Origin: Psychroflexus sediminis
GTDB taxonomy: Bacteria; Bacteroidota; Bacteroidia; Flavobacteriales; Flavobacteriaceae
DNA: 64,000 bases
Assembly: GCF_900099815.1 (NCBI RefSeq)
Contig: NZ_FNCW01000004.1
Location: 186,001-250,000, forward strand
Direction of reading: 5' to 3'
The notes beneath the pieces are model-generated. The model saw nothing but the letters and a program-made list of their open reading frames with translations. It was not told the origin of the DNA and made no database searches. The position numbers were made by a program, and so were the translations under genes. Within the stretch, counting starts at the first letter, position 1; every line of letters starts with the position of its first letter. Positions 1-64,000 of this stretch are shown in pieces.

Positions 1-27
1 TAATTTCAAGCTTCCAACCCAACTGGA

Positions 28-1479
28 ATGAAAACATTTTTTAGATATACTTTTATTCTCATGTTGTGCCTTCTTTTGGGTATTATTATTTCTAACTTTT
101 TCGTCTCAAAAAAAATAAAAATACTTATTTCAGAAGAAACCGCTCTCTCCTACTCAAGTCTAAGCGTAAATATATTCACAGGAAATTTAACTTTAAAACA
201 AGTCAGATTTAATGAAGCCGGTCAGGAAATCAGGATTGAAAAAATCCGTCTCAACGCAGAAATTATTCCTTATATAACTGAAGGAAAAATCAGTATTGAA
301 AGCATCGAGACCAAAGGCTTGAATTTGAAAATTTATGCGGATTCAAGTTTAGAAAACAGAACATTTAAGAAAAGTATCCTTCTCAATATCGGAAGACTTC
401 ATTTAGAAGATTCAAAAATAACAGTTGAAAATGATGGTCAAACAAAGTTTGAAATAGCTCAACTCAATCTAAAAGCGGAGAATATCAAATGGCCCCTCGA
501 TAAAACTTATGAATGGCTTAGCAATGAAAGTTTAGAAATAGAGGCGAAAAATTTGAAATACAGCATAGATACTCTGCATGATTTCAAAACTGAATCTTTG
601 GATTTTTCAAACAAATCCCTCAGATTATCCGAGGTTTCGGTAGAGCCTAAATTTACCAAATCAGAATATATCCATCATATTCAAACCGAAAAGGATTGGA
701 TGAATTTGAAGTCTAAATTCTTAAAAATCTCCGGGATTGAGCTTCTTGAAAAAGAGGACTTGCTTTATGTTTTCTCCGATAAAATTCAGGTTGACACTAC
801 CGATTTTCATATTTACAGAGACAAAACCATTGCAGACGACACATCATATAAGCCCTTGTACAGTCAAGCCCTAAGAGATCTTGACTTTCAACTTAAGGTA
901 GATTCATTATTATTCTCTGAACTCGACCTTACCTATCAGGAATTAGTAGATCAACGAAAAAAACCCGGAGAAATCAAATTCAATTCCATTCATGGGCATA
1001 TTTCAAATATTCACAACTCCCTGAATGCAAAGCAACCAGATATAAAAGTTGCCGCTAAAGCAAAATTTTCTCAGAATTCTGAAATTTTATTTCATTTGAA
1101 TTTTGTCCCAGATCATGAGCAGTTTTATGTCTCTACCTATTTGGCCCAAATAGAAGATAATTCTATCAATAGTTTTTTTGGGCCTAATATGCAAATGGAA
1201 TTGGATGGTAAAATAAAAGAAATTAGAACGGCAATCTATGGTAATAATACGGAAATGAATGGAGAGTTCAGCATGGCTTATGATAAGTTGAAACTGGATA
1301 TTCTCAATAAAAATGGTTCTAAAAACAGCTTTGCAAGTTTACTGAGTAATGCTTTGATTAAAAATAAAAATGTCGATAAAACTCATACATTATCAGATAT
1401 TGAAAGAAATAACACAAAATCATTTTGGAATTATGTGATGATATTTCACTCCCAGGGTTTAAAAAATTCATTATTATAA
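28..1479 (+). CDS. AsmA-like membrane-anchored envelope protein
   Basis: A 483-residue protein with one N-terminal hydrophobic segment (about residues 6-27), which would anchor it in the inner membrane with the rest in the periplasm. After the anchor come beta-rich stretches of the kind found in AsmA/DUF748 proteins, including the early pattern in which a bilayer-proximal strand is followed by repeated short strands ending in charged residues. AsmA-like proteins are linked to lipid transport and outer-membrane assembly, but this assignment rests on overall pattern only. The start ATG lies 27 bases into the window, so the upstream control region is not visible. It converges with the stress protein downstream, with a one-base gap between the two stop codons. 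Function is uncertain. Confidence 0.6.
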   Translation: MKTFFRYTFILMLCLLLGIIISNFFVSKKIKILISEETALSYSSLSVNIFTGNLTLKQVRFNEAGQEIRIEKIRLNAEIIPYITEGKISIESIETKGLNLKIYADSSLENRTFKKSILLNIGRLHLEDSKITVENDGQTKFEIAQLNLKAENIKWPLDKTYEWLSNESLEIEAKNLKYSIDTLHDFKTESLDFSNKSLRLSEVSVEPKFTKSEYIHHIQTEKDWMNLKSKFLKISGIELLEKEDLLYVFSDKIQVDTTDFHIYRDKTIADDTSYKPLYSQALRDLDFQLKVDSLLFSELDLTYQELVDQRKKPGEIKFNSIHGHISNIHNSLNAKQPDIKVAAKAKFSQNSEILFHLNFVPDHEQFYVSTYLAQIEDNSINSFFGPNMQMELDGKIKEIRTAIYGNNTEMNGEFSMAYDKLKLDILNKNGSKNSFASLLSNALIKNKNVDKTHTLSDIERNNTKSFWNYVMIFHSQGLKNSLL

Positions 1480-1480
1480 T

Positions 1481-2317
1481 TTAAATCTTAAAGGTGATGA
1501 TTGGTTTTTTCATATGATTGATCACATCTTCTGCCAGACTACCGCTCATAAAGTGAGAAATTCCCTTTCTTCCATGAGTTCCTATTCCAACTAAATCAGC
1601 ACTCACCTTAAAGGCAAAATTCCGAATTCCTAGCTCAATAGTTGCGTCATTATAAATATGAAATTGGGAAGGATTGAACTCTATGTTTTTTGTAAAATCA
1701 TTAAAGAGTGTATCTAGCTCTGCTGTAGTCTTAAACTTGTGAGGCGTGTTGATATAAACGAGTTGAAGCTCAACTCCAAGAAGTTCTGAGAAATTCAAAG
1801 CCTCCCTGAAAGCTTTCCTGCTACTTGTAGAAAGATTGGAAACAAAGATAAAAGTATCTATTTTGAAAACAGGTAATTCTTCTTTAATCACTAAAACTGG
1901 TATCTGAGAAAAGCGAACCACTTTTTCTGTGTTGGAACCTATAAATATTTCCTGTAAGCCATCAGAACCATTGGAACCCATGACAATAAGATCACATTTA
2001 TGTTTTTTTGCTATTGAAATTATTCCGTCAAAAGCCTCATCAAACTCTACTGTTTCGTGAACTTTGATACCTTCCAAATAATATTTCATCTCATCAAAGG
2101 TCTCTGAAAATTTTTTATGAGCAAGTTTCATGAAAAATAAAGACTCGGGGAGGTCACCACCTACTCCCTCGTTCATTGGATCTATGAGTTGTAAAGGAAG
2201 ATCCAGCAAATGAACAAGAAAGATTTCACAATCATATCTTCTGGCAATTTGAGCAGCCACTTTCAATGCTTTATTGGCTTGCTGTGAAAAATCCGTAGGA
2301 ACAAGTATTCTTTTCAT
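1481..2317 (-). CDS. Universal stress protein, two tandem Usp domains
   Basis: The 278-residue protein begins MKRILVPTDFS, the typical first strand of a Usp domain, and contains two such domains (about 1-146 and 150-278). Both carry the nucleotide-binding pattern G-x2-G-x9-G-S: GSNGSDGLQEIFIGS near residue 115-130 and GTHGRKGISHFMSGS near the C-terminus. Both halves are therefore likely to bind ATP. Tandem Usp proteins of this size are common in Bacteroidota and are usually induced by starvation or oxygen stress. It is monocistronic and diverges from the rimP operon. The family call is secure; the physiological trigger is not visible. Confidence 0.92.
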   Translation of the reverse strand: MKRILVPTDFSQQANKALKVAAQIARRYDCEIFLVHLLDLPLQLIDPMNEGVGGDLPESLFFMKLAHKKFSETFDEMKYYLEGIKVHETVEFDEAFDGIISIAKKHKCDLIVMGSNGSDGLQEIFIGSNTEKVVRFSQIPVLVIKEELPVFKIDTFIFVSNLSTSSRKAFREALNFSELLGVELQLVYINTPHKFKTTAELDTLFNDFTKNIEFNPSQFHIYNDATIELGIRNFAFKVSADLVGIGTHGRKGISHFMSGSLAEDVINHMKKPIITFKI

Positions 2318-2397
2318 AATGAAAAATTTTTTAAACTTTATCCAAGTTACTTCAAATTATAAAAAAACAGGCTCTTTTATAACTGATAAATTATTAT

Positions 2398-2405
2398 TAC
2401 ATTTG
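2398..2405 (+). promoter_or_regulatory. Candidate -7 promoter element of rimP-nusA-infB
   Basis: TACATTTG matches the Bacteroidota -7 consensus TAnnTTTG about 55 bases before the rimP start. No convincing -33 element is seen. Confidence 0.4.
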
Positions 2406-2458
2406 CAAAGTTTTGAATATGAGGGGACAAATTAGTCCCCTCTTTTTATAAGTAAAGA

Positions 2459-2932
2459 ATGGCTTTAGAGAAAGAGCAGGTTATGACCTTGGTAACAGAA
2501 GGTTTAGAAGAAGATAAAGGTCTATTTCTCATCGATTTACAAATTACTGGAGGTAACAACATCAAGGTAATTATTGATGGTGACAGAGACTTATCCATTT
2601 CAGATTGTGTGAATATCAGCAGAGCTATAGAGCACAATCTGGATAGAGAAATTGAAGACTTCGCACTGGAAGTTGCTTCCTGTGGAGCTACAGAACCTTT
2701 AACCTATCCCAGACAATATCAAAAGAATGTAGGTCGGAAATTAGCTGTAGTCACTAAAGAAGAAAAAATTGAAGCGGATTTGGTTGGCGTTGAAAACGGT
2801 AAAATCCACCTGAAGTGGACAGCTAAAGAGCCAAAACCCGTTGGAAAAGGCAAGCATAAAGTACAAAAGGAAAAAAAAATAGCTTTCGAGGATATCGAGA
2901 AAGCTCAAGTTATAATAAATTTTAACAAATAA
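2459..2932 (+). CDS. rimP: Ribosome maturation factor RimP
   Basis: A 157-residue cytoplasmic protein needed for maturation of the 30S subunit. The N-terminal domain contains a VIIDGDRDLSISDCVNISR-type strand and helix followed by the conserved ALEVASCGATEPL segment, which corresponds to the EVSSPG..RPL motif of RimP. The C-terminal SH3-like domain follows from about residue 90. Its start is 7 bases before nusA would require for coupling: rimP ends at 2932 and nusA starts at 2940. The order rimP-nusA-infB is the near-universal bacterial arrangement and confirms the identity of all three genes. Confidence 0.96.
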   Translation: MALEKEQVMTLVTEGLEEDKGLFLIDLQITGGNNIKVIIDGDRDLSISDCVNISRAIEHNLDREIEDFALEVASCGATEPLTYPRQYQKNVGRKLAVVTKEEKIEADLVGVENGKIHLKWTAKEPKPVGKGKHKVQKEKKIAFEDIEKAQVIINFNK

Positions 2933-2939
2933 AGATATT

Positions 2940-4175
2940 ATGGAAAATATCGATTTGATCAACTCATTTTCAGAATTCAAAGACGACAAATTAATTGATC
3001 GAGTAACTTTAATGGCCATTCTTGAAGACGTTTTCAGAAACGCTTTGAAGAAGAAATTTGGACAAGACGACAATTTTGATATCATCATCAACCCGGACAA
3101 GGGGGATTTAGAAATCTGGAGAAACAGAATTGTTGTAAACGATGGAGAAGTTGAGGACGAGAATAAGGAGATTTCACTTTCAGATGCCAGAAAAATTGAA
3201 CCCGATTTTGAAGTCGGTGAGGATGTTTCTGAAGAAGTAAAGCTTTTTCAATTGGGTCGAAGAGCCATTTTAGCTTTAAGACAAAATTTGATTTCAAAAA
3301 TTCACGAACACGACAGTACCAATACCTTTAAATATTTTCAAGATTTAATTGGAGAAATATATACCGCAGAGGTTCATCACGTCAGACACAACGTAGTGAT
3401 CTTGTTAGATGATGACGGCAATGAGCTTATCATTCCCAAGGAACATCAAATCCCAGCTGACTTCTACAGAAAAGGAGACAGTATAAGAGGTGTTATCGAT
3501 AAAGTAGAATTAAAAGGTAATAAACCTGTCATTATACTATCGAGAACATCCCCTGTTTTCCTGGAAAAGCTATTTGAGCAAGAAATTCCTGAAGTCTTTG
3601 ATGGATTAATCACTGTTAAAAATGCAGTAAGAATCCCGGGAGAGAAAGCCAAAGTCGCCGTAGATACCTACGATGACAGGATAGATCCCGTAGGCGCCTG
3701 TGTAGGGATGAAAGGTTCACGTATTCACAGCATTGTAAGAGAGCTTGGGAATGAAAATATTGATGTCATCAATTATACAAACAATCCCCAACTATACATT
3801 CAGCGTGCATTAAGCCCGGCAAAAATTGTAAATATTAAGCTGGACGAAGAAAAGAAATATGCTGAAGTCACTTTAAAACCTGAAGAGGTTTCTAAAGCCA
3901 TTGGACGAGGAGGACATAACATCAGATTAGCCGGTCAGCTGACTGGTTTCAATATCGAAGTCTTTAGAGATGGTATTGAGGAGGAAGATGTAGAATTAAC
4001 AGAATTCAAAGATGAGATCGAAGACTGGGTCATCAAGGAATTTAGCAGAATAGGATTGGATACTGCCAAAAGTATCTTAGAATTAGACGTAAGCGATCTC
4101 GTGAGAAGAACCGATTTGGAAGAAGAAACGGTTCAGAACGTGATCAAAATTTTGAAAGAAGAGTTTGAAGAATAG
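2940..4175 (+). CDS. nusA: Transcription termination/antitermination factor NusA
   Basis: A 411-residue RNA polymerase-associated factor that modulates pausing, termination and antitermination. Visible domains in order are the N-terminal RNAP-binding domain (about 1-125), an S1 RNA-binding domain (about 130-205), and two KH domains (about 230-350). The KH region includes VGACVGMKGSRIHSIVREL and the second KH signature AIGRGGHNIRLAGQLTG. The C-terminus is a short helical segment; the two acidic repeats of E. coli NusA are absent, which is normal outside gammaproteobacteria. It is co-transcribed with rimP and infB. Confidence 0.97.
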   Translation: MENIDLINSFSEFKDDKLIDRVTLMAILEDVFRNALKKKFGQDDNFDIIINPDKGDLEIWRNRIVVNDGEVEDENKEISLSDARKIEPDFEVGEDVSEEVKLFQLGRRAILALRQNLISKIHEHDSTNTFKYFQDLIGEIYTAEVHHVRHNVVILLDDDGNELIIPKEHQIPADFYRKGDSIRGVIDKVELKGNKPVIILSRTSPVFLEKLFEQEIPEVFDGLITVKNAVRIPGEKAKVAVDTYDDRIDPVGACVGMKGSRIHSIVRELGNENIDVINYTNNPQLYIQRALSPAKIVNIKLDEEKKYAEVTLKPEEVSKAIGRGGHNIRLAGQLTGFNIEVFRDGIEEEDVELTEFKDEIEDWVIKEFSRIGLDTAKSILELDVSDLVRRTDLEEETVQNVIKILKEEFEE

Positions 4176-4230
4176 ATTATTTAAACTCATCTTTGTAACA
4201 TTATATAAGAGGTAATATTAGAGGCAATTT

Positions 4231-7017
4231 ATGGCTGAATCAAAACAAACAAGATTAAATAAAGTACTGAGAGAATTTAACATTTCACTGGATCGTGCCG
4301 TGGAATACTTGAATACTCAAGGTTACGAGATTGAAGCAAGACCTACAACTAAAATTTCTTCGGAAGTTTACGAGGTTTTATCAGATAAATTTGAAACTGA
4401 TAAAAGCAAGAAAGTAGCTTCCAAAGAAGTCAGTGAAGAGCGAAAAAAGGAGAAAGAGGAGTTGCGCCTTGCCAGGGAGCAGGAACTTGACAAGAAAAAA
4501 GAAGACGAAGCCAGAAGAGAGCGAGAAGCCGAAGAGAATAAGAAAAAGGCTCAGGAAGCTGCCAAAGCCAAGGCTAAGGAAGAAGAAGAAAAAGCTAAGG
4601 CTGAAGAATCTAAGAAAGCTGCCCAGCAGAAAGAAGAAACTATTAGGTCTAAGTCCAAAATTTCCGGCTTGAAGCAAGTGGGGAAAATTGAACTTGAAGA
4701 TGCGAGGAAAAACAAACCCACAAGCAAAAAAGCATCCGAAGAACCTGAAAAGTCTTTTAAACCCGTTGCACCAACTACCTCTAAAGAAACTTCCAAAAAG
4801 GCTGAAGAAAAACCTCAGACCGAAAAGGAAGAAGAAAAAACTGCTGAAGAAGCTAAACACCAGACGCAGTATACTAAACTATCTGGCCCAAATTTCACCG
4901 GTGAAAAGATTGATTTAAATCAGTTCAAAAAAACACCGACCAAGAAGGAAAAGGAAAAAGAGAAAGAAAAAGAAGCGGCTTCCAAACGAAGAAAACGCAA
5001 ACGTATTTCTAAAACCAATACGTCTCCGGGGGCGAACAAACCTGGTTTCAAAAAAGGGGCTGCAAAGCCTTCTTCCAGAAGAGGGGCTAAAGCTGCTCCA
5101 AAAGAAGAGCCAACTCCTGAAGAAGTCCAAAAACAAGTAAGAGAAACCTTAGAGAAACTTCAGGGCAGATCTTCTGGTAAGAAAGGCGCAAAATATAGAC
5201 GAGACAAAAGAGACCAGCATAAACAGCGTTCTCAGGACGATCTCGATCAGCAAGAAAAAGAAAGCAAAGTCCTTAAGGTTACAGAATTTGTAAGTGTCAA
5301 TGAAATTGCCACCATGATGGATGTACCTGTGACTAAAATCATATCAGCCTGTATGTCGCTTGGCATGATGGTGACGATGAACCAGCGATTGGATGCGGAA
5401 ACCTTGAGTGTGGTTGCTGAAGAATTTGGTTTTGAAGTGGAATTCGTCAGTGCAGAAGTTGAAGATACCACAGAAGTCATCGAAGAAAATCCTGAAGATC
5501 TTAAACCAAGAGCTCCGATTGTAACCGTCATGGGACACGTAGATCATGGTAAAACCTCTTTACTGGATTACATACGAGAAGAAAACGTCATCGCCGGTGA
5601 ATCTGGTGGAATCACCCAGCACATCGGTGCTTATAGTGTAAAAATAGGAACTGGTGAAACCATCTCCTTCCTGGATACACCTGGTCACGAAGCCTTTACG
5701 GCGATGAGAGCAAGGGGTGCACAGGTTACCGATATTGCTATTATTGTGATTGCGGCAGACGATGATGTCATGCCACAAACCAAAGAGGCTATTTCTCACG
5801 CTCAGGCTGCAGGTGTACCTATCGTTTTTGCTATAAACAAAGTAGATTTACCTACTGCCAATGTAGATAAAATCAAAGAATCTTTAGCCAACATGAATCT
5901 TCTGGTCGAAGACTGGGGTGGTAAGGTTCAGTCTCAGGAAATTTCAGCAAAACTTGGAACGGGAGTTCCCGAATTACTAGAAAAAGTATTACTTGAAGCA
6001 GAACTACTCGACCTTAAGGCAAATCCAGACCGACTTGCAAAAGGTAGTGTAGTAGAAGCCTTCTTAGATAAAGGAAGAGGTTACGTTTCTACAATTTTGG
6101 TACAAAAAGGTACCTTAAAAATAGGTGATTATGTCTTGGCTGGAACCACAAGTGGTAAGATCAAAGCCATGCAGGATGAGCGAGGCAACAAAGTAAAAGA
6201 AGCAGGTCCTTCGACACCGGTTTCTATACTTGGACTTGACGGCGCACCTCAGGCTGGTGATACCTTCCAGGTGATGCAGGACGAACGTGAAGCAAAAGAT
6301 ATAGCTTCCAAGAGAAATCAACTTCAAAGAGAACAAAGTGTGCGAACTCAAAAGCATATCACGCTTGATGAAATTGGTAGACGTATCGCTCTTGGAGACT
6401 TTAAAGAATTGAACATAATCCTGAAAGCAGATGTGGATGGTTCTGTAGAAGCCTTAACCGACAGTTTACAGAAACTTTCTACCGAAGAAATTCAGGTGAA
6501 TATTATACACAGAGGTGTAGGTGCCATCACAGAAAGTGATGTACTTCTGGCCTCAGCTTCTGAAGCTGTCATTATCGGATTTAACGTAAGGCCTGCAGGA
6601 AATGCAAGAACACTAGCCGATAACGAAGAAATTGATATCAGAATGTACTCTATCATCTACGATGCCATCAACGACATCAAAGATGCGATGGAAGGTATGC
6701 TCTCTCCGGAATTAAGAGAAGAGATTACAGGTACGGCAGAAATCAGAGAGACCTTCAAAATTTCAAAAATTGGAACTATCGCGGGTTGTATGGTATTGAC
6801 AGGTAAAATTTACAGAAACTCTGGAATCAGACTGATCCGAGATGGTATCGTCATTCATACAGGAACACTAACTTCTCTAAAACGTTTCAAAGACGATGTG
6901 AAGGAAGTTTCCAAAGGATATGACTGTGGTATGCAGTTGAAAAACTACAACGACATCCAGGAAGGAGATATTCTCGAAGCTTTCCAGGAAGTGGAAGTGA
7001 AAAAGAAATTGAAATAA
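4231..7017 (+). CDS. infB: Translation initiation factor IF-2
   Basis: A 928-residue GTPase that delivers initiator tRNA to the 30S subunit. An IF2-N-type domain sits at the very N-terminus (about 1-55), followed by a roughly 300-residue low-complexity Lys/Glu/Ala-rich linker and a second IF2-N domain near 350-400. The G domain then carries the P-loop GHVDHGKT at 435-442, DTPGH at 482-486 and NKVD at 536-539. Domains II to IV extend to the end. The long charged linker produces several spurious reading frames on both strands. A strong terminator follows directly. Confidence 0.98.
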
Positions 7018-7037
7018 ATTATTTATTTATATGATTT

Positions 7038-7069
7038 AAAAGCTCCACAAGACATTGTGGAGCTTTTTT
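7038..7069 (+). terminator. Rho-independent terminator of rimP-nusA-infB
   Basis: A 13-bp perfect stem (arms at 7038-7050 and 7055-7067) with a four-base loop, followed by T residues, lies 21 bases after the infB stop codon. Confidence 0.9.
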
Positions 7070-7266
7070 GATTTTGGATAAACCTTGTGTTAAAAAAGTC
7101 TGATCCGGTTTTCTAAAGCAGTTTTAATGTTCATCTTTTATTTGACTAATCTTGGATTATGGAGATGGATTCAGGTTTAAGATAAGGTTAAGTAACTGCA
7201 GATAACTTACAAATAGACACCTTACCAGGTTTGACTTATATATCTTCGTTTTAAAATAGTAACTCA

Positions 7267-8298
7267 ATGAATTCAAACTTTAGAAACAGAAGAACACAAC
7301 AAAACAGGACACCAAAACTTAAATTTCTAGTAGCACTTTGTTTTATAGCGCTCTTACACAGCTGTAAATCTTCCCAGGATATTAGCAGCAATGAATCTAC
7401 AGCGGATCCTCAGGTTGTACCAGCAGATTATCAGTATCCAGAGGACGAAACTTTCAAAGTATTATCCTGGAACGTGGAACATTTTGTAGATGCTTACGAC
7501 GATCCTTATATTGATGCCTCCCGGGAGAATGATCCCACTCCTGAAATGGAAAATAAGCTAGCCTATTTGGCTGAAGCCCTGAAAAATGCTGACGCTGATA
7601 TTATCGTACTACAGGAGTTTGAAAGCACAAAGTTTTTGCGAGAAATAGCCAAGGATCATTTGACGGGGATGGGGTATGAATTTTTCGCCAGTGCTCCCAG
7701 TGATGGCTGGTATATGAATGTCGTTTTGATGAGTAAATTCCCCCTGGGCATTCTTTACGCTTATGGAAATGTAACCACACCGGTAGTTGACTACAAGAAT
7801 GATGAAGGGCTTTCTGAAACACAGAATAATTTGAACACGAGAATGTGGTCTATTGAGGTTTTTCCATCCAAAGATTATGACTTTATACTGACAGGTCTTC
7901 ACCTTAAAGCCGGACGCGGTGAACGCAACGAATCCATGAGACTGGGACAGATCAATTTCCTAAAAGACCAGTTTTCACGCTTTGTGGACAGGAATGCTTC
8001 ACAAGACCTGCTGATTGCAGGAGATTTGAACAGCACTCTGGGAAGTCAAGAAATAAAAACTCTAAAAAGAGGTAATACCGAAGGCAATAGTTTCTTCGAT
8101 CCCCTTCCTGAAGAAGTCCTTACCCATCCTTCAGATCAACCTTCCCGAAGACTGGACTACATACTCTTTAACGGGAATATGCAAGACGAATATATACCAG
8201 GAACAGCTAAAGTACCTGAATTATTAGAAGATGAGAAAATGCAGGCAGTAAGCGATCATTTACCTATCGTCATTCAATTCAAAAAAAGTAATCGATAA
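7267..8298 (+). CDS. Endonuclease/exonuclease/phosphatase family lipoprotein
   Basis: A 343-residue secreted protein. Residues about 19-35 are hydrophobic and end LLHSCKSS, a slightly atypical lipobox, so it is probably lipid-anchored in the periplasm or outer membrane. The DNase I/EEP fold is shown by LSWNVEHF, the catalytic Glu in IIVLQEFES, the HLKAGRGERNE segment, the GDLNS motif and a C-terminal SDHLPI with the general-base His. These residues form the metal-dependent phosphodiesterase centre, so the enzyme should be active. The substrate could be nucleic acid, phospholipid or another phosphoester; the sequence does not decide. It is monocistronic. Confidence 0.85.
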   Translation: MNSNFRNRRTQQNRTPKLKFLVALCFIALLHSCKSSQDISSNESTADPQVVPADYQYPEDETFKVLSWNVEHFVDAYDDPYIDASRENDPTPEMENKLAYLAEALKNADADIIVLQEFESTKFLREIAKDHLTGMGYEFFASAPSDGWYMNVVLMSKFPLGILYAYGNVTTPVVDYKNDEGLSETQNNLNTRMWSIEVFPSKDYDFILTGLHLKAGRGERNESMRLGQINFLKDQFSRFVDRNASQDLLIAGDLNSTLGSQEIKTLKRGNTEGNSFFDPLPEEVLTHPSDQPSRRLDYILFNGNMQDEYIPGTAKVPELLEDEKMQAVSDHLPIVIQFKKSNR

Positions 8299-8640
8299 TA
8301 TAACCAAGTAAGAAATCGGATTCATACCCAAAAGAAATTTTTTTTATCAGCTTTCAGCTCCATAAAAAAGCAAAGGGCTGTTTAAATCTAAACCGTCTTA
8401 ATTCTTTTGAAGCATAATTTCAGCTAGACAAATCTTGTTTCGGGTTAAATTTTGAAACTATGGGTAACAAGAAATTGTGGTTTTTTTCGACTTGAATCAA
8501 AAGTGGAATACCTTTTGTAAATAGATTGAGAAGAAATTTTTAAAAAATAGCCTGCCAGGTCTCTTTTAGCATTATTTCAAAAGCAACAGGAGATCTGGAA
8601 GCATCTGGATTCAATCACAATGGCTTTCCTTCAAAAACAA
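8299..8640. other. Gene-free interval before the tRNA repeat
   Basis: About 340 bases of A+T-rich sequence with no supported reading frame. I see no strong terminator or promoter here. It borders the first copy of the tRNA-derived direct repeat. Confidence 0.5.
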
Positions 8641-8697
8641 AAAAACCGACTTCAATTAAGAAATCGGTTTTCGAATAAAGTTGGCCTACTAGGGCTC
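8641..8697. repeat. Partial copy of tRNA-Gln 3' end plus terminator
   Basis: A 57-base direct repeat of 8767-8823, with a period of 126 bases. The last 17 bases (8681-8697) duplicate the 3' end of tRNA-Gln and the rest duplicates the downstream terminator hairpin. The remainder of the tRNA is missing from this copy. Confidence 0.9.
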
Positions 8698-8704
8698 ACT
8701 TCGA

Positions 8705-8722
8705 TCCCGATATTCATCGGGA
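8705..8722. repeat. Short palindrome between the two tRNA-derived repeats
   Basis: TCCCGAT and ATCGGGA form a 7-bp stem around a short loop. It lies inside the spacer that separates the duplicated tRNA ends. Confidence 0.5.
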
Positions 8723-8761
8723 CTCAGCATAAACTTCTCGCCCATGAAAGTTATATCGAGA

Positions 8762-8796
8762 AAGAAAAAAACCGACTTCAATTAAGAAATCGGTTT
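8762..8796 (-). terminator. Terminator of tRNA-Gln
   Basis: On the minus strand an AAACCGA/TCGGTTT stem, with an inner CTT/AAG pairing, is followed by a run of T just downstream of the tRNA. The same hairpin is present in the truncated upstream repeat. Confidence 0.75.
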
Positions 8797-8806
8797 TCGA
8801 ATAAAG

Positions 8807-8879
8807 TTGGCCTACTAGGGCTCGAACCTAGACTCTTCTGGACCAAAACCAGATGTGTTGCCAGTTACACCATAGGCCA
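8807..8879 (-). tRNA. tRNA-Gln (anticodon TTG)
   Basis: On the minus strand TGGCCTA at the 5' end pairs with TAGGCCA at the 3' end (7-bp acceptor stem), with discriminator A at 8807. The anticodon arm is TCTGG-TTTTGGT-CCAGA, which places TTG at positions 34-36 and decodes CAA. The T arm contains GGTTCGAGCCC. CCA is not encoded. A match to TAnnTTTG at 8895-8902 lies just upstream and a terminator lies downstream. Confidence 0.95.
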
Positions 8880-8894
8880 ATAATTATTGGAGTG

Positions 8895-8902
8895 CAAATA
8901 TA
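8895..8902 (-). promoter_or_regulatory. Candidate -7 element for tRNA-Gln
   Basis: On the minus strand TATATTTG is an exact TAnnTTTG match about 16 bases before the mature tRNA 5' end. Confidence 0.5.
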
Positions 8903-9056
8903 AAACTTACTTTTATATGACCAAGCTCTTTTTTAAAATTATTCTTGAAAAAAATAAGTTTGACTTAAAACCTTATTTCAAGTCGTAAATAATAATCAAA
9001 ATCAAGCGTTTATAAGATTTCTTAATTGTTTATTTTCGTCCAAAATTTTTATTTCA

Positions 9057-12000
9057 ATGACAAAGCACGCCTTCTCACTTTGGAACAAACTATTAGGTTG
9101 GTCTGCCTTTTTAGTAGCATTCATTACGTATTATCTCACAGCAGAGCCTACCGCCAGTTTTTGGGATGCCGGTGAATATATTGCTACTTCTGCAAAGCTA
9201 CAGGTAGGACATCCCCCGGGTGCTCCTTTTTATCAAATTTTTGGCGCTTTCTTCTCTATGTTTGCCTCCGATGATAGTCAGATAGCCTTTATGATTAACC
9301 TCATGTCTGGGGTGGCAAGTGCTTTTGCTATTTTGTTTATGTTTTGGTCTATCACCCTGTTATTGAAAAAACTTACAAAAAACATTGAAGTTAAATCTCA
9401 GGCTTCAGACATGGCTATTTTAGCCAGTAGTTTGATTGGTGCGCTCACCTTCACCTTTACAGATAGTTTTTGGTTTAGCGCTGTAGAAGCAGAGGTTTAC
9501 GCGATGGCCGCCTGCCTAATGGCTGCCATGTTTTATGTGGGATTGCTTTGGGAAAGAGATATGCATAAACCCAGAGGTAATCGCTGGTTGATTTTAATTT
9601 GTTTAATCATCGGCCTATCTTTTGGAGTACACTTCATGGGATTACTTACCATTCCTGCCATCGGTTTTTTATATTACTTCAAGAATTACAAAACCATTAC
9701 AGTCAAAAACTTCATAGTTGCGAATTTAGTTGTCGTTGGTATTTTGCTGTTTATCTTTAAACTGCTTCTACCCTACTCCCTAACCTTTTTCGCCAAGATG
9801 GAGGTATTCTTTGTCAATGCCATTGGATTGCCTTTCAATTCCGGAACTATCATAGCCGGTCTACTCGTAATTGCTGGGTTTTATTTTGGTTTGAAGTATA
9901 CAAGACGTAAAAATTATATCCACATCAACACGGTTTTGCTGTGTATTTTATTTGTGTTTATAGGCTTCTCCAGCTGGATTATGCTTCCTATCCGGGCCAA
10001 TGCAGGAACAGTCATCAATGAAAATGATCCCAGTAGTGCTCAGCAACTCCTCGCCTATTATAATCGTGACCAGTACCCGGAAACGCATTTATTTTATGGA
10101 CCTCAGTTTACCGAGATCTTCGCAGGCCTGGATCCCGACAATCCTTACCTGGATGATGACCCCATCTATGAAAAAGATGAGGAAAAAGGGAAATATGTGA
10201 TCATCAATGATTACAAAAATGCCAAGCAAAATTCTGATGCTAAGCATAAGACCCTCCTCCCGAGGATGTGGAGTACACAACATGCCGCCAATTACATGAT
10301 GTTTACTGGTCCCTTGGAGTTTTCGATCAAACCTGAATACAGAGGTGAAGAGGAATTAGTTTCTATCATCAACACATTTAGAGCAGATTACAGGGAAGGA
10401 GAAGTTTCTTCTGAAGGTTATATCAGCTTTTTAAAGCGATTCAATCAATACCTGGATGTACAAAAACCATCTACAGCTTCCAACCTCAACTATCTGTTCG
10501 AATTTCAGATGGGATATATGTACTGGAGATATTTTATGTGGAATTTCGTAGGGCGACAAAATGATAATCAGGGTAAATACAGCAATTTGGAGGGGAATTG
10601 GTTAAGCGGTATCGATTTTATTGATGAAAACAGATTAGGCAGCCAGGAGAATTTACCTTCAGATTTAGCCGAAAATAAAGCACGTAATACTTATTATTTC
10701 TTACCGCTCATCCTGGGACTCATCGGTTTATTTTTTCATGCGTCCAAAGATGTTAAGCGCTTTTGGGTGCTTACCGTATTTTTTCTGTTCACAGGAATAG
10801 CTCTGAAAATTTACCTCAATGAACGCCCTTTTGAACCCAGAGAAAGAGACTATGCGCTTGTAGGATCATTTTATGTATTTGCCATTTGGATTGGAATGGG
10901 TGTTTATGCCCTGTTCCATTATCTAAAACAATATATTACCCCAAAATTAGTAGTCCCTCTCGTAGGTGTGGTTTGCTTATTTGCCGTACCGGTTTTGATG
11001 GCTTCAGAAAATTGGGATGACCATGACCGCTCAGGAAAATATACCACCCTGGCGATGGCCAAAAAATATTTGGATTCTGTAGACAAGAATGCTATTCTCT
11101 TTACCATTGGTGACAACGACACCTTTGCATTATGGTATGCCCAGGAAATCGAAGGCTACAGAACCGACGTTAGAACCATCAATACCAGTCTTTTTGCGAC
11201 AGATTGGTATATAGACCAGATGAGAAGGAAAGCCTATGAAAGCGAACCTATTGAAACTACTCTAAAACATGATGACTATAAATACGGTACAAACGATGCC
11301 GTTTGGTATCAGGAAGATCCCAGAGTAGGTGATACACTTGTGATAGACCAGTTTATAAAATACATCAAAAGTGATAACGAAACCACTAAGGCAGAATTAC
11401 AAAGCGGACAAGTCATCAACACCTTTCCAACTAAAAACATAAGAGTTCCGGTTGACAAGGAACAAGTATTGAAAACAGGTATAGTGAAGCCGGAAGATGC
11501 AGACTTAATTGTCCCTTATATCGATATTAATCTGGAAGATAATTTGATATACAAACCCAATCTGATGATGCTGGATTTACTTGCCAATAACGACTGGGAA
11601 AGACCTATCTACTTCACAGGAGGCAGTTTTAGGGATGAGGATTACCTCTGGATGAAAGATTATCTTCAGCTGGAAGGGGTGACGTATAAGCTTGTGCCTA
11701 TCAAAACCCCGGTCAATCCGGAAAATCCGTTTGATATGGGGCGTATCGATGAAGATAAAATGTACGAGATCGTTATGGACTGGGAATGGGGAAACAGCGG
11801 TAGCGACGACATTTATCACGATCCGGAAACCCGAAAAAATGCCATAACCTACAGAAGCAACCTTGCCCGACTAGTCGAAAAGCTGATTGAAAAAGGAAAA
11901 TTTGATAAAGCTGAAGACATTCTTGACCTGGGCATGAAACATATTCCGGTAGAACATTACCAGTATTACCAGCTGGTTGAACCTTTTGTCACCGGGTACT

Positions 12001-12365
12001 ACATGATCGGCAAACCAGAAAAAGCAAGAGAAGTATGGGAGCAGCTCGCAACCAATTACCAGGAATGGCTGGACTATTACGCCGGGATGACCTATGAGAA
12101 TCAGGTTGAAAATGCCGAGCAAATTTTTACTGAAATCGAGAAATACAGAAGTTTAGTCGATATTCTTATCATTCAGCAAGACAATGAGATGGTGAAGGAA
12201 AAAGCTGCTGAATTCAATTCCTACCTGGAGAAATTCAGTCATTTTTATCAGGACACAGAATCTGAAGATGTGGACCAGGAATTGTTAGATGAACTCAATG
12301 AAGAAGGTGAAAAGGATAGCGACAGTATTAGTTTATTATCGCCGGATCAAATTCCTAATGAATAG
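9057..12365 (+). CDS. DUF2723 (TMEM260-like) multipass membrane protein
   Basis: A 1102-residue protein. The N-terminal 270 residues or so plus a block near 540-660 are strongly hydrophobic and form the multipass GT-C-like portion. The hallmark N-terminal segment TAEPTASFWDAGEYI and HPPGAPFYQ identifies DUF2723. The eukaryotic relative TMEM260 is a protein O-mannosyltransferase, and Bacteroidota carry several paralogues thought to glycosylate secreted proteins. The C-terminal third is soluble and ends in helical repeat-like sequence and an acidic tail. It is followed after 6 bases by a polysaccharide deacetylase gene, probably in one operon. The donor and acceptor are unknown. Confidence 0.9.
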   Translation: MTKHAFSLWNKLLGWSAFLVAFITYYLTAEPTASFWDAGEYIATSAKLQVGHPPGAPFYQIFGAFFSMFASDDSQIAFMINLMSGVASAFAILFMFWSITLLLKKLTKNIEVKSQASDMAILASSLIGALTFTFTDSFWFSAVEAEVYAMAACLMAAMFYVGLLWERDMHKPRGNRWLILICLIIGLSFGVHFMGLLTIPAIGFLYYFKNYKTITVKNFIVANLVVVGILLFIFKLLLPYSLTFFAKMEVFFVNAIGLPFNSGTIIAGLLVIAGFYFGLKYTRRKNYIHINTVLLCILFVFIGFSSWIMLPIRANAGTVINENDPSSAQQLLAYYNRDQYPETHLFYGPQFTEIFAGLDPDNPYLDDDPIYEKDEEKGKYVIINDYKNAKQNSDAKHKTLLPRMWSTQHAANYMMFTGPLEFSIKPEYRGEEELVSIINTFRADYREGEVSSEGYISFLKRFNQYLDVQKPSTASNLNYLFEFQMGYMYWRYFMWNFVGRQNDNQGKYSNLEGNWLSGIDFIDENRLGSQENLPSDLAENKARNTYYFLPLILGLIGLFFHASKDVKRFWVLTVFFLFTGIALKIYLNERPFEPRERDYALVGSFYVFAIWIGMGVYALFHYLKQYITPKLVVPLVGVVCLFAVPVLMASENWDDHDRSGKYTTLAMAKKYLDSVDKNAILFTIGDNDTFALWYAQEIEGYRTDVRTINTSLFATDWYIDQMRRKAYESEPIETTLKHDDYKYGTNDAVWYQEDPRVGDTLVIDQFIKYIKSDNETTKAELQSGQVINTFPTKNIRVPVDKEQVLKTGIVKPEDADLIVPYIDINLEDNLIYKPNLMMLDLLANNDWERPIYFTGGSFRDEDYLWMKDYLQLEGVTYKLVPIKTPVNPENPFDMGRIDEDKMYEIVMDWEWGNSGSDDIYHDPETRKNAITYRSNLARLVEKLIEKGKFDKAEDILDLGMKHIPVEHYQYYQLVEPFVTGYYMIGKPEKAREVWEQLATNYQEWLDYYAGMTYENQVENAEQIFTEIEKYRSLVDILIIQQDNEMVKEKAAEFNSYLEKFSHFYQDTESEDVDQELLDELNEEGEKDSDSISLLSPDQIPNE

Positions 12366-12371
12366 ATAAAT

Positions 12372-12992
12372 GTGAGCTCCACTGACTTTCTGAAACCATT
12401 ATTTCCAAATCGCGTGTGGAGCATCCCTACTCAGGAAAAAGAGATGTTCCTCACGTTCGATGACGGACCAATCCCCGAGGTGACCCCCTGGGTTTTGGAA
12501 ACGCTGAAAAAACACAAGGCAAAAGCCACCTTTTTCTGCATTGGAGATAACATCAGGAAACATCCACGGCTTTTTAAACAGATCCTGGTTGAAGGACATG
12601 CGGTCGGCAATCATACCTTTCATCATAGCAATGGCTGGAAGACTTCGGCTAAAGTTTATCTGGAAGATGTAAAGTTGTGTCAGGAGGAAATGGAATCAAA
12701 TTCAGTTAAATCTAATCTCTTCCGTCCACCCTACGGCAAGTGTACCTCAGCTCAGGCCAGAGCCATTTTAAAAGACCATCAGCACATCATCATGTGGGAT
12801 ATTATCAGCAAAGATTATTCTGAAAGGGTATCCAAAGCAGGCTGTTTTAGTCGTATTCAAAATCGAGCAAAACCCGGCAGCATCATCGTCTTTCACGACA
12901 GCCTAAAAGCGGAAAGGAACATGAAATATGCTTTAGAGAAAACCCTGGAGACGTTTAGTGATTACCAGTTTAGTAGGATTGATTTATTGTAA
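12372..12992 (+). CDS. Polysaccharide deacetylase (NodB domain)
   Basis: A 206-residue carbohydrate esterase family 4 protein. All main motifs are visible: FLTFDDGP with the catalytic and metal-binding Asp pair, HTFHH for metal binding, FRPPYGK, MWDIISKDYS and the C-terminal FHDS. It should remove N-acetyl groups from a polysaccharide such as peptidoglycan or an exopolymer. There is no obvious signal peptide. The start is GTG, since no ATG lies in frame between the upstream stop and the first motif. It follows the DUF2723 gene by 6 bases, which implies co-transcription. Confidence 0.92.
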   Translation: MSSTDFLKPLFPNRVWSIPTQEKEMFLTFDDGPIPEVTPWVLETLKKHKAKATFFCIGDNIRKHPRLFKQILVEGHAVGNHTFHHSNGWKTSAKVYLEDVKLCQEEMESNSVKSNLFRPPYGKCTSAQARAILKDHQHIIMWDIISKDYSERVSKAGCFSRIQNRAKPGSIIVFHDSLKAERNMKYALEKTLETFSDYQFSRIDLL

Positions 12993-13063
12993 AGGACTGG
13001 ATTAGATTCTCTGTCTCGTCCGACAGTCGGAAGTATCCTCATATAGAATAAAAACCACAACCC

Positions 13064-13193
13064 TTGTCATTCTGAATGAAATGCAATGGAGTGAAGAATC
13101 TTACATTATCTAAAAACATAAGATTACTCATAGCCTCGAATTGAAAAAGATTCCTCATCGAAGCAGAAGAAAGCTTCTCTGTCGGAATGACAA
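13064..13193. repeat. Interspersed repeat with terminal inverted ends
   Basis: A 130-base non-coding unit whose ends are imperfect inverted repeats: TTGTCATTCTGA on the left and TCGGAATGACAA on the right. An internal GAAGAATCTTA on the left is mirrored by AAGATTCCTC on the right. This layout is typical of non-autonomous dispersed repeats in Bacteroidota genomes. It lies in the convergent gap between the deacetylase and lysS. Confidence 0.65.
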
Positions 13194-13226
13194 GCTACAT
13201 CGCAGAATTATATTAAACTCTCCGCC

Positions 13227-13276
13227 GGTGCGAGCCTGCTTGCGTTGCTAGCAAAGGCAGGCGTCTCGCTCGTACC
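13227..13276. repeat. REP-like nested palindrome
   Basis: GGTGCGAGC at the left end pairs with GCTCGTACC at the right end, CCTGC with GCAGG, and TTGC with GCAA inside, giving a nested hairpin of 50 bases. It lies directly next to the inverted repeat at 13064 and just after the lysS stop, where it may also act as a transcript end. Confidence 0.6.
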
Positions 13277-13301
13277 AAACATTAAGTTTTCAAGCAATTT
13301 T

Positions 13302-14993
13302 TTACAACAACCTAACCAACAAACCTTCGTCTGTTTTATCCACGGTGGCCTGATCTTTACTTCTAAGCCCTTTTATGGCCTTATCCCATTTTTTATTACT
13401 CAATTCAGACTTGGCTTTAAGGCTTTCCAGTTCCTGAGGAGATTCTTTTTTCAAGAGTTCCATAACCACTTTTTCTTCTTCAGTCAGCTCCACTTTTTTC
13501 TTCTCTGGGCGCATCTGCGGGAAAAATAGAACTTCCTGGATCGACGGATTATCAGTCAGAAACATGATCAATCGGTCCATACCAATTCCCAAACCGGAGG
13601 TTGGCGGCATACCATATTCCAAAGCTCTCAGGAAATCATAATCGATAAACTCCGTGGCTTCATCGTCGCCTTTTTTGGCTAACTTCAATTGATCTTCGAA
13701 ACGCGCACGCTGTTCTATAGGATCGTTCAACTCTGAATAGGCATTGGCGATTTCCTTACCACAGACCATCAGTTCAAATCGCTCGGTCAAATCCGGATTA
13801 TCTCTATGCTCTTTGCACAACGGACTCATTTCCTTGGGATAGTCGGTGATAAACGTGGGTTCTATGTAGTTGCCTTCACACTTTTCTCCAAAAATCTCAT
13901 CGATTAGCTTGCCTTTTCCCATGGTTTCATCCACTTCCAAGCCCATGTCTAAAGCCGCTTTTCTCAACTCCTCTTCAGACTTGCCCGTGATGTCAAAACC
14001 TGTAAACTCTATAATAGCATCAGTCATCGTCACACGCTTGTATGGTGCTTTAAAGTCGACGTGATGCTCTTTAAATTTAGCTTTCGTTGTTCCGTTCACT
14101 TTCATAGCACAATGCTCCAGCAGGTTCTCGGTAAACTCCATCATCCAGTTGTAATCTTTGTAAGACACATAAATTTCCATCGCCGTAAACTCAGGATTAT
14201 GAGTTCTGTCCATACCTTCATTTCTGAAATTTTTAGAAAACTCATACACCCCGTCAAATCCACCAACAATTAAACGCTTCAGATACAATTCATTGGCAAT
14301 TCTCAAATACAACGGAATATCCAGGGCATTGTGATGCGTAATAAAAGGACGCGCCGCAGCACCACCGGGAATGGATTGTAAGATTGGCGTTTCTACTTCC
14401 ATATATCCTTTGTTATTAAAGAAATCACGCATCGCTGTAAACAAAGCCGAACGTTTTTTGAAAATCTCTCTCACAGTAGGATTTACGGCCAGGTCGGCAT
14501 AGCGCTGTCTGTACCGCTGTTCAGCATCATGAAAGGCATCATATTCTTTACCTTCCCTGTCTTTTTTAGCAAACGGAAGCGGCTTTAAAGATTTACTCAG
14601 GAGTTGAAAATCCAAGACCTTGATGGTTTTCTCACCCACCTGAGTCGTAAACAACTCCCCTTCTATGCCTATAAAATCACCGATATCCAGTAATTTTTTA
14701 TACACCTCATTGTACAAAGTCTTGTCTTCGCCCGTGCAAATCTCATCGCGGTTAAAGTACACCTGGATGCGGCCTTCCCCATCCTGTAACTCAGCAAACG
14801 ACGCCTTTCCCTGGATTCTACGGGAGACCAGACGACCAGCAACCACTACCTTTTCACCCTCTTTAAAATTCTCCTTCACCTGTTTGGAAGTATGGGTATA
14901 ATCAAATTGAGCAGCAGGATACGGATTGATGCCCATTTCCCTAAGAGTAGCCAGTTTATCTCGCCTTACGCGTTCTTGTTCTGATAATTGCAT
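13302..14993 (-). CDS. lysS: Lysyl-tRNA synthetase, class II
   Basis: A 563-residue enzyme that charges tRNA-Lys. An OB-fold anticodon-binding domain (about 50-150) precedes the class II catalytic core, which carries FRNEGMDRTHNPEFT and the motif 3 GLGIGMDRLIMFLT. The start is set at 14993, giving MQLSEQERVRRDK; an upstream in-frame extension of 21 codons is rejected because it has no family similarity. The protein is longer than the E. coli enzyme because of a charged helical tail of about 65 residues after the motif 3 region, a form I recall from other Bacteroidota. A TAnnTTTG promoter match lies at 15017-15024. Confidence 0.97.
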   Translation of the reverse strand: MQLSEQERVRRDKLATLREMGINPYPAAQFDYTHTSKQVKENFKEGEKVVVAGRLVSRRIQGKASFAELQDGEGRIQVYFNRDEICTGEDKTLYNEVYKKLLDIGDFIGIEGELFTTQVGEKTIKVLDFQLLSKSLKPLPFAKKDREGKEYDAFHDAEQRYRQRYADLAVNPTVREIFKKRSALFTAMRDFFNNKGYMEVETPILQSIPGGAAARPFITHHNALDIPLYLRIANELYLKRLIVGGFDGVYEFSKNFRNEGMDRTHNPEFTAMEIYVSYKDYNWMMEFTENLLEHCAMKVNGTTKAKFKEHHVDFKAPYKRVTMTDAIIEFTGFDITGKSEEELRKAALDMGLEVDETMGKGKLIDEIFGEKCEGNYIEPTFITDYPKEMSPLCKEHRDNPDLTERFELMVCGKEIANAYSELNDPIEQRARFEDQLKLAKKGDDEATEFIDYDFLRALEYGMPPTSGLGIGMDRLIMFLTDNPSIQEVLFFPQMRPEKKKVELTEEEKVVMELLKKESPQELESLKAKSELSNKKWDKAIKGLRSKDQATVDKTDEGLLVRLL

Positions 14994-15016
14994 GAGTGTG
15001 TAATTTTCTAAAGCCG

Positions 15017-15024
15017 CAAAGATA
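15017..15024 (-). promoter_or_regulatory. Candidate -7 element for lysS
   Basis: On the minus strand TATCTTTG matches TAnnTTTG about 24 bases before the chosen lysS ATG. This also argues against the longer start at 15056, which would lie upstream of the promoter. Confidence 0.5.
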
Positions 15025-15101
15025 AAGACAATCCAACAATTTCTTTTATAAACCAAGGATTAAAGATTTTAAGATTTGTTCCAGTCTTTTCTTTTTATTC
15101 T

Positions 15102-15136
15102 GACCTGCCTGCCTGCGTGATGCAGTCAGGCAGGTC
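15102..15136. repeat. REP-like palindrome in the lysS-lipB intergenic region
   Basis: GACCTGCCTG and CAGGCAGGTC are perfect inverted arms of 10 bases or more around an imperfect centre. The position between two divergent genes makes it unlikely to be a terminator. Confidence 0.6.
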
Positions 15137-15167
15137 AAAGTATAACCAAGGTCTCAGCTATAAAGTG

Positions 15168-15175
15168 TACCTTTG
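15168..15175 (+). promoter_or_regulatory. Candidate -7 element for lipB
   Basis: TACCTTTG matches TAnnTTTG 19 bases before the lipB ATG. Confidence 0.45.
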
Positions 15176-15193
15176 TATCAGAATTAGACAGCC

Positions 15194-15898
15194 ATGAATA
15201 AAACCATAAAAGTCCTGGAATTGGGACAGCGCGATTATAAAGAAACCTGGGATTTTCAGGAGGAATTGTTCCAGAGAGTGCTCAATATAAAAGTTCAAAA
15301 CCGACGTGAATCTAAGAATCTGCCTACGGAAAATCACCTGATTTTCGTAGAACATCCACACGTGTATACCTTAGGTAAAAGTGGTGATTTGACCAATCTA
15401 TTGCTAGATGAAAAACAATTAGCAGAGAAAGGTGCTACCTTTTACAAAATTAATCGGGGCGGTGATATCACCTATCACGGACCCGGACAAATCGTAGGTT
15501 ACCCGATTTTGGATCTCGAAAATTTCTTTACTGATATTCATAAATATCTCCGTTTCCTCGAGGAAATGGTGATTCTGACTTTAGCTGAATACGGTTTAAA
15601 AGCGGAGCGCAGCGAAGGAGAAACCGGCGTTTGGCTGGATGTAGGCACACCTTTCGCCAGAAAAATCTGCGCCATGGGCGTTCGCGCGTCGCGTTGGGTG
15701 ACCATGCACGGTTTTGCGTTTAATGTCAATGCCGATTTAGGCTATTTTGACAATATTGTACCCTGTGGCATTAAAGACAAAGCAGTGACTTCCCTCAACG
15801 TGGAACTTGGTAAAGCTGAAATTCCCATGGAGGAAGTGAAAGCTAAACTCAAAAAACACTTCACCGAGTTATTTGAGGCAAAGTTGATGGAGTCTTAA
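15194..15898 (+). CDS. lipB: Octanoyltransferase LipB
   Basis: A 234-residue cytoplasmic enzyme that transfers octanoyl from acyl carrier protein to lipoyl-dependent enzymes, the first step of endogenous lipoylation. Conserved parts are FVEHPHVYTLGKSG, RGGDITYHGPGQIVGYP, the lysine-bearing ARKICAMGVR and the catalytic cysteine in NIVPCGI. The length is normal. Its 3' end overlaps the stop of the convergent gene by four bases. lipA is not in this window. Confidence 0.96.
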   Translation: MNKTIKVLELGQRDYKETWDFQEELFQRVLNIKVQNRRESKNLPTENHLIFVEHPHVYTLGKSGDLTNLLLDEKQLAEKGATFYKINRGGDITYHGPGQIVGYPILDLENFFTDIHKYLRFLEEMVILTLAEYGLKAERSEGETGVWLDVGTPFARKICAMGVRASRWVTMHGFAFNVNADLGYFDNIVPCGIKDKAVTSLNVELGKAEIPMEEVKAKLKKHFTELFEAKLMES

Positions 15899-18348
15899 AG
15901 CTTTTTGTTATAAATCAGGATAGCATTATCGTCGCCTTTGACGATAAAATTAATTTCATTAGGCACTTTTAAATCCAGGTCAATCTGGGAGTTTCCGAAT
16001 ACCGGAAACCCGCTTACCAGTTCTGCTTGTTCGTTAAACAAATAAACTTTACTGGCCTGCTGATCCACAATACTAAAATAAGTTCTCTTGGCTTGTTCGT
16101 GAATTTGAGGCGGCAAATACAAACCATAATCCAAGGTTTTGCTTACGCCGTTGATACTCAGCTTATTTTCAGAAAAAGTGACTATATGCTTTGAACTCAC
16201 AGTGATAAAATGAGTATCGGACAAGTTTAATTCTGTAGTTTTTACCGCTCCATTTTCAGAAATTTCCAGTAAATCTCCATCTTTATTAGTTCCTACAAAA
16301 CTTGAGTTGTGTAAACCAAACTCATTACCAGAAGTTAAGATTTTCTGCTTAGGTTTTATACGCTCACTTCCTGTTCTATTCAGTATCTTAAGCCCCCTAT
16401 CATTTTCTACTAAAATATAATCTCTCCGGCCTATTCTTATATGCTTTGGCGTTCTCTTAATATCGCCTTGCGCCTTATAATCGAAACCCTTCACTAATTT
16501 GCCTTCTTTATTAAACATCAATACTTCATCATTCTGAACGACTACAAACCTGTATTTTCCATTATTATCATAATCGAAAATAGCAAGTCCTTCAGAGATA
16601 AAATCATTAAAGTCTAACGGGAAAGGATCGACATTATTGGCGTTTTTATCGACAACATAAAGCTTATTTTGAGTCGTGAAAGCCATCTGCAATCTCGTAT
16701 TTCTATAAATATCGAAAGTATGGATGTCGCCAACTAACCGGCTATCTATAGCTTTGGTCCAAATCGTCTTTCCGTCTTTGGCTATAAGATGCAGCGTGTT
16801 GGTTTCATCTTGAACGACTATATCCTTTTGGCGAGTTCTCCAGTTGGTGAAAAAATAAGGGTCCGAGGTAATTGTATTTTCAAGTTTGATTCGGCTGACC
16901 TGAATAGCTTCATCAGATTTGGTTTCTGCCTGATCTTTGGATAAAATTCCATGAACAAATGCAAAATTATCTTCCTGGGTCGCTTGCATCATCAAGGAAC
17001 TGTAACCTTCTGTTTTAAAATTTTTCAGATTATCTAAAAAATCCTCTGCTGCAGATTTCTCCAATTGTTCCAAAATAGCATTCAGCTGACCACCCCAGAC
17101 CATATGTGCAGAAGTGCTCATTTTTTCCAGAGCATCTTGAAATGATGAGGATTCACTTAGAACTGACCGGTTGTTAATATTGATTAAAACACTTTCCAGA
17201 ACCTCCTGATTTTTTGCAAATAAAAAATGGCTGTCATAAACTGTAAACACAGAAAATTTATGATTGGATAATAAGGGGGAAAAGTCGGCAAATACATTCT
17301 CAGGCGCAAAGCTATAAATGGTTTGATTTCTAAACGAGGTTTCCTTTTGAGTTATTAAAGATAAGGAGTCCAGCGTCTTTGTTACATCAGAACTTATCAT
17401 ATCATAAACTAAAGCCCCATTTTCCATTTCAAATGCCCCAACTTCACGGGTGTTTTGAAACATAGATTTAAATGATGAGCTTGCAGTATAATTCTGAGTT
17501 GCTCTGTTTTCCTGAAGCTTTTTAAAATCCGAAAAAGACAAGCTTAAAAATCCAGAAGCATTCGCTGGAGTAACTTCATGTAATCGGAAAGTTGACGGTG
17601 AAATGCCATTGAATAAATCTAACTTTTTGGATTCTTCCCCACTCAAAATGGCTCCAGACCAGCGGTAACTTCCTTTGGAAACCTCAAGATCTACACTCAG
17701 CCATTTACCCAAGCCTTTAAGAGATTTGGCCTTTAAGGAGTTGAACTCATTTTTATAGAGGTAATTAGCTTCTTTAAGATTGATAAATACTGAAGTTTCT
17801 CCCGTTGCTGCTTTATGGGCATTGTAAAAGATTTCATCGAACTTAAATTGATTATTGTATGCTCTAATCACGTTTTCAATGATCAACTTGGATTCTGAAG
17901 ATATTCTAACTTTGTCGATTAGAGTCGAATAAAACGTCGCTTTATCGAGTTTAAATTCTGAAATCACTTTGCCAGCATAGTCAAGTTTCGTTTGCTTCTT
18001 AAGCTGAAGGGAATCCAATTGTAAGTATTTATCTTCGATAATCAACGATGTGGCTAGCTCACGTTCACCGATAGGGGTGACCGCCAAAAATGCTTCAGTA
18101 TCAAGATCGAAATAACTGGTGAATTTAAAATTATTCTGAAGGTTCTTGAAAAGGGGTAAGGAGGCATTGTTCTGAAATAATTTGGAGCCTGTTAATGCTT
18201 TAACAGACTGAGAGAGATTTTCAGATTCCAGGATCAAAACTGACTTGGGTGGAATAAAGTCTATAAGTTTTCCCTGTACTCCATTTGAATCGAAATCGCA
18301 TGAACTTAAGCCTAATAAAACACAAATAATTAAAACTAGTCGACGCAT
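15895..18348 (-). CDS. Large lipoprotein with C-terminal beta-propeller-like half
   Basis: An 817-residue protein starting MRRLVLIICVLLGLSSCD, a clear lipoprotein signal with the lipid-accepting Cys at residue 17. The N-terminal half resembles the surface lipoproteins annotated DUF3352-like, although this is a weak impression. The C-terminal half has repeating short beta segments (FDYDNNGKYRFVVVQNDEV, ILNRTG, VYLFNEQAELVSGFPV) resembling PQQ/WD-type propeller blades. It lies upstream of no obvious partner except rnhB, which is transcribed in the same direction 68 bases before it. The function is unknown. Confidence 0.6.
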   Translation of the reverse strand: MRRLVLIICVLLGLSSCDFDSNGVQGKLIDFIPPKSVLILESENLSQSVKALTGSKLFQNNASLPLFKNLQNNFKFTSYFDLDTEAFLAVTPIGERELATSLIIEDKYLQLDSLQLKKQTKLDYAGKVISEFKLDKATFYSTLIDKVRISSESKLIIENVIRAYNNQFKFDEIFYNAHKAATGETSVFINLKEANYLYKNEFNSLKAKSLKGLGKWLSVDLEVSKGSYRWSGAILSGEESKKLDLFNGISPSTFRLHEVTPANASGFLSLSFSDFKKLQENRATQNYTASSSFKSMFQNTREVGAFEMENGALVYDMISSDVTKTLDSLSLITQKETSFRNQTIYSFAPENVFADFSPLLSNHKFSVFTVYDSHFLFAKNQEVLESVLININNRSVLSESSSFQDALEKMSTSAHMVWGGQLNAILEQLEKSAAEDFLDNLKNFKTEGYSSLMMQATQEDNFAFVHGILSKDQAETKSDEAIQVSRIKLENTITSDPYFFTNWRTRQKDIVVQDETNTLHLIAKDGKTIWTKAIDSRLVGDIHTFDIYRNTRLQMAFTTQNKLYVVDKNANNVDPFPLDFNDFISEGLAIFDYDNNGKYRFVVVQNDEVLMFNKEGKLVKGFDYKAQGDIKRTPKHIRIGRRDYILVENDRGLKILNRTGSERIKPKQKILTSGNEFGLHNSSFVGTNKDGDLLEISENGAVKTTELNLSDTHFITVSSKHIVTFSENKLSINGVSKTLDYGLYLPPQIHEQAKRTYFSIVDQQASKVYLFNEQAELVSGFPVFGNSQIDLDLKVPNEINFIVKGDDNAILIYNKKL

Positions 18349-18370
18349 AAACTGAGGGATTTCAAAAAAA

Positions 18371-18378
18371 CAAAATTA
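18371..18378 (-). promoter_or_regulatory. Candidate -7 element for the 817-residue lipoprotein
   Basis: On the minus strand TAATTTTG matches TAnnTTTG 23 bases before the start codon, suggesting transcription separate from rnhB. Confidence 0.45.
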
Positions 18379-18416
18379 AGTTGAAAAATGTAATCTAAGC
18401 ACTTAAAATCTTTGGT

Positions 18417-19016
18417 TTATACTTTTAATTCTATTTGGTCTGGCAATTGTTTAAAACTTCTTCTGTGGTATTTAGTAAGACCAAAGCTTTGAATGGCTTT
18501 TCGGTGGGCTTTGGTAGGGTAACCTTTATTCTGAGCCCAGCCATACATCGGGAATTCTTTGTCGATTTTTTTCATAAAGGCATCTCTGGCGGTCTTGGCG
18601 AGAATAGAGGCCGCGGCGATACTGAGAAATTTAGAATCCCCTTGGATGATGCATTCGTGTCTGATTTTTTTGAAAGGCTTAAATCGGTTTCCATCCACCA
18701 GAATCAGTTCCGGACAGGGCTTCAGTTTCTGAATAGACTTGTGCATCGCCAGGATAGAGGCATTCAGAATATTGATCTCATCGATAATGCCCATATCGAT
18801 ATGAGCTATGCCAAAACTCACACAACTATCTTTTAGAATCACTTCTAAAAAATCCCGATTTGAGGCGGTTAAAAGCTTGGAGTCGTTGAGGATTTCATTT
18901 TGAAAATCTACGGGTAAAATCACAGCAGCGGCTGTCACAGGTCCGGCCAGGCAACCCCGACCAGCCTCGTCTGTTCCGCATTCCAGGTATTTATCTTGAT
19001 AATTGAGTTGAAGCAT
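18417..19016 (-). CDS. rnhB: Ribonuclease HII
   Basis: A 199-residue enzyme that removes ribonucleotides from DNA and RNA-DNA hybrids. The signature [15 protein letters not shown] places the catalytic Asp and Glu at residues 16 and 17; LILVDGNRF supplies the third acidic residue and [14 protein letters not shown] the conserved helix. I chose ATG at 19016 over an upstream TTG at 19034, because the latter adds six residues without family support. A TAnnTTTG match lies at 19032-19039, overlapping that longer start. Confidence 0.96.
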
Positions 19017-19031
19017 AATCAAATTCAGCAG

Positions 19032-19039
19032 CAAAAATA
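19032..19039 (-). promoter_or_regulatory. Candidate -7 element for rnhB
   Basis: On the minus strand TATTTTTG is an exact TAnnTTTG match 16 bases upstream of the ATG at 19016. Confidence 0.45.
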
Positions 19040-19101
19040 TAAAATCTTAGATTCTTAATTTAATTATGAAGGACATTAAAACCAAAGTAAACTAAAAATG
19101 A

Positions 19102-19109
19102 TACTTTTG
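19102..19109 (+). promoter_or_regulatory. Candidate -7 element for the Porin_10-like gene
   Basis: TACTTTTG matches TAnnTTTG 21 bases before the ATG of the porin gene. Confidence 0.45.
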
Positions 19110-19129
19110 TTCACGTTTTAAAACTACAA

Positions 19130-21112
19130 ATGAAGTCGGTATTTTATATTTTTTTTATTCTCTTTTTTTCAACCTGGTCTCAGGCTCAAGTCTTAAAAAG
19201 AACTAGGGGCACTGACCCTCAGGGCGATCAAAACAGACGCTTAGATCAGCAGAGTGAAGACATGAGGTCTGTCAAAGACGATCGTGAAAAACCCGATATT
19301 TCCAAATATAAAATCATCTCCATAAGCAATGATACCACCTATGTGGACACCACTTTAAGCATCCAAAAAAGCTATAAATTTAACTACTTGAGAAAAGATG
19401 CTTTTGATTTGCTGCCCTTTTCCAATGTAGGAAGGCCTTATACCCAACTTGGCTATTCGTTTCAGGACCTGCAGGCGTTGCCTCGCTTTGGCGCCCGCGC
19501 CAAGCATTTCAATTATCTGGAAGTGGAAGATATTGCTTACTACGAAGTGCCGACTCCACTGACAGAACTTTATTTTAAAACTGTTTTTGAACAGGGTCAG
19601 ACCCTGGATGCCCTCTTTACCACCAATGTAAAACCCAACCTGAATCTCTCCATAGCTTACAAGGGTTTGAGGTCGCTGGGGAATTACCAGAGAGAGCTGA
19701 CCAGCACAGGGAATTTGAGAATTGGCTTCAATTACAGAACCAAAAATAACCGCTATTTTATAAGGTCTCATTTCGCTGCACAAGATATATTTAATCAGGA
19801 AAACGGGGGGCTAACAGACCGCTCGTACCAGCAGTTTATAAATGAAATTGAAGAAATTCAAAATCGAGCTGCAGCAGAAGTCAGGCTGGATAACGCTGAA
19901 ACAGAAATGGACGCCAAGCGGTTTTACGTCAATCATTTTTATAACATCCGACCTGGAAATGACTCTACTCAAAACGGACAAATTCGTCTGAATCACATCC
20001 TCGACTTTACAGATAAAGAATATAGATTTATACAAGCGAGTTCAACTCCTGAATATTTTGGTCCCACCTTCGAAAACACAGACCTTATGGATGAGGTCGA
20101 ATACCAAAATGTAGCCAATACCCTGATTCTGTCCTATAAGCAAAACCAACTGGGCAGAATAGGATTTAAGGCCATGCATAACAACATCAATTACCTCTAT
20201 AACTCCATTGTGGTTTTGGAAGACAAGAGAATTCCCAACCTCTTACAAACCGATGTGATTAGTCTGGGAGGAACCTACTTAAAAACCTATAAAGGTTTTA
20301 AACTCGAGGGGGACGCCACTTACAACATCACCGGAGATTTTGACGGCTATGACATTCATGGCAAAATCAGTAAAAGCCTTTCAGATTCTCTTCAGTTTTC
20401 GGCAAGGATTGATTTGAGTTCTTCAGCTCCAAACCTCAATTGGATTTTAAACCAAAGTGATTATGAAAACTACAACTGGTACAACCCAAATTATGAAAAC
20501 GTCAATACTCAGCATTTAGGGATCGAAGCCAAGTCTAACGTATATGGAAAGCTGACTACATCTCTTACTCAAATTGATAATCACGCCTATTTTGAATACC
20601 AAAGCACTCCGGAAGGGATAACTGCAGATAGTTTATTGCGCCCCCGCCAGGCTGATTTACAAGTGAGGTATCTTAAAATAAAAGCTGAAAAAGAGTTCAA
20701 TTACGGCCACTTTAATCTTGTGAACACTGTGATGTATCAAAATGTCATGGAAGGTGAGTCCATCTTTCCAGTCCCCGAATTCGTGACGAGAAATTCACTC
20801 TTTTACGACAATTATCTTTTTGATAAGGCTTTATATCTTCAGACAGGACTTACATTCAATTATTTCACCAGTTTTATGAGCAAAGCCTATGATCCTATTC
20901 TTTCTGAATTTGCTCTTCAAAATTTTCAAGAACTCGATGGATTTTACACGCTTGACTTTTTTCTGAATGCAAAAGTGAGAGAAGCCAGAATATTCTTCAA
21001 GCTGGAAAATTTTACAACATTATTGGAGGGGAATACCAGTTTTGCCGCCCCCCGACAGCCTTACAGAGATTTCGCTATTCGATTTGGATTGGTTTGGAAC
21101 TTCTTTCTATAA
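19130..21112 (+). CDS. Putative outer-membrane porin (Porin_10-like)
   Basis: A 660-residue protein with an N-terminal signal peptide (about 1-19, ending SQAQ). A short Asp/Arg-rich linker is followed by a long series of alternating amphipathic strands rich in Tyr, Phe and Asn, as expected for a beta-barrel. The last residue is preceded by aromatic residues (GLVWNFFL), similar to the C-terminal signature recognised by the BAM machinery. The segment DLLPFSNVGRPY and the terminal barrel strands fit the Bacteroidota putative porin family. The substrate is unknown. Its 3' end overlaps the convergent anti-sigma candidate by six bases. Confidence 0.8.
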   Translation: MKSVFYIFFILFFSTWSQAQVLKRTRGTDPQGDQNRRLDQQSEDMRSVKDDREKPDISKYKIISISNDTTYVDTTLSIQKSYKFNYLRKDAFDLLPFSNVGRPYTQLGYSFQDLQALPRFGARAKHFNYLEVEDIAYYEVPTPLTELYFKTVFEQGQTLDALFTTNVKPNLNLSIAYKGLRSLGNYQRELTSTGNLRIGFNYRTKNNRYFIRSHFAAQDIFNQENGGLTDRSYQQFINEIEEIQNRAAAEVRLDNAETEMDAKRFYVNHFYNIRPGNDSTQNGQIRLNHILDFTDKEYRFIQASSTPEYFGPTFENTDLMDEVEYQNVANTLILSYKQNQLGRIGFKAMHNNINYLYNSIVVLEDKRIPNLLQTDVISLGGTYLKTYKGFKLEGDATYNITGDFDGYDIHGKISKSLSDSLQFSARIDLSSSAPNLNWILNQSDYENYNWYNPNYENVNTQHLGIEAKSNVYGKLTTSLTQIDNHAYFEYQSTPEGITADSLLRPRQADLQVRYLKIKAEKEFNYGHFNLVNTVMYQNVMEGESIFPVPEFVTRNSLFYDNYLFDKALYLQTGLTFNYFTSFMSKAYDPILSEFALQNFQELDGFYTLDFFLNAKVREARIFFKLENFTTLLEGNTSFAAPRQPYRDFAIRFGLVWNFFL

Positions 21113-21355
21113 GGACAACCTGGCCTTAATTTCTTCTTTTTCTGATTTGGAAAGGAACTTGAGTTGATGATTCTGCAGAAGCCGCGTCAGTTCCTCGTTT
21201 TTAATATGGTAGGCATGACAGTGTCTGCAATGCAAAATATGAATCTGAATCCTTAGTTTTTCCCAAAAGCCGGCTTCGGCATACTGCTGTTTATCACTAT
21301 ACTCAGCTACTTTCTGACAGGACCGCGGTAAATTATTCATGTTTTTAATTTCCAT
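21107..21355 (-). CDS. Small zinc-binding anti-sigma factor candidate
   Basis: An 82-residue protein with an H-x3-H/C-x2-C-type cluster in IHILHCRHCHAYH, the hallmark of zinc-containing anti-sigma domains. There is no membrane segment, so it would be a soluble cytoplasmic regulator. It starts three bases after the stop of the ECF sigma factor and is almost certainly translated from the same mRNA, which supports a sigma/anti-sigma pair. The charged C-terminus (FLSKSEKEEIKARL) may wrap the sigma factor. The family name is inferred from motif and context. Confidence 0.7.
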   Translation of the reverse strand: MEIKNMNNLPRSCQKVAEYSDKQQYAEAGFWEKLRIQIHILHCRHCHAYHIKNEELTRLLQNHQLKFLSKSEKEEIKARLSL

Positions 21356-21358
21356 TTG

Positions 21359-21882
21359 TTATGTTTTAAACCAGGAACTATCCAAACAGCTGGCTAAAGC
21401 CTTTCTTGCTCTATGGATAATCACCCACAAATTAGACGATGTAATTCGCATTTCATTACAAATCACTTCGTTGTCATAACCCTGAAGTGTTTTCATTTTG
21501 AAAATTTCAGAATGTTTGGGGTGAATCTGTTCCAGACAGGCTAAAATAGCTTCTCCCAACTCTTTGTTTTCTATTGAAAAATCTGCCGAGGAAGATCTGG
21601 CGTTTGCGACCTGTTCTTCCAGCCTGAAACCCTCCTGACCTTCACCGACATAATTCATCTTGACTTCTGCCTTTCCTTTATTGGAGTTTTTTTCCGGTAA
21701 TAATCGATGATTTTTCTATTCAAAATAGAAGATAACCAGGTCTTTTCTGTAGACCTACCTTCAAAGTTAGTCATGGATTTAAGTCCTGCTAAAAAGGTTT
21801 CGGATACAATATCCTTTGCAACTTCTCTATCATTTACTTTTGATAGTGTGAAATAGAAAAAATAATCGCCGTACTTATCCAC
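21359..21882 (-). pseudogene. ECF sigma-70 factor split by a frameshift
   Basis: Two overlapping frames encode consecutive parts of one RpoE-type sigma factor. Region 2 (DKYGDYFFYFTLSKVNDREVAKD and the WLSSILNRKIIDYYRKK segment) lies in 21655-21882. Region 4 (HPKHSEIFKMKTLQGYDNEVIC and the helix-turn-helix) lies in 21359-21658. The break follows a run of seven A on the coding strand (21687-21693). One extra A there would restore a continuous reading RKKNSNKGKAEVKMNYV across the junction. The first frame opens with GTG at 21882, and conserved residues PELWV lie upstream in the same frame without a start codon, so the N-terminus may be disturbed as well. It could be a decayed gene, a slippage-dependent gene or an assembly error. 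It is probably co-transcribed with the anti-sigma candidate. Confidence 0.75.
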
Positions 21883-22014
21883 CCATAGTTCGGGCTGGAC
21901 TCTCCATGCTCATGTACATTAATTTGAATCAAATGTATTGAAAAAATAATCAAAGTATCATTAAAAAAATAGACACAGATTATCGATTTTCGCAACGAAT
22001 TAAAATTTGCAGCT

Positions 22015-23259
22015 ATGAATCAGGCTAAATTATTGATTATTGGATTTGTCTGGCCGGAGCCTTCTTCTTCTGCTGCTGGAAGCCGGATGATGCAGATTAT
22101 AGATCTTTTTCTCAAACGAAAATTTGAAATCATATATGCCTCTCCGGCCAAATTTTCCGAAAATGCAGAAGACCTGGAGCTACTCGGGATTACACAAAAG
22201 CAAATACAGGTCAATAATTCAGACTTTGATGACTACCTCAAAACACTACAACCTACTCATGTGCTTTTTGACCGGTTTATGATGGAAGAGCAGTTTGGCT
22301 GGAGAGTTAGCGAGCATTGTCCGGAAGCTTTACGGATTCTAGACACCGAAGATCTTCATTTTTTGAGAAAAGCCAGACAACAGGCCTACAAAGACCAAAA
22401 AGCATTTAAAAAGAAGTATTTATACACCGACATCGCCAAAAGAGAAATAGCTTCCATTCTGCGAAGTGACCTGAGTCTGATCATCTCAAAATCTGAGATG
22501 AGTCTGCTGGTTCAGGAGTTTAAAATCAATAAAAGCCTTCTTCTCTACCTTCCCTTTTTATTAAAACCCCTGAAAGATAAAGAAATTGAGAATCTTCCGG
22601 GCTTCGGGGAACGCCGGCATTTTATCAGTATCGGCAATTTTTTGCATGCGCCCAACTGGGATAAAACCCTGTTTTTAAAAGAAGAGATCTGGCCACTCAT
22701 CAAAAAGGAATTACCGGAAGCAGAACTTCATGTCTACGGGGCTTATACCTCACAGAAAGTTGAGCAGCTTCACAATGCAAAACAGGGCTTTTTAATAAAG
22801 GGCAGAGCAGCAAACGCCATAGAAGCCATCAAGCAGGCTCGGGTTTTACTGGGGCCACTCAGATTTGGCGCCGGACTAAAAGGGAAGTTTATAGATGCCA
22901 TGCAGGCGGGAACGCCCTCCATCACAACCACTGTAGGCGCCGAAGGCATTTGTGGAGATTTGCCCTGGTGCGGCGAAATTGCGAACACCCCGGAAGAAAT
23001 TGCCAGACAGGCTGTATTGCTCTACAGGATGCCCAAACGCTGGAAAATAGGTCAAAAAAATGGCTTTAAAATTATCAATCAGCGATTCCAGCGGCGGGTC
23101 TTTGCAGCCAATTTCTTCAAACGTCTTAAAAAACTTGAAAAGGATTTAGACTCCCACAGACAACAGAATTTTATAGGCCAGATTTTGATGCATCATAGCA
23201 CACAAAGCACTAAGTATATGTCTTTATGGATAGAATCCAAAAACAAAACTTCAACTTAG
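22015..23259 (+). CDS. Glycosyltransferase, GT4-like
   Basis: A 414-residue protein with a GT-B architecture: an N-terminal Rossmann-like domain starting KLLIIGFVWPEPSSSAAGSRM and a C-terminal nucleotide-sugar-binding domain. The latter has HVYGAY, LGPLRFGAGLKGKFIDAM and GTPSITTTVGAEGI, where the last segments correspond to the E-x7-E loop region of retaining GT4 enzymes. It likely acts on cell-surface polysaccharide or protein glycan at the inner face of the membrane. A small lipoprotein gene follows after 24 bases. The sugar and acceptor are unknown. Confidence 0.82.
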   Translation: MNQAKLLIIGFVWPEPSSSAAGSRMMQIIDLFLKRKFEIIYASPAKFSENAEDLELLGITQKQIQVNNSDFDDYLKTLQPTHVLFDRFMMEEQFGWRVSEHCPEALRILDTEDLHFLRKARQQAYKDQKAFKKKYLYTDIAKREIASILRSDLSLIISKSEMSLLVQEFKINKSLLLYLPFLLKPLKDKEIENLPGFGERRHFISIGNFLHAPNWDKTLFLKEEIWPLIKKELPEAELHVYGAYTSQKVEQLHNAKQGFLIKGRAANAIEAIKQARVLLGPLRFGAGLKGKFIDAMQAGTPSITTTVGAEGICGDLPWCGEIANTPEEIARQAVLLYRMPKRWKIGQKNGFKIINQRFQRRVFAANFFKRLKKLEKDLDSHRQQNFIGQILMHHSTQSTKYMSLWIESKNKTST

Positions 23260-23283
23260 AAAGCTTTTGATTACCTTTACTTT

Positions 23284-23754
23284 ATGAAGTTATGGACTCT
23301 CTTTTTTTTGACTTTAATACTGTGTTCGTGTCAGGATTTCAATTTAAAAAAACAATCTGCAGAGGAAATTATGCAAGAGGAACTGAAATCCATCAATTGG
23401 GAAGAAGTAGATTTTTATCCTACTTTTCAAAATTGCGGGGTGGTCACTTCCAAGGAAGAAAGCAAAGCCTGTTTCGAAACGCAGATTAAAAAAGCAGTGA
23501 GCAATCGCTTAAAACAGCAGCAAATCATCACTTCCACATCCGCTCAGGACACTGTCATTTTAGAATTATTCATTACCGAAAAAGGCGAAGCCAGACTAGA
23601 AACCATAAGCATTTCTGATGAAATTTCTTCCCGAAATCCCGACCTCGGTAACTGGCTAAAAGAAGCTATTTCTCAACTCCCCGAAGTTTATCCCGCTCAA
23701 AAAAGAAGCGTCCCAGTCCCCCTTCGCACCGAGCTTCCTATCATTTTGAAATAA
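23284..23754 (+). CDS. Small lipoprotein, TonB-C-like C-terminus
   Basis: A 156-residue protein with a short signal and lipobox (LILCSCQD, lipid Cys at about residue 16). The C-terminal half (about 75-156) has the beta-alpha-beta outline of the TonB C-terminal fold: a strand VILELFITEKGEARL, a helix NWLKEAISQLP and a final strand VPVPLRTELPIIL. Such domains occur in energy transducers, but the proline-rich spacer and membrane helix of TonB are missing. It may be a periplasmic partner of envelope complexes. The function is not recognised. Confidence 0.55.
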   Translation: MKLWTLFFLTLILCSCQDFNLKKQSAEEIMQEELKSINWEEVDFYPTFQNCGVVTSKEESKACFETQIKKAVSNRLKQQQIITSTSAQDTVILELFITEKGEARLETISISDEISSRNPDLGNWLKEAISQLPEVYPAQKRSVPVPLRTELPIILK

Positions 23755-23755
23755 A

Positions 23756-24916
23756 CTATTTTGAATATCGGCGGCCCTTCCACTCGAATTTTCCAAACAA
23801 ACTCGTCAGGGAAAAAAACAGAGTAAAGAAAGGATAAACCAAACTGACTTTTAGAAAATCCGTCCAGCAAAAGTAAAGCTCCTGAACTTTCGCCATACTG
23901 GATAAACTAAATCCATCCACCATAAATTTCAGCACGAACCCGGTAACCAGGAACACGAAAAACTCCGGATTCCAGAAGCCCAGGATTAGACTCAGTACCA
24001 AAGTGAGCTGCATCAGCGTGACCAGAATCCCGACCGCCTTTATGTACCCGCTGTCGACCGAACTTATTTTCCGCGCCCAGCGTCTGCGCTGCTGCCACAA
24101 CTCCCCGAAAGACTCCAGAGGCTTGGTCCACACCACACTTTCAGGATCTGATATGTAATTTATTTCAAGGCCTTTTTTTCTGAAACCCTGCAGGGTAAAC
24201 ACATCATCTCCACTCGCAATATGCGCTGTTCCGAGATTGACCTCAGCATCCAGGTAAGCCTGCTTTTTGTAACACAAATTAGCGCCATTGCAAATCACAG
24301 GTTGTCTTCCTTTAAAACTCCCCAGGCCAAAAGCCTGCAGGCTCAGCATATCATAATGCTGGTACCTGGATAAAAAAGAAGTGCTTTTCTCTATCACAAC
24401 ACCACCCGCTACAAGGTCTGCAACCGAATTGTGCAGGGAAGTATTATAACTTTCCAGCCAGTGCTCTGGGAGCGAAACATCTGCATCTGTAGTCAGGATA
24501 TAGGGATAAGACGACAGGGAAATGGCTTTATGAATGGTGTTTTTTTTAGGGCTTAGTTTTTCTTCCGAACCTGCCTCATTGTTGCGGTCGGACTGGCTGG
24601 ATACCAGATAGATTTTAATCTCGCGATGGTCCGCCTGAAAGGCTCTGACCAGTTTCCAGGAGTCGTCCCGGGAGTCGTCATCCACAAAAATAATTTCGAA
24701 TAAGGAGGTGGGATAAGACAGGTCTGAAATGGAGTTGAACAAATCGGGGAGGTTTTTAGCTTCATCCCGCATGGGAATGGTGATGCTGAATTTGGCATTG
24801 GGCGGTCTTTTTTCCGGAGGCTCTGGCTTTAAAAACCTGATAAAACCCAGAGTCATCCAAAGGATGTAAACCAGATACAACACAAGAAGCACATAAAAAC
24901 CGAGAATCCATGTCAT
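23756..24916 (-). CDS. Membrane-bound family 2 glycosyltransferase
   Basis: A 386-residue enzyme. An N-terminal membrane helix (about 3-25) leads into a GT-A domain with SITIPMRDEAKNLP, the EIIFVDDDSRDDS metal and nucleotide motif, TTDADVSLPEHW (DxD), GANLCYKK, and the QQRRRWARK motif typical of processive or lipid-linked GT2 enzymes. Two or more membrane helices follow at about 290-385. It overlaps the next gene (LPG-synthase-type protein) by four bases on the same strand, so the two are translationally coupled. A role in glycolipid or polysaccharide synthesis is likely. Confidence 0.88.
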   Translation of the reverse strand: MTWILGFYVLLVLYLVYILWMTLGFIRFLKPEPPEKRPPNAKFSITIPMRDEAKNLPDLFNSISDLSYPTSLFEIIFVDDDSRDDSWKLVRAFQADHREIKIYLVSSQSDRNNEAGSEEKLSPKKNTIHKAISLSSYPYILTTDADVSLPEHWLESYNTSLHNSVADLVAGGVVIEKSTSFLSRYQHYDMLSLQAFGLGSFKGRQPVICNGANLCYKKQAYLDAEVNLGTAHIASGDDVFTLQGFRKKGLEINYISDPESVVWTKPLESFGELWQQRRRWARKISSVDSGYIKAVGILVTLMQLTLVLSLILGFWNPEFFVFLVTGFVLKFMVDGFSLSSMAKVQELYFCWTDFLKVSLVYPFFTLFFSLTSLFGKFEWKGRRYSK

Positions 24917-25857
24917 AACATTCGTTTATAGTAACTGCTTAGCCATCGGGGCTTCAACAGTAAAAGGTTTCCAAGAAAAGCAGGGATTCCAAAATTGAAT
25001 ATCCACATCAGCAAACTCACCGCGATGATAAATTCAGAAGAAAGGTAACTGCCCAGCAGGACTAAACCTAAACCAGCTTTTAAAGAGGCATCCAGAATCA
25101 AAACCGTAGGTACAAAGGAACTGATAAAATAAATTGAAAAAATGACCGGCATGACCTCCGTATAAATCAATTCTGGCTGAAATAACCACAACAACACATA
25201 AAACTGATGACTGAAACACACATATCTCAGGACAGAGAGCATCAACACGTTAACATGAACTGTGTCAGATAGTTTTGCTAACGAAGCAAAGTAAGCCTGT
25301 AAGCTCACAAGCCATTTGTTTTGAAAGTTGATCAAACACAACGTCAGTCCGAAAATTAATAATATTCCCATTGCTATACCGATAGAAAGCCTGGTCTGAA
25401 AAGACAGTTGAGAATAAATAACAGCCAAGCCCGCCACCCCAAAAAGGCAAGTCGCCAGGAGTTGAAAGACCTGACCAGTCAGCGTTAGTTTCAGAACTTC
25501 AGGCCTTTCAGATTTTGAATAAAAACTCGCTTTGGCACCAAATTCTCCAATTTTATTGGGTGTAATAATGCTCACTGCATGAGCTCTTAAAGTCTCTGAA
25601 AACGCACTTGAAAGTGTCATCGATTTTGTATTCCCAAGTAATAGTTTCCACTTCAGAGCTTCCAGGGACCAATTCAGCAAAGAGAAAAAAAAGCCAATCC
25701 ATAACAAATCTGCAAAATGTGAAAAATCATAAATCAATTGCCAGTGCATGGGGCTTATGGCCTGAACGGCATTATAAATCACTACAAAACTCAGACTTAC
25801 CATCAAAAGCTTGATGGCTAAACTCCAGAATTGATTAGTTTTGTGAGGCAACTTCAT
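24913..25857 (-). CDS. LPG synthase transmembrane-domain protein (UPF0104-like)
   Basis: A protein of about 314 residues made of seven to eight hydrophobic segments. It resembles the flippase-like domain of lysylphosphatidylglycerol synthase, including TPNKIGEFGAKASFY, which aligns with the conserved P-x2-G-E-F motif. The start is set at ATG 25857 (MKLPHKTNQFW); the open frame reaches further upstream across the divergent ruvC start, which is unlikely to be coding. Coupling to the GT2 gene suggests the pair handles a glycolipid, with this protein as a candidate flippase or transporter. This role is inferred. Confidence 0.78.
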   Translation of the reverse strand: MKLPHKTNQFWSLAIKLLMVSLSFVVIYNAVQAISPMHWQLIYDFSHFADLLWIGFFFSLLNWSLEALKWKLLLGNTKSMTLSSAFSETLRAHAVSIITPNKIGEFGAKASFYSKSERPEVLKLTLTGQVFQLLATCLFGVAGLAVIYSQLSFQTRLSIGIAMGILLIFGLTLCLINFQNKWLVSLQAYFASLAKLSDTVHVNVLMLSVLRYVCFSHQFYVLLWLFQPELIYTEVMPVIFSIYFISSFVPTVLILDASLKAGLGLVLLGSYLSSEFIIAVSLLMWIFNFGIPAFLGNLLLLKPRWLSSYYKRML

Positions 25858-25885
25858 GTGCACAAAATAACAAATAAATAAGAGA

Positions 25886-26440
25886 TTGGCAGCAGAACGA
25901 ATCATTTTAGGTATAGACCCCGGCACCACGATCATGGGATTTGGAGTCATTGAAATCGAAAACAAAACAATGAAGTTTGTTCAGCTGAACGAACTCATAC
26001 TTAAAAAGTATGATGACCATTACACCAAACTCAAGCTCATTTTTGAGCGGACCATCGAGCTTATCGACACTTATCATCCCGACGAAATCGCCATTGAAGC
26101 GCCTTTTTTTGGAAAAAATGTCCAGTCCATGCTGAAGTTGGGCAGAGCTCAGGGGGTGGCCATGGCGGCCGGCTTATCCAGACAAATCCCAATCACAGAA
26201 TATCTTCCGAAAAAGATCAAAATGGCCATTACAGGCAATGGCAATGCCAGCAAAGAGCAGGTGGCCAAGATGCTGCAGCAAATGCTCAAAATAAAAGAAC
26301 TGCCCAAAAATCTGGACTCTACCGATGGACTGGCGGCGGCAGTATGCCATTTCTACAACAGTGGAAAACCAGATATTGAAACTTCCTATACCGGCTGGGA
26401 TGCATTTGTGAAAAAGAATGAAAAACGCGTGAAGAAATAA
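25886..26440 (+). CDS. ruvC: Crossover junction endodeoxyribonuclease RuvC
   Basis: A 184-residue Holliday junction resolvase. Catalytic acidic residues are visible in ILGIDPGT (Asp11), IAIEAPFFGKN (Glu) and DSTDGLAAAVCHF near residue 145-157. The start is TTG at 25886, because the frame upstream contains no ATG before a stop and the protein begins five residues before the first conserved strand, as in relatives. It diverges from the LPG-type gene with only 28 bases between the starts and converges on the MutS-like gene after one base. Confidence 0.95.
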   Translation: MAAERIILGIDPGTTIMGFGVIEIENKTMKFVQLNELILKKYDDHYTKLKLIFERTIELIDTYHPDEIAIEAPFFGKNVQSMLKLGRAQGVAMAAGLSRQIPITEYLPKKIKMAITGNGNASKEQVAKMLQQMLKIKELPKNLDSTDGLAAAVCHFYNSGKPDIETSYTGWDAFVKKNEKRVKK

Positions 26441-26441
26441 A

Positions 26442-28214
26442 TTACTCCACGATATCCATTTTCTTCAACAGAAACGAGGCGTTCATATTTTGACATACAC
26501 CTTGCTTTAGCGTATAGTCAAAGTGGAGTTCATCATCGATAATTTCAGCATCGAAGTAATAGTTTTTAACCTGAGGCAGTTCGTAGGCGACTTCACATAA
26601 ACTCAAATCGTGAGTGGCGATGATTCCAATGGCATTGGCTTTCACCAATCGCTCCACAAATTTTCTTGAACCGATGGCTTTATCGGTAGAATTGGTTCCT
26701 TTTAGGATTTCATCCAGGACGATAAAGTATTTATCCGTTTGAATTGCGTCGACAATGTATTTGAGTCGGGTCAGTTCTGCAAAGAAATAGGAGGCTTCAT
26801 CCGCCAGAGAATCTACCGTACGCATACTGGTGATAAGTTTGGTCGGAACATAGTCACAGGAAGCGGCACAAACTGGAAGTCCAACATTGGACATCACAAT
26901 CTGAATGGACACCGTTCTCAAAAAAGTACTTTTCCCCGCCATATTGGCGCCAGTGATGATGAAAAACTGATTGTCTCTGATTTCAAAATCATTTCTTACG
27001 GCATGCTTAGGATCGATTAAAGGGTGAACAGCCCCTTTCGTCTTGGTAAAGCTTCCGTTTGCTTTTATTTCTGGAAAGACATAATTGGGATGATTGAAAT
27101 GGAAATTGGCTAAGCTATTGTAAGCATCGACCTCAGCAATCACTTTAAACCAACTTTCGACTTGATCAGCATGCGCTGAGATCCATTTTTCGATTTTTAA
27201 GGATTGCGTCAAATCTCTTAACATAAAGCCGTTCAAAACAGGCCCCAGAAAAATATTATTCCGCTGATCCAGAGCGTCAATATGCTTAGATAGCTTTTGG
27301 AGAATCTGACTGGCTTTCGCAGCATCTGAATGAATCTTGGATTGAAAAGACGTTAGTAAATTCGAATCAAATTCAGCATCCTCAATCAGTTTTAATAATT
27401 TAAAATATTGCTGAAAGGTGCTTTGTGCCTGGCTCACATGACTGGATAATTCATTGATGCGCTTCAGGAAAACTCCTGTGATTCCTAAGCCAATCAAAAA
27501 CCAGAGCAACAATTGAGCTCCAGAAATCACATTGAAAAAATAGGCTACAATCACAAGTAATGAAATCACTGAAAATACCACAGGAAACCAGGACATCCAT
27601 TTGGGAACAAATGTTTTATAGGTATTGATCCAGGTGACGATGCTGCTAGCTTTGGTTTCGGTATCGACCAGCATAGCATCTGCGGTGAAGTTTTGCCTTA
27701 GTTCTACTTGTTCAGCCAATTCCCGAATCGCTTGTTGTTTAGATGCGATATCATCGATAGAATTGGACGTAAGCTTAGCTGCTAAATTTTCTTCACCTTC
27801 GGTTAAAGCAGTTCTATTCAGGTATTGAAAGAACGAATGATTACCAAAAATATCAATATCCTGACTAAATTCATGCTCTGGATTTTTGTACTGATCGCCA
27901 GTTGGCAGATCCGAAAATTCGCGTTTAAGAACCTTGAGTTCGGTGTCGTTCAGCTGGAGCAGGGCTTTCAGCTTTGCCTTTTGGTATTGAATTTTAGAGT
28001 GTCTGGTGACTAAAATGAGAAAGGTGATTATTCCAAGGATGATGGAACCGATGACGATTCTTGTGGATGACCAGAAAAAGTACACCGCAAAGGCTATTGC
28101 CAAAAAAACGGCCAGGCGAAGCATACTCGACCAGAATAGCTGAGTTTTTACCGCTTTTAAATCAGTGGTATATCGGGAAATAAATTCAGAATAAACAGAC
28201 CCTGGAGTTGACAT
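26442..28214 (-). CDS. MutS-family ATPase with N-terminal membrane segments
   Basis: A 590-residue protein with the MutS ATPase domain at the C-terminus: Walker A GANMAGKST at about 422-430, and YFIVLDEILKGTNSTD with Walker B further on. The mismatch-recognition domain of MutS1 is absent. Instead, two hydrophobic pairs (about 28-68 and 208-250) suggest membrane association, followed by a coiled or lever-like helical region. Such truncated MutS relatives are common in Bacteroidota and have no established role; they should not be called mismatch repair without evidence. A TAnnTTTG match lies at 28234-28241. Confidence 0.88.
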   Translation of the reverse strand: MSTPGSVYSEFISRYTTDLKAVKTQLFWSSMLRLAVFLAIAFAVYFFWSSTRIVIGSIILGIITFLILVTRHSKIQYQKAKLKALLQLNDTELKVLKREFSDLPTGDQYKNPEHEFSQDIDIFGNHSFFQYLNRTALTEGEENLAAKLTSNSIDDIASKQQAIRELAEQVELRQNFTADAMLVDTETKASSIVTWINTYKTFVPKWMSWFPVVFSVISLLVIVAYFFNVISGAQLLLWFLIGLGITGVFLKRINELSSHVSQAQSTFQQYFKLLKLIEDAEFDSNLLTSFQSKIHSDAAKASQILQKLSKHIDALDQRNNIFLGPVLNGFMLRDLTQSLKIEKWISAHADQVESWFKVIAEVDAYNSLANFHFNHPNYVFPEIKANGSFTKTKGAVHPLIDPKHAVRNDFEIRDNQFFIITGANMAGKSTFLRTVSIQIVMSNVGLPVCAASCDYVPTKLITSMRTVDSLADEASYFFAELTRLKYIVDAIQTDKYFIVLDEILKGTNSTDKAIGSRKFVERLVKANAIGIIATHDLSLCEVAYELPQVKNYYFDAEIIDDELHFDYTLKQGVCQNMNASFLLKKMDIVE

Positions 28215-28233
28215 AAGTGTAAAAATTGAATTG

Positions 28234-28241
28234 CAAAAATA
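28234..28241 (-). promoter_or_regulatory. Candidate -7 element for the MutS-like gene
   Basis: On the minus strand TATTTTTG matches TAnnTTTG 20 bases before the start codon. Confidence 0.45.
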
Positions 28242-28292
28242 GAGTTATTGGGCTATTCGTCACTAAAAAATGAAGAAGTTTATCACATAGCT

Positions 28293-28661
28293 TCATCTCA
28301 GCAAACCTTCACGCTGAGATTTAGGAAGCTTGCTCACCACCAGCGCATAGCTGTGGTTGATGAGATTCTGAATTACTTTTTTGGAAAGTTGAGATCCATC
28401 GACGACCACTGTATTCCAATGTTTCTTGTTCATATGATAACCCGGAAAGACCTCATCCGGATATTTTTCTCTGTATTCAATAGCTTTTTCGGGGTCGCAT
28501 TTTAGGTTTAAGCTGTGGTCTCCCGCTTCCCATTTTTTCAAAGAAGTAAGCGCAAATACTTTGCCTTTCACTTTAAACACCAGGGTGTCGTTATCAAAGG
28601 GAAAGTCTTCGGTTGCTTCAGGTTTGCCAAGGCAGTAGTCTCGTAGTTCTTCGATATTCAT
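28293..28661 (-). CDS. MmcQ/YjbR family protein
   Basis: A 122-residue protein with the family outline: NIEELRDYCLGKPEATEDFP at the N-terminus, then FKVKGKVFALTSL, LNLKCDPEKA, the GYHMNKKHWNTV centre and a C-terminal helix pair with the SYALVVSKLPKS ending. The fold resembles a double-wing DNA-binding motif, but a biochemical function is not established. The start is set at ATG 28661, because the longer frame adds 16 polar residues without similarity. It is monocistronic. Confidence 0.88.
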   Translation of the reverse strand: MNIEELRDYCLGKPEATEDFPFDNDTLVFKVKGKVFALTSLKKWEAGDHSLNLKCDPEKAIEYREKYPDEVFPGYHMNKKHWNTVVVDGSQLSKKVIQNLINHSYALVVSKLPKSQREGLLR

Positions 28662-28849
28662 TTTTGATATATTAAATCGGTTCGAGTGGTTTTTGGTCTT
28701 CTCATCCAAAAAGAAAATAAAAAAATGCAGAGTGAACTACAGGGCTTCAACACATATCTTTAAAATTCAACAGAAAGTGGATAAGCCTATATTTTTTCTC
28801 ATGGCGGAGAGCAAAAACAAGCGGTCAGTCTTGTTAATGACTGCCCTAA

Positions 28850-29995
28850 TCAGGAACCTCGGGGCGATTTTAAATTTAGCATAAATAATTCTGAAGCAAT
28901 CCCATCGGACAAAAATTTACCTTCATCGGTTACTTTGAGAATATCGCCTTCAAGTTTCAATAAACCCTGGTGTTGAAACTCCTGGATATGATCCATCAAA
29001 TAAGCCGCGTAAGTCAATCCAAATTCGGTTTCAACCACTTTCAAATCCACACCCCATTTGGTTCTAAGACGAGTCATAATATATTCATTATACCGATCTG
29101 TCGTGGACAGGTCTTCGAACTCAGCAGGAAGTTGACCAGCTTCCAGGGCCTGGATGTATTTAGGGTTATTATTGATGTTCCAGCTACGCCTGCTGTTCAC
29201 AAAACTGTGGGCTGAAGGCCCGATGCCCAGATAAAATTTACCCGTCCAGTAGGCCGTGTTGTTTTGAGAAAAGTAGCCTGACTTACCGAAATTGGAAAAC
29301 TCGTAGTTCTCATAGCCTTGGGTATGCATGGTCTCTACTAAAATATCGAAATGCAGTTTAGCCACGTCATCATCCACTGGCGGAATGATCTCTTTGTCTA
29401 TAAAATGTTTTAAAGCCGTGTTGGGTTCTACTGTTAAAGCGTAACTGGAAATATGAGGAATATCGAGTTCCAGAGCTTTCGCCAGATTGGCTTCCCAGCG
29501 CTCTGCACTCATCTGAGGAATACCATAAATCAAATCAATCGAGATGTTATCAAAAAACTGCCTGGCCAGCAAAATAGAAGATTCAGCTTCTTCGGCATTA
29601 TGCGCTCTGTTCATCATTTTGAGATCCGCTTCAAAAAACGACTGTACACCGATGCTCAACCTGTTGACTTTGGTTTCCGACAACATTTTCAGATAACCAA
29701 AATCCAAATCATCCGGATTGGCTTCGAGAGTGATTTCGGGTTGCTCAACAACCTCATAATGCGCATAAATTGTTTTAAATATAGAAGTCAGATCTGCTTT
29801 GGTGAGTAGGCTCGGCGTTCCTCCTCCAAAATAAATATTCTCAACAACTCCGGGAAGCTCGTCTTTTCTCATTTCAAGTTCCTTACCAATCGCGTTTACC
29901 AATTTGTCTTTGTGTTTTAAAGAGGTCGAGAAGTGAAAATCACAGTAATGGCAAGCCTGCTTACAAAAAGGGATATGGATGTAAAGTGAACTCAT
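28850..29995 (-). CDS. hemW: HemW, radical SAM heme chaperone
   Basis: A 381-residue protein whose N-terminus SLYIHIPFCKQACHYCDF carries the radical SAM Cys-x3-Cys-x2-Cys cluster at residues 11, 15 and 18. YFGGGTPSLL, EANPDDL and RLSIGVQSF follow, as in HemW and HemN. The substrate-specific extra features of HemN (an additional N-terminal region) are missing, so HemW, a heme-binding chaperone rather than coproporphyrinogen dehydrogenase, is the better call. A promoter motif lies just upstream at 30010-30017. Confidence 0.93.
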   Translation of the reverse strand: MSSLYIHIPFCKQACHYCDFHFSTSLKHKDKLVNAIGKELEMRKDELPGVVENIYFGGGTPSLLTKADLTSIFKTIYAHYEVVEQPEITLEANPDDLDFGYLKMLSETKVNRLSIGVQSFFEADLKMMNRAHNAEEAESSILLARQFFDNISIDLIYGIPQMSAERWEANLAKALELDIPHISSYALTVEPNTALKHFIDKEIIPPVDDDVAKLHFDILVETMHTQGYENYEFSNFGKSGYFSQNNTAYWTGKFYLGIGPSAHSFVNSRRSWNINNNPKYIQALEAGQLPAEFEDLSTTDRYNEYIMTRLRTKWGVDLKVVETEFGLTYAAYLMDHIQEFQHQGLLKLEGDILKVTDEGKFLSDGIASELFMLNLKSPRGS

Positions 29996-30009
29996 TGAAA
30001 TTATTTTTT

Positions 30010-30017
30010 CAAAAGTA
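30010..30017 (-). promoter_or_regulatory. Candidate -7 element for hemW
   Basis: On the minus strand TACTTTTG matches TAnnTTTG only 15 bases before the hemW start, implying a very short leader. Confidence 0.45.
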
Positions 30018-30071
30018 TGATTTACTTAAGTGAATTCTTTAAGTTTAGGTTCGATTTAGACAAATAAAAAC

Positions 30072-30572
30072 ATGAGTATACTTTTAATCAGTTTAGGGTT
30101 CATCTGCTGTATTGTAGGTATTATCGGAAGTTTTCTGCCTGTTCTACCCGGTTTACCTATCTCCTGGATCGGCATTCTGCTTCTTTATGCCGTTCCTGAA
30201 GTGGAAGTGAGCTCAAGCATGCTGTGGATCACATTTGCGATCACTTTTGTTATTTTTATCCTGGATTACATCATTCCTGTGTTTGGAGTCAAAAAATATG
30301 GTGGTAGTAAATATGGCATGTACGGAGCAGGAATTGGTCTGGTCGTCGGCATCTTTACCCCTATTCCGCTCAGCGTTTTGGTTTTTCCTTTTTTAGGAGC
30401 CTATATCGCAGAACTCTATTATTCCAAAAAAGGAAGTCAGCAGGCTCTAAGAGCAGCTTTCGGCTCTTTTATTGGTTTTTTGACCTCTACGTTTATAGAA
30501 TTTATGGGAGCTTTGGCATTTCTTATTATTTTCAGTTATAAATTGATTCAGTATAGAGAGTTTTTATTTTGA
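30072..30572 (+). CDS. DUF456 membrane protein
   Basis: A 166-residue protein made almost entirely of four or more hydrophobic helices separated by short glycine-rich loops (GIIGSFLPVLPGLPISW, VFGVKKYGGSKYGMYG and GIFTPIPLSVLVFPFLGAYI). These are the conserved blocks of the DUF456 family. The function of the family is unknown; a small inner-membrane transporter-like role is often suggested. It is followed after 68 bases by a glycosyltransferase gene. Confidence 0.88.
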   Translation: MSILLISLGFICCIVGIIGSFLPVLPGLPISWIGILLLYAVPEVEVSSSMLWITFAITFVIFILDYIIPVFGVKKYGGSKYGMYGAGIGLVVGIFTPIPLSVLVFPFLGAYIAELYYSKKGSQQALRAAFGSFIGFLTSTFIEFMGALAFLIIFSYKLIQYREFLF

Positions 30573-30640
30573 ACCGGCCGTCCGCGTTTTTCAGGCGAAT
30601 TCGTTACAAGCCGACTTCATCCCTTTAGACATTTTACCTT

Positions 30641-31315
30641 ATGCTCATTAGTATTATTATACCGGCCTTAAATGAAGAAAAGTATATTGCTAAGGTGCTT
30701 GAACACAGCTTAAGCCTTCCAGGCCATTTTGAAGTTATCGTTGTGGATGGCGGTAGTCAGGACCAGACTCTAGCCATAGCCAAAGGCTTCGACACTGTAA
30801 ACGTCTTGCGATCCAAAAAAGGCAGAGCTAACCAAATGAATCATGGAGCCGATCACGCTCATGGAGATGTTTTTCTTTTTTTGCATGCCGATACCTTTTT
30901 ACCACCTGATGCTTATAATTCTATTATGGAATTCATAGGGCTTAAAAAAGTCATAGGTGGAAGCTTTAGATTGATAGTGAAAGACAAACATCCTATTTTC
31001 AAACTCTATACGTGGTGTAGCCAGTTCAGCCTAGAATTTTTCACTTACGGCGATCATGGAATCTTTGTCAAATCTGAAACTTTTAGAACCATAAATGGTT
31101 TTAAAACCATGGACTTTATGGAAGATGTCGAAATTCAAAAGCGACTTCGAAGACAAGGTAAATTCAAAAAACTAAAGTCTGCCGTGATGACCTCCAACAG
31201 GAGATTCCAGAAAAACGGGATTTTTTTACAACTAACAGCTGATGTTTTACTGGTTATCTTATTTAAAATCGGTGTTTCTCCTAATCGACTTAAGAGGTAT
31301 TACCCGGATAACTGA
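30641..31315 (+). CDS. Family 2 glycosyltransferase, TIGR04283-like
   Basis: A 224-residue GT-A enzyme. It starts LISIIIPALNEEKYIAKVL and shows VIVVDGGSQDQT, KKGRANQMNHGA, LFLHADTFLPPDAY with the metal-binding Asp, and GDHGIFVKSETF. The R-x-x-Q-M-N-x-G-A and L-F-L-H-A-D-T pattern is that of the TIGR04283 group, some members of which sit near arsenosugar genes. No arsenic genes are seen here, so the substrate remains unknown. Confidence 0.85.
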   Translation: MLISIIIPALNEEKYIAKVLEHSLSLPGHFEVIVVDGGSQDQTLAIAKGFDTVNVLRSKKGRANQMNHGADHAHGDVFLFLHADTFLPPDAYNSIMEFIGLKKVIGGSFRLIVKDKHPIFKLYTWCSQFSLEFFTYGDHGIFVKSETFRTINGFKTMDFMEDVEIQKRLRRQGKFKKLKSAVMTSNRRFQKNGIFLQLTADVLLVILFKIGVSPNRLKRYYPDN

Positions 31316-31552
31316 TCCAAAAAAAGCATATGATGTTCCTGTTTGCGCCTCTCCTGTTTACACCAAGCAGGTGTATTAAATCCTGCGGAGGATAAATCCA
31401 AGAGCAGTCAAAAAAAATCAAACCAACTTGTTGAACCAAAAAGGTTAAAATTATAAAAAAGCCTTTCCATGCTTTTTTAATATCTGTAAATTATAAATGT
31501 AACTAAGAAAATACTATAGGCATTAATGCTTACTAACTTAAAAAAATAAACA

Positions 31553-32008
31553 ATGAAAAATTCAAACTTAAGCTTCGATAAATTTGCCAAAGATGCCAAC
31601 CTGTATATTAAAAAATTAGCTTTAGATTTGGGTCACCCGGAAGAAAAAGATCGCACCTTGAGGTTGTGGCGTGCGGTCATGCACACCATAAGAGACCGTA
31701 TTCATATCGGAGAATCGCTTCAAATAACAGAACCCCTTCCCATGATTTTCAAAGGGATTTATGTTGAAGGCTTGACCTTTTCTGAAAAGCCATCCTTAAG
31801 TTATGATACTCTTGAAGAGATGAAAGACCAGGTGAAAAAACATCAGGACATGTACGGTGAAGAAGATTTTTCATGGTCAAAACCCACTGAAGAGCTTGTT
31901 GCTATTGTCCTGAACTCTCTTAAGGATTTTATGTCTGAAAACCAGTTAAGCCACATCATAGAACAAATGCCCAAGGAAATTAAAGAAAGCCTGAAGAAAG
32001 CAGTATAA
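31553..32008 (+). CDS. DUF2267 family protein
   Basis: A 151-residue, mostly helical soluble protein. The N-terminal pattern with LDLGHPEEKDRTLRLWRAV and RDRIHIGESLQ, and the C-terminal FMSENQLSHIIEQMPKEIKE, match the DUF2267 family, in which a helix bundle repeats twice. The role is unknown, though members are sometimes induced by stress. It is monocistronic, with an A+T-rich leader of about 235 bases separating it from the upstream glycosyltransferase. Confidence 0.82.
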   Translation: MKNSNLSFDKFAKDANLYIKKLALDLGHPEEKDRTLRLWRAVMHTIRDRIHIGESLQITEPLPMIFKGIYVEGLTFSEKPSLSYDTLEEMKDQVKKHQDMYGEEDFSWSKPTEELVAIVLNSLKDFMSENQLSHIIEQMPKEIKESLKKAV

Positions 32009-32297
32009 CCTAACAGAAGACCTTTTGTGATTTTTTTAAAGAAGAGAAAGCATAAGACTCCGGGACATTGGCAAAAAGTAGATTTCAGGTTCATTTATAG
32101 CTCAAAATAAATACATCGTCAGTAGTGTATTTTAAAACTTGGTGATTCTCAATGTGTTTTTTTAAGGTATTGCCCTGATAATCAGCGCAAATTTTACGAG
32201 CAGTTGATTAAACCATTTTTTTAACAAAAAAATGTACCCGCTATGACAACATCTTCTAGCAAACTTCCGTTATTTACAACAACTAAAATAAATAAAC

Positions 32298-33128
32298 ATG
32301 AAGACCAACAAAATAGTATTAGCCCTGAGTACGGCAGTCATTATGTCTGGCTGTGTTTCTAAAAAGAAATACACAGAATTGCAAACTAATTTGGATCAAA
32401 CCAAATCAGAGTTGATGCAAACCCGAGTTGAAAAGGAAGAACTTGAAGACCAAATGAATCAAATTGAAATGCGTGTCGAGCGTTACAATTCAAAAATTGC
32501 TTCTTTACAAACTGAAAAAGAAGGGATGATGGTAAGTGTTCCCAACGAAAGCATTGTTCTGTCAGAAAAAAATAAAGAAGCGATGCGGAGAACTTTAAAA
32601 GATGTTCCGGCTTCTAAGCTTGCAGGAGCAACTTCGCTAAGAGATTCTTTGAACATAGCTATTTCTCATAACATTTCAAAAAAGATTGGAGAATCTGGAG
32701 AAGATCTCAATGTATCTATTGAAGAAACTATGGTCAAGATCAATATAGATGACAATCTCCTGTTTGGGGATAGCAGTTATAGAATAGGAAACGATGCAGA
32801 TGACATCCTTTCTAGAATTGCAGAGGTTGTAAAATCAGAACCCTCCTTAGAAGTTTTGGTCGAAGGTCATACCGATAGCAGAACTGTTAAAGAAGACAGC
32901 TATATTGTTGACAACTGGGACTTAAGTGCAAGAAGAAGTGCAGCCGTTGTACGAAGATTGGAAGAGAAATTCAATGTGCCGTCTGAGCAAATGATTGTAG
33001 CGGGAAGATCTAGTTATGACCCTGTTGTTCCTAACGATTCAAAAGCCAATATGGCCAAAAACCGTAGAACTCAAATTGTCATTATGCCCAACTTAGATAA
33101 ATTTTTCGCCATGCTCGGTGAGGACTAG
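32298..33128 (+). CDS. OmpA-family lipoprotein
   Basis: A 276-residue protein with a lipoprotein signal (VIMSGCVSK, lipid Cys at about residue 19). A coiled-coil follows (about 25-75, regular Leu/Glu heptads including QTRVEKEELEDQMNQIEMR), then a C-terminal OmpA domain with VLVEGHTDSRTV and NWDLSARRSAAVVRRLEE, the peptidoglycan-binding loop. It should link the outer membrane to the cell wall, like Pal-type proteins. A strong terminator follows. Confidence 0.92.
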   Translation: MKTNKIVLALSTAVIMSGCVSKKKYTELQTNLDQTKSELMQTRVEKEELEDQMNQIEMRVERYNSKIASLQTEKEGMMVSVPNESIVLSEKNKEAMRRTLKDVPASKLAGATSLRDSLNIAISHNISKKIGESGEDLNVSIEETMVKINIDDNLLFGDSSYRIGNDADDILSRIAEVVKSEPSLEVLVEGHTDSRTVKEDSYIVDNWDLSARRSAAVVRRLEEKFNVPSEQMIVAGRSSYDPVVPNDSKANMAKNRRTQIVIMPNLDKFFAMLGED

Positions 33129-33155
33129 TTTCAGAGGAAAATCCAACATATACTT

Positions 33156-33189
33156 AAAATCCTGATTATTCATTTAATCAGGATTTTTT
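33156..33189 (+). terminator. Terminator of the OmpA-family gene
   Basis: A 13-bp stem (33156-33168 and 33175-33187) with a short loop and a run of T follows the gene by 28 bases. Confidence 0.88.
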
Positions 33190-33289
33190 TTGATTCTGAG
33201 AATATGAATAGCCTAAAGCGATAAAATAAAGCTAAAAGCATTGATGTTTAGAGCATTATCTTTAATTTAAAATAAATTTGATAAAAACT

Positions 33290-34078
33290 ATGGATCTTAA
33301 ACATAAAAAGGTGATGATTACTGGCGGAAGTGCTGGTATAGGAAAAGCTTTAATCAAAGAATTAATAACGCAAGGGGTTAAGGATTTTGCTGTAATTGGT
33401 CGGTCTCAAGACAAGCTGAATGCACTCACAGAAGAGTTTGAAGAAGTGAATTTTATACTTGTGCCTGGTGATGTTTCAAAATTGAATGCTATTGAAAACT
33501 TTGTAAAGGAGGTCAGCAATAACTGGAGCCATATCGACTTGCTTATCAATAATGCGGGAGTTGTAAGCGCAGATTCTCTTCAGGAGATGACTGATGAAGA
33601 CATCGTCGATCAAATCAACATTAACCTTACGGGGCTTATTTTACTGACCAAAAAGGCTCTGCCTTTACTCTTAAAAAGCGACGAAGCCGGACTTATGAAC
33701 ATCTCTTCAGGCTTGGGCTATATCGCCAAACCTTTCTATTCGGTTTATGCCGCCACCAAAGCTGGCGTGAGACATTTTTCTGAAGCTATGCGAAGGGAAC
33801 TTATTTTTGAAAATATTCATGTCATGACGGTTTATCCTACCGCAACCGATACTGATATGATGAGCAGTGCCAAGGTAGACCAGATGGATAGTCCTGAGCT
33901 GGTTGCCAAAAAATCTGTTGATGGATTATTGAATAAAGAAATAAATGTGATTTTGGGTGGTGAACAGCGTATAAAGGATATCGATACGAATTTCAACCAC
34001 CCCTTAAAGATCGATAAGTCCGTCAAAGAAAATTACGAAGCTTACAAAGAGAGAACAGAAGCGCACAGAGCCATGTAA
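33290..34078 (+). CDS. Short-chain dehydrogenase/reductase
   Basis: A 262-residue Rossmann-fold oxidoreductase. The cofactor motif TGGSAGIG is at residues 11-18, followed by NNAG, a catalytic Ser in MNISSGLG and YAATK (Tyr-x3-Lys). I set the start at ATG 33290; a TTG four codons upstream is less likely. The absence of an acidic residue at the end of strand 2 (VIGRSQDKL) suggests NADP preference. The substrate is unknown. A HAD gene follows after 10 bases, probably co-transcribed. Confidence 0.9.
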   Translation: MDLKHKKVMITGGSAGIGKALIKELITQGVKDFAVIGRSQDKLNALTEEFEEVNFILVPGDVSKLNAIENFVKEVSNNWSHIDLLINNAGVVSADSLQEMTDEDIVDQININLTGLILLTKKALPLLLKSDEAGLMNISSGLGYIAKPFYSVYAATKAGVRHFSEAMRRELIFENIHVMTVYPTATDTDMMSSAKVDQMDSPELVAKKSVDGLLNKEINVILGGEQRIKDIDTNFNHPLKIDKSVKENYEAYKERTEAHRAM

Positions 34079-34088
34079 TTCAAAAATT

Positions 34089-34760
34089 ATGACACCACAG
34101 CTGCTTATTTTCGATGTGAATGAAACCCTGCTGGATCTTTCACCTATGAAAGAAGGCATTACTAAATTACTAGGGAACCCAAATGCCTACGAAGACTGGT
34201 TTTCAATATTGATCCAAATGGCAATGGTTGAAACTTTGACAGATAAGTATTCAGATTTTGGTGAAATAGGAGCGGCTGCTTTAACGATGACCTCACAGAA
34301 GCATTCAAAATCTATTTCAGAGGAAGATCTAAAACTCACATTACACCTCATCAAAGAATTAAAACCTCACCCTGAAGTTAAAGAAGCTTTGGAAAAATTG
34401 AAATCTAAAGGTTTTAGGCTTGTTGCTCTAACTAATGGCGGCCGGGAAACTTTAGAACAACAGATGAATTATTCCGGATTGGAATCCCTATTTGATGGCT
34501 TTTATAGTGTCGAATCTGTAAGGAAATTCAAACCCCATCCAGATGCTTATCATCATGTTTTAAAGAAGGAAAAAACAAGCCCTGAAGAGTCCATGCTTGT
34601 TGCAGCACATGCCTGGGATATTGCCGGAGCTCAACAGCTAGGAATGCAAACGGCTTTTATAAAAAGGCCTGGTAAATTTCCCTATCCGAAAGGTAAAAAA
34701 CCCCCGCTCATTTGTAAAGATTTTACGGAACTTTATATGAAACTCACTGTTGATGCTTAG
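34089..34760 (+). CDS. HAD hydrolase, haloacid dehalogenase type II
   Basis: A 223-residue HAD-superfamily enzyme. The nucleophile motif is LIFDVNETLLDL, motif II is ALTNGG, and motif III and IV correspond to KPHPDAYHHVL and VAAHAWDIAGAQ. The cap region and overall length fit the type II haloacid dehalogenase group, although many such proteins are general phosphatases or dehalogenases of unknown substrate. It overlaps the stop of the convergent flavodoxin-fold gene by four bases. Confidence 0.88.
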   Translation: MTPQLLIFDVNETLLDLSPMKEGITKLLGNPNAYEDWFSILIQMAMVETLTDKYSDFGEIGAAALTMTSQKHSKSISEEDLKLTLHLIKELKPHPEVKEALEKLKSKGFRLVALTNGGRETLEQQMNYSGLESLFDGFYSVESVRKFKPHPDAYHHVLKKEKTSPEESMLVAAHAWDIAGAQQLGMQTAFIKRPGKFPYPKGKKPPLICKDFTELYMKLTVDA

Positions 34761-35488
34761 CGATATTCTGGGTTTTCAAAATTCCATCGTTTGCCTGCAT
34801 CCCAGTCTTTACGAGAGTTTCCATAAGCTGGATAACCTCCATTGGATTTAAGCATATTGGCGAGATGCAACAAATTATAGGTCATAAAGGTGGTGTTTCT
34901 ATTGGTAAATTCAGTATTTACACCTGCAGGTTCATCCAGTTTTTCGCCACCCCACTCTGTATCCCCATAACTTGGACCAGGTCCTACTTCGCCTATCCAG
35001 CCCGCATCAGCCTGAGGAGGAATGCTATAGCCTAAGTGTTGTAGAGCAAACAATATCCCCATGGAACAATGCTTCACGCCATCTTCATTACCCGTGATAA
35101 GGCAGCCACCAACTTTCCCATAATACACATACTGCCCTTTATCGTTATGATAGCCGGACATGGCATATAAGCGCTCGATCACTTTGGAGGCCACAGAAGA
35201 GCGTTCACCCAACCAAATGGGTGTTCCCAGTACTAAAATATCTGCACTTATAATCTTCTCATAAAGCGACGGCCAATCATCACGCTTCTCTCCTTCTTCT
35301 ACCATGTCGGGTTGAACTCCAACAGGCAAATGATAATCTACAGGTCTTATGATTTCCACCTCTACCCCTTCTTTTTTCATGAGGTCTATAGAGATATTCA
35401 TCAATGAGCGGGTATGGCTTTTTCTGGGCGACTTTTTTAAAGTGCAGTTTAAAAATACGGCTTTTACATCTTTAAATGAACTATTCAT
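34757..35488 (-). CDS. Flavodoxin-fold NAD(P)H oxidoreductase
   Basis: A 243-residue protein of the NADPH-dependent FMN reductase type. It shows AVFLNCTLKKSPRKSHTRSL at the FMN-phosphate-binding loop, LGTPIWLGERSS for the isoalloxazine contact and GGCLITGNEDG. It should reduce quinones or other electrophiles with bound flavin. It converges with the HAD gene and shares the direction of the LysR gene upstream, with 61 bases between, so a joint transcript with lysR is possible. Confidence 0.85.
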   Translation of the reverse strand: MNSSFKDVKAVFLNCTLKKSPRKSHTRSLMNISIDLMKKEGVEVEIIRPVDYHLPVGVQPDMVEEGEKRDDWPSLYEKIISADILVLGTPIWLGERSSVASKVIERLYAMSGYHNDKGQYVYYGKVGGCLITGNEDGVKHCSMGILFALQHLGYSIPPQADAGWIGEVGPGPSYGDTEWGGEKLDEPAGVNTEFTNRNTTFMTYNLLHLANMLKSNGGYPAYGNSRKDWDAGKRWNFENPEYR

Positions 35489-35549
35489 GAGAAGAGAGGT
35501 TCAGATTTGTACTAAAATTAATCAATTAATACTTAAAACCCTAAAACGA

Positions 35550-36476
35550 TTAATTATAGGTCTCGATCCAGGAGAAATGCTCCTGTGCAATTTTTTCCTT
35601 TTCAAGTTCCAGGTGGTCTAAAAACGCCTTGGCTACAGGTGTCAGTTTTTTCGACTTCAACCATACCACCTGCCAGGTGCTTGAAAGGGGTAGGTTATGG
35701 ACAGGTACAATTTGGAGATCTTTTTCTTTGAGTTCATTTTTAATTCCTATTAGCGGCATTATAGAAATTCCCAAGCCAGCCATTACCGCTTGTTTTACAG
35801 CTTCGTTGGAGGTTAGTTCCATTTTCTTTCTCACCTGGAAATTATGCTTCGAAATATAATTTTCCATGGCTTTTCGCGTGGCAGACCCTTCTTCTCTAAA
35901 AATAAGGGGTAGCTGAGTCAAAAGTTGTTCTTTATTTGCAAGTTGTTCTTGAGATAAGTGTCGTCCAGCTACGAGAAAAAGCTGATTTTGCATCAGCTCA
36001 AGGCTACTCACTTTAAGCTTTTTGGGCAGTACAGAAATCAGTGCAAAATCAACTTCATTTTTTTCCATGCTTCTGACCACTTTAGTTTTATTGGTCACAT
36101 CCATGATGAGATCGACACCTGCATGTTTATTCATGAATTCTGATAAGAAAAAAGGCATGACATATTTCCCTGTTGAAGCAACAGAAATTTTGATTCTACC
36201 CGATAATTTTCCCTTAAAAGCATTGGTTTTATAATTAATGGCTTCTACTTCTTCAAGGATTTTTTTGGCCGCTTCAGCAATTTCATTGCCAAAATCCGTA
36301 ACGAAAAGTTGCCTCCCAACAATTTCAGTTAAAGGAATCGAGAATTGGTCCTGGAAGTTTTTAAGCTGTATAGATACTGCTGGCTGAGTTAAGTGAAGCT
36401 TTTCAGCTGTTCTTGTAATGCTCTTAGAATTTGCTATTTCCGAAAATATGAGCAACTGGTGCAAAGTATAATTCAT
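35550..36476 (-). CDS. LysR-family regulator of the dab operon
   Basis: A 308-residue transcription factor with an N-terminal winged helix-turn-helix (about 3-62, including ITRTAEKLHLTQPAVSIQLK) and a C-terminal substrate-binding domain. It is transcribed divergently from the small protein, dabB and dabA, with a 93-base gap that contains a perfect 17-base palindrome, which is the classic LysR layout. CbbR-type LysR regulators control carbon-concentrating genes in autotrophs; by position this is a likely activator of DAB genes, but the inducer is unknown. Confidence 0.92.
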   Translation of the reverse strand: MNYTLHQLLIFSEIANSKSITRTAEKLHLTQPAVSIQLKNFQDQFSIPLTEIVGRQLFVTDFGNEIAEAAKKILEEVEAINYKTNAFKGKLSGRIKISVASTGKYVMPFFLSEFMNKHAGVDLIMDVTNKTKVVRSMEKNEVDFALISVLPKKLKVSSLELMQNQLFLVAGRHLSQEQLANKEQLLTQLPLIFREEGSATRKAMENYISKHNFQVRKKMELTSNEAVKQAVMAGLGISIMPLIGIKNELKEKDLQIVPVHNLPLSSTWQVVWLKSKKLTPVAKAFLDHLELEKEKIAQEHFSWIETYN

Positions 36477-36484
36477 AATTTATT

Positions 36485-36501
36485 TTAATGAATTGCATTA
36501 A
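36485..36501. promoter_or_regulatory. Candidate LysR operator between lysR and the dab genes
   Basis: TTAATG-AATTG-CATTAA is a perfect inverted repeat containing the LysR core T-N11-A. It lies 9 bases upstream of the lysR start. A second, looser TTAT...ATAA pair lies at about 36519-36537, nearer the dab side. Confidence 0.6.
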
Positions 36502-36569
36502 TTATATAAATAAAAATTTATGAATCTAATTTATAATATTTGCATCACAAATCAAAATCATTTTTCACT

Positions 36570-36872
36570 ATGGAGGCAAATCAAACATTGACAACCAAAA
36601 ACAAAAAGGTAAAATTAGTAGACGGCGAGTTTACTCCCACTCAGGCTTCGGATATTTTAAATGCCTTAATCGATCAGAAAATAAACTATCACAAAATTGA
36701 AAACCTACAGCACTGGGAACAAAATCACAACAATGACTCTAAACCGTTTATCACTAGAATTCAAGCATTAGAAAAAGAGAAAGAGGCTGTTGATCGCTAT
36801 ATCTCCGAAATTAGAAAGGAGGGCAAAAAAATAAGCATAAACGGCATTATAACCTTGAATTCGATAGATTAA
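36570..36872 (+). CDS. Small hypothetical protein of the dab operon
   Basis: A 100-residue soluble protein. The sequence has KVKLVDGEFTPTQASDILN, then an acidic and helical middle with a regular charged helix (about 60-85), and a last strand KKISINGIITLNSID. I do not recognise a family with a known function, though similar short proteins occur in other flavobacteria. Start at ATG 36570, because the 10-codon upstream extension (MHHKSKSFFT) is unlikely. It lies 47 bases before dabB in the same orientation and shares the regulator-divergent promoter. Confidence 0.7.
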   Translation: MEANQTLTTKNKKVKLVDGEFTPTQASDILNALIDQKINYHKIENLQHWEQNHNNDSKPFITRIQALEKEKEAVDRYISEIRKEGKKISINGIITLNSID

Positions 36873-36919
36873 GCATAAAGCTAAGCCAGGCTTTATGCAA
36901 ACAAATTTAAAAACTTACT

Positions 36920-38383
36920 ATGGAAAGTTATACTCTATCCACCCTTGAAAACCAAACTGAAGAGCAACCTAATGGTATTCCTCTAGTTTCCAGAATCTCT
37001 TCTAAACTTCATTGGTTTTTACTAACGGCAAGCATTTTAGCTTTAATTTTTTATCAGGTATTTGCACCCAACTGGGAATATTTAGACATTTTTAGAATAA
37101 ATGGATTTACACTGTTGATTTGGACAACTGTACTTTTCTTTAGTTCGATTGTAAGCAGTTATTCCAAAAATTACCTCACCGGTTTCCAGTACCAAAAACG
37201 CTTCTCGCTTTTTAGCATTTGCTTTACGCTTTCAGTTATGTTATTCGTGGCATCAAATCACATTCTGCCTTTGCTTATTTCATGGTTTGCCATGGGCTAT
37301 TTTATGGCAAAATTGATTGGTGTCAATAAAACCTGGGGAGAAGCAAGACAAGCGGAAACTTTTTCTTTGAGATATTTTATATCTGGCGCTTTGGTATTAA
37401 CCATCGGGATTCTCTTGCTCTGCTATGATAGCGATCAATTTACATTACAAGGCTTAATGATCACTGACGAATTTAGTAATTCTATCTTAATCATCTCTAC
37501 CGTACTGATCATTATTGCAGCTACCATTCAATCTGCTATTTTTCCTTTTCACAGGTGGCTGCTCTCGGCAATGACTTCACCTACTCCGGCATCTGCCCTT
37601 ATGCATGCAGGTTTTGTGAATGGTTCAGGACTATTGCTTACCTTATTTGCGCCCTTGCTTATCCTGTCCAATACCCTTTGGATTTTATTTATCATAGGAG
37701 GTATTACTGCAATACTTGCTCAATTTCAAAAATTGATACAAGTTAATGTAAAGCACAAGCTGGCTTGCTCCACCATTGCCCAGATGGGATTTATGATTAT
37801 GCAATGCGGACTAGGTTTTTTTAATGCGGCGATTGCTCACCTGATCCTGCACGGGTTTTATAAAGCCTACCTCTTCTTATCTTCGGGAGAACAGGTCATG
37901 CAAAGTTCACCACAGGAATCTCCACGCATAAAAATCACCTTTTTACAAGCTGTTGCAGTATTACTCTTTGGGGTTTTGGGAGCGTTTTTATTTTCGTACC
38001 TCACTGGCAAAACCAATACCACCGACAGCAGTATCTTTCTTACCTTAATTGTAGCGATAACCGTAGGCCAAGCCACTTATAACATCGTAAAAGAGAAAAG
38101 TTTTAGTTACATAGAAAAACTTGTGGCTTCTGCTGTCCTATTCATTGTTGGAATAAGTGTTTACGCTCTTCTTTTCAACGGGATCACAATTTTGATGTCT
38201 GAAATGCCTATGATTCAGGTTCCGCATAGCCTGGATACACTTCAAATTGTCTTTGGAGTTATCTTTTTGATCGGGTTTTTTATCATGAAACTGGGGGTGC
38301 ATCGCAAATCGCCCTGGCTCTATGTCAAACTCTTGAATCTGTCACAACCTTATAAAAAAACCATTCATTACTACAAAAAATAA
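36920..38383 (+). CDS. dabB: DabB, membrane subunit of inorganic carbon transporter
   Basis: A 487-residue integral membrane protein with about 13 hydrophobic helices, related to the NuoL/MrpA antiporter subunits. Conserved channel residues appear in FPFHRWLLSAMTSPTPASALMHAG and the HLILHGFYKAYLFLSSGE helix. The next gene, dabA, begins four bases downstream. In DAB systems this subunit provides the ion path that drives one-way hydration of CO2 to bicarbonate by DabA. The pairing makes DabB a better call than a respiratory complex I subunit. Confidence 0.9.
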   Translation: MESYTLSTLENQTEEQPNGIPLVSRISSKLHWFLLTASILALIFYQVFAPNWEYLDIFRINGFTLLIWTTVLFFSSIVSSYSKNYLTGFQYQKRFSLFSICFTLSVMLFVASNHILPLLISWFAMGYFMAKLIGVNKTWGEARQAETFSLRYFISGALVLTIGILLLCYDSDQFTLQGLMITDEFSNSILIISTVLIIIAATIQSAIFPFHRWLLSAMTSPTPASALMHAGFVNGSGLLLTLFAPLLILSNTLWILFIIGGITAILAQFQKLIQVNVKHKLACSTIAQMGFMIMQCGLGFFNAAIAHLILHGFYKAYLFLSSGEQVMQSSPQESPRIKITFLQAVAVLLFGVLGAFLFSYLTGKTNTTDSSIFLTLIVAITVGQATYNIVKEKSFSYIEKLVASAVLFIVGISVYALLFNGITILMSEMPMIQVPHSLDTLQIVFGVIFLIGFFIMKLGVHRKSPWLYVKLLNLSQPYKKTIHYYKK

Positions 38384-38387
38384 GTCT

Positions 38388-40748
38388 ATGAAACGAGACC
38401 ACATTCTTCAAAAAATCGATTCAGCTTCCCATGTGATTGGCAAAACATGGCCCCTCTACGCTTTCGTGACATCCAATCCGCTGACCGGTTATGAGAATAG
38501 ACATTTTAAACAAGCAATTTCGGAAGTAGAGCAACTGGTTGGCGGGCAACTACTCCCTCAGGTTTCTACCTTTATAAATGCCTGGGAACAAGAAGAGATA
38601 GACCGGCTTGAAATCGATGCGCTTTTCAAAAAAAATGGAATAGGACTTTCTCCGGAAGAGAGCCTAGCCCAAATGCAAACCTCATCTCCTGAGTTTAAAA
38701 ATCCTTCGCATGAGGTCGATAGACTTGTCATCAAATGGTTGATGGCTTTTATGGATGAAGGTCTTGCAGAATGGAGCATGCCCAATAAAGAAAAAGGATT
38801 CTATAAGGCGTGGAAAACACTGGCTAAGTATGATCAGGAACTCAATTTAAAATCTTCTGTAGCATTCCCCGATGAGAGTGTAGAATTGATAAGTGATTTA
38901 GTAAGCGACTTTTCTGAAGCAGATCAAATTAAGATTTTCGAATATCACCTATCAGCCTTACCAGGCTGGACCGGTTACATCAAGAATAGAGCTGAAACCA
39001 ATTCGGAATGGCAAAAGAAATTCAAAATAAGTTTGGAAGATTATCTAGCAGTAAGGCTGTGGATGACTAAACATTTGAATTTCGAAATACGTCCGGGTAA
39101 GGCCATTGAAAACGGGGAGAGCAAAGAAAGAAACCTCCAATACCTCTGGCTGAAGGCCTGGGAAAAAAGTTGGCAGAATAAATTATCCAAAGAATTGGAT
39201 CAGATTTTAAAAATTTCTGAAGCGACCCGTCCATCAGTCAGTGCCAGCGAAACTCCAGATGCGCAACTGGTTTTTTGCATCGATACCCGGTCTGAATTGA
39301 TAAGAAGGCATGTCGAATCAAAAGGAAATTATGAAACCTTCGGATATGCTGGTTTTTTTGGAATTGCTATGGACTATGAAAATCTAAGCGATGGCATCAT
39401 CAAAAAATCATGTCCGCCGATTGTAGCTTCGTCTTATAAGGTTTCGGAAGAACCAAAAAAAGAAAAACACTTAGAAGCCGCTCAATATCACAAACGCCAG
39501 GAAAAGGAAAAGTTTACGCATTATTTCTTAAAGCGCATGAAGCATATGCTTCCTTCTGCTTTCGGGTATGTAGAAGGCTCTGGCTTCTTTTACGGAATTT
39601 CACTTTTTCTAAGAACCGTTCTCCCGGAAAAACTTTACAATCCCAGACAAGTAGAAAAACGATCTTTTGAGCGCTATTTCAGTCCACACATACATTCTGT
39701 AAGCGATACTTCCTCTTCAGATCAAATCAGTCTGGAAGAAAAAACAGCTATCGTGAAATCTGCCTTTGACCTGATGGGATGGAAAAATTTTTCCCCTTTA
39801 GTCCTTTTTGTAGGCCACGGCAGCCACTCTGCCAACAATCCATTTGGGTCCAGTTTAGATTGCGGGGCCTGTGCCGCCAGTCCCGGCAGGCATAATGCCA
39901 GAATGCTAGCCAAACTCGCCAATCTTCCAGAGGTAAAACGAGCTCTCAAAGAACACGACATACTCATACCGGATTCTACATTCTTTATGGGAGCAGAACA
40001 TAACACCACAACAGATGAAATCCTCATTTTCGATTCTGAATTGCCGGAGACTCACAAAGCGCAACTGGCAAACCTGAAAGCAAATCTGCATCAGGCTCAG
40101 GGTTCAGCTACCACGGAACGTCTGGGAAAATCAGAAGACAGCATTAAAGCAGCGCATATAAAAACCAATGACTGGTCTGAAACCAGACCCGAATGGGGAC
40201 TTGCCAAAAATGCAGGATTTATCGTCGGCCCCAGATCTTTGTCAAAAAGCATCAACCTGCAAGGAAATTGCTTCCTGCATTCTTACGACTGGGAAATGGA
40301 CTCGGAAGGCAAAGCGCTGGAAGGCATCATGCAGGGACCTATGGTAGTGACCCAGTGGATCAATAACCATTACTACTTCTCTTCGGTGGATAACGACAAC
40401 TACGGCGGAGGCTCCAAAATCACGCATAACGTCACGGGACGATTTGGCGTTATGCAGGGAAATGGAGGTGACTTAAAAAGAGGATTACCGCTGCAATCTG
40501 TCAACGAAACCGATCAAAAAGCCTATCACCAACCCTTGAGATTATCGGTTTATATTCATGCTCCCTTAGAAAGAATTAACGGTATCTTACAAAAGAACGC
40601 GAACCTTAAATCCCTGCTGGATAACGAATGGATTTATCTCCTGGTCATCGATCCTGGCGATTCTAACACGATCAAGCGATACGAGCAGAATTTTACCTGG
40701 AAAGCTACTGAAAAAGGAGTTGAAAAGAAATTAGTTGGAATGCAGTAA
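38388..40748 (+). CDS. dabA: DabA, zinc-dependent bicarbonate-forming subunit
   Basis: A 786-residue protein of the DUF2309/UPF0753 family. The zinc site expected from characterised DabA is present: Cys297 and Asp299 in VFCIDTRSE, with Arg301 following, then His477 in FVGHGSHSANN and Cys492 in SLDCGACAAS. The 15-residue spacing between the last two matches the known enzyme. The protein is soluble but binds DabB at the membrane. It should trap CO2 as bicarbonate, which in a heterotroph would feed anaplerotic carboxylases rather than Rubisco. Confidence 0.94.
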   Translation: MKRDHILQKIDSASHVIGKTWPLYAFVTSNPLTGYENRHFKQAISEVEQLVGGQLLPQVSTFINAWEQEEIDRLEIDALFKKNGIGLSPEESLAQMQTSSPEFKNPSHEVDRLVIKWLMAFMDEGLAEWSMPNKEKGFYKAWKTLAKYDQELNLKSSVAFPDESVELISDLVSDFSEADQIKIFEYHLSALPGWTGYIKNRAETNSEWQKKFKISLEDYLAVRLWMTKHLNFEIRPGKAIENGESKERNLQYLWLKAWEKSWQNKLSKELDQILKISEATRPSVSASETPDAQLVFCIDTRSELIRRHVESKGNYETFGYAGFFGIAMDYENLSDGIIKKSCPPIVASSYKVSEEPKKEKHLEAAQYHKRQEKEKFTHYFLKRMKHMLPSAFGYVEGSGFFYGISLFLRTVLPEKLYNPRQVEKRSFERYFSPHIHSVSDTSSSDQISLEEKTAIVKSAFDLMGWKNFSPLVLFVGHGSHSANNPFGSSLDCGACAASPGRHNARMLAKLANLPEVKRALKEHDILIPDSTFFMGAEHNTTTDEILIFDSELPETHKAQLANLKANLHQAQGSATTERLGKSEDSIKAAHIKTNDWSETRPEWGLAKNAGFIVGPRSLSKSINLQGNCFLHSYDWEMDSEGKALEGIMQGPMVVTQWINNHYYFSSVDNDNYGGGSKITHNVTGRFGVMQGNGGDLKRGLPLQSVNETDQKAYHQPLRLSVYIHAPLERINGILQKNANLKSLLDNEWIYLLVIDPGDSNTIKRYEQNFTWKATEKGVEKKLVGMQ

Positions 40749-40805
40749 TCACTTCCCACTTAAAGGCTTCATCCTAAGCCCGTTTTTTATTTTTAGCTAT
40801 TTATC

Positions 40806-40835
40806 GGCGGAAATTTTTTAAAGTTTCCGCCTTTA
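40806..40835 (+). terminator. Possible terminator after dabA
   Basis: GGCGGAAA and TTTCCGCC form an 8-bp stem with a T-rich loop, 57 bases after the dabA stop. The T tract that follows is short, so it may serve both convergent transcripts weakly. Confidence 0.5.
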
Positions 40836-40867
40836 GAGTTTAACCAAGACTTCGAAAAACCAGGTTC

Positions 40868-41740
40868 CTAGAGAGCAGAAACTTTTTTCCAAAGTTTACT
40901 GGCCAGGTTGATAACGAGTAAAACGATAAACCCCACCACAAGTCCAACTAAAAACTCTGCCAGAAGTGAAGGCAAACCTGCCAGAAGATCGTGGATGAAA
41001 TGAATATTATGTGTGAAAATTCCTCCTGAAACCAATAATAAAGCAATAGTCCCAATGACCGTCAGGCTTTTGATAACTACAGGCAAGGCACTGATTAAAA
41101 AGCGACCGATTTTATCTGAAAAACTGTTATTTAAGGAGACCAGCTTAGCCCCGAATTCATCCATCCTGACAATAAGCGCAACCAGGCCGTAAACACCTAC
41201 AGTCGCAATCAGGGCTATAAGAGATACCGTAAGAATTTGAATAAGTAAGTCGTCTTGATCGGCAATACTCCCCAGAGCTATGATCACGATTTCAACAGAG
41301 AGAATAAAATCAGTAAGAATCGCCGATTTTATCTTTTCTTTTTCCAGACTTAAGATTTGTTGTTTCGAAAGTTTTTGAAACTTTGGAGTTTCATTCTTAT
41401 TGGAGTGAGGAACAAAATATTCATAAATCTTTTCGGCGCCCTCGTAAGCAAGGTACAATCCGCCAACGATAAGAATAATACTTATGGCTGAAGGCAAAAA
41501 AGCATTTAATAAAAATGCTAAGGGCAGAATAATCAACTTATTGAGAAATGAGCCTTTGGTAATTTCCCAGATGACAGGCAATTCCCGAGCAGAAATAAAT
41601 CCTGAAGCTTTTTCAGCATTCACAGCCAAATCGTCACCCAGCAAGCCTGCTGTTTTCTTTCCAGCGATTTTTCCCATTGCTGCCACATCATCCATCAATG
41701 TAGCCACATCGTCCAATAGCGCAAAAAATCCTGAAGCCAT
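40868..41740 (-). CDS. DUF808 membrane protein
   Basis: A 290-residue protein starting ASGFFALLDDVATLMDDVA, the invariant opening of the DUF808 (YedI-like) family. GKKTAGLLGDDLAVNAEKASGF follows, then six or more membrane helices from about residue 70 on. It is thought to be an inner-membrane protein of unknown function. The gene converges with dabA and appears monocistronic. Confidence 0.92.
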   Translation of the reverse strand: MASGFFALLDDVATLMDDVAAMGKIAGKKTAGLLGDDLAVNAEKASGFISARELPVIWEITKGSFLNKLIILPLAFLLNAFLPSAISIILIVGGLYLAYEGAEKIYEYFVPHSNKNETPKFQKLSKQQILSLEKEKIKSAILTDFILSVEIVIIALGSIADQDDLLIQILTVSLIALIATVGVYGLVALIVRMDEFGAKLVSLNNSFSDKIGRFLISALPVVIKSLTVIGTIALLLVSGGIFTHNIHFIHDLLAGLPSLLAEFLVGLVVGFIVLLVINLASKLWKKVSAL

Positions 41741-41971
41741 ACCTGAGTTTTAATATTGAAACAGCAAGATAAGGCTTCCTGCAAAACTTGATTAATCAGG
41801 TTATCACAAAAATTACTTCTGATGAAACCCCTTTTATAGGACCAGTCTTATCATAATCTACCTGCATCGATATCTGAGCTATACCAGTTAAGACTACCGA
41901 AAACACATTTAAGCGGCGAGGAACTGAACATCTAAGCAAAACTTTTATTTCGAAACCAGGGATCTTCTAGC

Positions 41972-42754
41972 CTAGAGCTCCTGCCATTGGGGAGAGAAGT
42001 AGGTGGTCCTCCCTCCTACTTTTATTTTTTTGATGTCGGCTCCGGTATGAAAACAGGTCGCTCCTTCTTTTCTAAAGTGCATCAGGAAATGTTCCGGAAA
42101 GTCGCTGTAATGGGCGTCGTTTTCAATGGCCACTTCAATCACGGTTTTCATGCAATCGAATACACGCTCTATATCTTCAGGAGTCAAATCTTCCACTTTT
42201 TTGGTAGGATGCATTTTGGCCTGGTATAATATTTCATCAGCCATCCAGTTGCCTACACCAGCTGCCACGCTTTGATCCATCAGAATCTTTTTGATATCGG
42301 TCTTCCGGTTTTCCAGAGAGTCTTTAAAATCGTCGAGCTTCAGATTTCTGGCATCATCGCTTAGATTGTGTTCTGCTTTAAATTCTGCGACAGAACTGGT
42401 GAGGTCCCACCAGCCAAACTTGCGTTTGTTCTCAAAGGCAAAATGAAAGCCATTTTCAAAAGTTAACTGAATGTGAGCATATTGGGGACGATCATCTTCA
42501 CTCTTATAATAATTTGGCCTGCCTGTCATTCCAAAGTGTATGACTAGAATTTTTTCACCTGTAGTCTCCACAAACAAATATTTGCCAATGCGTTGTGTTG
42601 CTTTAAATTCTTGATTGATCAGGTGTGAGTCAAAATCAGATTTGGATTGCTTCAGCAATCTTTGGTCCCGGCAATCCATCGCTGTGATGCGCTGATGGAG
42701 AGCGGTGCTGTCTATATAAATTTTATAATTCTCTACTTCTGGTAGTTCGGGCAT
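41972..42754 (-). CDS. Fpg/Nei-family DNA glycosylase with zincless finger
   Basis: A 260-residue base-excision repair enzyme. It starts MPELPEVE, giving the catalytic Pro2 and Glu3, and holds VIHFGMTGRP, AAGVGNWMADEIL (helix-two-turn-helix) and a C-terminal beta hairpin with GGRTTYF in which the DNA-contacting arginine is Arg249. Unlike typical Fpg and Nei, the finger retains only Cys234; the other three zinc ligands are replaced (CFHTG at the first pair, FSPQW at the second). The fold may thus be a zincless finger as in NEIL1. Excision of oxidised bases remains likely. Confidence 0.88.
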   Translation of the reverse strand: MPELPEVENYKIYIDSTALHQRITAMDCRDQRLLKQSKSDFDSHLINQEFKATQRIGKYLFVETTGEKILVIHFGMTGRPNYYKSEDDRPQYAHIQLTFENGFHFAFENKRKFGWWDLTSSVAEFKAEHNLSDDARNLKLDDFKDSLENRKTDIKKILMDQSVAAGVGNWMADEILYQAKMHPTKKVEDLTPEDIERVFDCMKTVIEVAIENDAHYSDFPEHFLMHFRKEGATCFHTGADIKKIKVGGRTTYFSPQWQEL

Positions 42755-42867
42755 ACTCTTTTATTTAAAGTTATAAAAAAACTGAACTAATGTCCCTATT
42801 AACTTTTATGAAAATGAGTAAAACCAAAAAATATTTTGAAAAGCTTAGCAGATGTGCAAAACCTCAC

Positions 42868-42900
42868 CAAAAAAAGAAGGCTGCTAAAAAGCAGCCTTCT
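42868..42900 (-). terminator. Terminator of the LruC-domain gene
   Basis: On the minus strand a 10-bp stem (arms at 42875-42884 and 42891-42900) is followed by seven T, 61 bases after the end of the LruC gene. Confidence 0.88.
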
Positions 42901-42960
42901 ATATTCCCTTGAAGAGACTTTTCTATAAGCCTCGACTAGTCTATCGTAATAGACTAATTC

Positions 42961-44475
42961 TTAAGGACAGTTCTCATACAAGTCTTGTAAATTAGATGTA
43001 GGAACGAAGTTGGTTTGGAAATTATTACCATAAACGGTTCTAATGTCTGTACCTTCTTGCACCCATTTCCAGTCCTGATCGGTAATTAACCCATTAGGAT
43101 ACTGCTGTCCATCTTTTGTAAATGTTGATGTAGGGAAAAGATTTCCTACCGTCAAATTATAATTCGGACCGCCATTTATTTCAAGATTGGCATCGAATGG
43201 ATTTAACAGATAAAAAACGAAATCTGAAGGTGCACTTTCAATAGTAATGGTTTTCATAATACCAGAACCAACAACTCCACCACAAACAGAATTTACAAAA
43301 TTTCCATTTGGATTAAATGCCTGGTTTGTACTTGGGTAAATTTCTACCATTGTGTTACCAGATACTTCTTGAATATCTGTAGCATCACCTGATATTACAT
43401 AACCTGTACCAGGTAACCACATTTTAAAAGCATGGCTATAGCCACCACCTCTTGCCACTGGCTCAAACGTAAAGTTTAAGTTACCGGTAGCGATATCCGT
43501 AGAACTCGTTGTTCTTACAATAAAGTCATTGTAATCGCAATCGTTAGCACCTCCGTCATCATTGAGATCCTCCCAGGCCACATTGTAAGTGTTACTGAAT
43601 ACATCAAAATCTCCGTCACAATTCTCGTTAAGGTGAAGGTAGCCTTTTTCATCATTGATCATATCAACTCTATCCAAGGAGATTGTACCTTCAAACAAGA
43701 CATCGTTTACATATAATTTTATGAAAACAGACTGCTCCGCCGTAGATATGCTAGGATCGTAAGGTAATTTTAAACATAGAAGTTCGTTAGATTCAACTTC
43801 ACTACCATAATCCCCATCAGCTGAACTGCTCCAGATTAAGTCTGCCTCAGAAGTTTCGTTTTCATTTGGATAAACAAATGCTTCTAAAGTAGCTACTTCG
43901 TGTCCTTCATCAGGCTTACAGAAGTTAGTGAATATACATAGATTCTTGGTTTCTTTTAAGTCAATATTCCAAAATACAAAACCAAATTGAGGCGGTGTGA
44001 ATTCTTCAACACAAAGCACTTCAATGTCGTATTCAATTTTTCTGTAATTTTCTACCGTTACACTGAAAGGTAAAGGCTGATTTACAAACTGCTCGAACTC
44101 GCTGCCTACCATAGGTGTAGCATAAAGCGGGTTATCATCTGCGTCATAAAGTTGACAGCTGGTGACTTCATAATTACCCGGAGGAAGTTCTATAAGGTCC
44201 GTTTTGAAGTCATCTCCCCATGTATTTAGATCGATGGTATAGCTGTTTCCAGCCATTTCAACTACAGCATAAGAAGCAAAAGCCAAATCACAGGATTCAC
44301 CGTTCTTTTCGAGACCCTTAGCTCCAGTCTTGGCAGTGCTTACCCGATCCCCTGAAAATATAAATTCTACTCCGCTTGCTTCTTCCGGAACAGCTGCTTC
44401 ATCCTGACAGGAATACATGAACATCATAGCTGTACAAGCCATGAATAAATTAAATGTTCTAAATAAATTTTTCAT
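42961..44475 (-). CDS. LruC-domain surface lipoprotein
   Basis: A 504-residue protein with a lipoprotein signal (MKNLFRTFNLFMACTAMMFMYSCQDE, lipid Cys at about residue 23 of the precursor). The centre has a beta-sandwich region, and the C-terminal half carries the LruC/DUF4842 core with AWEDLNDDGGANDCDYNDFIV, followed by HAFKMWLPGTGY and the closing WKWVQEGTDIRTVYG. The Asp-rich DLNDDGGANDCDYND loop resembles a calcium site. LruC proteins are exported, with unknown function, in many Bacteroidota. It is preceded by a 1-kb gene-free region. Confidence 0.88.
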   Translation of the reverse strand: MKNLFRTFNLFMACTAMMFMYSCQDEAAVPEEASGVEFIFSGDRVSTAKTGAKGLEKNGESCDLAFASYAVVEMAGNSYTIDLNTWGDDFKTDLIELPPGNYEVTSCQLYDADDNPLYATPMVGSEFEQFVNQPLPFSVTVENYRKIEYDIEVLCVEEFTPPQFGFVFWNIDLKETKNLCIFTNFCKPDEGHEVATLEAFVYPNENETSEADLIWSSSADGDYGSEVESNELLCLKLPYDPSISTAEQSVFIKLYVNDVLFEGTISLDRVDMINDEKGYLHLNENCDGDFDVFSNTYNVAWEDLNDDGGANDCDYNDFIVRTTSSTDIATGNLNFTFEPVARGGGYSHAFKMWLPGTGYVISGDATDIQEVSGNTMVEIYPSTNQAFNPNGNFVNSVCGGVVGSGIMKTITIESAPSDFVFYLLNPFDANLEINGGPNYNLTVGNLFPTSTFTKDGQQYPNGLITDQDWKWVQEGTDIRTVYGNNFQTNFVPTSNLQDLYENCP

Positions 44476-45483
44476 AATTCTAATATTTTTTAGTTTTTAA
44501 AGTTTTAAAGTTTTGAGTTAATAGTTCTAACACTAGATAATCTCACGGGTGATCTGATAAATGGTTTCATAATCTTTTTAGTTTTGTTTGTAGTTTTATT
44601 TACCATAAAATTAAGATTTAACTCAGATTTATGCCAATATTTTAACACTAAAAAAGCTTTTTTAGACTTATCCACACTATGTTAAAATGCTGTATTCTAG
44701 ATGTATACTGGTTTCATCGATGAAACCTATAGTAACTTATATGTAATTAGCGCAATAATTATTGTTAATAAAAACACAAATAAATTGCTTTCATTTTTTT
44801 AATAGTGATATTTAGTTAAAATTTTAACTTGAATTAACTGAATTTGAGACACTTAAAACTCAAAAATCTTGGATTTCTAAAGTCTTCTTAAGCCGAATTT
44901 GCATAAACTCACTATTATGCATAACAATAAACTGCTTAAAGCAGAACCTATACTTTAAGAATCAGTTGAGAAAGATGACTTAGCTGAAGGCAATTTGGAA
45001 GCCTGAGACATTCATATAGATACGAATGAGTTTATAAGCTATGAGCACTAAGCAGCATCAGTCTTTGAATTTTAAACATTGGGTGTTATATCTTTTTATG
45101 GACAAAAGAAAAGATCAGGATGATAATCAAAAGTATCAATTCGATTCAGTCAAAAAATTTACAGCCCAACCTGACAGTGAGGGAATAAAAAGAATTAAAA
45201 GCTGTTCAAATAAAGTAAAGCGATATTTTAATGCTCGCAGATTATTCTTTATACCAAAACCGCTTTTAACATGTGCTGCAGATGATTATCTTTTCTCACT
45301 GACCTATTATAATAACCTCCTCTGCCATTTGAACTTTACAACTTAAACACATTTGCTGTCATAAAACTAAAAATAAAATACAGAGTTTTTAAATGTTTTT
45401 GGGTTTGAAATAAAAACTAAACCCTGAATTTTCCAAGTAAATCTTATATTCGGTGCAAACTTATTTCTTTTAGCCCTTGTACC
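44476..45483. other. 1-kb intergenic region with no supported gene
   Basis: Very A+T-rich sequence between two divergent genes. An open frame of 101 codons at 45041-45346 has no recognisable domain, unusual composition (several Cys and aromatic residues) and no promoter match, so I do not call it. The region may hold long 5' leaders for the LruC lipoprotein and the metalloprotease, or a small RNA that I cannot define. Confidence 0.4.
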
Positions 45484-47892
45484 ATGAAAAGACTTATTGG
45501 AATTACCTTTTTATTCATCACCACCATAGCAGGTGCACAAACTTTCGACACTTTAAAAGACAAAGAAATGCTCACTAAAGAAGAGGGTTTTTTTGATTTT
45601 TGGTATTCCCAGGAAGAGGATAAAATTTACCTGCAGGTAGACCGGCTTGACCAGGAGTTTATCTATGTGAATTCACTGACCAGTGGTCTGGGCTCCAACG
45701 ATATTGGTTTGGACCGCGGTAAGCTGGGCAAGACCGCCATCGTCAAGTTTCAGCGTGCGGGAAATAAGCTGTTACTGATGCAGCCCAATCAGGATTATAG
45801 AGCCAATACCGACAATGCGCTGGAACGTCGAAGCGTCGAACAGGCTTTTGCCAAATCGGTGTTGTTTGGTTTTGAAATCATAGACGAAAGCGAAAAGGCA
45901 TTCCTGATCGACTTTACGCCCTTTATGATGCGAGATGCTTACGGAATTTCTAAACAATTAAAGCAACAAAAACAAGGCACTTATAAAGTAGACCAAAGCA
46001 AAAGCGCCTTGGCGATGCAACGGACCAAAACCTTTCCAAAAAACACAGAATTTGAAGCCCTGCTCACTTTTACCGGTGATGCTGAAGGCAGAAACATCCG
46101 CTCGGTTGCTCCAGATGCTTCCAACCTGACAGTCACCCAACACCACAGCTTCGTGCAGCTGCCCGATGATGGGTATCAAAAACGCGAATTTGATACTCGA
46201 AGCGGAGCCAATTTTATTTCCTATCAGGATTATGCAACTCCCATCTTTGAGCCCTTGACCAAACGCTACATCATACGGCATCGCCTGGAAAAAAAGAACC
46301 CTAAAGCCAAAGTTAGCGAAGCCAAAGAGCCAATTATTTATTACTTAGACCCGGGAACTCCGGAGCCTGTCAGATCCGCTCTGCTGGAAGGTGCCCGGTG
46401 GTGGGACCAGGCCTTTGAAGCCATAGGGTATAGGAATGCTTTCCAGGTGAAGATGCTTCCTGCCGAGGCCGATCCCATGGATTTGAGGTATAACATGATT
46501 CAGTGGGTACACCGTTCCACTCGCGGCTGGAGTTATGGCGCGAGTGTAGTGGATCCACGAACCGGTGAAATTTTGAAAGGCCACGTGAGTTTAGGAAGCC
46601 TCAGGATTCGCCAGGATTTCATGATCGCCCAGGCCTTGATGAACCGCCCTTTTGCCACTTCAGATGACAATTACGAACCCATGCTGGACATGGCTTTGGC
46701 CAGAATTCGTCAGCTGTCTGCTCACGAAGTCGGGCATACCCTTGGTTTTGCCCATAACTTTGCAGCCAGCACCAATGCAGATGCCAGCGTGATGGATTAC
46801 CCCCACCCCAATTTAAAACTGGAACAAAATCAAATCGACTTCTCCGAAGCCTATGATACGGACATTGGTCCATGGGACAAAGTGACTGTGGCTTACAGTT
46901 ACGGCGAGAGCAATACTGAACAGACCGAAAAAGAATACCTGAATTCTGTTTTAAAACAGGCCCAAGATGCGGGTTTACAATTTATCAGCGATGCCGATGC
47001 ACGTCCTCAGGGAGGAGCGCATGCTTACGCCCATTTGTGGGATAATGCAAAAAACGCTTCTGAAGAATTAAACCGTATTTTGGAACTTCGTCAAAAAGCC
47101 ATTTCCAATTTCTCTGAAGACAATATCAAGACAGGAGAAGCCTATTCAGTTTTAGAAGATGTGTTTGTGCCTTTGTATTTTTTCCATCGCTATCAAACCG
47201 AAGCCAGTGTCAAACTCATAGGCGGCTTAAATTACAACTACGCCACCAAGGGAAGTGACTTAAAGCCTGTAGAGATGATTCCAAGACTAGAACAGGAGAA
47301 AGCCCTGAGTACCGTTCTCAGAACTCTTCACGCTGAAACTTTGGCGATTCCAAAGCCTATTCTAGACCTGTTCCCTCCGCGAGCTTTTGGTTATGCCAGA
47401 AGCCGCGAATCTTTCAAAAGCAATACAGGTGTCAGTTTTGATGCCCTTGGCGCTGCCGCTACTGCAAGTGATATGAGCTTAGGCTTATTGCTACATCCAG
47501 AGCGGGCCAACCGGTTGATACAACAGAACGCTCTGGAGGATTCCAGTGTAAGCCTGGAACAAGTCCTGCGAGAGTTGGTGGAACACACATTCGAAAAAAA
47601 ACACAAATCTGATTACCTGAATGAAGTCCAGAACAGCATTAATTTCAATGTATTAAAACATGTGATGAATCTTTCAGCTAGCAAAAGAAGTATTCCGCAA
47701 GTCAAAGCTCTGGCCAACGAAACCTTAGGTGAGTTGAAAAACAGCTTCAGTAAAACTGATTCCGAGGTTTCAAAAGAAATGACTTACCGCATTGAAAAAT
47801 TTATGGAAGACCCCGAAGAGTTTAAGGTGATTCCTTCACCAGCAATCCCGGATGGAAGCCCCATTGGAAGTTTTCAGTGTTTGAATGAATAA
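45484..47892 (+). CDS. Secreted zinc-dependent metalloprotease (DUF5117-type)
   Basis: An 802-residue protein with an N-terminal signal peptide (about 1-18, ending AGAQ). A large N-terminal DUF5117-like domain includes IYLQVDRLDQEFIYVNSL. The metallopeptidase domain carries HEVGHTLGFAH with zinc ligands His414, His418 and His424 and catalytic Glu415, followed by VMDYPHPN, which fits a met-turn. A C-terminal helical region (DUF4953-like) closes the protein. There is no T9SS C-terminal domain, so it probably stays periplasmic or is anchored otherwise. Substrates are unknown. Confidence 0.9.
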   Translation: MKRLIGITFLFITTIAGAQTFDTLKDKEMLTKEEGFFDFWYSQEEDKIYLQVDRLDQEFIYVNSLTSGLGSNDIGLDRGKLGKTAIVKFQRAGNKLLLMQPNQDYRANTDNALERRSVEQAFAKSVLFGFEIIDESEKAFLIDFTPFMMRDAYGISKQLKQQKQGTYKVDQSKSALAMQRTKTFPKNTEFEALLTFTGDAEGRNIRSVAPDASNLTVTQHHSFVQLPDDGYQKREFDTRSGANFISYQDYATPIFEPLTKRYIIRHRLEKKNPKAKVSEAKEPIIYYLDPGTPEPVRSALLEGARWWDQAFEAIGYRNAFQVKMLPAEADPMDLRYNMIQWVHRSTRGWSYGASVVDPRTGEILKGHVSLGSLRIRQDFMIAQALMNRPFATSDDNYEPMLDMALARIRQLSAHEVGHTLGFAHNFAASTNADASVMDYPHPNLKLEQNQIDFSEAYDTDIGPWDKVTVAYSYGESNTEQTEKEYLNSVLKQAQDAGLQFISDADARPQGGAHAYAHLWDNAKNASEELNRILELRQKAISNFSEDNIKTGEAYSVLEDVFVPLYFFHRYQTEASVKLIGGLNYNYATKGSDLKPVEMIPRLEQEKALSTVLRTLHAETLAIPKPILDLFPPRAFGYARSRESFKSNTGVSFDALGAAATASDMSLGLLLHPERANRLIQQNALEDSSVSLEQVLRELVEHTFEKKHKSDYLNEVQNSINFNVLKHVMNLSASKRSIPQVKALANETLGELKNSFSKTDSEVSKEMTYRIEKFMEDPEEFKVIPSPAIPDGSPIGSFQCLNE

Positions 47893-48284
47893 ACCTTGAA
47901 TTTATTTTCATCCCCTGAATGCCTTATGAGACCTTGTTAAAACTATAGCGGTAGCTGTATATCGGGCTGAGACCAGAATTTGCTGAATTTGTAAGAGAAC
48001 AGCAAAAGCCACACAGAATTCATAAGGATAAATGTAGCGATACGCTTTTGTGAAATTTGTTTCATCTCAGGAATTATCACTGCCTCAATATTTTTAGGAA
48101 ATAAGTTTTAAAAATTTCAGATTTTAACATATTTAAAGAAAAGGCCTTAATTCTTTGCAAATCAGGCATCTCCACTTTAAATACAAGAGTTTTCTTAAAC
48201 TGAATTAAAAAATGAATACAGAATTAATTTGGCCAGTATTGATAAATTGCTACTTTTATCTTAATACTAACTTAAATTTATTTT
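47893..48284. other. Gene-free interval upstream of the subtilisin
   Basis: About 390 bases with no reading frame, no terminator of note and only a weak promoter-like TACTTTTA at about 48251-48258. Confidence 0.4.
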
Positions 48285-49553
48285 ATGAAACATTATTTTA
48301 ATTTCAAATTTCTACTGTTTGCGACCTTTGCATTAAGCTTATTTTCCTGTTCTGAGGAGGTGGATTCTGATAGTCTGCAAAACATTAAGGAACTAGACAG
48401 TTTTGATTCGGCAAATACTGTTGGGGAATCACAGTTTATTCCCGGACAATATATCGTTGTTCTTAATGGCAATCTAACAGAGAAAAACGCTTCTCTAACC
48501 AGTGAAGATGCTCGCGGAAATGTTTTAGACCTTTTACAAACGATACTGTCTGAAAGCAAATCTTCAGCAACTCTAGAGCCTGTAAATGTTTACGCAAGAT
48601 CTATTGCCGGAGCTACTTTAAAATTAACAGAAACACAAGCCGATCTTTTAAGAAAAGACAAGCGAGTGAGCTATGTTGAACAGGATCGAATTGTTCAATT
48701 TGCTCCGCCTTGCGGGACTCCAAACGGAGGGCCTTGTGATCCAACCGATCCGGTTGATGATGGTGGCGGCGGAGACACGTCTTCTCAGGAAACCCCTTGG
48801 GGAATTACACGGGTCAATGGTGCAACCGGTTATACCGGAACCAATGTAGCCTGGGTATTAGATTCTGGTATCGATTTAGATCATCCGGATTTAAATGTAG
48901 ACGCCTCTCGCGGATACAATGCCTTCACTTCTGGAAGAGATGGAAAATCTACGGATGATGGAAACGGTCACGGTACACACGTCGCCGGAACCATCGCAGC
49001 TTTAAATAACTCTGTTGGGGTTATTGGTGTTGCTCCTGGAGCAACTGTGGTCCCTGTAAAAGTACTGGACTCCAGAGGATCGGGTTCTTATTCTGGTGTG
49101 ATTGCCGGCGTAGATCACGTTGCTGCCAATGGCTCTGCTGGTGATGTTGCCAACATGAGTCTGGGGGGACCTGTCTCTGTAGCCCTTGAAGATGCTATTA
49201 AAGCTGCTGCTCAGCAAGGAATTAATTTTATGCTTGCGGCCGGAAATGAAGCACAGGATGCTAATAATGTATCTCCTGCTCGAGTGAACGGAACTAATAT
49301 TTATACAATTTCCGCGATGAGTCAGGGTGACAACTGGGCCAGCTTCTCCAACTTTGGAAATCCGCCAGTAGATTACTGCGCACCAGGAGTTTCAGTTAAA
49401 TCCACCTGGAAAGACGGAGCTTACAACACCATTAGCGGTACTTCCATGGCAACGCCACATGCTGCCGGTGTATTATTACTGGGTGCTGCAAGTACAAGCG
49501 GTACAGTAAACGGTGATCCTGATGGCACTGCTGATGCTATCATCACTCACTAA
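48285..49553 (+). CDS. Subtilisin-like S8 serine protease, lipoprotein
   Basis: A 422-residue protease. The signal ends LFSCSEE (lipid Cys at about residue 22), so it is membrane-anchored before maturation. A propeptide of the inhibitor I9 type follows (QFIPGQYIVVLNG, VSYVEQDRIVQ). The catalytic triad is Asp193 (WVLDSGIDLDHPDL), His229 (GNGHGTHVAGT) and Ser387 (GTSMATPHAAG). Cleavage after the propeptide would release the mature enzyme from its lipid anchor. It ends soon after the domain and has no sorting domain. A strong terminator follows. Confidence 0.95.
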   Translation: MKHYFNFKFLLFATFALSLFSCSEEVDSDSLQNIKELDSFDSANTVGESQFIPGQYIVVLNGNLTEKNASLTSEDARGNVLDLLQTILSESKSSATLEPVNVYARSIAGATLKLTETQADLLRKDKRVSYVEQDRIVQFAPPCGTPNGGPCDPTDPVDDGGGGDTSSQETPWGITRVNGATGYTGTNVAWVLDSGIDLDHPDLNVDASRGYNAFTSGRDGKSTDDGNGHGTHVAGTIAALNNSVGVIGVAPGATVVPVKVLDSRGSGSYSGVIAGVDHVAANGSAGDVANMSLGGPVSVALEDAIKAAAQQGINFMLAAGNEAQDANNVSPARVNGTNIYTISAMSQGDNWASFSNFGNPPVDYCAPGVSVKSTWKDGAYNTISGTSMATPHAAGVLLLGAASTSGTVNGDPDGTADAIITH

Positions 49554-49578
49554 TCAAAAAATTATATTACACTTTCAT

Positions 49579-49607
49579 AAGAGCCGATTCTGTCGGCTCT
49601 TTTTTAT
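49579..49607 (+). terminator. Terminator of the subtilisin gene
   Basis: AAGAGCCGA and TCGGCTCTT form a 9-bp stem with a five-base loop, followed by a T tract 26 bases after the stop codon. Confidence 0.9.
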
Positions 49608-49625
49608 TTTATAACGATTACATTT

Positions 49626-49866
49626 AAATAAGTCTAGCCCTCCATCCACAGGATATACCTCGACAGGCTCTGCAGCCAGTGTCACTGTTTCACGAGTTCA
49701 CGCGCGATTGTATCGCACGTTGGCACAAAATAATTGGTGATTTCAAACTTAGCTTGTTGACTTATAAGTAAACCATCTATCCACGAAACTTGTTGCACTC
49801 CAGGTCAATATTCCTCGCGTTACAATCGCGCCTCAGCTACTCTTTTTTATTTGACCCATAACCTTC
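49626..49866. repeat. Tandem repeat copy A: duplicated gene 3' end plus REP-like pair
   Basis: A 241-base unit repeated next to it at 49867-50105, with a third partial copy inside the following gene. Its left 60 bases match the 3' coding end of the gene at 50084-50383, in the same orientation. A palindrome GCGAT-TGT-ATCGC lies at 49704-49716, and an inverted relative of it at about 49814-49829. Confidence 0.85.
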
Positions 49867-50105
49867 AAATAGTCTGGCCCTCCATCCACAGGATATACCT
49901 CGACCGGCTCTGCAGCCTGGGTACTGTTTCGCGAGTTCACGTGCGATTGTATCGCGCGTTGGCATAAAAGAATTGGTGATTTCAGACTTAGCTTGATGAT
50001 TTATAAGTAAACCATCTCCACGAAAGTTGTTACACTCCAGGTCAAGGTTCCTCGCGATACAATCGCGCCTCAGCTACTATTTTTTATTTGACCCCTATAA
50101 CCTTC
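49867..50105. repeat. Tandem repeat copy B: duplicated gene 3' end plus REP-like pair
   Basis: A 239-base unit closely similar to copy A. Read on the minus strand its gene-derived part still encodes EPVEVYPVDGGPDYLKV, matching the C-terminus of the small lipoprotein. The inverted palindromes GCGAT-TGT-ATCGC (49943-49955) and GCGAT-ACA-ATCGC (50054-50066) lie about 100 bases apart. The right end includes the true 3' end and stop codon of the lipoprotein gene. Confidence 0.85.
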
Positions 50106-50383
50106 AAATAGTCTGGCCCCCCATCCACAGGATATCCCTCAATGGGTTCTGCAGTTAAAGTAATTGTCTTACCTATATAGTCATCTAAGTCTACCCTCTC
50201 ACTCATTAAAGCATACAGGGAATCCTTCGTTTGAAGTGTATGCGTTCCGTATTGGTAGCTGGTAATGCCCTGAGCCTGCAAAAGCCCTGTATACTCTGAC
50301 ATAGAAGGTGTATTAAAATCGTTATGTTGTGTACTGCAGGTCAGTAAACATAAGGCAAGAACTGTATATGCAAGTGTTTTCAT
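50084..50383 (-). CDS. Small lipoprotein with 3' end amplified downstream
   Basis: A 99-residue protein starting MKTLAYTVLALCLLTCSTQ, a lipoprotein signal with the lipid Cys at residue 16. The remainder reads like a small OB-fold or beta-barrel domain, with YIGKTITLTAEPIEGYPVDG and PDYLKVIGVK at the end. No known family is recognised. Its last 20 or so codons occur again in two degenerate tandem copies just downstream, which shows that the 3' end has been a site of repeated local duplication. The gene itself is intact. Confidence 0.65.
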   Translation of the reverse strand: MKTLAYTVLALCLLTCSTQHNDFNTPSMSEYTGLLQAQGITSYQYGTHTLQTKDSLYALMSERVDLDDYIGKTITLTAEPIEGYPVDGGPDYLKVIGVK

Positions 50384-50604
50384 GATATTTTTTTTGAAAA
50401 GTTAGTATTTTTTAAACAACCCGCCTGTTACAGGGAATGGGTTTTTATCGATTAAAAGAAATTTTAAAACTCTGCCAGCGTCGCTCCTCACCTGGACTTA
50501 GGATACCCGTTGCTTCACTACATCTTAAAAGCATTTATTTTAGGCAAACTAACTTAAAATCAGCCTGACAGTTCCTGAGTTTATAATTAATCTCGGATGT
50601 AGTA

Positions 50605-51033
50605 TCAGTATTCGAAAAGCTCCAGACATTTCTCCCGCTCAACACCGGAAATCAAAGCAATGCTATACCAGGATTTTTGAGCGACTTCCTCACAGGAAAT
50701 ATGGATTTGATGCCCGAATGCAGAAGCATCTGCAATGGAGGCGCCATACACCACTTTTCCGATCCCGGCCCAAAGTATCGCACTCATACACATGGGGCAA
50801 GGCTCTACGGTAGAATAAAGCGTCAGAGTCCTGGCATAGGTATACTTTAAACGTTTCAATTGCTGAATCACATTGATTTCGGCATGCGCCACAGGTCCGT
50901 CCTGTTTTGTGGTGTTGTAAGCTTCTACAGACTGCTGCTCTTCAGTGACGATCACCGCACCAAAGGGAGTGTGGCCTAACTTTGCATGTTCCATGGCTTT
51001 ATGCATCCAGTACTGCTGATCCTTAGATATCAT
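50605..51033 (-). CDS. Nucleoside/tRNA-type deaminase (CDA fold)
   Basis: A 142-residue zinc enzyme of the cytidine-deaminase superfamily. His50 and Glu52 in VAHAEIN supply a zinc ligand and the proton shuttle, and Cys79 and Cys82 in EPCPMCM complete the site. The short length and the terminal Glu/Phe-rich segment fit the guanine deaminase or TadA-like nucleoside deaminase group; the sequence alone does not separate these. No neighbour helps, as flanking genes are unrelated. Confidence 0.87.
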   Translation of the reverse strand: MISKDQQYWMHKAMEHAKLGHTPFGAVIVTEEQQSVEAYNTTKQDGPVAHAEINVIQQLKRLKYTYARTLTLYSTVEPCPMCMSAILWAGIGKVVYGASIADASAFGHQIHISCEEVAQKSWYSIALISGVEREKCLELFEY

Positions 51034-51242
51034 TTTAAATTTAATTTAGATCCTTTACTTCAACACAAATGACTAACAAAACAAGATGAACATTCGTATT
51101 CAAGTCTATCCGTCAAGTTTTAGGAAGTATAAAGATAAACTCATCTCAAAAACAATATTCAAAATTAACGTTAACCTTAAAAAACTCCTTATTTTTTCAT
51201 TATAACATCAAAAAATGATAACTTTAAGTAAAACGCATCAAA

Positions 51243-51758
51243 ATGTCTCATAAATCACTTTCCTCTTTTTTTAAAAAAAACCAAAAGTCAAAAATAGCTC
51301 GAATTTCTTTGAATTTTTCAAGTCTGGTTTTAGGACTGGCCGTCTTTTCCATGCTATGGCCTACCAAAAGTTTCTCCCAGACCACATGCCCTTCAATTCA
51401 TGTCAAAATTCAGAATATAGATAACAGTACCGGGATTATCGCCTGTGCTATTTTTGAATCCAAAGAAGGATTTCCGGATAAATTCATGAAGATGGGATAT
51501 AAGGTCATGACCACACAAATCGAAGGAAAAGAGGCCAGTTTTAAATTTTCAGATATCAAACCCGGAACCTATGCCATTGTTGTTATCCATGATGAAAACC
51601 TCAACGGCGAACTCGATTCCAATCTATTTGGAATTCCTACCGAAGGCTACGGGTTTTCCAGTGGTGCAGAAGTTAAAATGAGTGCGCCCTCGTTTTCTGA
51701 AGCTCAATTTTTATATACCGGCGGAGATCTGAAACTGTCTATTCCTATCAACTACTAA
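51243..51758 (+). CDS. DUF2141 exported protein
   Basis: A 171-residue protein with an N-terminal hydrophobic segment (about 22-45) ending SFSQ, probably a signal peptide with a long charged N-region. The mature part matches DUF2141: VKIQNIDNSTGIIACAIFE, then FKFSDIKPGTYAIVVIHDENLNGELDSN and GIPTEGYGFSSGA. The DENLNGELD loop resembles a calcium-binding turn. The function is unknown. It converges on the BCCT gene, with 23 bases between stops. Confidence 0.85.
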   Translation: MSHKSLSSFFKKNQKSKIARISLNFSSLVLGLAVFSMLWPTKSFSQTTCPSIHVKIQNIDNSTGIIACAIFESKEGFPDKFMKMGYKVMTTQIEGKEASFKFSDIKPGTYAIVVIHDENLNGELDSNLFGIPTEGYGFSSGAEVKMSAPSFSEAQFLYTGGDLKLSIPINY

Positions 51759-51781
51759 ATCCTAAGTTGAGAGCTCCAGTC

Positions 51782-53299
51782 TCATTTACCCGTGTTCAAC
51801 TGATCATCTTTTTTAAGGCTTTTAAGCAAAGACAAACTCACAAAAAACAGGATTATTGCAAACGGGAATCCCGTGGAGATGGAAGCCGACTGTAGAGCAG
51901 ACAAGCCACCTCCAACCAGCAGGGCAATAGCTATGGCTCCTTCCATAAAAGCCCAGAATACCTTTTGTCCTTTTGGAGCATCCAATTTGCCTCCGGAGGT
52001 CATAAAGTCAACAACCAGAGAACCGCTATCCGAAGAAGTTATAAAAAAAGTAGCCACCAGAAAAACACTCAGTACGGCAGTAATCTTATAATATGGCAGG
52101 TGTTCTAACATTTTGAACAGGCCCAGAGAACTGTCATCAGAGACGATTTGAGCTAAATCTATACCGGTATTGAGTTGCATGTCTATGGCTGTGCCGCCTA
52201 ATACGGACATCCAGAGCATCGAAAATAAGGAAGGCACCACCAGGCCATACATAGCGATGTCTCTAAGCGTCCTGCCTTTGGAAATTCTGGCGATAAAGGT
52301 CCCCACAAATGGGGACCAGGAAATCCACCACACCCAATAAAACATCGACCAGGATTTAAACCATTTTCCTTCTTCCCCGTACTGATTTCTGTAGGTGCTT
52401 ATTTCAAAAAAATCGGTCATATAAAGACCCAGACTCTCTACGAAGCCATCAAGCAGAAAGACCGTTGAACCTGCTGCCAAAACAAAAAATAAGAGCAGCA
52501 AAGCAATAACTATATTCAGGTTGCTCAGGTATTTCAAACCTTTGTTTAATCCTGAAAGTACAGAAAGGGTGGCTATCAGCGTAATTCCGGCAATAGATAA
52601 AACCTGGAGGTTAATTGTACTGGACAGGCCCGATAATTCTGATATTCCCGATGAAAACTGAACCGCCCCAAAACCCAGTGTTGTGGCTAAACCAAACAAA
52701 GTGGCCAGGACGGCAATAACATCGATGGCATAGCCCGCAAAAGAGTTCATATACTTTCCAAAAAGCGGTTTTAGAGTAGATTTTATCGATAAAGCTGCTT
52801 TTTTATTGAAGGTGAAATAAGCCAAAGCCATCCCCAGTAAGGTATAAATCCCCCAGACATGAAATCCATAGTGAAAAAAGGTGTGTTTCATCGCCAGCTT
52901 CGATTTTTGTACTCCGCTGAGTCCCTCCTGTATGGGATTGCTGAAATGCAACATGGGTTCGGCTACACTGAAATAAACCAGGCCAATCCCCATGCCTGCG
53001 GAAAACAACATGGCAATCCACGAAAACTTGCTAAAATCAGGACGGGCATCTTCCCCCCCTATTCTTATGTTCCCAAATTTGCTAAAAGCCAGGTAGATCA
53101 CGAAAAACAAAAAATAGTTTATGGCTATGGTGATGAACCACCCAAAATGTTCTGACATATATCCCCTGAAGATTGAGAATCCTGTTTCAGCCTGCTCATC
53201 GAAAATGATGGTGAGGCTTACAAAAATCAGGGTGATTAAAGCAGATGGAATAAATACTGGCTTGGATATATCAAAGTATTTATTTTTATAATTTCTCAT
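51782..53299 (-). CDS. BCCT-family betaine/choline/carnitine transporter
   Basis: A 505-residue secondary transporter with about 12 membrane helices. The aromatic substrate cage region is visible in FYWVWWISWSPFVGTFIARISKGRT, part of the BCCT signature. SAGMGIGLVYFSVAEPMLHF, with its glycine-rich stretch, corresponds to the sodium- or proton-coupling helix 1. It would import a quaternary amine osmolyte such as glycine betaine, as expected for a marine organism. No osmosensory C-terminal extension of the BetP type is obvious. Confidence 0.93.
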   Translation of the reverse strand: MRNYKNKYFDISKPVFIPSALITLIFVSLTIIFDEQAETGFSIFRGYMSEHFGWFITIAINYFLFFVIYLAFSKFGNIRIGGEDARPDFSKFSWIAMLFSAGMGIGLVYFSVAEPMLHFSNPIQEGLSGVQKSKLAMKHTFFHYGFHVWGIYTLLGMALAYFTFNKKAALSIKSTLKPLFGKYMNSFAGYAIDVIAVLATLFGLATTLGFGAVQFSSGISELSGLSSTINLQVLSIAGITLIATLSVLSGLNKGLKYLSNLNIVIALLLLFFVLAAGSTVFLLDGFVESLGLYMTDFFEISTYRNQYGEEGKWFKSWSMFYWVWWISWSPFVGTFIARISKGRTLRDIAMYGLVVPSLFSMLWMSVLGGTAIDMQLNTGIDLAQIVSDDSSLGLFKMLEHLPYYKITAVLSVFLVATFFITSSDSGSLVVDFMTSGGKLDAPKGQKVFWAFMEGAIAIALLVGGGLSALQSASISTGFPFAIILFFVSLSLLKSLKKDDQLNTGK

Positions 53300-53681
53300 A
53301 CTGATCTATTGTCGACTAAAGAAAAAACCTTGATAAAATTAGAATGTGCGGAGTCACTGCGTTTTTTTTTACACCTGCCGGCATTGAACAAGACCAGCGT
53401 GGAGTCCGATCGTAGTGTGCGATAAACTTAAAATTAATAAGCGTTTTCTGCATGTCTTAGGTATGGTCTCATTTTACTTTTGAAAGCAATTTAAAAGAAA
53501 TTAAAGTCTGTGCGCTGAAAACAAAAAGCTTTTAGGATTTAATAACATGTATTGAATTATAGAATTCGTGTTTATAAGCGGTCTAAGTCTTATTTTTACC
53601 TCGAAAATTCAAAACCTGAAGTCTTAATCAAGCTCTCTCTTACATAATTATGAATATCACGATCACAATGACCCGGACCAA
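53300..53681. other. Gene-free interval between BCCT and acyltransferase genes
   Basis: About 380 bases between two divergently transcribed genes. I find no reading frame, stable hairpin or exact TAnnTTTG match that can be assigned. Confidence 0.4.
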
Positions 53682-54218
53682 ATGGGTTTAGCTAAATGTA
53701 TATTTCAATCGCTCTTAGGCTGGTCTATCGAAGGTGAGTTTGATAAAAAAGTCAGGAAAACCGTGGTTACGGTTTCGCCACATACCAGCTGGCACGATTT
53801 CTATATAGGAGCCTTAACCCGAAAAATCGTTAATGTTCCCATACACTATGTTGCCAAAAAGGAACTCTTTGACTCTCCTTTTGGCTGGTATTTCAAATGG
53901 ATGGGCGGCGAACCTATCGAGAGGGCTTCCAAGCAAAATAAGGTTGAACAAATCGTTGAACTCTTCAACTCCAAAGAGGAATTCCGTCTCGCGATTGCTC
54001 CGGAAGGGACCAGAAAAAAGGTAGACCGGTGGAAAAGTGGATTTTACTATATCGCTCACCAGGCAAACGTCCCTATCACTGCGGTCGCCTTCGATTACTC
54101 TACCAAAACCGTCAAAATTTCAGAGCCTTTTTACACCACGGGGAACTATGAAAAAGATTTACAAAACTTCCAGCGGTTTTATAGCGGCGTAGTCGGTAAA
54201 ATTCCCGAATATACCTAA
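53682..54218 (+). CDS. Short PlsC-like acyltransferase
   Basis: A 178-residue enzyme of the 1-acylglycerol-3-phosphate acyltransferase superfamily. The catalytic motif H-x4-D appears as SPHTSWHDFYIG, followed by GGEPIERASKQNK and the APEGTRKKVDRWKSGFYYIA motif that binds the phosphate. It is shorter than PlsC and lacks a clear N-terminal membrane helix, as in the small acyltransferases found in many Bacteroidota. It should acylate a lipid or a lipid-like acceptor. It is monocistronic. Confidence 0.85.
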   Translation: MGLAKCIFQSLLGWSIEGEFDKKVRKTVVTVSPHTSWHDFYIGALTRKIVNVPIHYVAKKELFDSPFGWYFKWMGGEPIERASKQNKVEQIVELFNSKEEFRLAIAPEGTRKKVDRWKSGFYYIAHQANVPITAVAFDYSTKTVKISEPFYTTGNYEKDLQNFQRFYSGVVGKIPEYT

Positions 54219-54429
54219 CGGGCCTTGAGACGCTTATTGCTTTTTCAAAGTATCCCTTTTTGTATTGGAGAGGTATGAAGCAGTCTTTTTGCATTTAAAA
54301 AATTAAACTTTTCGTATTTTGCAGGCTTTTACAACGAGAATATTAATTCGTAATCCTTATATTCGGTACAAAGACTTAAGCAAAACTTTTTGGCCTAAAT
54401 CATAAACCTGAAACGAAAACCGTTTTATT

Positions 54430-54888
54430 ATGCCTGACGTAAACTGGAGTGGAGAGTTACTGATCCTGATGAATGTGTCGATCGCAGCGATACTGACTGG
54501 CTTTATTGGCCTGGAAAGAGAAGCCAAAGATAAGCCTGCAGGTTTTAGAACCAATATGATCGTAGGAGGATCCTCGGCCCTCATTCTGTCGCTTGGAAAA
54601 GTCCTGGTTGAGAATTACATGCAAAGCGGGCTTCAGAACGTTATCCAGCCGGACCCCACACGTATTATTGAAGCCATCATTCTGGGCATTAGCTTTATAG
54701 GCGCGGGTACTATTTTAAAAGCCAATGCAGAAAGCAGGGTGTATTATCTTACCACTGCGGCCACCGTCCTGTTTTCGGCTGGTATTGGGATAGCCGTAGC
54801 CCTGGAACAGTATGTCCTTTCAGTCACAGCTACCTTATTATTACTTATCATCAACAGAGTCGCCAAGGCTATAAATAAAAAAGTCTGA
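54430..54888 (+). CDS. MgtC/SapB family membrane protein
   Basis: A 152-residue protein with four or five membrane helices. The family signature GFIGLEREAKDKPAGFRTNMIVG and a later GISFIGAGTILK are both present. The C-terminal ACT-like cytoplasmic domain of the long MgtC proteins is absent, so it belongs to the short SapB-type group. MgtC proteins are linked to growth in low magnesium and to acid or phosphate stress; a specific role is not visible here. Confidence 0.92.
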   Translation: MPDVNWSGELLILMNVSIAAILTGFIGLEREAKDKPAGFRTNMIVGGSSALILSLGKVLVENYMQSGLQNVIQPDPTRIIEAIILGISFIGAGTILKANAESRVYYLTTAATVLFSAGIGIAVALEQYVLSVTATLLLLIINRVAKAINKKV

Positions 54889-54951
54889 TCTTTTTTTAAT
54901 CGCCTTAAACTCACTTTTCAAACCTTAAACCAAACCTAATTTTAAATATCT

Positions 54952-55533
54952 ATGAAAAAAATAGCACTTGTTATTTGTATTTTTTTAATCAGTATCTCCT
55001 GTAAGCATGAAAATAAAAACGACCGATCCTCGGATCATGAGCATGAGGTGAAGGTTTCTGAGACGGAGACCAAAAAAACACTGAGCCCGCATACTTCAGA
55101 AATGGCAGTCATTGACGGCGCCCATATTCATATAGATTACTCATCTCCCGGAGTAAGAAACAGAATGATCTTCGGAGGTCTGCTGGCCTACGATGAAGTT
55201 TGGCAGGCTGGTGCACATAGGGCCACCTGGATAGAAACCGATAAAGATTTGGAAATTGAGGGGAAGCTCTTAGAAGCAGGTAAATATGGTTTTTTTGTGA
55301 TTCCATCTCAGGAGAACGCATGGACGCTTATTTTCAACACGCACTGGGATCAACATGGAAAAGATGAGTATAACAAAGACCAGGATGTATTGCGCGTAAA
55401 AGCAGAACCATCAAAAAATGATAGTCTTACGGAGCATCTCACCTATACGATTGAACAAACAGGGGATGATACCGGGATGATACGCATGTCCTGGGAGAAC
55501 CAAAGCATTCAAATTCCCTTTAAAGTAATCTAA
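54952..55533 (+). CDS. DUF2911 lipoprotein
   Basis: A 193-residue protein with signal and lipobox (LISISCKHE, lipid Cys at about residue 17), followed by a His/Glu/Asp-rich linker (DRSSDHEHEVKVSE) that could bind metal. The DUF2911 core is shown by HIDYSSPGVRNRMIFGGLL, YDEVWQAGAHRATWIET and EAGKYGFFVIPSQENAW. The family is widespread in Bacteroidota and has no known function. A PepSY gene follows after 7 bases, indicating an operon. Confidence 0.88.
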   Translation: MKKIALVICIFLISISCKHENKNDRSSDHEHEVKVSETETKKTLSPHTSEMAVIDGAHIHIDYSSPGVRNRMIFGGLLAYDEVWQAGAHRATWIETDKDLEIEGKLLEAGKYGFFVIPSQENAWTLIFNTHWDQHGKDEYNKDQDVLRVKAEPSKNDSLTEHLTYTIEQTGDDTGMIRMSWENQSIQIPFKVI

Positions 55534-55540
55534 GACTGAA

Positions 55541-56251
55541 ATGATCAAAAGAAAAACAGCCTTAAAAATAAGGAAAGCACATAGGTATCTGGGTATTTTC
55601 CTGGGTATACAGTTTTTGATGTGGACCATAAGCGGAATGTATTTCAGCTGGACTGACATTGATGAGATTCATGGAGATCACTTTAAAAAAGAATCCGTTA
55701 GTGCATCTGCTTTTGAAAATCTGGTCAGTCCTTCTGAGCTTGCAACGGAAATGCCGGTTTCATCCTTAGAACTCAGAGAAATTGCAGGAAAGCCTTACTA
55801 CTGGGTTAATGAAGCTCAGCTTTTTGATGCCGGGACAGGAAGCCTTCAAAAAGAAATTTCAGAAGAAGATGCTTTACTCATCGCACAGCGCTATATGCTA
55901 GAAGATTTGAAACCGGAACACATCGAGCGAATCGAAGAGGCGGGAAGTCACAGCGAATACAGAGGCAGACCTTTGCCTGCTTATGTTATATCCTACCAGA
56001 CTCCGGAACATATCAAAGCCTATGTATCTGTTAAAGACGGGGCTTTCCAGACCCTGAGGCATAGGGATTGGCGCTGGTTTGATTTCCTATGGATGACGCA
56101 TACCATGGATTATCAGGGGAGGGATAATTTTAATTCCTGGGTGTTAAGGGTGTTTTCTCTTCTTGGCTTAATTACGGTACTCAGTGGTTTTTTACTCTGG
56201 TACGTCAGTTCTCCATCCGTTAGAAAATGGAAGAAAAAAGCTAAGAAGTGA
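55541..56251 (+). CDS. PepSY-domain membrane protein
   Basis: A 236-residue protein with an N-terminal membrane helix (about 14-34, HRYLGIFLGIQFLMWTISGM) that carries the RKAHRYLG motif of PepSY-associated helices. A periplasmic PepSY-like region follows (about 60-165), then a second membrane helix near 205-225 ending in a basic tail. Relatives occur in iron-uptake and flavin-reductase contexts. Here it is coupled to the DUF2911 lipoprotein, so the pair may form an envelope unit, but its role is unknown. Confidence 0.82.
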   Translation: MIKRKTALKIRKAHRYLGIFLGIQFLMWTISGMYFSWTDIDEIHGDHFKKESVSASAFENLVSPSELATEMPVSSLELREIAGKPYYWVNEAQLFDAGTGSLQKEISEEDALLIAQRYMLEDLKPEHIERIEEAGSHSEYRGRPLPAYVISYQTPEHIKAYVSVKDGAFQTLRHRDWRWFDFLWMTHTMDYQGRDNFNSWVLRVFSLLGLITVLSGFLLWYVSSPSVRKWKKKAKK

Positions 56252-56371
56252 ATCCCCAGGGTATTCAGATACACATAGGAAAACCCCGACTTTTAAAATT
56301 CCTATCCACATGAGATTAACTCAGCGTGAAGGATACCATAAGCTTGTCAAACCTGGCCAGGTTTCAGGCTT

Positions 56372-56418
56372 TAAACTAAACACCCCCTGAAACTTTGTTT
56401 CAGGGGGTGTTTAGTTTA
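56372..56418. terminator. Bidirectional terminator between PepSY and Asp-box genes
   Basis: A perfect 22-bp inverted repeat (56372-56393 and 56397-56418) with a three-base loop lies between two convergent genes. A- and T-rich ends make it usable on both strands. Confidence 0.88.
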
Positions 56419-56433
56419 CTTAGTTGATTGATC

Positions 56434-59400
56434 TTATTCTGATGAGGACTCCAGTATGACTGCATCAACCGACTTTTGCTTTACCATCGCATTGAATTCA
56501 GGAATAGCATTCTGCCGGATGTTTTGCCACCTGGCCAGTTCGGCATCAATTTTAGAGGTTACTTCCTTTCTGAAAGCCACACTCTGAGAAGTTGGCGCAT
56601 GATCGCTCATGCCTTCCAAAGAATTCAGGTGGGCCAGCTTATTCGTTAGCTTAATCGGATAATTAAGCGGATCCTGACGGCTGCTGTTTTTCGTCTGATA
56701 CAAGGCCTTCTCGACCTCTGTGATCTTTTCGTTGATTTCCTTAGCTTTCTCCACCAGCCCTTTCATATTTTGATCCGACTTTAATCGATCGGAGACTTCT
56801 TCAATTTGAGCTTTAGCAGAACGCATATCAGCAATAGCTTCATGCGCTTCAGTGACTTTACTGCTGACCTGCATTAAAAAATCAAATTTAGCCTGCATAT
56901 CAGCAATCGACATGGAGGCTTTTGGATTTTTCAGAATTTCGAATTCGCGTTCTGAAGACTCACCATCTACAGTTATCTTGACCTTGTAGATTCCCGGCAT
57001 AGCCTTAGGTCCCTGCATACTGGCCCACCAGAGAATCATACCTTCAAAGTCTGAGGCAGGCTGATAGCGCATATCCCAAACAAACCGGTTACCACCCTTT
57101 TTAATATCCTCTAAAGCCACTTCTTTCTTGTTTTTATCGGGTTGAGTGTCATATGCACGAATGAGTTGCTCGTTAGCATCCATAAATTCTAAGCGCACAC
57201 GAGTTGAATCTGTGAGTGCCTTTAAGTGATAGGACACCATGACCCCACCTGGATGATTCTCGCCTACAGTCTTGGAAGGCCTGCCTGCACCGCCATCCAT
57301 TCGATAGCTTGGCATAGGCTGATACAAATAGAAATCCCTGCGGGCGACTTCATCACTAAGCTGATGCAAAGGCGTTAAGTCATCAATCAACCAGAGGCTT
57401 CGTCCCTGTGTAGCAGCAATCAGGTTATCCTCTTTTATAGTTAAATCCGTTACAGGCACCTGTGGTAAATTCATTTGGAAAGGAGACCAGCTTTCCCCGT
57501 CATCAAAGGATATATACATGCCGGTCTCTGTACCTGCATATAGCAAACCTTTGCGTTTCGGGTCAGCTCTCACCACACGTGTAAAATGCCCTTCATCAAT
57601 GCCATCCGTAATTTTCTTCCAGGTTTTACCGTAGTCTTCAGTTTTATAAAGATAAGGCCTGTAGTCACCAAGTTTGTAACGCGTACCCGCCACATAGGCC
57701 CCTCCTTCTGTGAACGGATCGGGATCGATGCTGTTGAACATCATCCACTCGGGCATGCCCTTAGGAGTCACATTCTCCCAGGTTTTACCTCCATCTTTGG
57801 TCACATGCAGTAAGCCATCATCAGAGCCTGTCCAGATAAGGTCTTCTTCATAAGGAGATTCTACCGCAGCGAAAATGGTACAGTAATATTCAACACCTGT
57901 ATTGTCCTGCGTTATAGGCCCTCCGGAAGATTTTAGTTTTGTGGGATCATCGCGGGTGAGGTCCGGACTTATAAGATCCCAGGATGCACCGCCATCTGTA
58001 CTCACGTGCAGGTGATTGGAAGCCGTATAGAGCTTGTCGGGGTTATGTGGGGAAAAGAAAATAGGGAAATTCCACTGGAAACGGTATTTCATACCTTCTG
58101 CTCCATAGCCCATCGGATTGTCCGGCCAGACATTGACTGCCCTTACCTCATCGTTGTCATGATTATATTCCGTTAAATAGCCTCCGTAACTTCCGCCGTA
58201 AACGATTTCAGGATTTTCAGGGTCTGGCGCTATGTGAGCACTCTCTCCCCCGGCAGTAGGCTCCCAGTCGTCTTCACCGATAGAACTTCCGGTGGTCCTG
58301 TGCGCAATTCTCACCGTGGAATTGTCCTGCTGTGCGGCATAAATCCGGTAAGGGAAGGCGTTATCTGTGGTAACCCGGTAAAATTGAGCCGTGGGTTGAT
58401 TATGGTAAGTACTCCAGTTAGCTCCACCATCAAAAGACACCTGAGCACCGCCATCGTCCCCCATTATCATGCGACTTGGGTCTTCCGGGGCAATCCACAT
58501 ATCGTGGTGGTCCCCGTGAGGGGCCACGGAAGATGTAAATGTTTTCCCTCCATCCGTAGAATGATGGTAATTGACATTAACCACATAGACCCCATTTTCA
58601 TCCTGTGGATCGGCATAGATACGGGAATAATACCAGGCACGCTGACGCAGGGCGCGGCTTTGGTTAATGCGTTTCCAGGTTTTACCCCCGTTATCAGAAC
58701 GAAACACGCCGCCTTCATCAGCTTCCACGATAGCCCAAACGCGCTCGGGATTTGCCGGAGAAACGGCAACACCTATGATACCTAAAGTCCCTTTGGCCAT
58801 GCCTTCGTTATCTGAAAGTTTTTTCCAGGTATCTCCGGCATCCGTGCTTTTCCATAAGTCAGAACCTTCGCCTCCACTCTCCAGGCTATAAGGCGTTCTT
58901 CTGATTCTCCATGTGGAAGCATAAAGAATTCTGGGATTGGTCGGGTCAAATGTTAAATCCGCAGCGCCAGCATTGGCATTGGCAAATAAGATTCGCTCCC
59001 AGGTCTCACCCCCATCCTTACTGCGGTAAACCCCGCGTTCTTCAGAAGATTTATATAAATCGCCCATGACAGCAGCATAGACTATATCCGGATTTTTAGG
59101 ATGAATGCGGATTCGGGAAATATGACGAGAATTTTCTAATCCCATCTGCTTCCAGGTTTTACCGGCGTCTACAGATTTCCAGACCCCGTAACCATAGGAC
59201 ACATTACCACGAACGGTTTTTTCACCGCCACCCACATAGATCACGTTAGGATCCCACTCAGAAACAGCGACTGCACCTATGGAACCGCCAAAATAGCCGT
59301 CCGAAATGTTTGCCCAGGTTTGACCGCCATCCTGGGTACGCCAGACTCCACCCCCGGAAGATCCGAAGTAAAACAAATTAGGCTCACCCGATACACCCGT

Positions 59401-59586
59401 AACGGCAGATGAACGCCCCCCGCGGAATGGTCCAATATTCCTCCATTTGATGGCATCTTTATAAAGAGATTCGTCAAAGCTAATCGTCTTATTGTCGTTT
59501 CGGTTTCTGTGCTGTGCATCAGCCTCCGTTGGACTAAGCCAAGCTAAACAAATAAAAAGTAAAAATAAGGTTGAAATAGGTTTCAT
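56434..59586 (-). CDS. Secreted Asp-box (sortilin/BNR-type) beta-propeller protein
   Basis: A 1050-residue protein with a signal peptide (about 1-24, ending EADAQ). Roughly residues 35-740 form one or two beta-propellers with repeated Asp-box motifs S/T-x-D-G-G-x-T-W, for example TQDGGQTWAN, SVDAGKTWKQ, SKDGGETWER and STDAGDTWKK. The C-terminal 300 residues contain a beta domain (RFVWDMRYQPAS) and a long helical tail (about 900-1000). Such proteins are annotated as glycosyl hydrolases or VPS10-domain proteins without biochemical proof. No catalytic residues can be claimed. Confidence 0.88.
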   Translation of the reverse strand: MKPISTLFLLFICLAWLSPTEADAQHRNRNDNKTISFDESLYKDAIKWRNIGPFRGGRSSAVTGVSGEPNLFYFGSSGGGVWRTQDGGQTWANISDGYFGGSIGAVAVSEWDPNVIYVGGGEKTVRGNVSYGYGVWKSVDAGKTWKQMGLENSRHISRIRIHPKNPDIVYAAVMGDLYKSSEERGVYRSKDGGETWERILFANANAGAADLTFDPTNPRILYASTWRIRRTPYSLESGGEGSDLWKSTDAGDTWKKLSDNEGMAKGTLGIIGVAVSPANPERVWAIVEADEGGVFRSDNGGKTWKRINQSRALRQRAWYYSRIYADPQDENGVYVVNVNYHHSTDGGKTFTSSVAPHGDHHDMWIAPEDPSRMIMGDDGGAQVSFDGGANWSTYHNQPTAQFYRVTTDNAFPYRIYAAQQDNSTVRIAHRTTGSSIGEDDWEPTAGGESAHIAPDPENPEIVYGGSYGGYLTEYNHDNDEVRAVNVWPDNPMGYGAEGMKYRFQWNFPIFFSPHNPDKLYTASNHLHVSTDGGASWDLISPDLTRDDPTKLKSSGGPITQDNTGVEYYCTIFAAVESPYEEDLIWTGSDDGLLHVTKDGGKTWENVTPKGMPEWMMFNSIDPDPFTEGGAYVAGTRYKLGDYRPYLYKTEDYGKTWKKITDGIDEGHFTRVVRADPKRKGLLYAGTETGMYISFDDGESWSPFQMNLPQVPVTDLTIKEDNLIAATQGRSLWLIDDLTPLHQLSDEVARRDFYLYQPMPSYRMDGGAGRPSKTVGENHPGGVMVSYHLKALTDSTRVRLEFMDANEQLIRAYDTQPDKNKKEVALEDIKKGGNRFVWDMRYQPASDFEGMILWWASMQGPKAMPGIYKVKITVDGESSEREFEILKNPKASMSIADMQAKFDFLMQVSSKVTEAHEAIADMRSAKAQIEEVSDRLKSDQNMKGLVEKAKEINEKITEVEKALYQTKNSSRQDPLNYPIKLTNKLAHLNSLEGMSDHAPTSQSVAFRKEVTSKIDAELARWQNIRQNAIPEFNAMVKQKSVDAVILESSSE

Positions 59587-59613
59587 AGGTTTGCACTTTT
59601 TTAAGAATTAAAT

Positions 59614-59636
59614 CAAATATAATTACAACAAATGTA
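59614..59636 (-). promoter_or_regulatory. Candidate -7 elements for the Asp-box gene
   Basis: Two exact TAnnTTTG matches on the minus strand, TATATTTG (59614-59621) and TACATTTG (59629-59636), lie 28-50 bases before the start codon. Confidence 0.45.
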
Positions 59637-59944
59637 TAAATCATTCGAAATTAAAGTTTTGTCCTCCTGAGTTCTCCAAACTTCGCCTAGGATAAGTCAA
59701 AATTATAAATGCGGGTATTTTATAAAATCCGTGAACACAGATGTACAGGCCGGCCGACAGTTAACCTGGATAAAAAAGTATCCCTTGAAAACGCTCAAAA
59801 ACAAAAAGGTATTTGATGGTATGATTAGTTTAACCGGATACAAATCCGGAACATAGACTTCAGAAGTGATCAGTCCCGGCAGACATTTTATTGAAGGATT
59901 AAACCTCTGTTTTAAACAGTAGTCCAAAACTAAAGTACAACATG

Positions 59945-59952
59945 TATTTTTG
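59945..59952 (+). promoter_or_regulatory. Candidate -7 element for the second PepSY gene
   Basis: TATTTTTG matches TAnnTTTG 19 bases before the ATG at 59971, and thus favours that start over an upstream TTG. The rest of the 384-base gap (59587-59970) holds no gene that I can support. Confidence 0.5.
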
Positions 59953-59970
59953 CCTGATAAATCATCGCTT

Positions 59971-60531
59971 ATGAAAAGAAAAAAACAAGCCTCCATCTTA
60001 CGAACTACCCGAAAAATTCATCGCTGGCTTGGCACTAGTCTTTTCATCTTTTTTTTAGTGGTTTCGTTATCGGGTCTGCTGCTGGGCTGGAAAAAGAACA
60101 GTGGCGGCTATATTTTACCCGAAACACATCGCGGAACCTCTTCTGAACTCGTCCGGTGGCTCCCTATAGATTCCCTTCAGACTATTGCCCATAAGACCTT
60201 ACTCGACTCGGTTAACCCTCATTTATCTACCAAAATGAATAGAATAGACGCCCGCCCGGACAAGGGGATGCTCAAATTCGTCTTTGAAGATCACCACTGG
60301 AGTATACAGCTTGATGGCGCCACGGGAAAGGTTCTCAATATTGGTCAGCGACGATCAGACTGGATTGAAAATATTCATGACGGCTCCATCATCGATGATT
60401 TTTTGGGGACAAACAGCAGTGTATTTAAATTGATTTACAGCTCCATCATGGGCGTATCCCTGCTCGGCTTTACAGTTACCGGCTTCTGGCTATGGTATGG
60501 ACCAAAACGAATGAGAAACCGAAAGAAATAA
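59971..60531 (+). CDS. PepSY-associated membrane helix protein
   Basis: A 186-residue protein with an N-terminal basic segment and the characteristic RKIHRWLGTSLFIFF helix, a periplasmic PepSY-like middle (about 50-135, with IQLDGATGKVL) and a second helix near 150-175 ending in a basic tail (YGPKRMRNRKK). It resembles the PepSY gene at 55541 in layout but is shorter and lacks the DUF2911 partner. The start at 59971 is preferred for the promoter spacing. The function is unknown, possibly redox or metal-related. Confidence 0.8.
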   Translation: MKRKKQASILRTTRKIHRWLGTSLFIFFLVVSLSGLLLGWKKNSGGYILPETHRGTSSELVRWLPIDSLQTIAHKTLLDSVNPHLSTKMNRIDARPDKGMLKFVFEDHHWSIQLDGATGKVLNIGQRRSDWIENIHDGSIIDDFLGTNSSVFKLIYSSIMGVSLLGFTVTGFWLWYGPKRMRNRKK

Positions 60532-60790
60532 GTGTCCTGACGCTAACACAAAATCTGAAAACCAATTCAACACTAAGATCCGCATGGCAAAGCACTCACG
60601 CTGAATAGTTTTGATTAGCCGGGCCTGCTTACAGAGGAAATCAAAATTTAAGTAAAGCAAATCAGATTCAGCCTCTGGCCATTAGGCTGTATTATCTTCT
60701 ACAAATTTTGTTTTTAAAATACTAGGGTAAAACACGAGTCAGTTGTTTATCTAGTACACAAGTACAATAAAAACTTAAACCCTAAACACA

Positions 60791-61504
60791 ATGAAACATT
60801 TATTTTCAAAATTAGTAGCGCTTACCTTATTGGTCAGTATTTTTGCCTGCAGCGATGAGGATTCTTCCAACTCTCCTAAGTTATCTGTCAATTTTAATAC
60901 GGTTGTAGCCCCTTTTGATGCTGTAGCCGAATCAAAAACCATGACAACTACATCAGCAGTAGCTACAGGTAGTTTTCTCTTTAGCGATGGATTTATCACC
61001 TTATCCGCACTGGAATATGAGGCTGAAACTGAAAATGACTCTACCTCGGTAGAATTTGAACTTGAAGGCGCGGTGAGGATTGACTTTGCCACCGGAATTC
61101 CTTCTCCAGACATAAGGTCTATTAACATTCCTACGGGAACCTACCAGGCCGTAGAAGTTGAAGTTGAGCTTTATGATGAGACTGATGAACCATCGGTTGT
61201 TATTAACGGTACTTACACGGCACCCGATGCTGAAATGCATCCTGTTCGATTCGAATTCAATTCTGGAGAAACCTTTGAAGTAGAAAGAGAAGGGACTGTT
61301 GTCATTGCTGAAGGACAATCTGCCCTTGCAGAAATCACCTTTGATCCCTCCGTATGGTTTGCCGGAGTCACCGATGAAATCATGCTTGGCGCAAATAAAA
61401 ACGCAGAAGGGGTCATCGTGATAAGCGAAACTCAAAACACTGAAATTTTTAATATTGTAGCCGACGGATTGGATTTGGCAACAGACTTCGAATTTAGTAA
61501 CTAA
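60791..61504 (+). CDS. Exported lipoprotein of unknown function
   Basis: A 237-residue protein with a clear lipoprotein signal (LLVSIFACSDED, lipid Cys at about residue 20). The mature part is acidic and almost wholly beta-stranded, with blocks INIPTGTYQAVEVEVELYDE and ALAEITFDPSVWF. The spacing of a GTY and a VEVEVEL strand is reminiscent of DUF4382-type lipoproteins, but I do not assign it. It could be a surface adhesin or binding protein. It is monocistronic with a terminator after it. Confidence 0.6.
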   Translation: MKHLFSKLVALTLLVSIFACSDEDSSNSPKLSVNFNTVVAPFDAVAESKTMTTTSAVATGSFLFSDGFITLSALEYEAETENDSTSVEFELEGAVRIDFATGIPSPDIRSINIPTGTYQAVEVEVELYDETDEPSVVINGTYTAPDAEMHPVRFEFNSGETFEVEREGTVVIAEGQSALAEITFDPSVWFAGVTDEIMLGANKNAEGVIVISETQNTEIFNIVADGLDLATDFEFSN

Positions 61505-61561
61505 AGGTTTTTTTAGAGGTATATAGTTCCCTCCTTTAGAGTATATTAAAAACAAAAAATG

Positions 61562-61590
61562 AAAGCTGTCTCATCACCGTTGCAGCTTTT
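61562..61590 (+). terminator. Possible terminator of the lipoprotein gene
   Basis: AAAGCTG and CAGCTTT form a 7-bp stem followed by a T-rich run, about 60 bases after the stop codon. Confidence 0.6.
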
Positions 61591-61599
61591 CACTTTTTA

Positions 61600-61616
61600 G
61601 TCCGCCTTAGGCGGAC
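61600..61616. repeat. Short perfect palindrome
   Basis: The 17-base sequence GTCCGCCTTAGGCGGAC is self-complementary except for the central base. It lies after a terminator and away from coding sequence, like other small palindromes in this window. Confidence 0.5.
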
Positions 61617-61967
61617 AGGACAGCAATACTCTTCTATATTTACTCTTAGCACTTCCTAAGCCAAGATCTTCAAATACGCGCGCCTGTCTGTTTTGGTGTT
61701 TTAACCGGGGCAACTTTGCCCTTTGCAAAACACAGGATCTCCTGTTATTAAATTACAATTGGTTCTAAAAATCAGCCTGCATGCATCGGTTTAGCATAAA
61801 GAATTCTTCTAGTCTTAATTTAAAATATCATTAAAAATATTTATATATATTATTAATAATATATTTTTTAGATTAAATCAATAAAAATAACTCATAAATA
61901 TTACTTAAATATTGAATTATTATCATTAATCATTCCCTCTAAGTTTATATTTTTATTAAAAAAATTT
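61617..61967. other. A+T-rich gene-free interval before the SPFH gene
   Basis: About 350 bases, the last 150 of them almost pure A+T. No open frame is supported. The A+T tract may act as an upstream promoter element for the SPFH gene. Confidence 0.35.
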
Positions 61968-62744
61968 ATGAAACTAAAAGCTATTTTAAGCATGGCACTG
62001 GCCGCTGCTTTTTTAAGCAGTTGTGCGGTCATAAGACCAGGTGAAGTTGGTGTAAGGCAACGCCTTGGTAAACTGAGTGAAAAACCTGTTGAGGAAGGGG
62101 TGAGATTTTTTAATCCCCTGACCACCACCTTTGTCAAAGTGCTTGTAAGAACAAACAATGTAGAACAGACCCTACTTCTTCCCTCCAAGGAGGGATTGAC
62201 TATCGTATCTGAGGTTTCTGTACTTTACAGCATCGAAAAGGACAAGGCTCCTATCATCATCAAAGACATAGGTAAAAACTTTGAGCGTGATGTACTGATC
62301 AACACCTTAAGGTCCTCTTCTGCCAATATCTCTGCTAAGTATTTTGCTAAAGATATGCACAGCCGCAAGAGAAATGAAATTGAAAATGCGATTCAGGATA
62401 ACATGAATGCTATTTTAAAAGAGAAAGGCTTTGAAATTCAGGCTGTCTTATTGAAAAGTATAAACCTGCCTGCAAGACTATCCTCTGCGATTGAAGACAA
62501 ACTAAGAGCTGAACAGCAATTCCAGGAAATGGAATTTATAGTACAGCGGGAAATAAAGGAAGCTGAACGAAAACGGGCGGAAGCAACAGGGATAAGGGAT
62601 GCCCAGGCTATCATAAACGAAGGCCTCTCCCCTATGCTTATCCAATACCAAAGCATTGAAGCTTTTCGGGAGTTAAGCCGATCCCCAAATGCCAAGATTA
62701 TCATTACGGATGGTAAAGCCCCCGTCATGTTAAATACCAATTAG
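61968..62744 (+). CDS. SPFH-domain (prohibitin-like) lipoprotein
   Basis: A 258-residue protein with a lipoprotein signal (AAAFLSSCAVIRPG, lipid Cys at about residue 19) instead of the usual membrane helix of prohibitins. The SPFH/band-7 domain starts straight after it: GEVGVRQRLGKLSEKPVEEG, then VSVLYSIEKDKAP and LPARLSSAIEDKL. It continues into a coiled C-terminal region rich in Glu, Arg and Ala (REIKEAERKRAEATGIRDA). It should assemble into a ring or scaffold on the periplasmic face of a membrane. The terminator is at 62780. Confidence 0.88.
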   Translation: MKLKAILSMALAAAFLSSCAVIRPGEVGVRQRLGKLSEKPVEEGVRFFNPLTTTFVKVLVRTNNVEQTLLLPSKEGLTIVSEVSVLYSIEKDKAPIIIKDIGKNFERDVLINTLRSSSANISAKYFAKDMHSRKRNEIENAIQDNMNAILKEKGFEIQAVLLKSINLPARLSSAIEDKLRAEQQFQEMEFIVQREIKEAERKRAEATGIRDAQAIINEGLSPMLIQYQSIEAFRELSRSPNAKIIITDGKAPVMLNTN

Positions 62745-62779
62745 AATAAAACCTTTTTACCTGTTTTGAATTAGCTGAA

Positions 62780-62816
62780 AAAGCCTGTTTTACCTCCGCG
62801 TAAGACAGGTTTTTTT
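62780..62816 (+). terminator. Terminator of the SPFH gene
   Basis: AGCCTGTTTTAC and GTAAGACAGGTT pair around a six-base loop, followed by seven T, 35 bases after the stop codon. Confidence 0.88.
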
Positions 62817-62944
62817 GTGGATACTGACAACCGGTTAATCGCCATCATCAGACGAATAGTCTGTTTTAGGTAAAAACAAACAAACCCCGGCCTGTACTAA
62901 AAAATGTTTTGCAGAGATAAAACCTGCACTTCAAATTATTTTTA

Positions 62945-62952
62945 TAGCTTTG
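62945..62952 (+). promoter_or_regulatory. Candidate -7 element of the TPP-riboswitch operon
   Basis: TAGCTTTG is an exact TAnnTTTG match that ends nine bases before the riboswitch begins, consistent with an RNA whose 5' end is the riboswitch itself. Confidence 0.6.
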
Positions 62953-62959
62953 GAGCATT

Positions 62960-63040
62960 AATACACGGGGTGCTCTGAGAGGTCAGGGCTGAGAATATAC
63001 CCGAAACCTGATTTGGATAATGCCAACGTAGGGATGTAGA
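62960..63040 (+). promoter_or_regulatory. TPP (THI element) riboswitch
   Basis: The conserved core is present in the right order: GGGGTGCTCTGAGAGG, then GGCTGAGAATATACCC, ACCTGATTTGGATAATGCC and AACGTAGGGA. TACA at 62962-62965 pairs with TGTA at 63035-63038 to close helix P1. The RNA should bind thiamin pyrophosphate and repress the downstream operon. Confidence 0.95.
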
Positions 63041-63111
63041 CTTAGAATACTTTCTATTCCATCGAACCGGTCGTTCGGCTTTCCAAAAGACTCTTTTAAA
63101 ACAATTAGACC

Positions 63112-63834
63112 GTGGAAATAAAGAAAGTAAACCAGCAACTCATACCCGAAACCACACAAACCTGGCAGGGCAGATCGGAGTGGTTTTTCAACAGAAAATA
63201 CACCGACACCTACGAAGAGTATTACGAGGGCCCATATAAACGTGCCGAAGTCTGGCAGAAAAAAATCCTGGAAGAGCTTATTTCCAAAGACAAGCGCGTC
63301 AACACCTTACTCGAATTTGGCTGCGGGACAACCCGCTTTACCCGATGGTGGAAGGATATCGGCATTGAAGCGACCGGGGGAGATATTTCGCCCTTTATGT
63401 TATCCCAGGCTTTACACCGTTTTGACGGTGACCTGGTGATGGCAGATTCCCATTATTTGCCGTTCAAGGACAATACCTTCGATGCCCTGGCCTTTATCAC
63501 CACATTCGAATACTATAAAGATCCCGTAAAAGTGATTCGTGAGGCTGCCCGGGTGGGCAGACACGGTATCATTATGGGTATGATGAACCGAAACACACCC
63601 AAACTGATCAGACGCAGAACCCAGCAGCTCTTTGGGAAAAATGAATTTTATGTGACCGCTACGTTTTACACGCCTCAAACACTGACGAAAGTCATCGATG
63701 AAGCCCTAAAAGGGAGGGAGTATAGCATTGAGTGGACGACTACCGGACTTCCGAAATGGTTCCCGGTTCAAAAATGGAATGTACCGCTTGGAGATTTTTT
63801 TGGATTGTATGTTCAGTTTAAGGATGCCTTATGA
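63112..63834 (+). CDS. SAM-dependent methyltransferase under TPP control
   Basis: A 240-residue class I methyltransferase (Methyltransf_11 type). The SAM site is LLEFGCGTTRFTRWW (motif I), with the acidic residue of motif II in GGDISPFML, then MADSHYLPFKDNTFDAL (motif III-IV). The protein ends with a beta-rich region (IEWTTTGLPKWFPVQKWNVPLG). The start is GTG, 71 bases after the riboswitch; no in-frame ATG lies between. The stop overlaps the ATG of the next gene (ATGA), so the two are translationally coupled. The substrate is unknown but should be linked to thiamin or its precursors. Confidence 0.88.
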   Translation: MEIKKVNQQLIPETTQTWQGRSEWFFNRKYTDTYEEYYEGPYKRAEVWQKKILEELISKDKRVNTLLEFGCGTTRFTRWWKDIGIEATGGDISPFMLSQALHRFDGDLVMADSHYLPFKDNTFDALAFITTFEYYKDPVKVIREAARVGRHGIIMGMMNRNTPKLIRRRTQQLFGKNEFYVTATFYTPQTLTKVIDEALKGREYSIEWTTTGLPKWFPVQKWNVPLGDFFGLYVQFKDAL

Positions 63835-64000
63835 GTGAGCAGTCGGGAAAAATATCACATGAATTTTTTAAGGAATCCTTTTTGGGCAAATGCGGAAAGA
63901 AACGTCCGGAGGTTACTGCCGGACCCCAGTTTGGCGTAGATGTATCCATTATCAATCTGGCCAATGGTCAGGCCATGGCCATGGCCAGCGATCCGCTTTC
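63831..64000 (+). CDS. AIR-synthase-like protein, partial at the window end
   Basis: The reading frame starts at ATG 63831, overlapping the stop of the methyltransferase, and is open to the end of the window (56 complete codons). Its segment GPQFGVDVSIINLANGQAM and AMASDPLS resembles the N-terminal domain of the PurM/HypE/ThiL family of ATP-dependent enzymes, in which a conserved Asp binds magnesium. The rest of the protein is needed for a firm call. It belongs to the TPP-riboswitch operon. It could be a HypE- or ThiL-type kinase relative. Confidence 0.55.
   Translation, partial: MSEQSGKISHEFFKESFLGKCGKKRPEVTAGPQFGVDVSIINLANGQAMAMASDPL

Follow-up and report, generated by a model that had tools for sequence, protein, structure and literature searches.

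The 64 kb stretch of Psychroflexus sediminis DNA analysed here (the window) ends with a TPP riboswitch placed in front of genes that do not make up any familiar thiamin operon, which raises the question of what thiamin-related task these genes carry out. The original prediction described a class I SAM methyltransferase coupled by an ATGA overlap to a gene of the AIR-synthase fold, and both families and the overlap were recovered (Table 1). It also took the two for a pair without any classical thiamin gene; the coupling stands, but the pair proved to be the first half of a four-gene operon whose third gene belongs to the classical ThiE/TenI family, with three ThiE residues lost. The operon is truncated by the window, with gene 2 running off its end and genes 3 and 4 wholly outside, and all three gene junctions are 4-base ATGA overlaps. 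The genome of origin (G000) has a size of 2.97 Mb and is 99.95% complete.

Table 1. Features of the riboswitch-controlled operon. Positions are those of the window, except where L003, the genome stretch around the operon, is named; an L003 position plus 60000 gives the window position.
Feature	Position	Strand	Family or evidence
-7 box TAGCTTTG (TAnnTTTG type), promoter-like	62945..62952	+	sequence match; recurs in related loci
TPP riboswitch aptamer (THI element, RF00059)	62956..63051	+	full-length covariance-model match
Presumed expression platform (aptamer-to-start-codon leader)	63052..63111	+	hairpin and T-run in related loci
Gene 1, class I SAM methyltransferase, 240 aa, GTG start	63112..63834 (L003:3112-3834)	+	PF08241
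Gene 2, PurM/HypE-superfamily protein, 350 aa	63831..64000, cut by window end; whole gene L003:3831-4883 (genome G000:C31)	+	PF00586 and PF02769
Gene 3, ThiE/TenI-like (TMP-TENI), 213 aa	L003:4880-5521, past window end	+	PF02581
Gene 4, Trm112-like, 95 aa	L003:5518-5805, past window end	+	PF03966

The THI element reported upstream of the methyltransferase and the AIR-synthase-like gene was confirmed as a member of RF00059, where it covers the whole covariance model with a score of 68.6 bits against a gathering threshold of 54.3 (E = 2.3e-11), and it is one of two Rfam matches above gathering in the 64 kb. The core columns of the aptamer are invariant among 20 aligned copies; binding of TPP, with an ensuing change in expression, is predicted. 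The promoter motif noted immediately before the element also held up: an exact box of the TAnnTTTG type, which we take to be the Bacteroidota -7 consensus, begins the leader no more than 40 nt ahead of the aptamer core at 53 of the 93 related loci, compared with 1.9 expected from shuffles that preserved base composition only, not dinucleotides. No clear -33 box was seen by eye at the window locus, and a loose two-box promoter pattern occurs across the whole window at chance level (16 versus 15.3 expected). On the 3' side of the aptamer, a terminator-like hairpin of -6 kcal/mol or better followed by a T-run is present in 54 of the 93 loci, compared with 9.6 expected in leaders shuffled in the same way, by base composition and not dinucleotides; this agrees with an operon expressed under TPP shortage, and the combination of hairpin and T-run would be appropriate, in many species, to a transcriptional OFF switch. 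The leader of the window itself has no clear terminator between the aptamer and gene 1 and folds no better than its shuffles (z = -0.13). Scans of this leader returned a single promoter-like site where 0.9 were expected; terminator-like sites numbered two against an expected 0.6, and both fall outside the interval between aptamer and gene.

The 93 loci (L003, L009, and L012-L102) comprise the window's own, 80 found by similarity to the methyltransferase, and 12 found by similarity to the HypE-like gene 2. The 80 are the best of 152 relatives, all Bacteroidota by title, from a scan of genome contigs with the methyltransferase alignment. Aptamer, methyltransferase, and HypE-like gene follow one another on one strand and in the same order at 93 of 93 loci, so the recurrence of a THI element before the same pair in other Bacteroidota, which the original prediction had named as a check, was found throughout; the figure holds for close relatives, because the best 80 of 152 methyltransferase relatives were used, and the set includes some close kin and two Arenibacter genomes that contribute two copies each. 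The aptamers were searched with our own covariance model, R1, which was built on 20 of them and leaves 73 of the 93 outside (L026 enters through its identical twin L010), and R1 matches upstream of the methyltransferase at every locus. Gene 3 is present at 91 loci, and the Trm112-like gene was recovered at 84 by clustering and at 7 by HMM, the other two loci (L016 and L087) stopping at a contig edge; all four genes are found in every one of the 91 loci whose contig extends far enough. A fifth operon gene was not seen, as every other neighbour family is limited to 8 or fewer of the 93 loci within the flanks examined (about 1.5 kb in L092-L102).

Within the phylum the operon is sparsely distributed. 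A scan with gene 2 alone as query was positive in 13 of 395 genomes, its own genome counted, and the 11 new loci that it yielded also carry genes 1, 3, and 4 and the aptamer. At E 1e-10 the operon was not found in the 20 same-genus genomes listed, three of which are at most 80% complete. The same search matched 4 of 149 genomes: besides its own these were G048 and G133, and the fourth gave a weak, partial match with 26% identity. In a tree of the methyltransferase, whose bootstrap had not settled, the window's copy grouped with copies from Flavobacteriaceae, Saprospiraceae, a Porphyromonadaceae MAG, and Chitinophagaceae (support 99/98), and seven other Arenibacter copies were placed apart from it, beside Algoriphagus alkaliphilus. 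This mixture of families indicates lateral transfer, and the cassette is self-contained and appears to move between families. Carriage on plasmids was considered and rejected, the methyltransferase having no match in PLSDB at E 1e-40. The two genomes with two copies are Arenibacter sp. F26102 (L063 and L070) and Arenibacter arenosicollis (L053 and L078), where each copy has its own riboswitch. At L024 a second TPP-aptamer-like match (8820-8912, minus strand; 40.2 bits with R1) lies on the opposite strand, downstream of the operon.

The protein encoded by gene 1 is a class I SAM methyltransferase by its score against PF08241 (63.9 bits, gathering 21.2, E = 2.3e-17) and shows the strongest conservation among the first three: 111 of its 240 positions reach at least 97% in 93 homologues, compared with 69 of 350 in gene 2 and 28 of 213 in gene 3. 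Its best solved relatives are the 18S rRNA guanine-N7 methyltransferases, which presumably work together with Trm112, a protein whose methyltransferase partners are Bud23, Trm9, Trm11, and Mtq2. Gene 4 is Trm112-like, scoring 26.5 bits against a PF03966 gathering threshold of 22, and falls below the NCBIfam equivalog for archaeal Trm112 (46.7 versus 77). A complex of the two proteins is predicted from their shared operon and from the solved relatives of gene 1. Genes 1 and 4 resemble Trm112 and its partners in family and nearest relatives, but differ from them in that gene 4 sits in a TPP-riboswitch operon and carries Asp in place of one Cys of CPxC, which we take to be the usual Trm112 motif, in 85 of 85 alignment rows (L003 being entered twice).

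Gene 2 contains both the N- and C-terminal AIRS domains and lies below every equivalog cut-off listed, including those of HypE (TIGR02124; 74.9 versus 251.6 bits) and ThiL (TIGR01379; 68 versus 184 bits). By sequence and by predicted fold, its nearest relatives are HypE, with 3vyt as the best fold match, followed by ThiL and SelD. Domains and fold are thus those shared by ThiL, HypE, SelD, and PurM; unlike ThiL and HypE, gene 2 remains far under the equivalog cut-offs, and it has none of the ThiL signature blocks, including GGEDYELLF, in an alignment to three of the four ThiL loci fetched. The idea that gene 2 is the cell's ThiL was ruled out, as a separate canonical ThiL is encoded elsewhere in each of the 39 operon genomes compared below. 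Members of the PurM superfamily commonly use ATP to activate an oxygen, so that ring closure or amide activation is the natural guess for gene 2, and the ATP-dependent step that had been proposed for the PurM-fold protein stays plausible.

Gene 3 is a member of the ThiE/TenI sequence family (PF02581, E = 4.7e-31), and its predicted structure (pLDDT 95.4) adopts the same fold, with ThiE 2tps as the best match in the PDB (TM 0.79). The GGI and the Ser of what we take to be the ThiE phosphate site are retained. In contrast to ThiE, however, gene 3 scores 91.3 bits against a TIGR00693 cut-off of 145.1, and three residues present in 8 of 8 genuine ThiE proteins compared, R39, K41, and K138 (L120 numbering, in which K138 aligns to Bacillus subtilis K159), are replaced. 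These residues presumably form the site for the HMP-PP diphosphate; their positions are occupied by W in 91 of 91 copies, by N (64) or H (25) in 89 of 91, and by A (54) or S (18) in 72 of 91, respectively. Gene 3 has instead its own invariant residues, W43, C134, C145, and N115 (91 of 91). An ordinary ThiE was thus ruled out by score and by the replaced residues. The usual substrate of TenI, the product of ThiG, is not expected in 36 of the 39 operon genomes, the window's own included, because ThiG above 300 bits is absent there.

The thiamin pathway genes of the 39 operon genomes, to which the genome of L029 does not belong, were compared with those of 40 genomes without the operon that were picked by handle and not at random. 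ThiC was found in 3 of 39 operon genomes and 13 of 40 controls (p = 0.010), and ThiG above 300 bits in the same three operon genomes and 14 of 40 controls (p = 0.005), both p values coming from Fisher tests that ignore phylogeny. ThiD above 130 bits occurred in 4 of 39 versus 18 of 40, ThiE over its cut-off in 2 of 39 versus 17 of 40, with a third operon genome just below, and TPK in 11 of 39 versus 18 of 40; in addition to gene 3, four further operon genomes encode another ThiE-like protein, which scores 104-126 bits. Operon genomes therefore mostly lack known thi steps, as the original prediction had anticipated, with ThiC missing from 36, ThiG from 36, and ThiD from 35 of the 39, and these gaps, together with an aptamer at every locus, support its assignment of a thiamin-related function. 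THI4 at E 1e-20 was found in 0 of 39 operon genomes and 1 of 40 controls, and a THI5-like gene, searched with one query protein at E 1e-30 that a distant THI5 could escape, in 0 of 39 and 3 of 40; at these thresholds both were rejected as hidden partners of the operon.

The canonical ThiL showed the opposite distribution, exceeding its cut-off in all 39 operon genomes versus 32 of 40 controls (p = 0.005, Fisher test ignoring phylogeny). ThiL converts TMP to TPP, and a cell that takes up thiamin and phosphorylates it with TPK alone needs no ThiL. Among genomes with TPK and without ThiC and ThiG, ThiL was kept in 11 of 11 with the operon versus 3 of 11 without it (G330, G365, and G530; p = 0.001, Fisher test ignoring phylogeny), which suggests TMP as what the operon supplies. 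The genome of the window encodes a ThiL of 305 bits and has no match to ThiC, THI4 (E 1e-20), TPK, or the THI5-like query, and no ThiE over the cut-off; ThiG and ThiD gave partial matches only, of about 25 bits, and the genes of the classical de novo pathway (ThiC, ThiG, and ThiD) were not recovered from it.

Eleven operon-free genomes (G001, G013, G020, G176, G248, G252, G260, G263, G275, G310, and G341) have ThiL without TPK, ThiC, ThiG above 300 bits, ThiD above 130 bits, or ThiE over its cut-off; two of them contain a THI5-like gene and one a ThiE-like protein below the cut-off. Some other source of TMP must exist there, since ThiL is kept without the known TMP genes, and an unrecognised thiamin kinase is likely.

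Uptake is suggested by the genes that follow other TPP riboswitches. Homologues of the TonB-dependent receptor of the window's genome lie near such riboswitches in 22 of 33 contexts from operon genomes and in 5 of 7 from genomes without the operon (40 fetched). The one other TPP-like match in the window's genome (L004:7599-7698, contig C26) scores 38.6 bits, under the cut-off, and lies upstream of this receptor gene (7793-10168), which is the probable thiamin importer; a receptor gene of this type is tied to thiamin import in Bacteroides in the part of the work consulted (PMC5613172). As TonB- and PnuT-type genes occur at their other TPP riboswitches, uptake of thiamin or of a related compound by the operon bacteria is probable.

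The best explanation of these data, to which we assign a probability of about one half, is that the operon encodes a TPP-repressed, laterally spread route from a scavenged vitamer to thiamin monophosphate, with ThiL acting thereafter. TPP would turn the four genes off and its shortage would turn them on, whereupon a scavenged thiamin-related vitamer outside the reach of the known HMP and thiazole routes would be converted to TMP, the end product to which the association with ThiL points, and the separate ThiL of the cell would phosphorylate TMP to TPP. The Trm112-like protein would keep the methyltransferase active, the HypE/PurM-fold protein may, like its relatives, spend ATP on activating an oxygen of the substrate, of the amide, formamide, or phosphate type, and gene 3 would bind a phosphorylated thiazole- or thiamin-like molecule without the normal condensation with HMP-PP. 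FAMP and aminomethylpyrimidine are candidate substrates only; both are thiamin degradation products used by plankton, the deformylated form being the one favoured for bacterioplankton, according to the portion of the study available (PMC10470507). A bolder proposal, which we put forward as tentative and rather improbable, is a new B1 route in which the thiazolium ring would be closed directly on a pyrimidine-bearing N-formyl/thio precursor to give TMP. In such a route the PurM/HypE-fold protein would perform an ATP-dependent cyclodehydration of the AIR-synthase type, a group would be contributed or masked by the methyltransferase once activated by the Trm112-like protein, and the phosphorylated product would sit in the altered ThiE-like barrel; HMP-PP, the ThiE condensation, and ThiG would all be bypassed.

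Several observations count against the route from a scavenged vitamer to TMP. The eleven operon-free genomes that keep ThiL without the known TMP genes must have some other TMP source, the 11 operon genomes with TPK could live on thiamin alone, G330, G365, and G530 retain TPK and ThiL without the operon, and three operon genomes (G537, G546, and G556) hold ThiC, ThiG, ThiD-type, and ThiE-type genes alongside it; moreover, the leader of the window lacks the clear terminator seen elsewhere and folds no better than its shuffles, and the leaf-bacteria study cited below, which reports ThiC and ThiG in all 21 of its thiamin prototrophs, also counts on this side. Disposal of damaged thiamin, one of the roles floated in the original prediction, has become less likely, since the terminator-like hairpins fit expression when TPP is short and the link to ThiL points to the making of TMP.

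Intracellular repair or recycling of damaged thiamin phosphates, in which ring-opened, oxidised, or otherwise broken TMP or TPP is mended and no vitamer is imported, would fit the same genetics, that is, TPP control, a ThiE-like binding fold, and the link to ThiL, and an ATP-dependent closure of the ring-opened N-formyl thiol form by a PurM-type enzyme would be chemically sensible. Such repair should benefit every thiamin user, yet the operon is scarce where the de novo pathway exists, as the ThiC counts show, and was found in 13 of 395 genomes in the phylum, its own counted, and not in the 20 same-genus genomes at E 1e-10; we therefore consider it unlikely.

A complete de novo route to TMP, taking the place of ThiC and ThiG and requiring no source of B1, would account for the 36 of 39 operon genomes without these two genes, for the absence of THI4 and the universal presence of ThiL among them, and for a cassette that is self-contained and appears mobile between families. 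Four genes seem few for the making of both rings, however, and the TonB receptor homologues in 22 of 33 riboswitch contexts suggest uptake. ThiC and ThiG were, in addition, reported in 100% of 21 thiamin prototrophs in a study of leaf bacteria, which, in the part consulted, thus shows no thiamin-free growth by another route (PMC9666465). We regard this explanation as improbable.

Ordinary salvage by divergent enzymes, with gene 2 as a thiamin or TMP kinase and gene 3 as the thiamin phosphate synthase, draws on the 68 bits of gene 2 against ThiL, the 91 bits of gene 3 against ThiE, and the agreement of the predicted folds. Both scores are far under the curated cut-offs (184 and 145), canonical ThiL is encoded elsewhere in 39 of 39 genomes, gene 2 lacks the ThiL signatures, and the Arg and Lys residues of ThiE are replaced in gene 3. 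ThiD, which is required for HMP-PP, is missing in 35 of 39 operon genomes, and this explanation, which we likewise regard as improbable, has no place for the methyltransferase and the Trm112-like protein. Synthesis of a methylated thiamin or antivitamin by the operon, or methylation of some other target under TPP control, is very unlikely: the conservation of gene 1 and its dedicated Trm112-like partner speak for it, but a TPP-repressed switch is ill-suited to a pathway that consumes TPP, and the association with ThiL and the general absence of the de novo pathway stand against it.

The TPP-riboswitch operons of Bacteroides thetaiotaomicron, thiSEGCHF-tenI, OMthi, and pnuT-tnr3, include none that resembles the four-gene operon in the part of the work available (PMC5613172). 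They are alike in having a TPP aptamer in front and a ThiE/TenI-family gene inside and in belonging to Bacteroidota, but the operon described here has no ThiC- or ThiG-type gene, contains a methyltransferase, a HypE-like, and a Trm112-like gene, and occurs mostly where ThiC and ThiG are absent. Among the matches listed in a literature search, with most subscription papers and preprints outside its scope, none described such an operon by title or start of abstract, and thiamin combined with AIR synthase and riboswitch gave no match. A reconstruction of human gut genomes finds the known vitamin routes nearly complete and counts missing genes and unknown routes among the problems that remain, in the excerpt consulted (PMC6593275). 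Microbial communities are shaped by B1 auxotrophy, and the TMP supply of these Bacteroidota is left unexplained by the routes covered here. A conserved, laterally spread, TPP-regulated cassette found mostly without ThiC and ThiG is a compact and testable candidate for the missing route, and, if this is true, bacterial Trm112-like and HypE-like proteins would gain a role in small-molecule metabolism.

Two further arrangements were observed at other TPP riboswitches. In five operon genomes (G458, G532, G540, G544, and G550) such a riboswitch is followed by a PnuC/PnuT-type transporter gene and a gene for an acyl-CoA-dehydrogenase-like flavoprotein (L131, L140, L146, L151, and L155, the families being read on L155 and assigned to the other four by similarity); the flavoprotein could act ahead of the enzymes of the four-gene operon. 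In the same-genus genome G001, which gave no matches to ThiC or ThiE and weak ones only to ThiG and ThiD, a TPP riboswitch stands directly before a THI5/NMT1-like gene (L160:441-1379; PF09084, 163 bits) with homologues in G020 and G455. The encoded protein has no obvious signal peptide by eye, and riboswitch and gene together may represent another B1 function.
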